From assembly GCA_027489295.1 (NCBI GenBank), contig JAIYAA010000321.1:1-40335 (forward strand): a stretch of 40,335 nt of DNA. Reading direction: 5' to 3'. Positions 1 through 40,335 of this stretch are shown here, one piece after another. The stretch comes from Sphingomonadales bacterium (lineage in GTDB: Bacteria > Pseudomonadota > Alphaproteobacteria > Sphingomonadales > Sphingomonadaceae). A program made the translations under genes and the position numbers. The first letter of the stretch is position 1. Each line of letters starts with the position of its first letter. The notes beneath the pieces were generated by a model, which was not told the origin of the DNA, searched no databases, and was given only the letters and a program-made list of their open reading frames with translations.

Positions 1-39
1 CCCGAGGGCGTTGCCCCCTTCATCTACTATCAGTTCTGA
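1..39 (+). CDS. C-terminal end of a truncated gene, possibly MBOAT O-acyltransferase
   Basis: Only the last 12 codons and a TGA stop are inside the window; they read PEGVAPFIYYQF. AlgI-like MBOAT membrane O-acyltransferases often end in a similar PFIYFQF-type tail, so an acyltransferase that modifies an exopolysaccharide or envelope glycan is a reasonable guess. The fragment is too short to prove it. The next gene begins 11 bases later on the same strand, so the two are probably co-transcribed. Confidence 0.35.
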   Translation, partial: PEGVAPFIYYQF

Positions 40-50
40 GGAGAGGCCGC

Positions 51-404
51 GTGACCGTAGGTGCCGAACAGGGCGAAATCGCCGAGATCGGATCGCCGGT
101 GGTGCTGCCGCCCGCGCCGGTCGACCGCCGTCGCCCATGGATCTGGACGACCAGCGGCATCCTGGTGGCGGCGGTGCTGCTTGCGCTGGTCGAGGGCCGC
201 GCAATGGCGGACTGGGCGGACGATCTGCCGCCAAGCCCGGTCGCCGCTGCGCTCCAGCCGCCGGTGCATGGCTGGGCGGAAATCACCGCCCGCGCGCAGC
301 TCGATGCGCCGGCCGCATGGCTGCGGCAGCGCTGGCTGGCGGCGCGCAAGGCGCGGTTCGGGGCGGAGGCACCCGGCGAAGCGGGGGCGGCGGACGCCCC
401 CTGA
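51..404 (+). CDS. Small single-pass membrane protein, unknown function
   Basis: This 117-residue protein starts at GTG 51. A strong ribosome-binding sequence (GAGGAGAGG) lies just upstream and overlaps the end of the preceding gene's stop region. Residues 30-46 form one hydrophobic segment (IWTTSGILVAAVLLALV). The remainder is Ala/Pro/Trp-rich and soluble, probably periplasmic. I do not recognise a family. Tight linkage to the upstream gene suggests a shared role; if that gene is an MBOAT acyltransferase, this could be its small partner protein. That is inference only. It ends 4 bases before the stop of the convergent cell-wall hydrolase gene. Confidence 0.6.
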   Translation: MTVGAEQGEIAEIGSPVVLPPAPVDRRRPWIWTTSGILVAAVLLALVEGRAMADWADDLPPSPVAAALQPPVHGWAEITARAQLDAPAAWLRQRWLAARKARFGAEAPGEAGAADAP

Positions 405-408
405 TCGC

Positions 409-942
409 TCAGCGGTAGAAGACGTGCCCGGCGACGCGCGCGACGCGCGTGCGGTTCGGCATGTCGTAACCGGCAGTGTGGAAGAACAGCGCGCCGGGCA
501 CCACGTCCTCGCCCTCGCCCTTCAGCGTCTGCTTGGCGAGCTCGACCGCGCCGTCCCAGCGCTCGTCGCCGCGCTCGGGATGATAGGCGTCGACGTTGAA
601 GAACTGGCCCGGCTGCTTGACGACGGCACAGGCGCTGGTCGCGAAGCGGCCGTCTTCCATGCGTGCGCGGATCACCTGGGCGACCGCGAGTTGGCCCTTC
701 ACCGGCTGGTTGCCGGCCTCATGGATGATGACCTTGGCGACGCAGGCGACGTCGCGCGGATTCGGTTCGGGTGCAGGCGTTTCCGCCACCGGCTGTGCGG
801 CGGCGAGGGCCTCGACCGTCTGGTCCTGTGTGGGTTGCGAAGCCGGCGGCTGGGCGGGGCTTGCCGCGGATAGCTTCATGCTCGTCGTTCCGCCGAGCAA
901 TACCGGCAACAGACATAGAACCATCGGGAGACGCTTGATCAT
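409..942 (-). CDS. Cell-wall hydrolase, SleB/CwlJ type (Hydrolase_2 family)
   Basis: The 177-residue protein has an N-terminal hydrophobic segment (MIKRLPMVLCLLPVLLGG) that serves as signal peptide or anchor. A Pro/Ala/Gln-rich linker follows to about residue 60, then a C-terminal SleB-like domain from about 63 to the end. That domain shows the usual family pattern: CVAKVIIHEAGNQPVKGQLA with the Glu of IHEA as likely catalytic acid, then QVIRARM, QPGQFFNV, and ALFFHTAGY near the end. In Gram-negative bacteria such proteins are thought to cut peptidoglycan glycan strands in the periplasm. Upstream of ATG 942 there is only a weak ribosome-binding site (AGAAGA), and an internal Met at residue 7 is an alternative start. 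The gene is monocistronic and ends convergently with the small membrane-protein gene. Confidence 0.85.
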   Translation of the reverse strand: MIKRLPMVLCLLPVLLGGTTSMKLSAASPAQPPASQPTQDQTVEALAAAQPVAETPAPEPNPRDVACVAKVIIHEAGNQPVKGQLAVAQVIRARMEDGRFATSACAVVKQPGQFFNVDAYHPERGDERWDGAVELAKQTLKGEGEDVVPGALFFHTAGYDMPNRTRVARVAGHVFYR

Positions 943-1123
943 CTAGCTTTTCTTCTGTGCGCGGGGGCGCCCTGCGCATCGTGAAAATGCAAGCAGGTAG
1001 AGGATGCGCCGGGTAACCCCCACGTCTCGCCCCCGTGCGTGGTCCGCGCCGACAGGCGGCTCCGAACGACAACAAGGCGGGCTGAACGAGGCGCGGCCGC
1101 TAGCAGCAATCGGCCGCAAGGTC

Positions 1124-1158
1124 AAAAACGGGGCAGCTATGCTGTCCCTAACAGGGAC
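1124..1158 (-). terminator. Terminator-like hairpin overlapping an alternative hairpin
   Basis: On the minus strand, downstream of the halogenase stop at 1192, GGGACAGC and GCTGCCC can pair around a 3-base loop, followed by CGTTTTTG (1124-1148). This resembles a rho-independent terminator for the halogenase transcript. The same bases can instead form GTCCCT-GTT-AGGGAC (1144-1158), so the two stems exclude each other. The rest of 943-1191 shows nothing else I can identify apart from the upstream region of the cell-wall hydrolase. Confidence 0.5.
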
Positions 1159-1191
1159 GAACAGCGGGAAATCCGCGGCGACTCGGGGGTG

Positions 1192-2697
1192 TCAGATCCC
1201 GGGCGCTGCGCACCGCGCCGCGACGTAATCGGCGTGAGTCGGCATCGTCTCGGCGGCGCGGGCCATTGCCTCCGCCAGCTTGGCCAGGTGCGCCCTGCCG
1301 TCTATTCCCCGCGCCGCGAGCAGCGGGTCCCGCGTTTCCGGCCGGTTGCCCTGCCCGATGTGCACCGCCAGCCAGGACGGGGCCGCGAACAGGTCGAACT
1401 CACGCGCCACCAGCCGGCCGGCACTGCGGAAATGGTCGATCTTCCACTGCAGCGTATCGGGCACCGGCATCGCCGCGCAGTAGCGCCACAGCTCCGAGTC
1501 GTCGCGGGTCGTCAGCTTGTAGTGGAGGATCAGGAAGTCGCGGATCCGCTCGAACTCCGCGATCGAGACGCGGTTGAACTCGTCGATCAGCAGCGGGTCC
1601 ATGTCGCGCGTCGGAAACAGCGCGAGCAGCTTCGAGATGCCGGCCTGGATCAGGTGCAGGCTGGTCGATTCGAGCGGCTCGAGAAAGCCGCTCGACAGTC
1701 CGATTGCGACGACATTGTGGTTCCAGAAGCGTCGCCTGTGGCCGGTGTTGAAACGCAGCACGCGCGGATCGGCGAGCGGTGCGCCGCCGAGATTGGCGAG
1801 CAGGGTCGCCGTCGCTTCGTCCTCGCCCATATAGGCGCTGCAATGGACATGGCCGTTGCCGGTGCGGTGCTGGAGCGGAATCCGCCACTGCCAGCCCGCG
1901 GCCCGCGCGGTCGAGCGGGTATAGGGGGTAAAGTCACCACGCGCGCACGGCACCGCGATCGCCCGGTCGCAGGGCAGCCAGTGGCGCCAGTCGGTGTAGC
2001 GGGTGCCCAGTGTCTCCTCGATCAGCAGCCCGCGAAAGCCCGAGCAATCGATGAACAGGTCGGCGTCGATCCTGCGGCAGTCCTCCAGGCGGACCGCGGC
2101 GACATTGCCGCTCTCCCCGTCCCGTTCCGCCCCCTGGATCCGCGCATCAATCCGGGTGACGCCGCGCGTCTCGGCATAGTCGCGCAGCAGCGCGGCATAG
2201 AGCCCGGCGTCGAAATGATAGGCATAGTCGAAGGTCGAGCCGACGCTGCGCGGATCCGGCAGCGGCGGGGAGAAACGACCGCGCTTGGCCGCCGCCCAGG
2301 CCATCGAAAGGTCATCGAGTGCGGGCGCCTCGCCCCTCGCTGCCGCATCCAGCCAATATTGGTGGAGCGGCACCAGATCGAAATCGCGGCCGAACGGCCC
2401 GAAGGGGTGGAAATAGCGCGCGCCGATCCGCCCCCAGTCGACGAACTCGATGCCGAGCTTGAACGAGCCCTTGGTGCGCCGGACGAACTCGGCCTCATCG
2501 ATGCCGAGCGTGCGGTTGAAGAGCCGGATCGGCGGGATCGTCGCCTCGCCGACGCCGACGGTGCCAATCTCGCTCGATTCGACCAGCGTGATCGCAACGC
2601 CGTGGCCGAGCGCATTGGCGAGCGCTGCCGCCGTCATCCAGCCCGCAGAGCCGCCGCCGGCGATCAGGATGGAGCGGATGCGGCGATCGTCGGTCAT
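1192..2697 (-). CDS. Flavin-dependent (tryptophan-type) halogenase
   Basis: This 501-residue protein belongs to the flavin-dependent halogenases, which use reduced FAD, oxygen and halide to halogenate an electron-rich (often indolic) substrate in the cytoplasm. Visible hallmarks are the FAD-binding GGGSAGW at 14-20, GVGEATIP at 48-55, the catalytic lysine in GSFKLGI (Lys80), the diagnostic WxWxIP motif at 269-274 (WQWRIP), and the Glu-Ser pair in LEPLEST (Glu343-Ser344). All key residues are present, so the enzyme looks intact. No tryptophan-biosynthetic or partner flavin-reductase gene is nearby. It lies 74 bases downstream of a TBDR gene on the same strand and is probably co-transcribed with it. 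Related halogenases beside TBDRs are known in Brevundimonas and Xanthomonas; their natural substrates are unsettled. A paralogue lies at 19497-20987. Confidence 0.9.
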
Positions 2698-2716
2698 CGC
2701 GGTACCTTATGCCTGT

Positions 2717-2754
2717 CCGGCGCGGCGGCGGAAGGGGGGATGCCGCCGCGCCGG
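2717..2754 (-). other. 13-bp perfect hairpin between TBDR and halogenase genes
   Basis: CCGGCGCGGCGGC (2717-2729) and its exact reverse complement (2742-2754) flank a 12-base loop in the 74-base gap between the TBDR stop and the halogenase start. No T-run follows, so it is not a classical terminator. It could protect the upstream message from 3' decay or reduce read-through, giving high receptor and low halogenase expression. Confidence 0.6.
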
Positions 2755-2771
2755 GTTCCGAGGGTCGCCCC

Positions 2772-5324
2772 TTAGAAGCGGTAGCCGGCCGAGACCGAGA
2801 CGGTGCGGCCCTGGCCGACGCGGTTGGTCGCCGCATAGGGCACGCCGTAGAGCTTGCCGAGTGCCGCCAGGTCGGCCACGCTGCCCTGGTCGAGCCGCCC
2901 GGCCTGGTCCCAGGCGTTGAACAGGTTGTTGGCGTTGATCGACACCTCCAGCCGGTCGAGCGGGCGCACCCGCACGAAGGCGCTGACGATGTTCGAGCCC
3001 TTCTGCTTCAGCAGGTTGTCGTCCTGCGGATAGCTGTTGGTCTGGCCGATCAGGGTGAAGCCGATCGCAGCCTTGCCGAAGTCATAGGTCGGCGCGATCG
3101 TGTACATCAGGTCCGGCGTGGCGCGCGGCGTCTTGCCGGCGTTGCCGCTGATCAAGTCCTCGGCGATCCGCGAATGGGTGTAGACCACATTGGCGAGCAG
3201 CGAGAAGCCGCCATTGGTATACTGGGATTCGAGCTCGATCCCCCAGGTCTTGTACCGCTGGAAGGTCTGGCGCTGGGTGGTCAGGTCAAAATTATACTCG
3301 GTTGCCTGGCTGCGGAAGCCGGTGACGAACAGGCCGTAATTGCCGCCGCCCAGTCGCCCGCGCTGCTTGACGCCGAATTCCTGCTGGGTGACCGGGTTGG
3401 CCACCACCGCCTGGCCGATCGAGGTCAGCTGGCCGGTCGAGGTGAAGGCGCCGGCGAAATCCGAGACGACCCGGTCGGCATTGGCGCGGTTGCCGCGCGA
3501 GATGCGGACGAACGCGCTGGTGCTGGGGGTGAAGCGATAATTCCCGCCGAGCGACCAGCTGGTATAGTCGATCTTGTAATCGATCGGCTGCGCCCCGGCG
3601 AAGTTGGTCAGGTACACGTTGCGCTCGGCAACGCTGAGTACGCCGTCGCCGTTGATATCGCGGCTGGTGCGGGCACCGGTCGGATAGAAGGTGCCGCCGC
3701 CCTTCATGTTGTCGAAGCGCACGCTGCCGTCGAGGTCGAGCGCGTCATCGGCATAGTTGAGCGACAGATATGGCGCATCGGTGGTGTAGTGCAGATCGTA
3801 CTGCCGGTCGTTGCCGCCCCACATGTTGTTGTAGCCGGTGAGACCGGCATCGGTCAGGCGCGTGCCGTTGGCGCTATAGAGGTCGATCAGCGCGCCGTTC
3901 GGCGTCGCTTCGGTGAGGCTGGCGTTCCAGTGCCAGTTCATCGCGATCTGCTGGCGCGAATGGTACCAGCCCGCGCGCCCGGTGACCTTGCCGGTACCCA
4001 GGTCGAACTTGCCGGTGACGCCCAGATCGTTCGCCCAATGGTCCATCCCGGTCATGTCGGTGTAGAGATTGGGGTTCTGGTTGACGACGGTCGATGCGGC
4101 CACGGTCTGCCCGGCCTTGGGGCCATTGGCATAGACGGCGCGCGCCGCCGTGTATGTCGTGCCACCGGCAGCGATGCTGTAGGCGCCCGCGCCGGTCGTC
4201 AGGCCGGCGACGCTGGTCAGGCTGCCGAGGAACGGCGCGGAGAATTTGCCGCTGTTCCAGCTATAGGCGAACTTGTCGTCGATCTCGAACGCGCCGCTGC
4301 CCCAGTGAAGCTGCGCGCCGACGCTGCGCGACTTGACATGGATGCCGTCGGCATTGTCGCCGCGCTTGACCGAACCGTCCGGGTTCACCGTGGTGAAGTA
4401 CCGGTTGTAGTTGGAGAAATTGGTGTCCGAACGGGCATCGAAGCCGGGCAGCGCACTGTAGCCGGTGATCTTGTTGCCCTCCACCGATACCTGCATCGGC
4501 GAGGCGGTGTAGGTCGGCGCGCGATCGTTCATCACCTTGAACAGCAGGCGGACATAGCCACGATCGGCATCGAATGTCTGGGTGACGTTGCCCTTGATCT
4601 GATAGCCTTCCAGCGCATGCCACGGCGTGTCGCGCGGGCCGTCGCCGGTGCGGTAGAAGCCGCCGACATTGGCGCGCAGCGTCGAGTTGATCGGGCCGCC
4701 GACGTTGAAGTCCAGCCGGCTCTCGTTGTAGCCGATCCCGGTGGTTGCGCGCACCTCGCCGCCGGCCTTCTCACCGGTCTTGGAGACATAGTTGATCACC
4801 GCGCCGGGTGCCTGGCTGGCGAAGGTGGAGGCGGAGCCGCCGCGGATCGCCTGGACGCGATCGACGGTAAGGTCATAGCGCGTCCAATAGTCGTTGTTGC
4901 CGAAAGCGATGTCGCCGAACTCGACGACGGGAACGCCATCTTCCTGCAGCTGGACATATTTGGAGCCGCCCGAGGCGAGCGGCAGGCCGCGCACGGTGAT
5001 GTTCGAGTTGCCGCCCGGGCCCGCGGTCGATTCGGCGCGGATGCCGGGGATCAACCGGAACACTTCGGCTTCGGAACGCGGCGCGAGGTTTTGGACCGAT
5101 TCGGCCGAAATGTCGGTGACCGAGACCGAGCTCTGCATCTTGCTGCGGCTGGTCGGCACGGCGGTAACGACGATCTCGTCGAGGAAGCTGCCCTGCTGCT
5201 GCGCGGCGGCGGTGTCGGCGGGCGCCGGTGCGGCGGCGTCCTGGGCGTAGGCGCTCCCCGCGCCGAGCGTCGCGAGCGCGACGGCATGCAGTGAAACGAG
5301 CGAACGCGAATGGCGACGTGCCAT
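2772..5324 (-). CDS. TonB-dependent outer-membrane receptor, probably for sucrose or fructo-oligosaccharide
   Basis: The 850-residue receptor begins at ATG 5324, chosen because GGGAGAG precedes it and a clear signal peptide follows (MARRHSRSLVSLHAVALATL...AYA, cleaved near residue 27). A TonB-box-like DEIVVTAVP comes next, then the plug domain (about 50-170, with IPGIRAEST, ITVRGLP, VQAIRGGSAS) and a 22-strand-type barrel ending in the aromatic SVSAGYRF. It would carry a substrate across the outer membrane using TonB energy. Substrate inference rests on context: the divergent LacI regulator, a GH68 enzyme and a SUT-type permease, an arrangement resembling the Xanthomonas sux locus. An in-frame extension upstream to 5612 runs through the regulator's promoter and start and is not likely to be translated. 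Confidence 0.9.
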   Translation of the reverse strand: MARRHSRSLVSLHAVALATLGAGSAYAQDAAAPAPADTAAAQQQGSFLDEIVVTAVPTSRSKMQSSVSVTDISAESVQNLAPRSEAEVFRLIPGIRAESTAGPGGNSNITVRGLPLASGGSKYVQLQEDGVPVVEFGDIAFGNNDYWTRYDLTVDRVQAIRGGSASTFASQAPGAVINYVSKTGEKAGGEVRATTGIGYNESRLDFNVGGPINSTLRANVGGFYRTGDGPRDTPWHALEGYQIKGNVTQTFDADRGYVRLLFKVMNDRAPTYTASPMQVSVEGNKITGYSALPGFDARSDTNFSNYNRYFTTVNPDGSVKRGDNADGIHVKSRSVGAQLHWGSGAFEIDDKFAYSWNSGKFSAPFLGSLTSVAGLTTGAGAYSIAAGGTTYTAARAVYANGPKAGQTVAASTVVNQNPNLYTDMTGMDHWANDLGVTGKFDLGTGKVTGRAGWYHSRQQIAMNWHWNASLTEATPNGALIDLYSANGTRLTDAGLTGYNNMWGGNDRQYDLHYTTDAPYLSLNYADDALDLDGSVRFDNMKGGGTFYPTGARTSRDINGDGVLSVAERNVYLTNFAGAQPIDYKIDYTSWSLGGNYRFTPSTSAFVRISRGNRANADRVVSDFAGAFTSTGQLTSIGQAVVANPVTQQEFGVKQRGRLGGGNYGLFVTGFRSQATEYNFDLTTQRQTFQRYKTWGIELESQYTNGGFSLLANVVYTHSRIAEDLISGNAGKTPRATPDLMYTIAPTYDFGKAAIGFTLIGQTNSYPQDDNLLKQKGSNIVSAFVRVRPLDRLEVSINANNLFNAWDQAGRLDQGSVADLAALGKLYGVPYAATNRVGQGRTVSVSAGYRF

Positions 5325-5395
5325 GAACCACTCTCCCGGAGATATGGCTGCCCCTCTCTTCGGGGGCGCCTTCATCCTTGGGCATACGACGTACA

Positions 5396-5430
5396 ACAAT
5401 CGTTTGCAACACCCTTTCGCAATCGATTGC
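5396..5430. promoter_or_regulatory. Tandem LacI-type operators between TBDR and lacI-family gene
   Basis: A perfect 12-bp palindrome, GCAATCGATTGC (5419-5430), and an imperfect copy, ACAATCGTTTGC (5396-5407), lie in the 154-base divergent gap. Their centres are 23 bp apart. A central CG flanked by short inverted arms is typical of LacI-family operators. The same core recurs at 9066-9077 in front of the permease gene. The local LacI regulator (5479-6498) is the likely ligand-responsive binder, controlling both the receptor and itself. Confidence 0.7.
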
Positions 5431-5478
5431 AGATGAGGATGCTTGTCCTTTCCTTCTGCAAGGATCAGTAGGGAGACC

Positions 5479-6498
5479 GTGACTACCGAGCCCCCCGCCC
5501 GACCCGTCCGCACGCTTGCCGATCTCGCACGGCTGGCCGGCGTTTCGGCCGGCACCGTGTCGCGCGCGCTCGCCGACAAGACGCTGGTGAATCCGGAAAC
5601 GCGCCGCCGCATCCAGGAGCTCGCCGCCGAGCACGGCTTCCGCCCGAATCAGATGGCCAGCCGGTTGCGCACGCAGAAGACCGGCGTGGTCGGCGTCGTC
5701 GTGCCGCTCGGCCATGAGCGACGGCAGCACCTGTCGGATCCGTTCTTCATGACGCTGCTCGGCCATCTCGCCGACGCGCTGACCGAGAATGGCTATGACA
5801 TCATGCTGTCGCGCGTCATTCCCGACGCGGCCGACTGGCTGGAGCGCATTGCCGATTCGGGCATGCTGGACGGTGTGCTGCTGATCGGCCAGTCGGACCA
5901 GATGGCGGCGATCGAGCGCGTCGCCCAGCGCTATCGTCCGCTCGTCGCCTGGGGCAGCATCCTGCCGGGGCAGGTCCACTGCGCGGTGGGCACCGAGAAT
6001 GTCGAGGGCGGCCGGCTGGCGGGTGAGCATCTCATCGCCCGCGGAGTTCGGCGCATCGCGTTTCTGGGCGAACTGCGCGCGCCGGAAATCCATGCCCGCT
6101 ATGCCGGCGTCTGCGCCGCAGCGGCGGCCGCCGGTCTGCCGGCGCCGCTCCAGCTCGACGCCCATCTCGCCTCGGACATGATGGAGCAGGAAATCGCCGC
6201 GCACATGGCCCGGCATCTCGACCGGATCGACGGTATCGCCGCCGGATCGGACGTGCTGGCGATGACGACGCTGCGCGTGCTCGCCGATCAGGGCATGCGC
6301 GTGCCCGACGACGTGCCGGTGGTCGGGTTCGACGATCTGCCGCTGGCGCTGCAGACCGTGCCGAGGCTAACCACCGTCAAGCAGGACATCGCCCGCGGCG
6401 CCCGCGCCATGGTCGATGCGCTGTTCGCCCGAATCGCCGGGGAGGATGCCCCCTCGGTGGTGATGCCGCCGCAGCTGGTGGTGCGCGATTCTGCCTGA
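5479..6498 (+). CDS. LacI-family transcriptional regulator of the sucrose-like locus
   Basis: The 339-residue protein has an N-terminal LacI helix-turn-helix at about 11-32 (TLADLARLAGVSAGTVSRAL), a hinge near FRPNQMASRL, and a periplasmic-binding-protein-like effector domain (VGVVVP, DGVLLIGQS, GFDDLPLA). The GTG at 5479 is preferred because TAGGGAGA sits just upstream and the product begins shortly before the HTH. An upstream in-frame TTG at 5443 has no comparable ribosome-binding site and would also lie just after the operator. It is divergent from the TBDR gene and convergent with the GH68 gene (8-base gap). It probably represses the receptor, halogenase, permease and GH68 genes until a sugar is bound. 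The CAATCGATTG sites are the proposed targets. Confidence 0.9.
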   Translation: MTTEPPARPVRTLADLARLAGVSAGTVSRALADKTLVNPETRRRIQELAAEHGFRPNQMASRLRTQKTGVVGVVVPLGHERRQHLSDPFFMTLLGHLADALTENGYDIMLSRVIPDAADWLERIADSGMLDGVLLIGQSDQMAAIERVAQRYRPLVAWGSILPGQVHCAVGTENVEGGRLAGEHLIARGVRRIAFLGELRAPEIHARYAGVCAAAAAAGLPAPLQLDAHLASDMMEQEIAAHMARHLDRIDGIAAGSDVLAMTTLRVLADQGMRVPDDVPVVGFDDLPLALQTVPRLTTVKQDIARGARAMVDALFARIAGEDAPSVVMPPQLVVRDSA

Positions 6499-6506
6499 GC
6501 CGGGGG

Positions 6507-7646
6507 TCAGCGGGCGATAGTCACCCGGTCGCCGTCGAAGTGCAGGGTGAAGAACGGCGCCGGCACCCCGCCGAAATGGCGTCGCCGTCCGGCGACGTCG
6601 TCCGGGATGCTGCCGCCTGCCAGTTCGGCATAGTCGACGAAGCTGAGCACCTCGCCCTCGCCGGTCACCCACCAGCAATAGGCCTGGGCCGGTTCCGCTG
6701 CCGGGTTGGCGGCGACGAGCCCGGTACCGTTCACCGGCCGCCATGACCCCTGCAGCGAATCCGCGACCATCGCGTAGAGCCCGGTGGGCGCCACGATCCC
6801 CTCGGCGAAGCGGCGGGCCTGGGTGCTCCAGAACAGATAATAGCGGCCGCCCTGCACGACGATGTGCGGCCGCTCGAGCTCGCTGTTGACGCCGATCGCG
6901 TCGACCAGCGGAGCCTCCAGCCGCCAGTCTTCGCCGCGGCGGGTCGCCAGGCCGACCACACCGCTGACCCGGTCCGCGGTCCAGGCGGCGTTGGCGGTGA
7001 AGAGGATATGCTCGCTGCCGTCCGCCGGATCGCGGAAATAGCCTGGATCGCGAAAGCCCTTGATTCCATGCGGCGGCGCGACGGCCTCATCGGCCCGCAA
7101 ATAGCAGGACCCGTCCGCCGCGACGATCACGCGGGGGGCGGTCCAGCCCTCCAGCCGCGGCGTGTCGCCGTCGAGCAGGAAGCGGCCTTCGGTGACGAAC
7201 AGCCGCTGCTCGAAGGTGGTCGGCTGGCCCTGTCGCCCGGCGGCGGTGAAATAGTGGGTGAGGGACTCGCGATCCTCGCCGAGCACGGCCGAGCCGGACC
7301 ATTCGCGCGAGCCGGGCGTGAAGCCGTCGGGAAAGGCGGGGCCATGCGCGCGCCAGCCATCGGCGCCGTGGCTGGTGAGCCAGATGCGGGCGACGTCGTG
7401 CCGTGCCTCGGGATCGGCGCCGCGGGGCGCGGCCAGGAAGAACCACCAGCTGCGGCCGCCCCGCACGACGGTCGCGCCGGCGGCGTTGGCGATCTGCCAC
7501 ATGTCCCATACGTCCATGCCGGGAATGATGGGCGTCCGGTCGGGTGCGAACCGCGGCAGGGCGGCACCAGCCTGGGCAGCGATGCCGGAAACGGCCGCTC
7601 GGGTCCAGGAAGCACGCGGCGTGGTGGCGGGGGCGTCAGGCGTCAC
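6507..7646 (-). CDS. Glycoside hydrolase family 68 (levansucrase/invertase-type)
   Basis: This 379-residue protein carries the GH68 five-bladed propeller signatures. The nucleophile region is DVWDMW (Asp48), followed by EWSGSA (115-120). The transition-state stabiliser is FRDP (Asp200), and the general acid/base is in ELERPH (Glu258). YYLFWST follows. GH68 enzymes cleave sucrose and transfer fructosyl to water or to growing fructan. The N-terminus has no recognisable signal peptide. GTG 7646 is chosen because GAGGA lies 6 bases upstream and no in-frame extension looks like an export signal. It follows the permease gene by 33 bases on the same strand, so imported sucrose may be split in the cytoplasm. 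Some Zymomonas GH68 enzymes are, however, exported without a signal peptide. The length is slightly below typical levansucrases (about 420). Confidence 0.85.
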   Translation of the reverse strand: MTPDAPATTPRASWTRAAVSGIAAQAGAALPRFAPDRTPIIPGMDVWDMWQIANAAGATVVRGGRSWWFFLAAPRGADPEARHDVARIWLTSHGADGWRAHGPAFPDGFTPGSREWSGSAVLGEDRESLTHYFTAAGRQGQPTTFEQRLFVTEGRFLLDGDTPRLEGWTAPRVIVAADGSCYLRADEAVAPPHGIKGFRDPGYFRDPADGSEHILFTANAAWTADRVSGVVGLATRRGEDWRLEAPLVDAIGVNSELERPHIVVQGGRYYLFWSTQARRFAEGIVAPTGLYAMVADSLQGSWRPVNGTGLVAANPAAEPAQAYCWWVTGEGEVLSFVDYAELAGGSIPDDVAGRRRHFGGVPAPFFTLHFDGDRVTIAR

Positions 7647-7679
7647 GAAAATCCTCGAGGATCAGAAGGTTGGGCAGAT

Positions 7680-8999
7680 TCATGCGGCGGTGGGTCGCGC
7701 GCGCGCGGTAAGCACTGCGGCGGCGGCGCAGAACATCAGCACGCCGCACAGGGTGAGAACATGGCGGGGGTCGCTGCCCATCAGCGGCCCGTAATAGAAG
7801 GGCAGCGTCACCGACAGGAGCAGCATCGGGATCACGATCATCATGTTGAAGATGCCCATATAGACCCCCGTTCGCTCGGGTGGGATCGACCCGGCGAGGA
7901 TCACGTACGGATTGCCCATGATGCTCGCCCAGCCGAGACCCACGCCGATCGCGGGCACGAACAGCAGCGCCTTGTCCTGCACGTGCGGCAGCCACAGCAT
8001 GCCGATCCCCGCCAGTACCAGGCACAGGGCATGCAGGCTCGCCGCGCCGATCCGCCGGGCGACCGGCACCATCGCCAGCGCGGCAACAAACGCCACGGCG
8101 TTGTAGAAGGCGGCGATCTCGCCATTGGTAAGCACCGCCGCGCGGAACCCGTCCGAGGCAGGATCGCCCGTGCCGTAGACGGAGCGCGCGACCGCGTAGA
8201 TGACATAATACCAATAGGCCGCCATCGCGTACCACTGGAACAGGCTCATCAGCGCCAGCTTGCGCATGGCGAGCGGCATGTCGCGGATCGCGCTCCAGAT
8301 TTCCTGCAGCGTCGCGAGCGCCGATTTCGGCTGGGCCTGGATATGCGCGCGCTCGGCATCGGTCAGCGGCAGTTCGGGCACGCGCAGCACCGACCAGAGG
8401 ATCGTTCCCAGCGAGAGCGCCGCACCTACCATGAACGCGATGCGCGCCGTGTAGGGGATGTGGTGCGCATCCACCCAGTCGCGGTTCATGCCTGCCCAGA
8501 CGAGCAGCGAGGGGGTGAGAAAGGCCAGCATCTGCGCGAGGCCCGTGAACGCGCTCTGGGTAAGGAAGCCGAGCCCGTGCTGGCTGCCGTCGAGCCGATC
8601 GGACACATAGGCACGATAGGGCTCCATCGTGATGTTGTTGCCGGCATCGAGCAGCCACATCAGCGATACCGCCATCAGGATCGAGCTGCTGAGCGGCATG
8701 AAGAACAGGCCGAGCGCACACATCACGGCGCCGACGAGGAAATAGGGGGTACGTCGGCCCCAGCGGCTGTCGGTGCGGTCGCTCATCGCCCCGATGATCG
8801 GCTGAACGAGGAGGCCGGTGAGCGGCCCTGCCAGTTGCAGCAAGGGCAACGACGCCTCGGATGCGCCGAGATAGGAGTAGATCGGCGCCATGTTGCCCTG
8901 CTGCAGGCCGAAGCTGAACTGCAGCCCGAGGAAGCCCAGGTTCATCTCGAGGATGCGCCACAGGGGCAGATGCGGCTTGCCGTTCGCTACGATCGTCAT
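7680..8999 (-). CDS. Sugar permease, GPH/SUT (SLC45-like) MFS family, likely sucrose importer
   Basis: The 439-residue protein has about 12 hydrophobic segments and the SUT/SLC45-type signature AGPLTGLLVQPIIGAMSDR followed by SRWGRRTPYFLVGA in the loop between helices 2 and 3. It also has NNITMEPYRAYVSD, again typical of this group, whose characterised members transport sucrose, maltose or related disaccharides with protons. ATG 8999 is preceded by GGAGAGG. It is the first gene of a two-gene unit with the GH68 enzyme, and a LacI-type operator lies 66-79 bases upstream of the start. This matches a role in moving the disaccharide delivered by the TBDR from periplasm to cytoplasm. Substrate is inferred from context. 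Confidence 0.88.
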   Translation of the reverse strand: MTIVANGKPHLPLWRILEMNLGFLGLQFSFGLQQGNMAPIYSYLGASEASLPLLQLAGPLTGLLVQPIIGAMSDRTDSRWGRRTPYFLVGAVMCALGLFFMPLSSSILMAVSLMWLLDAGNNITMEPYRAYVSDRLDGSQHGLGFLTQSAFTGLAQMLAFLTPSLLVWAGMNRDWVDAHHIPYTARIAFMVGAALSLGTILWSVLRVPELPLTDAERAHIQAQPKSALATLQEIWSAIRDMPLAMRKLALMSLFQWYAMAAYWYYVIYAVARSVYGTGDPASDGFRAAVLTNGEIAAFYNAVAFVAALAMVPVARRIGAASLHALCLVLAGIGMLWLPHVQDKALLFVPAIGVGLGWASIMGNPYVILAGSIPPERTGVYMGIFNMMIVIPMLLLSVTLPFYYGPLMGSDPRHVLTLCGVLMFCAAAAVLTARARPTAA

Positions 9000-9065
9000 T
9001 GGGCCTCTCCGCCGGGCAGGTTCTGCTCTCTTCTCCTCTTATGCGGCGGATCCGCCACGAGGGCA

Positions 9066-9077
9066 ACAATCGATTGC
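9066..9077. promoter_or_regulatory. LacI-type operator upstream of permease gene
   Basis: ACAATCGATTGC matches the operator core in the TBDR/regulator gap in 11 of 12 positions. It lies in the 113-base gap between the permease start and the end of the ABC permease gene. It links the permease-GH68 unit to the LacI protein at 5479-6498. A different 12-bp palindrome (GGCGGATCCGCC, 9045-9056) lies 21 bp away, centre to centre, and may be coincidental. Confidence 0.65.
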
Positions 9078-9112
9078 ATTAATTTGCGCCGCGGAGGCGG
9101 GTGGGCCCGACA

Positions 9113-10558
9113 TCACACCAGATAGACGAGGACGCCGGCAACCAGGCCGAGGATCAGGGCAATGAAAAACTCGAAGAGATTGCGGACGACGCCGCCACTC
9201 TTCTGGCGGCGCTGGAAGGTTGCGCGGGGAGCGGGTTGCGCGTGCGCCACTTCGAGATAGCCGACCGCGGCACCACAGCCGGCGGTGAACACCAGGGCAA
9301 CCAGCGCGCCGAGGATCGACTGGAAGCCGATCGCGATCGGCAGCAGCACCCCCAACGGCGCCGCCAGCGCCATCGCCGCGAGCAGCTTGGCGAAGTCGAG
9401 ATCGTCCTTGAGGACCGGCGCCACCGTCAGCAGGTCCGGCGCATCCTCGGCCGAGGCGGCGAGCCAGGCGAGGCTGGAGACCAACTGTCCGGCCACCACC
9501 ACGCTGGTGAAGGCGAGCGTGGGCCCGAGCGGCAGCGAGCGGCCGTCGCGAAAGGCGATCAGCAGGATCGGCGCGAGATAGACGATCCTCAGCAGCATCT
9601 GGAAGATGAGCGCCGGATCACGCAGCAGCAGCCGCAGCTCCTTGGCGAAGATCGTCGCGAACAGGCCGCGATGGAAGCGTCGCGCGATGCCGCCCTTGGC
9701 CGCGCGCCTGGAAACCGGGCGCGCTCCGCCCGCACGGTAACTCTGGAGGAAGACGTGTCGCATGCCCCAGGCGGTCAGCGCGAACAGCAGGATCGCTCCG
9801 CCCAGCAGCAATGCGACGGCCGGCAGCTCGCCGAACGCGGCTCGACCGGGCAGGCTGCCGAACGGGCCGCTGCCATAGCCCCGCGCGCGCATCGCCTCGA
9901 ACAGCAGCACCAGGCTGGACTGGCGATTCTCGTCATGCTGGTTGAAGATCTGTGTGACGAGGAAGAAGCTCGCACCCGCCAGCGCCGCCAGGATCTGTCC
10001 CACGGTCTTCGCCGTCCGTGGGCCGCCGATCCGGGCCAGTGCCAGCGTCACGCCCAACCCCAGACAGGCCGCGATGAGTGCCAGCGCGACCAGCAAGGCG
10101 ACGGCCCCGAGCAGCCCGGGATGGCCCAGTACGGCAACCGGTAGCAGAATCGGCAACAGGAAGATCGAGAAGGTGAGCACCACGCCGCCGGCGATGCCGA
10201 GCAGCTTGGCGGAGACGACCGTGCGCGGATCGAGTGGGGCCGAGAAGAGCAGGTCGAGGTCCCCCGCCTCGTACAAGGTCCGCTGGCTGGCGAGCAGTGC
10301 CTGGGTGGTCATGAAGGTAAAGACGAGCAGGCTGGCGGTCAGCACTGCCAGCCAGGCGATCGGCCCGGGGTGGAAGGGCGTATCCGCCAGGATCACGCCG
10401 AAAAAAACGCCCAGGCCGGTATAGCCGAGCAGGAACAGCGCGCCGACCACCTGCCCCACCCGGCTCCGCCCGGCGTTGCGCAGTGTGCCGCGCAGCTCGT
10501 GCAGCGTCAGCCAGCCCAGGCTGCCCGGCGGCAGGTGCCGCATCGCCCAGCCGATCAT
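9113..10558 (-). CDS. ABC transporter permease (ABC-2-like)
   Basis: The 481-residue protein has multiple hydrophobic segments, an N-terminal soluble stretch with RTLYEAGDLDLLFSAPLDPR, and a second half starting near FAKELRLLLRDPALIFQ. This organisation is seen in ABC-2-type export permeases, in which a cytoplasmic coupling region separates helix bundles. The start at ATG 10558 overlaps the ATPase stop as ATGA, indicating translational coupling. A further in-frame open stretch upstream lies inside the ATPase gene and is not used. Together the pair would form an exporter of unknown substrate. The product ends with a hydrophobic helix (FFIALILGLVAGVLVYLV). No regulator or substrate gene is adjacent. 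Confidence 0.85.
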   Translation of the reverse strand: MIGWAMRHLPPGSLGWLTLHELRGTLRNAGRSRVGQVVGALFLLGYTGLGVFFGVILADTPFHPGPIAWLAVLTASLLVFTFMTTQALLASQRTLYEAGDLDLLFSAPLDPRTVVSAKLLGIAGGVVLTFSIFLLPILLPVAVLGHPGLLGAVALLVALALIAACLGLGVTLALARIGGPRTAKTVGQILAALAGASFFLVTQIFNQHDENRQSSLVLLFEAMRARGYGSGPFGSLPGRAAFGELPAVALLLGGAILLFALTAWGMRHVFLQSYRAGGARPVSRRAAKGGIARRFHRGLFATIFAKELRLLLRDPALIFQMLLRIVYLAPILLIAFRDGRSLPLGPTLAFTSVVVAGQLVSSLAWLAASAEDAPDLLTVAPVLKDDLDFAKLLAAMALAAPLGVLLPIAIGFQSILGALVALVFTAGCGAAVGYLEVAHAQPAPRATFQRRQKSGGVVRNLFEFFIALILGLVAGVLVYLV

Positions 10559-11289
10559 GCGCGGCTCGTCAGGCGGATGAAGGTGTCCTCCAGCGTCATT
10601 TCCTCGGCGCCGGCGAGCGTGCGCAGCTCCTCCAGCGTGCCCTCGGCGAGCAGCCTGCCCCCGGCGATGATGCCGATCCGATCGGCCAGCCGCTCGGCGA
10701 CCTCGAGGATATGGGTCGTGACGATCACCGTCTTGCCTTGGTCGACCGCGGCGCGCAGCGCATCCTTCACCGATCGCGCCATCGCCGCGTCGAGGCCGGT
10801 CAGCGGTTCGTCGAGGATCAGCAGCTGCGGATCGTGGATCAGCGCTCCCGCCAGCGCGACCTTTTGCTGCATGCCGCGCGAAAAGCCCTCGCAGCGCGTG
10901 TCGCGCACCTCCCACAGCTCCAGCCAGCGCAGCAGCCGCTCCGCCTCGGGCGCGGCCTGGTCGGGCGGGATCCGCCAGAGCCCAGCGACGAAACCGAGAT
11001 ACTCCGCCGGGGTCAGCTTGTCGTAGAGCATCGGCTCGTCGGGCAGCCAGGCCGTGATCGCCTTGGCCTCCTGCGGCCGCCGCCGCGCGTCGACGCCGAA
11101 GATCTCGATATCGCCGCCGTCGGGTTCGGTAAGCCCCACCGCCATGCGCAGCGTTGTCGTCTTGCCCGCACCATTGGGGCCGAGCAGCGCATAGAGCTGC
11201 CCCGCGCCGACGGTGAGGTCGAGGCCGGTGATGACGGGCTTGCCGAATGACTTTTGCAGGCCGGTGATGCGAAGCGCGGGGATGGACAT
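10555..11289 (-). CDS. ABC transporter ATP-binding protein
   Basis: The 244-residue ATPase shows Walker A GPNGAGKT (about 40-47), the Q-loop region near AWLPDEPMLYDKL, a signature motif (FSRGMQQKVALAGAL, a variant of LSGGQ), Walker B LLILDEPLTGLD, and the switch histidine in VTTHILEV. It energises the adjacent permease. ATG 11289 is chosen because the core fold begins within ten residues (ALRITGLQKSFG). The long in-frame extension upstream to 11754 runs across the divergent gene and the LamG gene's leader and lacks domain content. It forms an operon with the permease gene through a 4-base overlap. Confidence 0.9.
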   Translation of the reverse strand: MSIPALRITGLQKSFGKPVITGLDLTVGAGQLYALLGPNGAGKTTTLRMAVGLTEPDGGDIEIFGVDARRRPQEAKAITAWLPDEPMLYDKLTPAEYLGFVAGLWRIPPDQAAPEAERLLRWLELWEVRDTRCEGFSRGMQQKVALAGALIHDPQLLILDEPLTGLDAAMARSVKDALRAAVDQGKTVIVTTHILEVAERLADRIGIIAGGRLLAEGTLEELRTLAGAEEMTLEDTFIRLTSRA

Positions 11290-11394
11290 CGGCGCTGATC
11301 CTAACGCCCGCGCGCTTCGTCGCAAGCGCCCCGTAATGGACCTTTTTCTCCGTTCATTCGTCCCCAGCTTCCGCCAAAGACAGGGAGGGGAAGG

Positions 11395-11607
11395 ATGTCG
11401 TTTATGCCCAGCACGATTGCACCCGAAGTGATCGCCTGCATTGCCGAGGGCCGTCCGCCGACACCCGGCGAACTCGCGCGCGTGGCCGCGCGGGTCCGCG
11501 CCGATCTTGGCGGGGATCGTTCGGCCTTTTCCTGGGGGGATTCCGGCGCTGCGGACCGGTTCAGCCTGCGTGTTGCCGAACTCGCGTTGCTCGGCAGCCG
11601 CCGCTAG
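11395..11607 (+). CDS. Small 70-residue protein, unknown function
   Basis: A very strong ribosome-binding sequence (GGGAGGGGAAGG) directly precedes ATG 11395. The product is short, soluble and acidic/alanine-rich (begins MSFMPSTIAPEVIACIAEG, ends ELALLGSRR), with no signal peptide or membrane segment. I do not recognise it. It is divergent from the ABC ATPase gene (105 bases apart), and that gap is the shared promoter region. The good translation signal is the main reason to believe it is expressed. Confidence 0.6.
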   Translation: MSFMPSTIAPEVIACIAEGRPPTPGELARVAARVRADLGGDRSAFSWGDSGAADRFSLRVAELALLGSRR

Positions 11608-11642
11608 GATCCTCAAGCACCCATTGGCATTCGCTTCCTGAA

Positions 11643-11658
11643 TTGCTACCGGTGTCAA
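11643..11658. promoter_or_regulatory. Possible LacI-type operator upstream of LamG-protein gene
   Basis: TTGCTACCGGTGTCAA is an imperfect 16-bp palindrome with a central CG (two mismatches per half), similar to LacI-family sites of the form TGACACCGGTGTCA. It lies 66-81 bases before the ATG at 11724, within the 116-base gap, which otherwise shows only the GGGAGGGGA ribosome-binding site. No cognate regulator is adjacent. Confidence 0.4.
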
Positions 11659-11723
11659 CGGGCAATGCGCACGGCCATGGATCGTGTGCGGCCCGCCAAA
11701 ACAACGGGTTGGGAGGGGACTAT

Positions 11724-14700
11724 ATGCGACGCTGGGGCATTTCGACCGGGGCACTGGTCCTCGCCGTGCCGGCCTTTGCCCAGTCCGCTCCGTCGCAGGA
11801 CGGCCTCCTCTTCTACCTTTCCGCCGACAAGGGCCTGACCGCGGACGTCGCGCAGGGCGACCCGGTCCCCAATTTCCGTTCGGCGGTGACGATCACGGCC
11901 GATGGCGCGCTGGGCGGCGCGGCGCGCTGGGCGGACGAAGGCTATGTCGCCTGGAACGCCCCCGGCAACATGCGTGCCGAGCGCGGCACCCTCGCCTTCT
12001 TCTGGCGCGCCCGCACCCCGCTCGGCGAAGCGCCCTTCGTGCTTTTCCGCGCCGGGTTCGCCGACCATTCGAGCTGGGACATGGCGTTCCTGCGGATCGA
12101 CTGGAACGGCCACGGCTTCGATGCCTTCGTCACCGACGCCAATCTGTCGCGTATCCGCGTGTCCTTTCGGTTGGACCGGGTGCCGGCGCCCGAGCAATGG
12201 CAGCACCTCGCCTTTGCCTGGGACGAGATCCAGGGGGTGCGGCTGTTCCTCGATGGCCGTGAAGTGGCACGGCGCGATCAGGTGGCCGATCTCGATTCCG
12301 GGCTCGATCAGTTCGGCATGGCGGGCCGGGTGATCAGCCCGCACCAGGTACAGAGCCGCTACAACTTCATGCGCGGCAGCGATCTCGACGAGATCCGCGT
12401 CTATGACCGGATGCTGGCTGCCACCGACGTCGCGGCGCTCGCCGCGCGCAGCCTGCCCGGTGCTCCGGCCCCACGCGATACTGCCGCCGAACGCACCGCC
12501 TGGCTGCACCGTTACGGTTGGGACAGGGCCGCGCCGCCGGTCCTCGCCGACAAGGTCACCCGCGTCCGCAAGGTCGAGTTCGCCGATGCGCGCGACCAGA
12601 AGCAGTGGATGTGGAAGGGCGTGGACGGCATCGCGGAGACGACCTGGCCCGGCGTCTACAACCGCTCGCGACTGCCCGGGCGCGACGATTATTTCGAGCT
12701 TCCCGACTGGAACACCTATGTCGAGGGCGGCAAGGCCTATACCCTCACCGTGCCCGCCGGCGAGACGTTCAACCGGGTGGAGATCCGCGGGGCCGCGTAC
12801 GGCGCGCTTGGCTGGTCGGCGGGTGGCACGCGTTTCGCGCAGGTGGCGGATCGGGCCAAGGGCGTCGTTCGCTCGGTCGACGCCTTGCCCGAGCACAAGG
12901 GCGGCGTGCTGCGCTTCACCAATGTGATGCAGGAACAGCCGATTCAGGAATTCTGGGCGTATCAGGTGGACGGCGCGGCCGAGCCCGAAGGCAGCTTCAA
13001 GCTCAGCTACCGGGTGAATGCCAGGGCTGCGGCCAACCTTGCAGCGCTGGACGGCCTCAATCGATACATTGCCGGTCGCTTCGCCCCCGACGAGCGCAGC
13101 ACGGTGTTGGCGATGCCCAAATCCGGCGTCCGCGCGGCGGTGGGAGCCGGGGCCGCCGGGGACGGCGGCGTCGCGGTGCGGTCGGCCGATCCCAAGCCGA
13201 TCGTCCACATTCTGATTCCGTCCAACCTCAACCAGGCCCATCCCGACCAACCGCTCGCCCGCGCGTTCAACTATGGCTGGCGCAACCTGCACGACGGGCT
13301 GGACGGCATTGCGATCGATATCCCTGCTCTGAAGGCCAAGCCCGATGCGCAAGGCCTGATCCCGCTCAACATCCGTGTCCATGATCCGATCTGGCCACAG
13401 CGCGACATGCTCGATTTGTCGGTCTCGGTCCGCCCGGGCGAGGCGCGGACCTTGTGGCTCGATCTGCGCGACCGCATCCTCGGCGACGACAGCCTGTTCC
13501 TCACCATCGCTTCCGCCGCGCCGGACTTCGACGCCGAGGCGCTGGACGGCGCCGAAATCCGCCTCGTCTTCAAGCCCCGCGCCGACGCGCTGAAGGAGCA
13601 TGTCACCGATCGCTCCCACCAGGTGAAGGACAATTGGGGCTTCCTGGTCGAGGAGCACACCTCCTCCGAACGCGCCGCGCTCTATCGCCGGGTGCGCGCC
13701 GATGCGACCGACCTGCTCCGCGTCGATCCCGAGAACCGCGAGATGCGCGCCTATTGGGCGGATATCGACTATCGTCCGGAGAACATGTCGGTGGAGGCCC
13801 TGCCCCCCGTCCCGGTGGGCGTGCCCGCCTGGGCGGCGCGGCAGCTGCAGGATCTCGCGCTCACCCGCCGCTTCGTCGAGTGGTGGATCGACAACCGCCA
13901 GGTGCCCTATGGCGATTTCGGCGGCGGGATCAGCGACGATTCCGATCTGATGGCGCAATGGCCCGGCCTCGCGCTGATGGGGGTGATCCCGGACAAGGTG
14001 AATGCCTCGCTCCGCGCACTCGACGATGCCGCCTATCGCAACGGCATGATCGTCGACGGCCTGGGCTATATCACCACCGACGAGTTGCATGCCTATGAGG
14101 AGGGGCTGAACGCCGATGCGGCGCGGCTCTACCTCAACTGGGGCGAGCCCAGGACGGTCGAGCGGCTGTTCGCCACCACCCGCGCGCTGGGCAAGGTTAT
14201 CCTGCCCAACCCCGCCGGGCATCTCCATTTCGCCAGCAACTGGTACGGCGCGCGGAAGATGTACCGCGAAGGCGCGTTCGAGTGGCAGAAGCCGTACAGC
14301 TACACGGTGATGCACGCGCCGATCCTGCTCGGCGTGTTCAACGCCAGCCCGCCCGCGCGCGGGCTGGTCACCGGGCTCGCCGATGGCTGGCTCGCGCACG
14401 GCAAGCAGGATGGCGAGGGCCGCTGGAGCTTCCCCAACGAGGTCAACTGGCGGACCGACGCCACCCGTGCCGGCGATGGCGGCGGGGTCAGTACCCCGCT
14501 GCAGACGACCTGGTCGGCATGGCGCTTCACCGGCGACGCCCGATATCTCCGCCCGCTCCAGGCCCGCCCCGGTTCGGTCGGCGAGATCAACGAAAACGGC
14601 GCGCTGCTGCCCGAGACCCGAGCCATGGTTGCGGGCAAGGGGGATAGCGAGGCGGCGCGGATCGCCGCCTGGACCCGCAGTGGCGATCCCGCCCCGCTGG

Positions 14701-15455
14701 TGCCGCTGCACGAGGCGGCGATCCAGGAGAAGTCCGCACGCCTGTATATGGTGACCGAGGGCCATTGGTGGACCGATCGCGTCGAGAGCGAGAACCAGTG
14801 GCTGCAACGCGAGCGGCTGGGCGGCATCGCCCTCCGCCGCAATCAGACCTATCCCGGCAACGCGGTCAGCTGGCGCTTCGCCACCGACGGGGCCGCCGAG
14901 CAGGTCGCGCTGCTGGTGCCGGGGGCGACGCCGGCGGGCTTCACGGTCGAGGCATTCAACACCAGCGCCGCGCCGCAAGACGCGACGATGACCAGCTGGA
15001 ACGTCACCGCCGGGCGCTGGACGATGCGCGGGCCCGACGGTGCGATGCAGGCGCTCGAGCTCGGCCGCTCGAGCGACGTGGCGCTCCGCTTCCCGCCGGG
15101 CGCGAGCCGCTGGGTGTTCGCGCTGGAGGAGGCCGGCGATCCGGTGGAACTGCGCCCCGACCTCGGCATCGGGCGCGACGATGTGGCGGTGCGCGGGCGC
15201 ACGCTGTCCGTGACCGTGCACAGCCTCGGCCATGCGGCCACGTCCGGGGGGACGGTAATCGTCACGGGCGCGGCGGGCGAACTCGGCCGGGCGACCGTGC
15301 CGGCGCTGGCGGCCCCTACGGATCTCATCCCGCGCACCGCAACGGTGCGGGTGCGGCTGGCCGGCAGCGCGGCGCCGGTCGAGGTCCGTGTCGCATTGCC
15401 CGGGAATGCACCGGAAGTGACGCTGCACAACAACCGGGTCCGGCTGGAGCGCTAG
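11724..15455 (+). CDS. Large secreted LamG-domain protein, putative glycan-active enzyme
   Basis: The 1243-residue protein begins at ATG 11724, which has GGGAGGGGA just upstream. A signal peptide is visible (MRRWGISTGALVLAVPAFAQ). Residues about 25-250 look like a LamG/concanavalin-type jelly roll (WQHLAFAWDE, LFLDGREV, DEIRVYDRML). The middle (about 300-620) appears beta-rich. Residues about 680-990 are helix- and aromatic-rich, with VPYGDFGGGISDDSDLMAQW, EGLNADAARLYLNWG and FASNWYGARKMY. That pattern recalls the (alpha/alpha) toroid of glycoside hydrolases and polysaccharide lyases. The C-terminus (about 1160-1243) looks like a CARDB/Ig-like beta domain. I cannot assign a family or substrate. 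The shorter in-frame TTG at 11643 is not needed. It ends 3 bases from the stop of the convergent OMP gene. Confidence 0.8.
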   Translation: MRRWGISTGALVLAVPAFAQSAPSQDGLLFYLSADKGLTADVAQGDPVPNFRSAVTITADGALGGAARWADEGYVAWNAPGNMRAERGTLAFFWRARTPLGEAPFVLFRAGFADHSSWDMAFLRIDWNGHGFDAFVTDANLSRIRVSFRLDRVPAPEQWQHLAFAWDEIQGVRLFLDGREVARRDQVADLDSGLDQFGMAGRVISPHQVQSRYNFMRGSDLDEIRVYDRMLAATDVAALAARSLPGAPAPRDTAAERTAWLHRYGWDRAAPPVLADKVTRVRKVEFADARDQKQWMWKGVDGIAETTWPGVYNRSRLPGRDDYFELPDWNTYVEGGKAYTLTVPAGETFNRVEIRGAAYGALGWSAGGTRFAQVADRAKGVVRSVDALPEHKGGVLRFTNVMQEQPIQEFWAYQVDGAAEPEGSFKLSYRVNARAAANLAALDGLNRYIAGRFAPDERSTVLAMPKSGVRAAVGAGAAGDGGVAVRSADPKPIVHILIPSNLNQAHPDQPLARAFNYGWRNLHDGLDGIAIDIPALKAKPDAQGLIPLNIRVHDPIWPQRDMLDLSVSVRPGEARTLWLDLRDRILGDDSLFLTIASAAPDFDAEALDGAEIRLVFKPRADALKEHVTDRSHQVKDNWGFLVEEHTSSERAALYRRVRADATDLLRVDPENREMRAYWADIDYRPENMSVEALPPVPVGVPAWAARQLQDLALTRRFVEWWIDNRQVPYGDFGGGISDDSDLMAQWPGLALMGVIPDKVNASLRALDDAAYRNGMIVDGLGYITTDELHAYEEGLNADAARLYLNWGEPRTVERLFATTRALGKVILPNPAGHLHFASNWYGARKMYREGAFEWQKPYSYTVMHAPILLGVFNASPPARGLVTGLADGWLAHGKQDGEGRWSFPNEVNWRTDATRAGDGGGVSTPLQTTWSAWRFTGDARYLRPLQARPGSVGEINENGALLPETRAMVAGKGDSEAARIAAWTRSGDPAPLVPLHEAAIQEKSARLYMVTEGHWWTDRVESENQWLQRERLGGIALRRNQTYPGNAVSWRFATDGAAEQVALLVPGATPAGFTVEAFNTSAAPQDATMTSWNVTAGRWTMRGPDGAMQALELGRSSDVALRFPPGASRWVFALEEAGDPVELRPDLGIGRDDVAVRGRTLSVTVHSLGHAATSGGTVIVTGAAGELGRATVPALAAPTDLIPRTATVRVRLAGSAAPVEVRVALPGNAPEVTLHNNRVRLER

Positions 15456-15458
15456 CGG

Positions 15459-16220
15459 CTAGAATCCGATCGACGCCGAGACGGTGACCGCCTGACGGCT
15501 GCGCGCGCGGTTGCCGTAATAATCCTTGCCCGGCAGCCCGCCACTCCAGGCGAGCCGGGCATCGATTTTGCCGATCTGCCGCGCCACGCCGAGGCTGTAG
15601 TCGAACTGGGTGCCGGTCATCCCGCCCCAGCGGCGTTGCCGCACTACCGTCATCAGTCCGGCATGGCCGAGCAGGCGCCAGCCGGAAAGCGGACGCACCA
15701 CGCCGTCGAGCGTGCCGTACACGGTGTGGACGCCGCTTCGCAGATAGTCCGGCGAGTAGAGCACCCGCGCCGCAAGGCTTCGCCCGCTGGCGCCGACATA
15801 TAGTTCGGTATAGCCCGATCCGCTGGCTCCCGAACCTGCCCCGCGAAACTCGCGCCGGGTCAGCCCCAGGTCCAGCACCAGGCCATTGTTCAGCCGTCGC
15901 GCATAGCCGGCGTCGATGCCGTACGAGACCAGGTCGGGCCCGCCCCGCAGCGCCGCGACCGTCGCCGCGCCGTCGAGATAGGCACCCGACCGATCGTCAT
16001 AGCCCAGCGACAGCGTCGCCGCCGGCCGCCCGGCACTCAGGCTGCGGCCGCGCCAACGCTCGTCGCTGGTGACGGCGACCTCGCCATTCCATTGCGCGCG
16101 CGCGCGATCGGCGATGCCGGTGCCAGCCAGCGCAACGACGATCGCGGCGGCGGCGCGAACGTCAGGGGCCCTCGGCGTCTGCCGGACATGGACTCTTCCC
16201 CACCACGGTCGCACAGGCAT
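15459..16220 (-). CDS. Outer-membrane protein, Gcw_chp/TIGR02001-like
   Basis: The 253-residue product starts at ATG 16220, which lies inside the protease gene (59-base overlap). This start is supported by GGGGGGAG a few bases upstream and by a signal-like segment (AAAAIVVALAGTGIA) ending in ARAQW. The mature part begins GEVAVTSDERWRGRSLSAG, close to the conserved opening of the Gcw_chp family (normally xVxxTSDYRFRGxSxS), and continues as alternating beta strands ending in VTVSASIGF with a C-terminal Phe, as expected of an outer-membrane barrel. Function is unknown. It is the last gene of the sigma / anti-sigma / protease operon, so it may be a structural or reporter component at the cell surface. 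Confidence 0.75.
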   Translation of the reverse strand: MPVRPWWGRVHVRQTPRAPDVRAAAAIVVALAGTGIADRARAQWNGEVAVTSDERWRGRSLSAGRPAATLSLGYDDRSGAYLDGAATVAALRGGPDLVSYGIDAGYARRLNNGLVLDLGLTRREFRGAGSGASGSGYTELYVGASGRSLAARVLYSPDYLRSGVHTVYGTLDGVVRPLSGWRLLGHAGLMTVVRQRRWGGMTGTQFDYSLGVARQIGKIDARLAWSGGLPGKDYYGNRARSRQAVTVSASIGF

Positions 16221-17349
16221 CGATCTCCCCCCCGCCCGGCCTGGCGGATACCGGCAACATGCGTCTGCCCCCTCTGGCATCGCGCTCGCGGCGCAGTGCC
16301 AGCAGGCCGCTGACTTCGGCTGCAGCGTAGGACGAACCGTTCGCCAGATACCAGCGCCCGCCCGGCTGGGTGGTGGGAATATCGCGGCCGGGTGCGATAA
16401 AAGCCGTGCCCGCCCGCGCCTCCGCCACCGCGACGACGCCCGGCATCGAAGCGGGGAAGCCGCCGCCCGCCAGCTTGGGGTCCACCGCCGCCACCACGGT
16501 GGCACCGCGATCGAGGCCCAGCCGGAGCAGCGTTTCCAGCAGCCGGCTGGGTGGTCCGCTGAGGCTGAGGTTGATCACGTCTGCCCGCTGCTCCACCGCG
16601 AAGCTCACCGCGCGGGCGAGGCTGAGGCTGTCGCACAAGGTGGCTGCGCCCGAACCGGTGCCCTCCTGCCGACAGGCGCGGAGGGCGAGCAGGGTGGCGG
16701 CCGGTGCGACGCCGACGATGCCCATGCCATTGTTCGCCCGCGCCGCGATCACCCCGGCGATGCCGGTTCCGTGGTTCTCGGCGGGTGCGGGGGCGGTGCC
16801 GATAAAATCGCGCGCCAGGCGAACCTGCCCGGCCAGATCCGGATGCTGCGCGTCGACCTTGCTGTCGATCACCGCGACGCGGGCGCCGCGCCCGGTAGCC
16901 ATGCGGTGCAGGGCGGTGAGGTGCCACGCCCGCACCGTCGGCTGCGCGGGGTAGAGCGGATCATTGGGGTGCGGCTGGCCTTGCGCCTGGAAGGTGGCGA
17001 TCGGCTCGGACCATTCGACCGCCGTGTCGCGGGCGACCTGCGCGGCGACTTCCTCGGCGGTGCGACCCTCGGGCACGGCCATGATGAAGCAATCGATCCC
17101 GATCATCGGCATCGGCCAGTTGCCGGTGAGCTGCAGGCCGTTCCGTTTTGCCACCGCGGCCGCGATCCGCCGCCGGCCCGCCGCCGATCCGTCCTCGCCA
17201 TAGCCGCCGCCATAGCCGCTCCCGGCACGGAAGTGCGGGGGTGCGAGGCGCAGCATCACCAGGATGCGCGGGCCGTTCGCTTCGCCGGCCGTGGCGGGGG
17301 CGGCGATCAGCGCGGCGACCGCCAGCAGCAGGGCCGCCAGCAGCTTCAT
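16162..17349 (-). CDS. Subtilisin-like serine protease (S8), exported
   Basis: The 395-residue protein has a signal peptide (MKLLAALLLAVAALIAAPATAG), then a prodomain-like region (about 28-120, RILVML...GIDCFIMAVPEG...AVEWSEPIATF), then the S8 catalytic core. The triad is visible: Asp162 in VAVIDSKVD, His193 in ENHGTGIAGV, Ser340 in NGSSYAAAEVSG. The segment that normally carries the oxyanion-hole Asn (AAAGN) reads VVAAVDPKL, so that Asn appears replaced, perhaps by Asp290. ATG 17349 overlaps the anti-sigma stop as ATGA. It probably acts in the periplasm or at the surface. Position in the operon suggests it modulates the anti-sigma factor, whose C-terminus resembles this protease's own prodomain. 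Confidence 0.88.
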   Translation of the reverse strand: MKLLAALLLAVAALIAAPATAGEANGPRILVMLRLAPPHFRAGSGYGGGYGEDGSAAGRRRIAAAVAKRNGLQLTGNWPMPMIGIDCFIMAVPEGRTAEEVAAQVARDTAVEWSEPIATFQAQGQPHPNDPLYPAQPTVRAWHLTALHRMATGRGARVAVIDSKVDAQHPDLAGQVRLARDFIGTAPAPAENHGTGIAGVIAARANNGMGIVGVAPAATLLALRACRQEGTGSGAATLCDSLSLARAVSFAVEQRADVINLSLSGPPSRLLETLLRLGLDRGATVVAAVDPKLAGGGFPASMPGVVAVAEARAGTAFIAPGRDIPTTQPGGRWYLANGSSYAAAEVSGLLALRRERDARGGRRMLPVSARPGGGEIDACATVVGKSPCPADAEGP

Positions 17350-17972
17350 GGCGCGGGGTCGACCGGTTGGACCATCGCCACCCCGGGGGCGGCCTGCAGT
17401 CGCGCGATCGCGGCGCGGCGCTGCTCGGGCGCGATGGCGAGCAAATAGGCACCCGCCGCCGTCGGTCCGTCGACCAGCCGGGCCTGCGACGCCGCGATCG
17501 CCTTACGCAGCGCAGCCTCGCGGGTATCGGGGGCAAACATCACCAGGATGTTGCCGGTCGGGTGGGCGTCGGGCGATCCCAGCGCATGATAGGTCCCGGC
17601 GCTCGGTGCGGCGGCCTGGCGATATTGGAGCACGACGCCGATGCCGAGCAGCAGCAGCGCCGCCTGCGCGCCCAGCATCCACCCGGCGCGAACCGCGAAG
17701 CGGCGCGGCAGGCGCTGTGGTGGCGGAGGTGCAGCAAGATCGGCGGCCAACCGCTCCCAGCCGCCGGGCGCGGCCGCCGGCAGATCCGCGACGGCGGTGC
17801 GCAGGCGGCGCTCGGCTGCCAGCTCGGCACGGCATTCGTCGCATTGGGGGAGATGCGCCTCGACGAGCAGCCGGTCGCCCGGCTCGATCGCGCCGCTGAC
17901 ATACCAGGGCAGCAGCAGCATCGTCGCTTCGTGCGGATCGCCGCGCAAATGGTGGAGTTCGCCCATCGTCAT
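17346..17972 (-). CDS. Transmembrane anti-sigma factor with subtilase-prodomain-like C-terminus
   Basis: This 208-residue protein has an N-terminal zinc-binding anti-sigma domain (His40, Cys44, Cys47 in HLPQCDEC), one membrane helix at about 98-117, and a periplasmic C-terminal domain at about 141-206. That last part reads NILVMFAPDTREAALRKAIA...AYLLAIAPEQRRAAIARL...VAMVQPV. It can be laid beside residues 29-117 of the downstream protease (ILVM, IAA-A, FIMAVPEG, VEWSEPI), the usual fold of an inhibitor-I9/fervidolysin-type prodomain. ATG 17972 overlaps the sigma gene's stop (ATGA), and its own stop overlaps the protease start (ATGA), so expression is stoichiometrically linked. It would hold the ECF sigma factor inactive at the membrane until signalled. 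The prodomain resemblance is by eye. Confidence 0.8.
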   Translation of the reverse strand: MTMGELHHLRGDPHEATMLLLPWYVSGAIEPGDRLLVEAHLPQCDECRAELAAERRLRTAVADLPAAAPGGWERLAADLAAPPPPQRLPRRFAVRAGWMLGAQAALLLLGIGVVLQYRQAAAPSAGTYHALGSPDAHPTGNILVMFAPDTREAALRKAIAASQARLVDGPTAAGAYLLAIAPEQRRAAIARLQAAPGVAMVQPVDPAP

Positions 17973-18556
17973 ATCCAGTCCGCCAGTTCGCCCGCCATCG
18001 CCCGGCGGAGATGGCGCCGCGCGTGGAACATGCGTGTCTTTACCGTATCCACCGGGCACCCCAGAATCTCCGCGATCTCGCGATAGCCGATCTCGTGAAA
18101 ATAGGTGAGGTCCACGACTGCCCGATGCTCCGCCGACAGGCCCGCCATCGCCAGGCGCAACGCCCGGTGGGTGCGGTCCTGCGACAGCGCTGCATCGGGG
18201 GTTTCGGCATCCACCAGTGCGGCGGTCGCCGTATCGTCCACCGGCGCTTCGTCGCGGGTGCGGGCCCGCACCGCCTTGCGATAGGCAATGGCGAACAGCC
18301 AGGTCGAAAGCCGGCTGGCGCCGGTGAAGTCGCCGGCCTTCTGCCACAGCACCATCAGCGTGTCGTTGACCACCTCTTCGACCAGCGGCGGCCGGCGCAC
18401 CAGCGTGCCGACAAAGCGGGCAAGGCGGGGCTGGTAGCGCCGATAGAGCTGCTCGAACGCGCGCAGATCGCGCGCGCGCACGGCGACGACGAGGCCCATC
18501 TCCTCCTCGTCGGCAGACATTGGCGGGGGGCCGCCCTGTTGGTCGATCCGCGTCAC
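17969..18556 (-). CDS. ECF RNA polymerase sigma factor
   Basis: The 195-residue protein has sigma region 2 (AFEQLYRRYQPRLARFVGTL, DTLMVLWQKA, STWLFAIAYRKA, about 33-97) and region 4 (LSAEHRAVVDLTYFHEIGY, VDTVKTRMFHARRHLRRAM, about 138-188), with no region 3, as in ECF factors. The start is GTG 18556, supported by AAGGGAG 4-10 bases upstream. It is first in an operon with anti-sigma, protease and OMP genes. A promoter-like motif (TTGAACCTTCC, 10 bases, CGCCACT) lies just upstream at 18579-18606 and recurs before the PEP-CTERM gene, which suggests autoregulation plus control of that gene. Confidence 0.9.
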   Translation of the reverse strand: MTRIDQQGGPPPMSADEEEMGLVVAVRARDLRAFEQLYRRYQPRLARFVGTLVRRPPLVEEVVNDTLMVLWQKAGDFTGASRLSTWLFAIAYRKAVRARTRDEAPVDDTATAALVDAETPDAALSQDRTHRALRLAMAGLSAEHRAVVDLTYFHEIGYREIAEILGCPVDTVKTRMFHARRHLRRAMAGELADWI

Positions 18557-18578
18557 GCGCTCCCTTCGTTTGCAGCGT

Positions 18579-18606
18579 AGTGGCGTGCAGACGGGGGAAG
18601 GTTCAA
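18579..18606 (-). promoter_or_regulatory. Candidate ECF-type promoter of the sigma operon
   Basis: On the minus strand TTGAACCTTCC (18596-18606) is followed after 10 bases by CGCCACT (18579-18585), 22 bases before the sigma GTG. The same two blocks with the same 10-base spacer occur at 19441-19468. GAACC-type -35 elements with a short GC-containing -10 are usual for ECF sigma factors, so the adjacent sigma factor is the likely reader. Confidence 0.6.
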
Positions 18607-18611
18607 CGCGC

Positions 18612-18657
18612 GCGAAAAAATTTCTGCTGGCCGGGATGCCGCAGCACCCCGGCCAGC
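18612..18657 (-). terminator. Rho-independent terminator of the PEP-CTERM gene
   Basis: GCTGGCCGGG (18626-18635) pairs perfectly with CCCGGCCAGC (18648-18657). On the minus strand the stem is followed by AGAAATTTTTT. It lies 13 bases after the PEP-CTERM stop and just before the sigma operon promoter, insulating the two units. Confidence 0.8.
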
Positions 18658-18670
18658 ATCGGGATCGACC

Positions 18671-19321
18671 TCAGCCGAGCGCCAGCGCGGTCCGGACGCG
18701 GCGGCGGCGATAGCGCAGCGTGCCGCCGGCGAGGCCGGCACCCACCATCAGCATGCCCCAGGTCGCCGGCTCGGGCACAGCGGCGGAAAGCGTGGCGTTC
18801 TCGGGCGCGAAATCGCTGATCGCGGCGTTGCCGGCGCCGGCGCGCGGCCACAGGTTGAAGCCGTAGCGACCCGGTGCGAATCCCGTGCTCGGCAGCAGCG
18901 ACAGCGGCACCTTGACGGTAAGGATGTTGCCGGCAATCGCCACCCAGTTCGGGTCGAGCGCGGTGCCGCCGATCGAGCCGGTGCCGTTTTTCTGCACGAC
19001 GATCGCCTGGTCGAAGATCACGTTGCCCTGGCCGATGCCGCCGAACGGACGGATCGCACCCTTGCCGGTGTTCACGCCGTACACATAGAAGCCGGCGGTG
19101 CCGGGGGTGATCGCACCCGCAAAGGTGGCGCCGAGGGTGAACAGCTTGGCGGAGGCATCATAGCTCACCGAAAAGCTGGTGACGTCGAGGTCGGCGAGCT
19201 TGGGGCCGGTATAACCCGAAAGGAAATCGCCCGTGGCATCGGTAACGCTCTGGGTCTGGGCCAGCGCGGGGGCGGTGCAAGCGAGGCAGGCAAGCGCCGC
19301 AGCGCCGAGGAACATACGCAT
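18671..19321 (-). CDS. PEP-CTERM sorted surface/secreted protein
   Basis: The 216-residue protein begins at ATG 19321 (GGGAGAA upstream) with a signal peptide (MRMFLGAAALACLACTAPALAQ). It has a beta-rich, Gly/Thr-rich body and ends with the PEP-CTERM tripartite signal: the motif VPEPATWGMLMV near 182, a hydrophobic helix (GAGLAGGTL), and a basic cluster RYRRRR. Such proteins are processed by an exosortase and placed at or released from the surface, often alongside exopolysaccharide. No exosortase gene lies in this window. A candidate ECF promoter and a structured leader lie upstream, tying it to the sigma factor encoded just downstream. Confidence 0.88.
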   Translation of the reverse strand: MRMFLGAAALACLACTAPALAQTQSVTDATGDFLSGYTGPKLADLDVTSFSVSYDASAKLFTLGATFAGAITPGTAGFYVYGVNTGKGAIRPFGGIGQGNVIFDQAIVVQKNGTGSIGGTALDPNWVAIAGNILTVKVPLSLLPSTGFAPGRYGFNLWPRAGAGNAAISDFAPENATLSAAVPEPATWGMLMVGAGLAGGTLRYRRRRVRTALALG

Positions 19322-19340
19322 GTTTTGATTCTCCCGTGAT

Positions 19341-19431
19341 TGGCCCGGCCCGATGCGGGGGAGCACCGGGCCAGGCACGCACGGCAGATGCTCGCCCAAG
19401 AACAGGGGATAGCCCGAGCACCGATCTGCCG
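19341..19431 (-). other. Structured 5' leader of PEP-CTERM gene
   Basis: The stretch between the candidate promoter and the ATG can form two stems: TGGCCCGG (19341-19348) with CCGGGCCA (19366-19373), and CGGCAGAT-GCTCG (19382-19394) with CGAGC and ATCTGCCG (ending 19431). The second would sit at the very 5' end of the RNA. It may stabilise the message or regulate translation. I see no match to a known riboswitch. Confidence 0.45.
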
Positions 19432-19440
19432 CACTCCGTC

Positions 19441-19468
19441 AGTGGCGCGGGCGTCGCGGAAGGTTCAA
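19441..19468 (-). promoter_or_regulatory. Candidate ECF-type promoter of PEP-CTERM gene
   Basis: TTGAACCTTCC (19458-19468) and CGCCACT (19441-19447) are separated by 10 bases, exactly as in the copy upstream of the ECF sigma gene. The element is oriented towards the PEP-CTERM gene, leaving a leader of roughly 110-115 bases. An A/T-rich patch (AAAAATTT) lies upstream of the motif in both copies. Confidence 0.6.
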
Positions 19469-19496
19469 AGCCGCTAGGAAATTTTTGCCGGGGGGC

Positions 19497-20987
19497 TCAG
19501 GCGGCGGCCGGGACCTTGGCCGCCGCATAGCGCGCGATGAAGGCGCCGTGGCCCGGCAGCTTGGCCAGCTGCGCGGCGATGCCGACCCGCAGATCGGCCA
19601 GCGCCCGCTCCAGATCGGCACTGGGGATCTGCGCCGGCATCGGGTGATGGTCGCGCGGGCGAACTCCCTGCCCCAGCATCACCGCGTTCCAGCTGTCGAC
19701 ACGGAACAGGTCGGTGCCTTCCTGATAGGCCGCCGCGCCTTCCTCGAACAGCGCGATCCGCGCCGCGAGGCTGTCCGGCACCGTACGCGCGGCATGGTCG
19801 CGCCAGAAGGGCTCGGGCCGGTCGTTGAGCTTGTAGTGAAGGATGATGAAGTCGCGGATATGCTCCGCCTCGGTACGCGACTGGGCGTTGAACCGGGCAG
19901 AGAAGGTCGCCATGTCGCTGTGCGACGGAAAGTTCTGGAGCAGCCGCGTCACCGCGATCATCACCAGGTGGATGCTGGTGGATTCGAGCGGTTCGATGAA
20001 GCCGCTCGCCAGCCCCAGCGCCACGCAGTTTCGATTCCATGCCTGCTTGCGCATGCCGGTGGTGAAGCGGATCAGCCGCGGATCGAACAGCGCGCGCCCG
20101 GGCACCGCCGCGAGCAGCTGGTCGCGGGCTTCGTCGTCGGACAGATAGTCGCTAGCATAGACGAATCCGTTGCCCATGCGATGCTGCAGCGGAATCCGCC
20201 AGCGCCAGCCGGCGCCGTGCGCGATGGCGCGGGTATAGGGCACCGGCCCCTCGGTGGTCTCCGACTGGACGGCGAAGGCGCGGTTGGTGGGCAGCCAATG
20301 GCTCCAGTCGTCGAAGCCGGTCTTGAGCGTCTCCTCGATCAGCAGCGCGCGAAAGCCGGTGCAGTCGATGAACAGGTCGCCCTCGATGCGCAGGCCGCCT
20401 TCCAGCACCAGCGCGTCGATATCGCCATTCGCAGTCTGCACCACCTCGGTGATGCGGCCCTCAACCCGGCGCACGCCGGCGGCCTCTGCCAGACCACGCA
20501 GGAAGGCCGCATAGGCGGTCGCGTCGAGATGATAGGCATAAGCGAGCGGCATCGGATCGCCGGTGGCGAACTTCTCCGACAGCGCCGCCTGCGTCTCGAG
20601 CGAATAGTCCCCCAGCGCGCCGCCGAAGCCGCGCGCCTGCGCCTCCAGCCAGAAATGCTGGAAGTCGCACAGGGGCAGCCCCCGGCCGATCGATCCGAAC
20701 GGGTGGAAATAGCGGTCGCCGTCGCGCTGCCAGTTCTCGAACGAGATGCCGAGCTTGAAGGTGGCGTTGGTCTCACGGAGGAAGACCTGCTCGTTGATGC
20801 CGAGCAGCTTGTGGAAGGTCCAGGCGGTGGGGATCGTCGATTCCCCCACGCCCACCGTGCCGATCGCATCGGATTCGACGAGCGTGATGTCGAGGTTCGG
20901 CCCCAGATGCCGCACCAGCGCGGCCGCCGCGACCCAGCCCGCCGTGCCGCCGCCGGCGATCACTACCCGAAACTTTTGCTCGCCCAT
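19497..20987 (-). CDS. Flavin-dependent (tryptophan-type) halogenase, second copy
   Basis: The 496-residue protein has GGGTAGW (12-18), GVGESTIP (46-53), catalytic Lys78 in ATFKLGI, WRWRIP at 261-266 (the WxWxIP motif), and Glu335-Ser336 in IEPLEST. It is therefore a complete flavin-dependent halogenase. It is clearly a relative of the copy at 1192-2697 but diverged in the N-terminal half and C-terminus. It follows SapC by 33 bases and completes a TBDR-SapC-halogenase set that recurs in TBDR-rich proteobacteria. The substrate is unknown; the indole-brominating relatives that have been studied show activity on free indoles. It could also be a distinct oxidase-like member. A start at ATG 20987 fits, with GGGGAGGAAG upstream. 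Confidence 0.9.
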   Translation of the reverse strand: MGEQKFRVVIAGGGTAGWVAAAALVRHLGPNLDITLVESDAIGTVGVGESTIPTAWTFHKLLGINEQVFLRETNATFKLGISFENWQRDGDRYFHPFGSIGRGLPLCDFQHFWLEAQARGFGGALGDYSLETQAALSEKFATGDPMPLAYAYHLDATAYAAFLRGLAEAAGVRRVEGRITEVVQTANGDIDALVLEGGLRIEGDLFIDCTGFRALLIEETLKTGFDDWSHWLPTNRAFAVQSETTEGPVPYTRAIAHGAGWRWRIPLQHRMGNGFVYASDYLSDDEARDQLLAAVPGRALFDPRLIRFTTGMRKQAWNRNCVALGLASGFIEPLESTSIHLVMIAVTRLLQNFPSHSDMATFSARFNAQSRTEAEHIRDFIILHYKLNDRPEPFWRDHAARTVPDSLAARIALFEEGAAAYQEGTDLFRVDSWNAVMLGQGVRPRDHHPMPAQIPSADLERALADLRVGIAAQLAKLPGHGAFIARYAAAKVPAAA

Positions 20988-21020
20988 CGCTTCCTCCCCT
21001 GAAGTCCCGTTCTTTTGTCG

Positions 21021-21728
21021 TCAGCCCTCGCGGCGTTCCTTGCGCGCGATCAGTCGCGGCAGATTGCCGAGCGAGGAAAGCTGCCACACGGCGCAGCGCA
21101 GGAAATCCTGCGCGTGGAGCGCGGCCAGCGCGTCGCCGCCCAGCGCCGCGAACCGGCTCGCCTCGATCACCCAGCAATCGGGGACCTTGTAGCGCCGGCC
21201 GCTGGTAAGTTCGATGTCGAGCGTAACCGGCTCCAGCAGCCCGGCCGCCTCGAACGCGGCGAACATCGGTGCGGAAAGCTGGTCACCGACATAGATCGCC
21301 TGCAGCGTCGCGGCGACGCGATCGAGATAGGGCGCATTGCCGCCCTGCTCCAGGAACAGCGGCGCGCCGTCTTGCGTGGAGATGCGCGGATGATCGGTGT
21401 CGATATGGATCAGCGGCTCGCCCGCCTCGCCGGGGCGCGGCAGGCCGATCGAGAAGGGACCGATTTCCATCAACGCGGGCAGCTGGTCCGCGGTCCAGCG
21501 ATCGCCCTCCAGATAGAGGTTCTCGTCGGCGTCGAGGCCGAGAAGCACCGTCGAGCGCCAAACACCGCCCTCGTCCCGGCGGAAGATCAGCACATAGTCG
21601 CGGCTCAACGCCTCGAACTCGGTCGGGAAGACGGTCATCTGATTGACCGCGTCGCCGAACGCGGCGCCACGGTCGAGCCGGATCCGCAGATCGGCATGGT
21701 CGATATTGTTGAGCACGGCGCGTGGCAT
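21021..21728 (-). CDS. SapC family protein
   Basis: The 235-residue protein matches the SapC family layout: an N-terminal EALSRDYVLIFRRD region, an FSIGLPRP segment, a DTDHPRISTQDGAPLFLEQG stretch typical of SapC, and a C-terminal ALHAQDFLRCAVWQLSSLGN region. There is no signal peptide. The name comes from a Campylobacter S-layer locus, but in this setting (between a TBDR and a flavin halogenase) the function is not established. ATG 21728 starts it 65 bases after the TBDR stop, with a strong terminator-like hairpin between, so it may be expressed by partial read-through. A plausible role is in processing or sensing the same substrate as the TBDR; that is inference. Confidence 0.85.
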   Translation of the reverse strand: MPRAVLNNIDHADLRIRLDRGAAFGDAVNQMTVFPTEFEALSRDYVLIFRRDEGGVWRSTVLLGLDADENLYLEGDRWTADQLPALMEIGPFSIGLPRPGEAGEPLIHIDTDHPRISTQDGAPLFLEQGGNAPYLDRVAATLQAIYVGDQLSAPMFAAFEAAGLLEPVTLDIELTSGRRYKVPDCWVIEASRFAALGGDALAALHAQDFLRCAVWQLSSLGNLPRLIARKERREG

Positions 21729-21746
21729 GTCAGAACCTTAAACGAG

Positions 21747-21773
21747 AAAGGCCGCTCGAGGCGAGCGGCCTTT
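21747..21773 (-). terminator. Terminator hairpin between TBDR and SapC genes
   Basis: AAAGGCCGCTCG and CGAGCGGCCTTT form a perfect 12-bp stem with a 3-base loop, followed on the minus strand by CTCGTTT. It lies 20 bases after the TBDR stop. It probably ends most receptor transcripts, with leak-through into SapC and the halogenase. Confidence 0.8.
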
Positions 21774-21793
21774 CCCTTGTGTACAGGCGGGCT

Positions 21794-24700
21794 TCAGAAG
21801 CGGAAGCGCGCGCCGACCAGATACCGGGCCGAGCCTTCGGACTCGTACCAGGTGTTGATGTAATCGCGGCTGTAGCTGCGAACGCCCTCCTCAAGGAGGT
21901 TGATGCCTTCGAAGCTGAGCGCGATGTTCTTGGTCAGGTCATAGTTGATGCTGACATCGACCTGGCCGTACGGATCGTTGAACGCCGGGTTGTGCGCAGC
22001 ACCGCGGTTGACGTCGCTCAGGAACTTGCCGCGCCAGTTGTACGAAAGGCGCGCCGAGATGCCGTGCTTGTCATAGATCAGCGTGGCGTTTGCGGTGTCG
22101 CTCAGGCCGACCAGCGCGAACTGGTTGGCCGTCGGATCGGCGGTGATGTCGAAGCCGATGTTGCCGCGCACCAGCGTATAGCTCGCGGCGATACCGAAGC
22201 CGGTATTGCCGAGGAAATACTGGCCGGCGAGCTCGACGCCGTAGATTTCGGCGTCCTTGTTGTTGATCGGCGTGTTCACCGCGAAGTTGAGCAGCGGGTC
22301 GGCAGAGGTCGGCTGCACGTCGATCGCCGCGAGCGTGTTGCTGATATAGGTCGAACCGAAGGTCCGGGTCGCGGGCACATAGTTCGCCTGCAGCTCCTGC
22401 GTCGCCTGGGCGACGTTGCCGCCGTACTTCTGCAGGATCGCCGCGCTGGTGAACAGGTTGACGTTGCTGATATCACCGCCGAGGCCGGTGACGATGTTGC
22501 GTGCACTCGTCGCCAGCGGGCCCGCGGTCGGGTCGCGCAGGCCGAACAGGTTGCGCTGCACCACCGTGTTGCCGATGAAGTTATGCACCCGCTTGTCGAA
22601 GAAACCGACCGACAGATACACGTCGCGACGCGGATACCATTCGAGCGAAACGTCGAAGTTATCCGAATCCAGCGGCTTCAGCGCCGGATTGTTCTGGTTG
22701 CCGGTCGCAACGCCACCCAGCGAGGTGGGGTTGTTGAGCGCACCCGCGCCGGTCGAGGCGAACAGGTTGCCGTACGGCGCGCGCGAGATCGTCTTGCTGT
22801 ACGAGACGCGGCCGATCAGGTTCTTCGCGGCCTCGATCTGGAAATCGACCTGCGGCAGCAGATTGTCGTAGCTGCCACGGCCGCTCACCGCCTGCTGATC
22901 CTTCGAGTTCAGCACCGAGAAGTCGTTGTCGGCTTCCCACACGATCGCCAGCGGCACCGTCTGGTACGACACCGACTTCACCTTGGTGTGCTCGTAGCGC
23001 ACGCCGGCGACCAGCGTCGCGTTGCGGCCGCCCAGTTCGCCCTTCCAGGTGAGCTGGCCATAGGCCGCCCAGATGTCTTCCTTCACCCGGTTGTCGTTGT
23101 TGGCATCGATGATGTTCTGGTGATTGATGCCGTCGTTGGTAATGCCGACATAGTGGTTGTACAGCGCGTTGTAGAGCTTGGTCGCGTCCTCGGCGCGCCA
23201 GGCCACCTTGCCCACCGCGTCGGCGGTCGCGTTGTTGTGGTGGAACTGGCAGACCAGGCAATATTGCTGGACGGTGCCCGGCGCGAAGGCCGCGACGTCC
23301 GGCGGCAGCGCGTTGTTCCAGTCACCCAGAACCTGGCGAGTGTTGTACTGGGTCTGGCGCGTATCGGTGCTGCGCCAGTCGCCGCCGAAGTCGAAGCGGC
23401 TGCCGCCGCCCAGATCCCAGCCCGCGTCGATGCGGCCTTCCTTGATCTTCTGCGTCTGCGTCGATGCGAACTGGCGCTGCACCGCCGCCGACAGATCGCC
23501 TGCATCGAAGACGCCGTTGCAGTTGCCGTTGGTGAAGGCGACACCCTTCGGGGTGGTCTGCTTGTAGCAGTCGTTGATCGTCAGCGTCTGGGTCGGGAAG
23601 CCATCATTATCCCAGGTCAGCCCGTGCGAGGTCACGATGTTGCCGTTGAAGGCGACCGTGGTCGAGGTCTGGCCGTTGGGATTGTCGGGCAGGCTCTCCG
23701 CCTTGCCGAAATGGCCGTCGATCTTGAGCGTGAAGTTGTCGGCCAGCTCCCACTTCAGGTTGCCGCCGATATCCCACAGCCGGTTCTTCTGCGCGCGATA
23801 GGCGTTCTCGAAGCCTTCGTCCTTCACGCCCGGCAGGGTCTCGTGAAGATACTTGGTCGTCGCGATGCCGTTGCTCGAATCGTCGAAGGTCACTTCGTCG
23901 AACGGCTTGGAGAACCAGTTGGACTGCGACGAGCGGCGTTCGGACGACCGCAGCTGTGCGAACAGACCGTCCACCGTGAAGGTCATGCTGTCCGACGGGC
24001 GATATTGCAGCACCGCCTGGCCGTTAATGCGTTCACGGCTCGCCTCCGAGAAGTGGTGGCGATAGTCGTCGGGCACTGCGACCAGCGTGTTCGGATCGGT
24101 CGGGCGGTTGTTGATCTTGGTGTTGGCGGTGATGTAGCCCTTTGAGGGATCTAGGAAATCCGACAGGCGGGGCATGTTCCAGTAATTGTTCGCCTGGCTC
24201 GGGAAGCTGAAGTTGCGCTTCTGGTAGCTGCCGAACACGCTGACGCCGAAGCGCTGCTCCGCGTCGCTCCAGCTGGCGATGCCCGAGAATTCCGGAGTCA
24301 CGTGGCTGCCGCAGCTGATGCAGTCGTCGGCCGAAGTGTCATAGCTGGCCTTGGCGCCAACCGAACCGGAGAAGCCGGCCGGGCGATCGAGCGGACGCGT
24401 GCCGACGATGTTGATGGTGGCACCGATGCCGCCCGACGGAATGGCGGCGCGGCCGGTCTTGTAGACCTCGAGCGTCTTCACGCCTTCCGAGGCGAGGTTG
24501 GCGAAGTCAAACGAACGGCCGAAGCCGCCGGCGCCGTCACCACCCTGGTCGCCGCCCACCGCGACGATGTTCGAGGCCGCGAGCTGGCGGCCGTTCAGCG
24601 TCACCATGTTGTACTGGGCGCCGAAGCCGCGGACCGTCACGGTCGAGCCTTCGCCGTTGACGCGATCTATCGACACGCCGGTGATGCGCTGGAGCGATTC

Positions 24701-24970
24701 CGCAAGGTTGGTGTTGGCGAACTTGCCGATGTCCTCGGCCGAGATCGCGTCGACGATGCCGGTCGAATCGCGCTTCAGCGCGATCGAACGCTCGAGCGAG
24801 GCGCGAATGCCGGTGACGATGATCTCGCCGCCATCCTGCGGCGCATCCTGCGCGGCTGGCGAATCGGTGGCGCCGCTGGTCTGCGCCGCGGCGATGCCGG
24901 GTACGGCAAGCGCCGTCGCGACAGCGAACATGGAAACCGCGCGAAGGCGCGCGGCGTTGGTCATACGCAT
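21794..24970 (-). CDS. TonB-dependent receptor, oligosaccharide-type
   Basis: The 1058-residue receptor starts at ATG 24970, with GGAGGGGAG about ten bases upstream. A signal peptide is visible (about 1-29, ending PGIAAAQ). A TonB-box-like GEIIVTGIRASLERSI follows, then the plug with DAISAEDIGKFANTNLAESL, RITGVSIDR and TVRGFGAQYNMVTLNGR, a pattern of the Caulobacter/Xanthomonas-type TBDRs. The barrel ends with YLVGARFRF. Extracellular-loop cysteines occur in pairs (DDCISC, YCLVC, and two further Cys). The neighbours (GH3, FHS permease, LacI) point to a beta-linked or other oligosaccharide rather than iron. An alternative start is the Met two codons later. Confidence 0.9.
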   Translation of the reverse strand: MRMTNAARLRAVSMFAVATALAVPGIAAAQTSGATDSPAAQDAPQDGGEIIVTGIRASLERSIALKRDSTGIVDAISAEDIGKFANTNLAESLQRITGVSIDRVNGEGSTVTVRGFGAQYNMVTLNGRQLAASNIVAVGGDQGGDGAGGFGRSFDFANLASEGVKTLEVYKTGRAAIPSGGIGATINIVGTRPLDRPAGFSGSVGAKASYDTSADDCISCGSHVTPEFSGIASWSDAEQRFGVSVFGSYQKRNFSFPSQANNYWNMPRLSDFLDPSKGYITANTKINNRPTDPNTLVAVPDDYRHHFSEASRERINGQAVLQYRPSDSMTFTVDGLFAQLRSSERRSSQSNWFSKPFDEVTFDDSSNGIATTKYLHETLPGVKDEGFENAYRAQKNRLWDIGGNLKWELADNFTLKIDGHFGKAESLPDNPNGQTSTTVAFNGNIVTSHGLTWDNDGFPTQTLTINDCYKQTTPKGVAFTNGNCNGVFDAGDLSAAVQRQFASTQTQKIKEGRIDAGWDLGGGSRFDFGGDWRSTDTRQTQYNTRQVLGDWNNALPPDVAAFAPGTVQQYCLVCQFHHNNATADAVGKVAWRAEDATKLYNALYNHYVGITNDGINHQNIIDANNDNRVKEDIWAAYGQLTWKGELGGRNATLVAGVRYEHTKVKSVSYQTVPLAIVWEADNDFSVLNSKDQQAVSGRGSYDNLLPQVDFQIEAAKNLIGRVSYSKTISRAPYGNLFASTGAGALNNPTSLGGVATGNQNNPALKPLDSDNFDVSLEWYPRRDVYLSVGFFDKRVHNFIGNTVVQRNLFGLRDPTAGPLATSARNIVTGLGGDISNVNLFTSAAILQKYGGNVAQATQELQANYVPATRTFGSTYISNTLAAIDVQPTSADPLLNFAVNTPINNKDAEIYGVELAGQYFLGNTGFGIAASYTLVRGNIGFDITADPTANQFALVGLSDTANATLIYDKHGISARLSYNWRGKFLSDVNRGAAHNPAFNDPYGQVDVSINYDLTKNIALSFEGINLLEEGVRSYSRDYINTWYESEGSARYLVGARFRF

Positions 24971-25038
24971 TGGGTTTTCTCCCCTCCTGAACCGGCCCTT
25001 AGGCCCGAATTTTCCGCTGAGTACCGGCAAGCGCCGGC

Positions 25039-25050
25039 GACAACGTTGTC
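25039..25050. promoter_or_regulatory. LacI-type operator upstream of TBDR gene
   Basis: GACAACGTTGTC is a perfect 12-bp palindrome in the 116-base gap between the GH3 stop and the TBDR start. It has the same GACA-n-CG-n-TGTC form as the palindrome at 27612-27623, so the LacI regulator at 28931-29956 probably binds both. Confidence 0.65.
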
Positions 25051-25086
25051 CATCGTTTCCTCACATTCACCCCTTTCGTTTTGTTT

Positions 25087-27330
25087 TCAATTGGAAACCT
25101 CTCCTTCGGGAACATTCACCACCTGCTGGAACGTGGCGGTGGCGGCATCCTGGCCCAACGCCAGCCGGTAGCGGCCGGGCACGATGGTCCAGCGGCCGTT
25201 CTTCCAGCGCGCGAGCGCGTGCGGGTCGGCGGTCAGCGTCACCTGCGCGGCCTGGCCGGGCTTGAGCCACTGGCGCTTCCAGCCGGCCAGGCGCGGCGCG
25301 CCGCCTTGCGGATCGGTGACATAGAGCTGCGGCACCACCGCACCGGCGCGTGCGCCCTGATTGCCGACGGTGACCGTCACCGCCGGCCTGGCGCCGCCGG
25401 AAAAGCGCGGTGCCGACAAGGCAAAGGGCGTGTAGCTGAGGCCGTAGCCGAACGGGAACAGCGGCTTGGTGCCCTGCGCCGCGTACCAGCGATAGCCGAC
25501 ATTCGCGCCCTCGCTATAGGTCACGTCCCAGCTCGGCAGCGTGCTCCCGTCGCCGGCCCCCGCGTCGCTCGCCGCGTTCACGTTGAGGCCCGGCGGCACC
25601 ACCGGTTTCGGGCGCGGCAGCTGCTCGGCGCTCTTGGGAAAGCTGATCGGCAGGCGGCCGGAGGGATTGACGTCGCCGAACAGGATGCCCGCGATCGCCT
25701 CGCCGCCGCGCTGGCCGGGATACCAGGCCTGCAGCACGGCGGGCACCTGCTCCAGCCACGGCATCAGCACCGGCCCGCCGGTCTCCAGCACCACCACGGT
25801 GTTCGCATTGGCCCGGGCGACAGCGGCGATCAGCGCATCCTGGTTGTCGGGCAGCGCCAGTGAGTCGACGTCCTGCGCCTCGGTCGTCCACTGAGTGGCG
25901 AACACTACCACCATGTCCGCGCCCTTGGCCGCGGCGGCGGCGGCCGCGGGATCCCGCCCGTCAACATAGGTCACCTGCGCCTGGGGCGCCTTGGCCCGGA
26001 TCGCCTGAAGCGGCGACGAGGCATGCCAGGTCACCCGCGCGAACGAGGCCGCCGCACCGCTGGTCAGCGGAATCTCGACCGGCGCCCCGCCGACCGAACG
26101 CACCTGGCTCGATCCGCCACCCGAAAGCACGCCGACATCGGCATGGCCGCCGATCAGCACGATCTTCCTTGCGGTCTTGGCGAGCGGCAGCACGTCGCGC
26201 TGGTTGCGCAGCAGCACCATACCGGCTTCGGCGACGCGCTGCGCCACCTGGGCATGCGCGGCATAGTCGATCGGCTGGGCAGTGGTCGGCGTCGGATGAT
26301 CGTAAAGGCCGCTGGCGATCACCCCGGTGAGGATGCGCTTCACCATCTCGTCGAGCCGCGCCGCGGGGATCTGCCCCGCCTTGATCGCGGCATCGAACCG
26401 CTCGGGCGCGAAGTAGATCTCGCGATCGAGCTCCTGGCCCGATTCCTGGTCGAGCCCGGCCACCGCGGCCTTGACCGTCGAGTGCACCGCGCCCCAGTCG
26501 CTCATCACCCAGCCGGTGTAGCGCCAGTCGCCGCGCAGCACCTGGGTGAGCATGCGGTGGCTCTCGCAGGCATAGTCGCCCTCGATCCGGTTATAAGCGC
26601 ACATCACCGACGCCGGCTTGCCGATCCGGATCGCCAGTTCAAAGGCCAGCAGGTCGCTCTCGCGCAGCGCGGTGTCGTCGATCCGCGCATTGAGCACGGC
26701 GCGGCCGGTCTCCTGGGCGTTGAGAATGAAGTGCTTCACCGTCGAGACGATGTGGTTCGACTGGACACCGTCGATCGCCGCACCCGCCATCCGGCCTGCA
26801 AGCAGCGGATCCTCGCCGAGATATTCGAAGTTGCGGCCGTTCCAGGCGTCCCGCGTCAGGTTCACGCCGCCGGCGAGCAGCACGTTGAACGTCTTGGCGC
26901 GCGCCTCCGCACCGATTATCGCCCCGCCCGCTCGCGCCAAGTCGACATCGAAGGTGGCGGCGGTGGCCAGGCCGGACGGCAGCGCCGTCGCGACATCGCC
27001 CTTGCGCTGCTCGACCTGGTTGGCGACGCCAAGGCTGGCGTCGCTCTCGCGCAGCGTTGGGATGCCGAGCCGCGGGATGCCGGGCACATAGCCGGCGGAC
27101 GGGATCATGTCGGCCGGGGCCGGCGTCGCGCGCGGCGGGAACAGGCCGTGGACCAGCTGCAGCTTCTCCGCATGTGTCATGGCGCGCACCAGCGACTCGG
27201 CACGGGCTTCGGGTGCGAGACGCTGGTTCCGCCAAGGCTCGGCCGCCCCTTGCGGCGAGCTCTGCGCGATCAAGGCAGCAGGCGCGGTCGCCGCCAGCAG
27301 GACGAGGGCGAGGGTGCGGGCAGCGATCAT
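25087..27330 (-). CDS. Glycoside hydrolase family 3, periplasmic beta-glucosidase-like
   Basis: The 747-residue enzyme starts at ATG 27330 with a signal peptide (MIAARTLALVLLAATAPAALIAQ). It then has the GH3 N-terminal barrel (LLAGGVNLTRDAWNGRNFEY, STVKHFILNAQE) with nucleophile Asp278 in GWVMSDWGAV, a C-terminal alpha/beta sandwich (VLLRNQRDVLPL, GDVNPSGRLPISFP), and a fibronectin-III-like end. GH3 enzymes remove beta-linked glucose, xylose or related units from non-reducing ends, here probably in the periplasm. No Shine-Dalgarno lies close before the ATG. Instead it overlaps, as ATGA, the stop of a 79-codon leader frame that does have one. It is followed by the TBDR-SapC-halogenase genes on the same strand. 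Exact sugar specificity cannot be told. Confidence 0.9.
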   Translation of the reverse strand: MIAARTLALVLLAATAPAALIAQSSPQGAAEPWRNQRLAPEARAESLVRAMTHAEKLQLVHGLFPPRATPAPADMIPSAGYVPGIPRLGIPTLRESDASLGVANQVEQRKGDVATALPSGLATAATFDVDLARAGGAIIGAEARAKTFNVLLAGGVNLTRDAWNGRNFEYLGEDPLLAGRMAGAAIDGVQSNHIVSTVKHFILNAQETGRAVLNARIDDTALRESDLLAFELAIRIGKPASVMCAYNRIEGDYACESHRMLTQVLRGDWRYTGWVMSDWGAVHSTVKAAVAGLDQESGQELDREIYFAPERFDAAIKAGQIPAARLDEMVKRILTGVIASGLYDHPTPTTAQPIDYAAHAQVAQRVAEAGMVLLRNQRDVLPLAKTARKIVLIGGHADVGVLSGGGSSQVRSVGGAPVEIPLTSGAAASFARVTWHASSPLQAIRAKAPQAQVTYVDGRDPAAAAAAAKGADMVVVFATQWTTEAQDVDSLALPDNQDALIAAVARANANTVVVLETGGPVLMPWLEQVPAVLQAWYPGQRGGEAIAGILFGDVNPSGRLPISFPKSAEQLPRPKPVVPPGLNVNAASDAGAGDGSTLPSWDVTYSEGANVGYRWYAAQGTKPLFPFGYGLSYTPFALSAPRFSGGARPAVTVTVGNQGARAGAVVPQLYVTDPQGGAPRLAGWKRQWLKPGQAAQVTLTADPHALARWKNGRWTIVPGRYRLALGQDAATATFQQVVNVPEGEVSN

Positions 27331-27566
27331 CGAGCGGAGAATTCCTGTTGCAGCAGTCGCGCACGCCGCCTCGCATCGCGCAGCCAGGGCGCGGCGGGGC
27401 GGAACGTGACAGAATCGAAAAATGCGGCCGCCGCCCATCGGGCAGGCGACGGCCGCAGGGTGTCCGCCCTTGAGGAGGGGGCCGGAAAGGAAAGGACGCC
27501 AACAGTGGCGTGGAGTGCGGGGGACGACGGCGCGAATGCGCGACGAACGGCAGCAATGCCCGGCAT
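27327..27566 (-). CDS. Possible 79-residue leader ORF coupled to the GH3 gene
   Basis: ATG 27566 has an excellent ribosome-binding site (GGGAGAGGGGAC) like those of the TBDR and permease genes, and its TGA overlaps the GH3 start as ATGA. The product (MPGIAAVRRAFAPSS..., ending RARLLQQEFSAR) is Arg/Ala/Pro-rich and has no recognisable domain. It could be a translated leader that delivers ribosomes to the GH3 start, or a chance frame. Coding quality is poor, so function as a protein is doubtful. Confidence 0.4.
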   Translation of the reverse strand: MPGIAAVRRAFAPSSPALHATVGVLSFPAPSSRADTLRPSPARWAAAAFFDSVTFRPAAPWLRDARRRARLLQQEFSAR

Positions 27567-27585
27567 GTCCCCTCTCCCTATGCAT

Positions 27586-27646
27586 TCCGTATTTTTACGG
27601 AGTCTGTTTCTGACATCGATGTCTGACGCAAGCTGACAGCGATGTC
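27586..27646. promoter_or_regulatory. Divergent promoter region with tandem LacI-type operators
   Basis: GACATCGATGTC (27612-27623) is a perfect palindrome, and GACAGCGATGTC (27635-27646) is a one-mismatch copy. Their centres are 23 bp apart. A further small dyad, TCCGTA-TTTT-TACGGA (27586-27601), sits beside them. The gap from the leader start (27566) to the permease start (27702) carries promoters for the GH3 unit (minus) and the permease-regulator unit (plus). Confidence 0.65.
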
Positions 27647-27701
27647 AAGCGCGGACATGGACGCCGTTTGCGCAAGCGCGCCGTGTCGCTAAGCTGCGGC
27701 G

Positions 27702-28934
27702 GTGCAAGCCTCGTCCCCCTCCCCAGCGCGCGCCGAGATGGTGGCGCGGCTCTTCCGCCGTTCGATCGGAATCTTCTTCATGGGCGGGTTCGTCACCGCC
27801 ATGGTCGGGCTGCTGGTGCCCCGCCTCACACTGATCGACCGACTCGACTTCACCCGCGCGGCGTTCGTCCAGTTCGCTTTCCATTCCAGCTATTTGCTGT
27901 TCGCGCTGCCGATCACGCTGCTGCTGGTGCGCACGGGCTACATGCGCGCGATCGCGGCAGGCCTGGCGGTGATGGCACTGGCCTGCCTCGCGCTGGGCGG
28001 CGCGGCGTGGCTCGGCAGCTATCCGCTACTGCTCGTCGCGCTGCTCGCGCTGTCGACGGGGATCACCTTCCTGCAGATCGCGGCCAATGTCGTGCAGCCG
28101 CTGGTCGCGACCGAGGGCGGCGGCGCGGCGCGGCTGACGCTGCTGCAGGGCTTCAATTCGATCGGCACGGTGCTCGCGCCGCTGCTGGGTGCGGGCCTGC
28201 TGCTTTATGCGGGTACGCTGGGCCGCCTGCCCTTTGCCCTGCCCTTCGTCGGATGCGCTGCGGTGCTGGCCGGGCTGTGCCTCGTCTTCTGGCGGGCGCG
28301 GGACCTGCTTGCCGACCACCCCGCCCCCCGCAGGCTGCCGCTGGCGCAGCTTGGCCGGGTGCTCGCCGACCGGCGGCTGGCCTGGGGCAGCGCGGCGATG
28401 TTCGGCTATGTCGGCGCGGAGGTGACGATCGGCAGCCTGCTGGCCAATTACCTTGCCCTCCCGACGATCCTCGCCAGCGATCCGGCAAGCGCCGGCCGAC
28501 TGGTGAGCCTCTATTGGGGCGGCGCGATGCTGGGCCGGTTCGCCGGCGCCTTCGGCCTCGCCCGCATCGCCCCCGCGCGGCTGCTGGCGGGCGTTTCGCT
28601 GGGTGCCGTGGTGCTGATCGGGATTGCCATCCAAGCCCATGGCCCGATCGCGGCCGCGGCGCTGATTGCCGTCGGACTGTGCAACGCGATCATGTATCCC
28701 ACCATCTTCGCCCTCGCATTGCCCGAGGATCGCAGCGCGGCCGCCTATGCCTCGATGATCCTGTGCATGGCGGTGGTCGGCGGCGCGGTGGTGCCGCTGG
28801 CGACCGGCGCGCTGGCCGATCGCTTCGGGCTCGCCGCTGCGCTGGGTCTGCCATTGCTGTGCTATCTGGGGATTGCGGGCTTTGCCGTCATGGTAGCGCT
28901 ATCGATTGCAACGCGATACGCTGCGCCGCGATGA
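27702..28934 (+). CDS. Sugar MFS transporter, FHS (FucP/GluP-like) family
   Basis: The 410-residue protein has about 12 membrane segments and the FHS signature STGITFLQIAANVVQPLVA followed by LTLLQGFNSIGTVLAPLLGA. This pattern is typical of the fucose/glucose/galactose-proton symporter family. It probably imports the monosaccharide released by the GH3 enzyme. The start is uncertain: GTG 27702 is the longest, whereas ATG 27738 lies closer to the first membrane helix; neither has a strong ribosome-binding site. Its stop overlaps the LacI start as ATGA, forming a two-gene operon. It is divergent from the GH3 gene. Confidence 0.88.
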   Translation: MQASSPSPARAEMVARLFRRSIGIFFMGGFVTAMVGLLVPRLTLIDRLDFTRAAFVQFAFHSSYLLFALPITLLLVRTGYMRAIAAGLAVMALACLALGGAAWLGSYPLLLVALLALSTGITFLQIAANVVQPLVATEGGGAARLTLLQGFNSIGTVLAPLLGAGLLLYAGTLGRLPFALPFVGCAAVLAGLCLVFWRARDLLADHPAPRRLPLAQLGRVLADRRLAWGSAAMFGYVGAEVTIGSLLANYLALPTILASDPASAGRLVSLYWGGAMLGRFAGAFGLARIAPARLLAGVSLGAVVLIGIAIQAHGPIAAAALIAVGLCNAIMYPTIFALALPEDRSAAAYASMILCMAVVGGAVVPLATGALADRFGLAAALGLPLLCYLGIAGFAVMVALSIATRYAAPR

Positions 28935-29956
28935 AGCCGCTGACGCTCAAGGATGTTGCCGTGCAGGCGGGCGTTTCGCCCAAGACGGTGTCGCGCGTCA
29001 TCAACGGCGAGGCCTATGTCCGGCCGGAGGTGCGCGCGGCGGTGCAGCGGGTGGTGGACGAGCTCGGCTATCGTCCCAACGCCTTTGCCCGCGAGCTTTC
29101 CAGTTCGCGCTCCTTCCTGCTTGGCCTCTATTTCGACGATCCTTCCTCGACCTATGCGGCGGACCTGCAGCGCGGCGCGCTCGCCCGGTGCCGGACGCGC
29201 AGCTATCACCTCGTCGTCGAGCAGGTGACGCGCGACCAGCCAAGCTGGCTCGCCGAATGCGAGGCGTCGCTGCGCGCGATGCGGCTGGGCGGCGCGATCC
29301 TCACACCGCCGCTGTGCGACTGGCCCGAACTGCTCGACCTGTTCGCGCGGATGGACGTGCCGGTCGTGCGGATCTCGCCGGGTGACTATCCCGAACGCAC
29401 CGCCGCCGTGGAGATGGACGAGAGGGGCGCCGCGCGCGAACTGACCGAGGCGCTGATCGCGCTCGGCCACCGCGACATCGGCTTCATCCAGGGCAATCTG
29501 GAGCACCATGCTGCCGCCCGCCGTCTGGAAGGGTTTCGCGAAGCGATGGTGGCGGCGGGTTTGGCATTGGCGCCCGACCGCACGCTGCAGGGCGATTTCA
29601 CGTTCCGCTCCGGCCTGGAGGCCGGCGAACGGCTGCTCGCCGCAACGCCGCGCCCCAGCGCCATCTTCGCCGCCAACGACGAAATGGCGCTCGGCGTCCT
29701 GGTGGCGGCGATGCGCGCCGGCATCGCCGTGCCCGACCAGCTGTCAATCGTCGGCTTCGACGACGCGGCCATCGCCCGCATGGCCTGGCCCCCGCTCAGC
29801 ACCGTCCGCCAGCCGCACGTCGAAATGGCCGCGGCCGCCGTCGACCTGCTCGACGGCATCGCCCGCAGCGACGATCGGGCGACCGCCGACCGCACGCGCC
29901 GCCTGCCCTACACGCTGGTGCTGCGCGGCAGCAGCGGTCCGCTCGCGTCAGTCTAG
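28931..29956 (+). CDS. LacI-family transcriptional regulator of the GH3 locus
   Basis: The 341-residue protein has an N-terminal HTH (TLKDVAVQAGVSPKTVSRVI, about 5-24), a hinge near YRPNAFARELSSSRS, and a sugar-binding-like domain (FAANDEMALGVL, IVGFDDAAIARM). It is translationally coupled to the permease gene (ATGA overlap). The palindromes of form GACA-n-CG-n-TGTC at 25039-25050, 27612-27623 and 27635-27646 are its likely sites, which would place the GH3, TBDR, SapC, halogenase and permease genes under one effector. Its TAG stop and the TAG stop of the convergent OMP gene share the palindrome CTAG (29953-29956). Confidence 0.9.
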   Translation: MKPLTLKDVAVQAGVSPKTVSRVINGEAYVRPEVRAAVQRVVDELGYRPNAFARELSSSRSFLLGLYFDDPSSTYAADLQRGALARCRTRSYHLVVEQVTRDQPSWLAECEASLRAMRLGGAILTPPLCDWPELLDLFARMDVPVVRISPGDYPERTAAVEMDERGAARELTEALIALGHRDIGFIQGNLEHHAAARRLEGFREAMVAAGLALAPDRTLQGDFTFRSGLEAGERLLAATPRPSAIFAANDEMALGVLVAAMRAGIAVPDQLSIVGFDDAAIARMAWPPLSTVRQPHVEMAAAAVDLLDGIARSDDRATADRTRRLPYTLVLRGSSGPLASV

Positions 29957-30606
29957 AAGCGCACGCCGAGGCCGCCGCTGATCTGGTGGCGATCGAAGTC
30001 GGCCTTTATCCGCGAACCGCTGACCAGATATTCGAAGCCGTTGTAATTGGTGAACACATATTCGACCTTGGCATAGGCGCGGCCGGGCAAGCGCGCCTGC
30101 AGCCCCAGCCCGACGTGAAAGCCGTCGAGCCTGTCGGAGCCCTTGGCATTGAGCGCGGGCAACAGGCTGCTGGTCGTCTCGGCATTGATCTGTCCGTTCG
30201 ACCAGCCACCCTTGGCGTAGAAGGCCACCCCGCGCGACATGACGCCGGCCCGCAGCCCTAGCGTGAGATTCCGCCCGGCATGCACGCAGGACTGGAGAAG
30301 GATCGACGGTGCCGTACAGAATGCCGCCGTCGATCCGGCGACGCCCGCATAGCCGCCGATGAACGTCGCGCTGCTGGTCGCGACGTCGTAGCCGAACTCG
30401 CCGCCATAGCTGACGCCCGTCTGCCCACCGGTCACCTCACCGCTACCGATCGACCCGCTGCCGTCGGACTGCACCCGCAGCACCGGGCGATCCCAACCGG
30501 CCACCAGTTCAAGCCGCACGCCGCCTGCCGGCGTTTCCAGCGCGCCTTGTGCGCAGGCCGGGCCTGCGATGGCGCAAAGCGCGCCCGCCATCAGTGCAAT
30601 CCGCAT
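29953..30606 (-). CDS. Small outer-membrane beta-barrel protein
   Basis: The 217-residue product begins at ATG 30606 (AGGGGAA upstream) with a signal peptide (MRIALMAGALCAIAGPACAQ). It contains alternating amphipathic strands and Gly-rich turns (GEFGYDVATSSATFIGGYAG, FYAKGGWSNGQI, AYAKVEYVFTNYNGFEY) and ends GGLGVRF with a terminal Phe, as in Omp25/OmpA-like eight-stranded barrels. One Cys pair (FCTAPSILLQSC) lies in a loop. The role is unknown; it may be a structural or adhesion-type surface protein. It is convergent with the LacI gene, sharing a CTAG at the stops. Confidence 0.75.
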   Translation of the reverse strand: MRIALMAGALCAIAGPACAQGALETPAGGVRLELVAGWDRPVLRVQSDGSGSIGSGEVTGGQTGVSYGGEFGYDVATSSATFIGGYAGVAGSTAAFCTAPSILLQSCVHAGRNLTLGLRAGVMSRGVAFYAKGGWSNGQINAETTSSLLPALNAKGSDRLDGFHVGLGLQARLPGRAYAKVEYVFTNYNGFEYLVSGSRIKADFDRHQISGGLGVRF

Positions 30607-30661
30607 GCAGTTCCCCTGTCGATCCGCGCCACCCCGGGGGCACGTCAAGACCTTCCTGCTC

Positions 30662-30712
30662 GGAGAATCCTAATTAACGATCAACGGCTTGTGCATAACA
30701 GCTGAGATTCTC
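30662..30712. repeat. 8-bp inverted repeat in the OMP/IclR divergent gap
   Basis: GGAGAATC (30662-30669) and GATTCTCC (30705-30712) are exact inverse copies 35 bases apart, in the 193-base gap between the OMP and IclR starts. They could be paired half-sites for a regulator. Nothing else in the gap stands out apart from the AAAGGGA ribosome-binding site of the IclR gene. Confidence 0.3.
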
Positions 30713-30799
30713 CTCCGGTGTCGCCCTGCCAAGCCACTTTACCGCGCCAGCGTTGCTGCCTAGTCCTTGGGCTCGAACGAGCGCAGGCAAAGGGATCGC

Positions 30800-31555
30800 A
30801 TGACCGACGAAAAGGCCGCAGGGCGGGCGGGGACGCAGACGCTCGAACGCGGGCTGGACCTGCTCGATCTGCTTGCGCAACGGCCGCATACGGTGCGCGA
30901 GCTGGCCGCAGGATCGGGTCTTACGGTGTCGACGGCGCGGCGACTGGCGCTGGCGCTGATCGATCGCGGCTTTGCGATCGGCGATCGCGACGGCAGCCTG
31001 CGGCTCGGCCCGAAGCTGATGCAGCTGGGCGTGCGGGCGCAGGAGCGGCTCAACGTGGTGGAGCTCGCACGCGATCGGCTGCGGTTGCTGGCCGACACCA
31101 CCAACATGCCGGCGTTCCTCGGCGAGCGGGACGGCGATCATTCGGTCCATCTCCACCGTGTCGGCGGGGGCCAGCGCGTGGTGGTGACGACGCCGGTCGG
31201 CACCCGCCGACCGCTGCCCGAGACCAGCCTGGGCAAGGCCCTGCTGCTCGACGAGACTCCCGATGCTCTCGCCGCGCTGCTCGTGCGCCGGCCCTCGCCG
31301 CAACCGAGCTTTCTGGAGGACATCGCCGCGGATCGCGGCCGCGGCGTCGTGGTGCATCGCAGCCCGCCGCCGGACGATCTCCGCGCGATCGCCGCACCTA
31401 TCCGCGACGCGGCCGGGCGGATCGTCGCGGCGATCAGCGTGGTGAGCCCGGCGCAATATGTCGACGACGCCGCGCTGGACGGCGTCGTCGTGCAGCTTCG
31501 TGCGGCGGCCGCCGAGATCAGCGCCGCGCTGGGCCACCCGACACCGGCCGGGTGA
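30800..31555 (+). CDS. IclR-family transcriptional regulator
   Basis: The 251-residue protein has an N-terminal winged HTH (about 13-75, with TLERGLDLLDLLAQRPHTVR and LTVSTARRLALALIDRGF) and an IclR effector-binding domain (LRLLADTTNMPAFLGERDG, TSLGKALLLDE, IAAPIRDAAGRIVAAISVV). ATG 30800 is chosen for AAAGGGA 5-11 bases upstream; a longer in-frame extension exists from 30767. It ends 12 bases from the convergent TBDR stop. It probably regulates the adjacent TBDR and sugar-acid pathway, in parallel with the IclR gene at 39422, which it resembles in layout. The effector is unknown. Confidence 0.9.
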   Translation: MTDEKAAGRAGTQTLERGLDLLDLLAQRPHTVRELAAGSGLTVSTARRLALALIDRGFAIGDRDGSLRLGPKLMQLGVRAQERLNVVELARDRLRLLADTTNMPAFLGERDGDHSVHLHRVGGGQRVVVTTPVGTRRPLPETSLGKALLLDETPDALAALLVRRPSPQPSFLEDIAADRGRGVVVHRSPPPDDLRAIAAPIRDAAGRIVAAISVVSPAQYVDDAALDGVVVQLRAAAAEISAALGHPTPAG

Positions 31556-31567
31556 CCCGCTGTCGGC

Positions 31568-34500
31568 TCAGCGGCCGAACTGGACGCGAACGCCGCCCAT
31601 GATCCGCCGGCCGCCATAGGAGACGCGCATTACCCGCGGCGTACCGTCGGCGAAGGGAACATATTCGCCGGTCGAAATCGTCTGGGATACCTCGCGCGTC
31701 ACGTTCCGGCTTTCCAGATAGACCTGGAAGTTGCGGTTGATGTTGTACGACATCTTGGCATCGATGAACGTCGAGCCATCGATGAAGCGCGGCACGCCCG
31801 GGTTGTAGCCCGGTGCCACCAAGCGCACGTTGGTCCACTGGTCGCCCGGATAGTTGATGTCGGTGGTGTTACCGCCGCACGGGGTGATGCAGGTGAACAG
31901 CGAGCTGCGCTTCTGATAGGCGACGCGGAAGTTGAACTTGCCGTCATCATACCAGACCGACGCGTTGGTATAGTATTTGGACTCGTTCGGCGGCAGCATC
32001 ACGTCGCCGGTCAGCGGGTCGCGCTGGCCGCTCGTCACCGAGGAGGCGAGGATCGAGAAGTTCAGGTCGACGCCGGTGTGCTTCAGGATCCACGGCAGGA
32101 AGGTGAAGGCGGTCTTGGCCTGGAATTCCCAGATGTCGCGCTTGTAGCCGGGGCCATTGGCATAGGTCGGCACCGCGAATTCCAGGTCGGCGAGCGCCGC
32201 GCCCGTCACCGGATCCTTGATGTCGGTCCCGGCGAACGGCTTGCGGTTTTCGGTGACGTTGATCGGGTTTCCGATCTTCACGTCAAGCTTGCCATAGGCG
32301 ACCGAGAATACAGTGTCGGCGTTCGGATACCATTCGAGGCTGGTGTTGTAGTTCCACGCGGTGAACGGCTTCAGCCCCGGATTGCCGACGCGGCCGCTGC
32401 AGCCATAGACGTCGTCGGGGTTGGTATCCAGCTCGACACGCTGGTCGATGTTGCAGGTGCCGCCCGGGAACATTAGCGTCGGGTTCGGCCGTGCAACGGT
32501 CTTGCCGCCGTAGAAGCGCAGCACGATCTGGTCGTGAAAGCCCCATAGGTTGACGTTGAAGCTGGGCAGCCAGGCATTGGTCTTGGCGTTCAGCGTCACG
32601 TTCTGGCTGTACGAAACGGTGGTGAAGCCGTTCGCGTTGTTGGGATCGTTGGGGTTGAACACCGGTGTCACCCGGATCGAGTTCAACGTGAGCAGGCCCG
32701 AACCCTTCACGTTGGCGAACACCCCGCGAATGCCGACATTGCCGTCCAGTCGCAGGCCCCAGGGCAGATCCTGGTCGAAATCGGTCATCGCGTAGATGTT
32801 CTTGATCGTCTCGCGCGTGCGGCTGACCGGCTGGTCATAGGTGTTGCCGTCGCTGCCGACACAGGTCTTGAGGCAGTCGAAGTTCATGAACTGCGAGGTG
32901 CCGAGGGCCGAGAATAGTTCGTCGGTGCGCAGGCCCTGCCACGCCGGCGGCAGGTTGCCGCGATTGGGCAGATCGCCGAAATAGGCGCTGTCGCTCGGCT
33001 CCAGCGTGCGGGCGAACAGGTCCTGCAGCGCCTGCGGGGTCAGCGTATCGACACCCGAGCGAACGTTCGCCGGGTTGGTGCTCGGCACATAGCCATAGTT
33101 GCACGATAGCGTGGAGGTCGCGGTCGGCTGGCAGGCGCGATAGGTGCCGCGTACGATCGCCGTGGGCACCACCACCGCGGCGACATAGCCGGGCTGGCCG
33201 AAGGTGCCGATCTGGCTCTTGGCGGTGTAGCCGCCATTGCCCCAGCGATCGAGATCGTTCTTGCGATACTGGGCGCCGACCTTGATCCGCTTGAAGAACG
33301 GCACGATTCCGTCGGTGCGGTAGGTCAGATCGAACTTGGCGATCTTCTCCGAGGCGACGCCCAGCGCGGGGGTATATTGCACGCTGAAACTCGGCGTGGT
33401 GAGCGGCATCTGGCCGACGGTGTAGAGCGGCGTGGCCGGACCGTTCGGACCCGCCGCCACCGCCGTCTGGCCGGTGCACGTCGGCGCTGTGCCGCCGCCG
33501 ATGCAGGCCGGCGCGGCAAGCTGAACATAGTTGGCCGGATTGGTCTCGTCATAGTTGCTGGGCAGCTGGACGTCCCACAGCCCGTTCGGCTGCAGCTTCA
33601 GCGTCGCATTGCCATAGCTGTACGAGCGCGCGGTACGCATGTCGCCGCGGCTGGTGGTGGCGCGGGTCATGCCGGCCATCGCGTCGATGTCCAGGCGATC
33701 GCCGCGGAATTCGGCGCCGCCCTGGAAATACTTGGTCTTGGTGTCGATCGTGTTCTCGATCTGGTCGATGTTCACCGAATTGTTGGTGAGCGTCATCTCG
33801 GTGACGTTGTGTGCGCTGTCGACCTTCACGCTGCTCGGCACCAGGTTGAGCACGTTGCCGGTCGTCGCGTTGTTGCCGACATTGTTCAGGCCGTCGAACA
33901 GATAATAGCCGGCCGGCGCGGTCGCCGCGACGCTGCGGGTGCGCGGATAGCCGGTGGTGCTGTCGAGGAAGGTGCCGGTGATGTTCTGGCCGAACAGCGT
34001 CACCGGGGTGCGGCTGCGGTTCTGGTCGTGCACCTTGCGGTTGGCGATGGTGCCCTTGGCGAACACGGTCAGGCGATCGGTGACGCGATAGTCGAACCGC
34101 GCGTCGAACGCCGAACGCTGGTCGGTCTGGGTGTTCATGAAGTTGCGGATCAGCGACGGCGTATAGTCGTTCCACTGGTTGAGGCAGCTCTGCTGCTCCA
34201 GAATCCGCTGCGCCCGCACGGCGGCGCTGGCGGTGGCATTGTTGGGGAAGATCTGCAGACACTCGGCCTTGCTCTTCGCTCCCGCCGACAGCGTGACGAG
34301 CTGGCGCGGCGTCAACGCGCCGCCGCCGGGCGCCGTGCTGTTGGCAAAGGCGACATCGGCAGCGTCGGTCCCCACCGTCGCCGGGTTGTAGGTGAACGTC
34401 TTTTCCGGGGACTGATCGAAGTCGAACAGGCGCGAATAGCCGCGATTGTTACTCGTCGTCGTCTCGAAGCCGTGGCCGTTGTTCTGGAGCTTCGAATAGC

Positions 34501-35224
34501 TGCCGCTCACGATCATGCCGACGCGATCGTTGAACAGGCGGCGGCCGTAGACGGCGTTGAAATCCGGAGTCCAGTCCTTGCCCAGCGAGTTCTGGCCGGC
34601 GCCCGCCCGCAGCGAGAGATAGGGCTTCTTGAAATCGAGGCCGGTGCGGGTCTTGATCTGGACGGTGCCGCCCAGACCGCCTTCGGTCATGTCGGCGGTC
34701 GATCCCTTGACCACGTCGACGCTCTTGACCAGTTCCGCCGGCAGCTCGCGAAGGTCGGCGCTGCGGCCGTTGCCAGCACCGATCGCCAGACCGTTGGTGC
34801 TCTGCACGCCGATGCCGTCGAGTTCAATGCGGGTCAGATCGGGGCCGTTGCCGCGCACGGCGACGCCATCGCCTTCGCCGAATTCGTTGCGGCTGAGCGC
34901 CACACCCGGGATGCGCGAGATCGCCTCGTTCACATTCCGATCGGGAAAGGAACCGATGTCATCGGCGACGATCGAATCGGTGGCGGTGCGGGCGTTCTTC
35001 TTGCGCGCGTTCGACGATTGCTGGCTGGCGCGCGAGCCGACGACGACGATTGCTTCCTCGTCGGCAACCGTCAGCTGGCTGTCCATGTCCGGCGCCTGCG
35101 TGTCCTGCCGAGCCGGGCTGGTCTGCGCCGCCGCGCTGCCGATGCCGCCGCCCAGCATCACGGCCAGCGCCGCCCAGCTGGCCGTCGCGGCGATATGACG
35201 GCGTGAATGATGTCCCCTGTTCAT
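31568..35224 (-). CDS. Large TonB-dependent receptor, likely for rhamnose-containing glycans
   Basis: The 1218-residue receptor starts at ATG 35224 (GGAGAGGG upstream) with a long signal region (RRHIAATASWAALAVMLGG...SAAAQ). A TonB-box-like AIVVVGSRAS follows, then the plug (TDSIVADDIGSFPDRNVNEA, ISRIPGVALSRNEFG, AVRGNGPDLTRIELDG). It is a large Caulobacter-type TBDR with extended loops and a weakly aromatic end (MGGVRVQFGR). Twelve cysteines occur in close pairs along the barrel (for example CIGGGTAPTC, CLKTC, CITPC), suggesting disulfide-braced extracellular loops. The neighbouring L-rhamnose catabolic genes suggest it imports rhamnose-containing oligosaccharides. That substrate is inferred from context only. 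Confidence 0.88.
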   Translation of the reverse strand: MNRGHHSRRHIAATASWAALAVMLGGGIGSAAAQTSPARQDTQAPDMDSQLTVADEEAIVVVGSRASQQSSNARKKNARTATDSIVADDIGSFPDRNVNEAISRIPGVALSRNEFGEGDGVAVRGNGPDLTRIELDGIGVQSTNGLAIGAGNGRSADLRELPAELVKSVDVVKGSTADMTEGGLGGTVQIKTRTGLDFKKPYLSLRAGAGQNSLGKDWTPDFNAVYGRRLFNDRVGMIVSGSYSKLQNNGHGFETTTSNNRGYSRLFDFDQSPEKTFTYNPATVGTDAADVAFANSTAPGGGALTPRQLVTLSAGAKSKAECLQIFPNNATASAAVRAQRILEQQSCLNQWNDYTPSLIRNFMNTQTDQRSAFDARFDYRVTDRLTVFAKGTIANRKVHDQNRSRTPVTLFGQNITGTFLDSTTGYPRTRSVAATAPAGYYLFDGLNNVGNNATTGNVLNLVPSSVKVDSAHNVTEMTLTNNSVNIDQIENTIDTKTKYFQGGAEFRGDRLDIDAMAGMTRATTSRGDMRTARSYSYGNATLKLQPNGLWDVQLPSNYDETNPANYVQLAAPACIGGGTAPTCTGQTAVAAGPNGPATPLYTVGQMPLTTPSFSVQYTPALGVASEKIAKFDLTYRTDGIVPFFKRIKVGAQYRKNDLDRWGNGGYTAKSQIGTFGQPGYVAAVVVPTAIVRGTYRACQPTATSTLSCNYGYVPSTNPANVRSGVDTLTPQALQDLFARTLEPSDSAYFGDLPNRGNLPPAWQGLRTDELFSALGTSQFMNFDCLKTCVGSDGNTYDQPVSRTRETIKNIYAMTDFDQDLPWGLRLDGNVGIRGVFANVKGSGLLTLNSIRVTPVFNPNDPNNANGFTTVSYSQNVTLNAKTNAWLPSFNVNLWGFHDQIVLRFYGGKTVARPNPTLMFPGGTCNIDQRVELDTNPDDVYGCSGRVGNPGLKPFTAWNYNTSLEWYPNADTVFSVAYGKLDVKIGNPINVTENRKPFAGTDIKDPVTGAALADLEFAVPTYANGPGYKRDIWEFQAKTAFTFLPWILKHTGVDLNFSILASSVTSGQRDPLTGDVMLPPNESKYYTNASVWYDDGKFNFRVAYQKRSSLFTCITPCGGNTTDINYPGDQWTNVRLVAPGYNPGVPRFIDGSTFIDAKMSYNINRNFQVYLESRNVTREVSQTISTGEYVPFADGTPRVMRVSYGGRRIMGGVRVQFGR

Positions 35225-35328
35225 GGCATTCCCTCTCCTGTGCTTCGCAGGCGGCACCCGGTTGGGGATTTTCTCCCCTGCCGCCTTGCTCCCCGGGAGT
35301 GCGGGTCTTTGTCCGCTACTCCCACATT

Positions 35329-35362
35329 GTGAATCTATGCTTCACTTAATGCAACGTTATCA
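35329..35362. promoter_or_regulatory. Possible regulator sites upstream of TBDR
   Basis: The 248-base gap between the TBDR start and the lactonase stop holds GTGAA-7-TTCAC (35329-35345), a dyad of IclR-like size, and ATGCAACGTTATCA (35349-35362), which resembles a LacI-type TGNNAACGTTNNCA site. The string ATGCTTCACTT (35337-35347) nearly repeats ATGCTTTACTT at 39382-39392 in front of the second IclR gene. Confidence 0.35.
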
Positions 35363-35472
35363 GCTTTTGGCGCGCATGCAAGGCCCGACAAGGACACCGA
35401 CAACTTGTCGGAGCAGACATGCGAAGAATTTCTTGGCAGACGCGGGTGCGGCGTGCGCGGCACAGCGTAAGG

Positions 35473-36378
35473 CTAGAGCCAGAGCCCGAGCCGATAGAGT
35501 CGGTTCGCATTTCCGGCGAACAGCGCGCGGCGCTCGTCTTCGGAGAAGGCCGCCGTGATTGCCGCATAGGCATCAAGATGCGCGGCGAAGGTGCCGAACA
35601 GCTTGTCGGTGGGAAAATCGCTGGCGAACAGCGCGCGATCCGCGCCGAACATCTCGATCGTTTCCAGCACATAGGGGCGGATCTGCGCGCGGGTCCAGGG
35701 TCGATGGGTGAAGCCCATGCCGGAAATCTTGGTGGCGACGTTGGGCAGCACGGCGAGCGCGCGCATGCCGGCACGCCACGTATCCCATTCGCCCGGCACC
35801 GCCATACCGGTGTGGTTGATGATCACCTGCACGTCGGGATGGCGCGCGATCAGCCGCGCAAGGGCGTCGAACTGGCCGGGATAGGCCTGGAGATCGAAGC
35901 TGAGACCATGCCGCCCAAGCAGCGCGAACCCGCGGGCCCAGGCTTCGTCCTGCGTCACGTCGCGGGGCGTGTAGCTGCGCCGCGGGTCGGGGTGCCAGTT
36001 GACGATGTGGCGAATGCCCCGCACCGCCGGATGGGCAGCATGCGCGGCGAGCAGTGCGTCGACGTTCGGATCGTCGAGCGCGGCGAAGGCGATGATGGCG
36101 TTGGGCATGCCGCGCGCGTCCGCCATCGCCTGCAGCCATTCGGTCTCGGCCAGCGCCGCCTCGGGTGCCGCCCCGGCATCGACATGGACGATGCCGCGCA
36201 CGTCCCACCCGCTGGCGTCGGTCAGATAGTCGTCGAGCAGGTAGGTCCGCGCGATCGGTTCGACGCTGCCGTTCGGGCCATCGTCGGCGAACGGCGGCGT
36301 CAGCCAAGGATAGGAAATCCGGTCCAGATCCCAGAGATGCACATGCGCATCGACGAACGGCAGATCGCGGGCCATCAT
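35473..36378 (-). CDS. L-rhamnono-1,4-lactonase (amidohydrolase-2 family)
   Basis: The 301-residue cytoplasmic protein is of the amidohydrolase-2 type, with the metal-binding HxH in DAHVHLWD (12-14), a later His in IINHTG, and an Asp-containing ALFASDFP near the end. Relatives hydrolyse sugar-acid lactones such as L-fucono- or L-rhamnono-lactone. Adjacent rhamnonate dehydratase makes the rhamnonolactone assignment more likely: it opens the lactone formed by L-rhamnose dehydrogenase (LRA2 step). Two Met codons (36378 and 36375) follow GGGGAGGGG; the second has the better spacing. The gene lies 43 bases from the downstream end of the dehydrogenase gene on the same strand. Confidence 0.82.
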   Translation of the reverse strand: MMARDLPFVDAHVHLWDLDRISYPWLTPPFADDGPNGSVEPIARTYLLDDYLTDASGWDVRGIVHVDAGAAPEAALAETEWLQAMADARGMPNAIIAFAALDDPNVDALLAAHAAHPAVRGIRHIVNWHPDPRRSYTPRDVTQDEAWARGFALLGRHGLSFDLQAYPGQFDALARLIARHPDVQVIINHTGMAVPGEWDTWRAGMRALAVLPNVATKISGMGFTHRPWTRAQIRPYVLETIEMFGADRALFASDFPTDKLFGTFAAHLDAYAAITAAFSEDERRALFAGNANRLYRLGLWL

Positions 36379-36390
36379 CCCCTCCCCAAG

Positions 36391-36412
36391 CCCCTCCCCC
36401 AGGCGGGAGGGG
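36391..36412. repeat. GC-rich inverted repeat between lactonase and dehydrogenase genes
   Basis: CCCCTCCC (36391-36398) and GGGAGGGG (36405-36412) flank a 6-base loop. It overlaps the ribosome-binding region of the lactonase gene. It resembles short intergenic palindromes common in GC-rich alphaproteobacteria and may be a mobile repeat remnant or a weak terminator. Confidence 0.5.
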
Positions 36413-36421
36413 AACGCATGC

Positions 36422-37171
36422 TCAATAGGTCGTCCGTCCGCCCGAGGTGTCGAACGTCGACGCGGTGGTGAAGCTGCACTCCTCGCTCGCCATGAACAGG
36501 ATCATCGCAGCACTTTCCTCCGCCTCCCCCAGCCGGCCCATCGGGATCTTGGAGCGCATATAATCGACCTGACTGGGCGGCAGCTGCGCGAGGATCGGGC
36601 TCTCGAAGGTCGCCGGGGTCAGCGCGTTGGCGATCACGCCCTTGCCGGCAAGTTCCTTGCCCAGCGACTTGGTGAAGCCGATCACGCCGGCCTTGGAGGC
36701 CGAATAGGCCGAGGCGTTGGGATTGCCTTCCTTGCCCGCCACCGACGAGACGTTGACGATGCGGCCATAGCCGTTCGCCAGCATGTGCGGCACCACCGCG
36801 CGGCAGCAATAGAACAGGCCGTGCAGATTGATGTCGATCACGCGACGCCAGCTGTCGAGCGGGAATTCGTGCACCGGCACGGTCGCGCCGGTGATGCCGG
36901 CCGAGCAGACCAGGATGTCGATCCTGCCCAGCGCCGCCGCCGTCGCCTCCGCCGCGCGGGCGACCGCATCGGCATCCGACACGTCGAGCTGCTCGACATG
37001 CGCCCCGCCAAGGTCGGCCGCCGCGACGGCGAGCTGGTCCGGATTGAGGTCCCACAGCGCGACCGTGCCGCCTTCCGCGACCAGCCGCCGCGCCACCGCC
37101 AGCCCGAGGCCCGAGGCGCCGCCGGTAATCACCGCCGTCCGCCCGGCGAAGCGTCCCGCATAGGCGCTCAT
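36422..37171 (-). CDS. SDR dehydrogenase, probably 2-keto-3-deoxy-L-rhamnonate 4-dehydrogenase
   Basis: The 249-residue short-chain dehydrogenase has the nucleotide-binding TGGASGLG (16-23), a DV acidic site (LDVSDADAV), CSAGITG, and a catalytic Ser-Tyr-Lys set (VSS at 141-143, Tyr156 and Lys160 in YSASK). In the non-phosphorylating rhamnose pathway of Sphingomonas, an SDR (LRA5) oxidises 2-keto-3-deoxy-L-rhamnonate at C4 to a 2,4-diketo acid. Here it is translationally coupled (ATGA) to the FAH-family hydrolase that would cleave that product, which supports this step over LRA1. ATG 37171 begins just before the Rossmann fold; a longer frame to 37201 lies inside the hydrolase gene. Confidence 0.75.
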   Translation of the reverse strand: MSAYAGRFAGRTAVITGGASGLGLAVARRLVAEGGTVALWDLNPDQLAVAAADLGGAHVEQLDVSDADAVARAAEATAAALGRIDILVCSAGITGATVPVHEFPLDSWRRVIDINLHGLFYCCRAVVPHMLANGYGRIVNVSSVAGKEGNPNASAYSASKAGVIGFTKSLGKELAGKGVIANALTPATFESPILAQLPPSQVDYMRSKIPMGRLGEAEESAAMILFMASEECSFTTASTFDTSGGRTTY

Positions 37172-38025
37172 CCGAGCACCGCGTCGCCGAGGTGGCGCCA
37201 TGCGACAACGTTCTGCTGCTGCTCACCGAGGCCGGCGATTCCCAGCCGCATCGTGTCGCCCGCCTTGAGGAAGATCGATTCCGGCTTCTTGCCCTCGCCC
37301 ACGCCCGGCGGCGTGCCGGTGATCAGCACATCACCCGGATAGAGCGTGATATATTCGCTGACATAGGCAATGATCTCGGCGACGTCGAAGATCATCGTGC
37401 GGGTGTTGCCGGTCTGCATCCGCGCGCCGTTGACGTCGAGGAACATGTCGAGATCCTGCGGGTCGACGATCTCGTCCGCCGTCACCAGCCAGGGGCCCAG
37501 CGGGCAGAAGCTGTCATGGCCCTTGCCCTTGCTCCACTGGCTGCCGCGCTGCTTCTGGTTGAAGCGCTCGGACACGTCGTTGGCGACCGCATAGCCGGCG
37601 ACATGGGAAAGCGCCTCGGCCTTGTCGACATAGCGCGCGGTCTTGCCCATCACCACCGCCAGCTCGACTTCCCAGTCGCTGTGCGTCGACCCGCGCGGCA
37701 GTATCACCTCGTCATTGGGGCCGGTCAGGCTCGACAGCGCCTTCATGAACATCACCGGCTCGGTCGGGATCGGCAGGTTCGATTCGATCGCGTGGTCTTC
37801 ATAGTTGAGGCCGATCGCGACGATCTTGCCGATGCCCTTGAGCGGCACGCCGAGGCGCACGCCCGTATCGACCAGCGGCAGGCCGGCGGGATCCACCGCA
37901 CCCAGCCCGGCGATCGCATCGATCGTCAGTTCGGCGATTTGGCCGGACAGGTCGCGAACGCGGCCCTCGGCGTCGATCAGGCCGGGGCGCTCCTGGCCCC
38001 GCTCTCCAAAGCGGCAGAATTTCAT
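37168..38025 (-). CDS. FAH-family hydrolase, probably 2,4-diketo-3-deoxy-L-rhamnonate hydrolase
   Basis: The 285-residue protein belongs to the fumarylacetoacetate-hydrolase family: IGLNYEDHAIE (71-81), PVMFMKALSSL, metal-site acids Glu119 and Glu121 in WEVELAVVMG and Asp150 in ANDVSER, and GDVLITGTPPGVG near the end. These enzymes hydrolyse C-C bonds of diketo acids. With the flanking genes, the likely reaction is cleavage of 2,4-diketo-3-deoxy-L-rhamnonate to pyruvate and L-lactate (LRA6), replacing the aldolase. ATG 38025 (GAGAGAG upstream) is 11 bases after the dehydratase stop. The stop overlaps the SDR start as ATGA. Confidence 0.83.
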   Translation of the reverse strand: MKFCRFGERGQERPGLIDAEGRVRDLSGQIAELTIDAIAGLGAVDPAGLPLVDTGVRLGVPLKGIGKIVAIGLNYEDHAIESNLPIPTEPVMFMKALSSLTGPNDEVILPRGSTHSDWEVELAVVMGKTARYVDKAEALSHVAGYAVANDVSERFNQKQRGSQWSKGKGHDSFCPLGPWLVTADEIVDPQDLDMFLDVNGARMQTGNTRTMIFDVAEIIAYVSEYITLYPGDVLITGTPPGVGEGKKPESIFLKAGDTMRLGIAGLGEQQQNVVAWRHLGDAVLG

Positions 38026-38036
38026 GGGCGTCTCTC

Positions 38037-39227
38037 TCAGTGCGAATAGGGGCGGTGCATGGCGAGGTCGCGATTGAGCTCGACGCCAAAACCGGGCTTG
38101 TCGAGCGCGCTCGCGCGGAGGCGGCCGTTCTGCGGCACCGGTTCGCCCAGCAGCTGCGGGTGGAACATCGGCACCACCTCGGTGGGTCCGGGATGCATCA
38201 TCAGGAACTCGGCGAAGGGCGAGTTGTGGCGGGTGATGACGAAGTGATAGCTGTAGACCGACGAGCCATGCGGCACGACCAGCTTGCCGCGCGCGTCGGC
38301 CAGCGCCGAGATTTTGAGCAGCTCGGTCACGCCGCCGCACCAACCCACATCGGGCTGGAGGATGTCGCAGCAGTCCATCTCCATCAGCATGCGGAAGCCC
38401 CAGCGGGTCGCTTCGTGCTCGCCGGTGGTGACCAGCATGCCCCTGGGCACGTTGCGCTTCAGTTCGGCATAGCCCCAGTAATCGTCGGGGCTGATCGCTT
38501 CCTCGATCCACTTGAGGCCATGCTCGTGCGCGGCGATGGCGAGGCGGGTCGCATAGTCGACGTCGAGCGCCATCCAGCAGTCCCACATCAGCCAGAAATC
38601 AGGGCCAACGCGGCTGCGCATCTCGGCCAGCTCGGCGATGTTCTTCCTGAGCCCCTCGATTCCCTCGGCAGGGCCGTGGTGGAGCGGCAGCTTGCCGCCG
38701 ATGAAGCCCAGTTCCTTGGCGATGTCCGGCCGCGCGCCGGTCGCGTAGAATTGCAGCTCGTCGCGCACCGCGCCGCCGAGCATGTGGTAGACCGGCTCGC
38801 CGCGCAGCTTGCCGAGCAGGTCCCACAGCGCCAGGTCGACGCCGGAAATGGCGTTCACCACCAGCCCCTTGCGCCCGTAATACTGCGTCGAGAAGTACAT
38901 CTGGTCCCAGATCTTCTCGTATTCGGTGGGGCTGCGGCCCTCGAGGAAGCGGGCGAGATGCTTCTCGACGATGTAGCAGGCGGGCTCGCCGCCGGTGGTC
39001 ACCGCGAAGCCGATCGTGCCGTCCTCGGCCTCGATCTCGACGATCAGCGTGCCGAGCACGTTGATGCCGAAGCTCTGCCGCGACTGACGATATTCGGGAT
39101 AGCGCGCCATCGGCGTCGCGATGTGATCGTCGATCCAGTGGCCTTCGCCCTGGTCGTGATAATCGGCGCCCCCGCCGCGGACGGTATAGGCGCGCACCTG
39201 CTTGATCTTCGAAAGTCCGGCTACCAC
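38037..39227 (-). CDS. rhmD: L-rhamnonate dehydratase (enolase superfamily)
   Basis: The 396-residue enzyme aligns well with remembered RhmD sequence: [49 protein letters not shown] and [18 protein letters not shown] elements are close to E. coli RhmD. Metal ligands are visible at Asp216 (WDCW), Glu242 (WIEE) and Glu270 (TTGE), plus the Asp293/His320 pair (QPDVGW, VPHGSS). It dehydrates L-rhamnonate to 2-keto-3-deoxy-L-rhamnonate in the cytoplasm. The start is taken as GTG 39227, which puts SKIKQVRAY near the N-terminus as in RhmD and has AAGGGAAG upstream; longer in-frame starts reach 39332. It heads the minus-strand operon dehydratase-hydrolase-dehydrogenase(-lactonase). Confidence 0.92.
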
Positions 39228-39381
39228 GGCTCGACGCTTCCCTTCTGGCGTCCATCCCAGATGGCTGGACGGTTTCCGACAATATGAAATTCGGGCGCGC
39301 ATCGTGCCAGCATGTGGTACGTCCGCGCCCAAGAGGTTCGGGTGGGTCGCAGCCGCGATCGGCTGCCCGGCATCCTCCTGA

Positions 39382-39392
39382 ATGCTTTACTT
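39382..39392. promoter_or_regulatory. Motif shared with the TBDR promoter region
   Basis: ATGCTTTACTT here differs by one base from ATGCTTCACTT at 35337-35347 upstream of the large TBDR. It lies in the 194-base divergent gap between rhmD and the IclR gene, where TTTC-9-GAAA (near 39269-39285) is another weak dyad. Either could be an operator of the IclR regulator. Confidence 0.3.
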
Positions 39393-39421
39393 TCTCACTT
39401 TATGGGATAGGATGTTAATTG

Positions 39422-40258
39422 ATGGAACGCTCCACGTCAAATACGGAAAGCGCGGACGGCGCCGTGCCGGCCGCCGGGGGCGCCAAGATCCAAGGCAGCC
39501 AGACCCTGCTGCGCGGGCTCGACATGCTCGACAAGGTGATCGAAGGGCCGGTGAAGCTGGCCGAACTGTCGGCGCGGATGGGGCTCACGCGCTCGACCAC
39601 GCACCGCCTCGCCAATGCGCTGATCGACCGTGGATTCCTCAGCTATCTACCGCGCGACGGCTATCAGCTGGGACCGAAGCTGATCCAGCTCGGCTTCCTC
39701 GCGCAGAGCCAGGCGGACATCGTCCAGATCGCCCGACCGCGCATGGAAGCACTGGCGGCGGAGACCGAGGACACGGTGCATCTCGGCCGGATGGACGGCG
39801 ACCTTGCGCTCTATCTCGACAAGATTTCCGGCCGCAGGCGGGTCGAGATCTCCAGCCGCATCGGCGATCGCCAGCCACTGACCTCGACCGGGCTCGGCAA
39901 GGCGCTGCTGATCGACACGGCCGAGGGCGAATGGGAACGGCTCTACGCCGCCGACGCGGGGCGCGGGCAGCAGCACACCGATCGCGGCCTGTGGTTCGAA
40001 CGGATGCGTGCCTATGCGGGCGCGGGCCACGCCTTCGACCTCGAGGAGAATGAGGACCTGATCCGCTGCGTGGCGGCGCCGGTGCGCGACGTCTCGGGCC
40101 GGATCGTCGCGGCGATCAGCGTGTCGAGCGCGGCGCAGTATATGGACGACGACCGCATGGCGGCACTGAGCGCGCAGGTGCGCGGCACCGCGGAGGCGAT
40201 CAGCACCGATCTCGGCTGGAGCGCGGAGATGCGCCCGGCCCGCAAACATCGACGATAA
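39422..40258 (+). CDS. IclR-family regulator of the rhamnose operon
   Basis: The 278-residue protein has an IclR winged HTH (about 27-90: GSQTLLRGLDMLDKVIEG, LTRSTTHRLANALIDRGF) and the IclR effector domain (MEALAAETEDTVHLGRMDG, TGLGKALLIDT, CVAAPVRDVSGRIVAAISV, SSAAQYMDDDRM). ATG 39422 follows a modest ribosome-binding site (TAGGAT); a TTG one codon earlier gives an almost identical product. It is divergent from rhmD and stands 10 bases before an SDR gene on the same strand, so it probably senses a rhamnose-pathway intermediate and controls both directions. The effector cannot be told from sequence. Confidence 0.88.
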   Translation: MERSTSNTESADGAVPAAGGAKIQGSQTLLRGLDMLDKVIEGPVKLAELSARMGLTRSTTHRLANALIDRGFLSYLPRDGYQLGPKLIQLGFLAQSQADIVQIARPRMEALAAETEDTVHLGRMDGDLALYLDKISGRRRVEISSRIGDRQPLTSTGLGKALLIDTAEGEWERLYAADAGRGQQHTDRGLWFERMRAYAGAGHAFDLEENEDLIRCVAAPVRDVSGRIVAAISVSSAAQYMDDDRMAALSAQVRGTAEAISTDLGWSAEMRPARKHRR

Positions 40259-40268
40259 GAAGGAGAGG

Positions 40269-40335
40269 ATGCCCGTGAAGCTGTTGGAGGGGAAGACGGT
40301 GCTCGTCACCGGCGGGTCGACCGGGATCGGCCGGG
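40269..40335 (+). CDS. Start of an SDR dehydrogenase, probably L-rhamnose 1-dehydrogenase
   Basis: Only 22 codons are inside the window, after a near-perfect ribosome-binding site (AAGGAGAGG). They read MPVKLLEGKTVLVTGG then STGIGR, the Rossmann nucleotide-binding start of a short-chain dehydrogenase. Beside a complete rhamnonate pathway lacking its first enzyme, L-rhamnose 1-dehydrogenase (LRA1) is the natural guess. The gene is truncated by the window edge and is co-directional with the IclR gene. Confidence 0.65.
   Translation, partial: MPVKLLEGKTVLVTGGSTGIGR

What the first reader, a model, noticed from the sequence alone, without database searches (positions are those of the whole stretch)
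15459..18556. Anti-sigma factor with a subtilase-prodomain-like sensor, encoded with its own subtilase
Seen: four genes overlap end to end (ECF sigma, zinc-type anti-sigma, S8 protease, outer-membrane protein). The anti-sigma's periplasmic C-terminus (residues about 141-206) can be aligned by eye with the protease's prodomain (about 29-117): ILVM at the start, an IAA-x-A helix, FIMAVPEG/YLLAIAPEQ, then VEWSEPI/VAMVQPV. Known: S8 prodomains bind and inhibit their protease and are then cleaved. Inference: the protease binds the anti-sigma's prodomain-like domain, so free or trapped protease would set the state of the anti-sigma and release the ECF factor. I know of no described system of exactly this design.
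Basis: partly seen in the sequence, partly recalled or inferred. Interest (0 to 1): 0.75.

Follow-up and report, generated by a model that had tools for sequence, protein, structure and literature searches.

The report
Anti-sigma factor carrying a protease prodomain
Many bacteria encode, beside a secreted subtilisin-type protease, a membrane switch protein whose outer end looks like that protease's own removable cap, which suggests that the cell reads the amount of uncapped protease to control a small set of genes.

Summary
The C-terminal domain (CTD, about residues 139-208) of the window's zf-HC2 anti-sigma matches Pfam's fervidolysin-type S8 prodomain above cut-off. Its predicted fold is best matched by subtilisin propeptides, and it aligns in register with the neighbouring protease's prodomain. 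In a genome survey the anti-sigma profile also hit a true S8 prodomain.

Of 39 loci found through the anti-sigma alone, 38 hold an S8 gene; the other is cut by its contig end. In further alpha- and gammaproteobacterial surveys, 19 of 22 CTD anti-sigmas have an S8 gene within 1.5 kb, against 1 of 32 CTD-less hits. Three CTD anti-sigmas lack one.

A conserved promoter-like motif precedes sigma; in the window it recurs only before the upstream PEP-CTERM gene. The aligned S8s keep the triad where sequence reaches, and their own prodomain. The window's clade lost the oxyanion Asn, and its CTDs end near where a cleaved propeptide ends.

Best reading: a tethered prodomain-like docking site for mature S8 that couples protease availability to sigma release. 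Docking, cleavage and sign are inferred. The searched library shows no such system.

The parts
17969..18556 (-). ECF sigma factor (195 aa; GTG start, or the ATG at about 18521)
   Evidence: Pfam Sigma70_r2 and r4_2; TIGR02937 sigma70-ECF
17346..17972 (-). Membrane anti-sigma factor, 208 aa: zf-HC2 domain, TM helix within about 90-120, periplasmic CTD 139-208
   Evidence: Pfam, AlphaFold2 model, alignment of 119 sequences, window included
17349..17558 (-). CTD: S8-prodomain-like (PF22148) domain of the anti-sigma, residues 139-208, strands 141-146, 165-168, 175-179, 198-204
16162..17349 (-). Exported S8 subtilase, 395 aa: signal peptide (by eye), own I9-like prodomain about 27-117, catalytic domain with D162/H193/S340, no Asn at the AAAGN (oxyanion) site
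   Evidence: PF00082; family alignments; AlphaFold2 model pTM 0.85; Foldseek best hit pro-subtilisin E 3whi
15459..16223 (-). TorF/Gcw_chp family putative porin, fourth gene of the operon (start uncertain)
   Evidence: PF09694, TIGR02001; found in 36 of 39 related loci
18577..18606 (-). Promoter-like motif TTGAACC-N17-CACTAC upstream of the sigma gene (inferred autoregulation)
   Evidence: TGAACC at this place in 35 of 38 type-A loci (window included) against 165 of 5942 background windows
18671..19399 (-). PEP-CTERM protein gene directly upstream, inferred regulon member
   Evidence: Tail VPEPATW...RYRRRR (the PEP-CTERM label is recalled, no family search was run on it); same promoter motif in window and L001-L006
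19439..19468 (-). Second copy of the motif, TTGAACC-N17-CACTGA, upstream of the PEP-CTERM gene
   Evidence: the only two TGAACC-N16to18-CACT matches in the window, both strands

Best explanation
This is an ECF sigma/anti-sigma switch whose periplasmic sensor is a tethered copy of a subtilase prodomain. Shown: the anti-sigma has a cytoplasmic-type zf-HC2 domain, a TM segment and a C-terminal domain homologous to S8 prodomains; an S8 protease with its own prodomain is nearly always encoded beside it, usually in the same operon; the sigma gene carries a conserved promoter-like motif that in the window clade also precedes a PEP-CTERM gene. Inferred: after the S8 sheds its own prodomain, the CTD docks on the vacated prodomain-binding face, so the anti-sigma reads the amount of mature, uncapped protease in the periplasm. 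Docking then changes anti-sigma stability and so releases the ECF factor, which switches on sigma, anti-sigma, protease, porin and (in the window clade) the PEP-CTERM protein. Direction, if docking is right: S8 acting on the anti-sigma as its dedicated site-1 protease (sigma ON), about 0.5; docking protecting the anti-sigma as a feedback brake, about 0.35; other, about 0.15. In the window's clade the protease lacks the oxyanion Asn and the CTD tail is about as long as a cleaved propeptide's, so there a stable inhibited complex is likelier than fast cleavage.
Against: Three CTD anti-sigmas have no S8 beside them: G842 and G959:C54 none within 8 kb, G1062:C20 none in the 12 kb read. G842 has no PF00082 match in the held genome, although its sigma gene keeps the promoter motif. 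Ferredoxin-like folds are common: the VIA lead over unrelated rows is under 1 Z unit (8.6 against 8.0), and Foldseek E-values are weak (best 9e-3, a dehydrogenase; propeptides 0.04-0.12). Precomputed Pfam tables list PF22148 for only 7 of the 120 relatives shown, and only 7 of 24 distant CTD anti-sigmas match it at E<=1. Some S8-ECF pairs have an anti-sigma with no such domain by eye (L089, L092, L095), so the S8-ECF link does not need the CTD. Tail length and Asn loss change together in one clade only, a single event. No binding or cleavage data exist.
Confidence: 0.68

Rival explanations
1. Homeostat: the docked S8 shields the anti-sigma, and loss of free S8 (diverted to substrates) exposes it to another site-1 protease. 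The circuit then restores the protease level, as a titration-type negative feedback.
For: The S8 lies in the sigma's own, apparently autoregulated operon. In the window clade the CTD tail is long enough to enter the cleft of a protease without the oxyanion Asn. An operon-borne periplasmic protease as a brake has the MucD precedent (recalled).
Against: In members whose S8 keeps Asn the CTD mostly ends 1-3 residues after the strand-4 position (20 of 23), which would leave the active site open. No site-1 protease was looked for.
Confidence: 0.25
2. The CTD is mainly a membrane-tethered inhibitor or folding helper of the S8; the anti-sigma anchors the protease, and sigma control uses another signal.
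For: Stand-alone propeptide-like inhibitors exist (POIA1, 1v5i and 1itp). Type-A tails end 5-7 residues after the strand-4 Pro in 116 of 119 sequences, close to the end of a cleaved propeptide.
Against: The 72 different S8 rows read besides the window keep their own prodomain, so a second one is not needed for folding. Short-tailed CTDs should inhibit poorly.
Confidence: 0.15
3. The CTD is a ferredoxin-like domain (prodomain-derived or not) that does not bind the S8; the genes stay together for another reason, for instance the S8 as a regulon product.
For: CTD kept without a neighbouring S8 in 3 of 22; S8-ECF pairs without CTD; weak fold-search margins.
Against: CTD-bearing and CTD-less anti-sigmas differ sharply in S8 adjacency (19 of 22 against 1 of 32). 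In the window protein PF22148 is the only Pfam family matching the CTD above its cut-off, and the profile reaches a true S8 prodomain.
Confidence: 0.15

Closest known systems
Membrane anti-sigma factors controlled by regulated proteolysis (RseA with DegS and RseP; passages seen in PMC8103513)
   Same: Membrane anti-sigma with a cytoplasmic sigma-binding part and a periplasmic part that is the expected site of control
   Different: Sensor is an S8-prodomain homologue, and the candidate protease is an S8 encoded beside it rather than an HtrA-type enzyme; proteolysis not shown
Subtilase prodomains and stand-alone prodomain-like inhibitors (PF22148 / I9 fold; 1spb, 1scj, POIA1 1v5i)
   Same: Same predicted fold and sequence family; in the window clade the tail ends within about two residues of a cleaved propeptide
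   Different: Sits at the C-terminus of a membrane anti-sigma, and carries a GP hairpin signature (GPxxxGxY-like) not seen in the partner prodomains printed
ECF54 sigma factors with subtilase in their neighbourhood (PMC8999054, passages seen)
   Same: Subtilase gene near an ECF sigma gene
   Different: [quoted passage not shown] here a membrane anti-sigma carries the prodomain-like domain
algU-mucABCD (recalled, not read)
   Same: Sigma operon that also encodes a periplasmic serine protease
   Different: MucD is HtrA-type; no prodomain-like anti-sigma sensor is known to me there

Membership tests
S8 prodomain family (PF22148 Fervidolysin_NPro-like / I9 fold) | Match to the curated profile above its cut-off | tested here: met
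   22.2 bits against 21 for the window CTD; at E<=1 in 30 of 36 family members and 7 of 24 distant members; listed in precomputed tables for 7 of 120 relatives
S8 prodomain family (PF22148 Fervidolysin_NPro-like / I9 fold) | beta-alpha-beta-beta-alpha-beta fold like subtilisin propeptides | tested here: met
   other ferredoxin-like folds score within 1 Z
S8 prodomain family (PF22148 Fervidolysin_NPro-like / I9 fold) | Lies directly N-terminal to an S8 catalytic domain in the same chain | tested here: not met
   Lies at the C-terminus of a separate anti-sigma protein
S8 prodomain family (PF22148 Fervidolysin_NPro-like / I9 fold) | Binds and inhibits its protease, with the tail in the active site | not testable with these tools
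   Only tail length measured: 5-7 residues after the strand-4 Pro in 116 of 119 type-A sequences; 1-3 in 20 of 23 members whose partner keeps Asn
zf-HC2 (class I) membrane anti-sigma factor | zf-HC2 domain with conserved H..C..C, TM segment, adjacent ECF sigma gene | tested here: met
   PF13490 at E<=1 in 36 of 36; H40, C44, C47 invariant in 119; helix 90-120 over a hydrophobic stretch; sigma adjacent in 38 of 39 loci
zf-HC2 (class I) membrane anti-sigma factor | Binds and inhibits the adjacent sigma factor | not testable with these tools
   No binding data
Active S8 subtilase | Asp/His/Ser triad | tested here: met
   D162 and H193 in 73 of 73 different S8 rows, S340 in 63 of 73 with 10 gaps
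Active S8 subtilase | Oxyanion-hole Asn (AAAGN) | tested here: not met
   Absent in the window and its clade; an Asp (D290) at or next to the site is invariant in 38 type-A proteases; present in most other partner S8s
ECF54-type subtilase-linked sigma (PMC8999054) | No anti-sigma factor | tested here: not met
   Anti-sigma present and adjacent
Anti-sigma factors controlled by regulated proteolysis | Site-1 then site-2 cleavage releases sigma | not testable with these tools
   No cleavage data; site proteases not searched

The most novel reading that the evidence does not exclude
A general, so far undescribed class of ECF signalling in Pseudomonadota: the ligand of the anti-sigma factor is a mature subtilase, recognised through a tethered prodomain mimic that competes with the protease's own prodomain. 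The cell thus measures uncapped protease in the periplasm. In one clade the pair evolved into an attenuated protease held by a full-length propeptide-like tail.
Probability: 0.5. Interest if true: 0.85.

Novelty: new variant of a known kind. Interest (0 to 1): 0.72.

Why it matters
What membrane anti-sigma factors sense is, to my knowledge, unknown for most ECF systems. Here the sensor's fold names a candidate ligand, the neighbouring protease, so the signal becomes directly testable with two purified proteins and a reporter. It would also be a case of a protease's removable prodomain reused as a signalling receptor, seen in alpha-, beta- and gammaproteobacteria and paired with S8 in most loci examined.

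Tried and rejected
Chance resemblance: rejected by PF22148 above cut-off, profile scores against 200 shuffles twice, a reversed profile and 11 catalytic-domain windows. Fold search alone as proof: rejected, because ACT and other ferredoxin-like domains score nearly as high; the whole anti-sigma model has pTM only 0.37. CTD as the only prodomain, supplied in trans: rejected, since the partner S8s keep their own. A filter could have hidden S8s without one; one search showed that it dropped only loci on my list of repeats (plus L073, whose S8 is cut short), all of whose matches also reach the prodomain part. Coevolution of CTD tail and oxyanion Asn as independent support: rejected, because the S8 tree (72 rows) needs one change of that label (support 100/98). 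Large regulon: not supported. TTGAACC-N17-CACT gave 8 matches in 6 genomes against 5 for the backward control. TTGAACC-N17-CACTRA gave 8 in 12 genomes against 1: six at a sigma operon or its upstream gene, one upstream of the S8-less copy in G959, one (G892:C16) not followed up. The strict pattern misses the sigma promoter of several of these genomes, so other targets are not excluded.

Counting rules of the surveys: a hit counts as CTD-covering if it reaches profile position 185; the centre genome G001, the seeds (L138, L139, L141, L098) and three loci at contig ends (L135, L131, L136) are left out. L131's next gene holds a prodomain-like stretch by eye. The 32 CTD-less controls are the N-terminal-only hits that came with loci (16 per survey, L111-L112, L114-L127, L151-L166), not all such hits, and some loci are short; other N-terminal-only hits were not examined. 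L120 is the one control with S8; its C-terminus looks prodomain-like by eye. Without the truncated L117 it is 1 of 31 (p 2.4e-10). Only some candidates per genome were scored, and the alpha list was cut at weak E-values. G764, an S8 with a prodomain, is not counted. A type-C-like hit (L071/L097, G502) was dropped because it did not match the A4 profile.

Literature: and 94 of the held open-access library; only the listed rows were looked at (for example 12 of 463, 20 of 55). Most subscription journals, and the main ECF reclassification paper by its DOI, are not held. Passages only were seen of PMC8999054, PMC7406223 (a reference-list passage) and PMC8103513.
Full report
OBSERVATION. The window holds, on the minus strand, ECF sigma (17969-18556), anti-sigma (17346-17972), S8 protease (16162-17349) and a TorF/Gcw_chp porin-like gene (15459 to about 16223). 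The anti-sigma has a zf-HC2 domain and, at residues 137-203, a match to PF22148 (fervidolysin N-terminal prodomain; E 1.8e-4, 22.2 bits, cut-off 21). No whole genome is held for the window.

SYNTENY. A scan of genome contigs with the anti-sigma's conserved VDGPT stretch gave 39 loci, among them Sphingomonadales, Caulobacterales, Rhodanobacteraceae and Oxalobacteraceae. Sigma is adjacent in 38 of 39, S8 present in 38 of 39, porin in 36 of 39. The missing sigma (L038) and the missing S8 (L035) are at contig ends. In L016 (Sphingomonas quercus) the matched anti-sigma copy is not itself followed by S8; a second CTD anti-sigma with S8 lies about 3 kb upstream. So S8 directly follows the matched copy in 37 of 39.

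SURVEY WITH CONTROL. Distant relatives from an order survey showed further anti-sigma types, some without zinc cysteines, with a prodomain-like CTD and an S8 nearby (L062-L065); three more came from a search with an S8 (L090, L093, L094). A profile of 25 anti-sigmas (A4) was run on 229 gamma- and 337 alphaproteobacterial genomes. Excluding seeds, the centre genome and loci cut by contig ends, S8 lies within 1.5 kb of 10 of 11 alpha and 9 of 11 gamma CTD-covering hits. For N-terminal-only hits with loci it is 1 of 32, and that one (L120) has a prodomain-like C-terminus by eye (Fisher p 1.5e-10). The exceptions are G842 and the second copy in G959, next to carAB-like genes (by eye), and an orphan in G1062:C20 with neither sigma nor S8 matched in 12 kb. 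No PF00082 match was found in G842.

THE PROTEASES. The window protease is modelled as a pro-subtilisin (pTM 0.85, best PDB match pro-subtilisin E 3whi, E 6.8e-23). Of 73 different aligned S8 rows (68 beside a CTD anti-sigma, 5 beside another kind), D162 and H193 are kept in 73 and S340 in 63, the other 10 being gaps. Each of the 72 besides the window has at least 64 residues aligned to the prodomain (earlier counts with repeats). The window clade and three gamma relatives (L106, L130, L132) lack the AAAGN oxyanion Asn; 38 type-A proteases have an invariant Asp at or next to that site. On the S8 tree this is one change (support 100/98). CTDs paired with Asn-less proteases end 4-16 residues after the strand-4 Pro position, 5-7 in 38 of 43 different loci. 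CTDs paired with Asn-keeping proteases end 1-3 residues after it in 20 of 23, the others 7, 9 and 9 (one search prints 44 because L106 and L134 are one gene). By VIA alignment the window CTD's last residue meets residue 75 of the 77-residue propeptide.

REGULATION. TGAACC occurs 10-160 bases upstream of sigma in 35 of 38 type-A loci, the window included (L017 too short, L038 without sigma; misses L026, L029, L039), against 165 of 5942 background windows. The element reads TTGAACC-N17-CACTAA in many Sphingomonadales, with a variant -10 half elsewhere. In the window exactly two such elements exist, before sigma (18605) and before the PEP-CTERM gene (19467). The same pair is seen in L001-L006. 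Strict genome searches find little else. This supports, but does not prove, autoregulation and a small regulon.

MECHANISM. Shown: homology, neighbourhood conservation, intact triad, own prodomain in the S8, promoter-like motif. Inferred: after the S8 loses its prodomain, the CTD occupies the same face, so the anti-sigma reads mature uncapped protease. Whether this leads to cleavage of the anti-sigma (sigma on) or to its protection (feedback brake) is open. I lean to the first for short-tailed members and see the second as nearly as likely in the window's clade.

NOVELTY. ECF sigma with a membrane anti-sigma is a known kind. A prodomain-homologous sensor paired with an S8 did not appear in the rows listed by nine searches of the held library. 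The nearest printed statement seen is ECF54 with subtilases nearby but no anti-sigma (PMC8999054, passages).

Fetching two hits that had been left out added one case against (G1062:C20) and one strong case for homology (G764); controls were recounted from 31 to 32.

Noticed in passing
window 18671-19399 (-), motif 19439-19468: PEP-CTERM-type protein gene upstream of sigma with the same promoter motif; also in L001-L006. It may be the main output or a substrate of the system.
   Followed up: partly
L089, L091, L092, L095, L096: S8 genes beside a different ECF sigma; in L089, L092 and L095 the neighbouring anti-sigma's periplasmic part is not prodomain-like by eye: a second kind of S8-ECF pairing.
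   Followed up: partly
L064, L065: CTD-bearing anti-sigma-like protein overlapping an S8 with a hydrophobic C-terminal anchor, but no adjacent sigma gene matched.
   Followed up: partly
L069 5003-8950 (Sphingomonas quercus genome, same locus as L016): Rearranged operon with two CTD anti-sigmas, one before S8-porin-sigma and one after sigma.
   Followed up: partly
L128, L129: CTD anti-sigma and sigma with the promoter motif but no S8, next to carAB-like genes (by eye).
   Followed up: partly
L183 4908-5672 (+), G1062: Orphan CTD anti-sigma with no sigma and no S8 matched in 12 kb; the same genome has another copy (L147) beside an S8.
   Followed up: partly
L062, L063, L148: Sigma and anti-sigma genes are convergent, and the nearby S8 has a lipobox-like N-terminus.
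   Followed up: no
window 19497-20987 (-) and 21794-25030 (-): Look like a flavin-dependent tryptophan halogenase and a TonB-dependent receptor (recognised by eye from recall, not searched).
   Followed up: no
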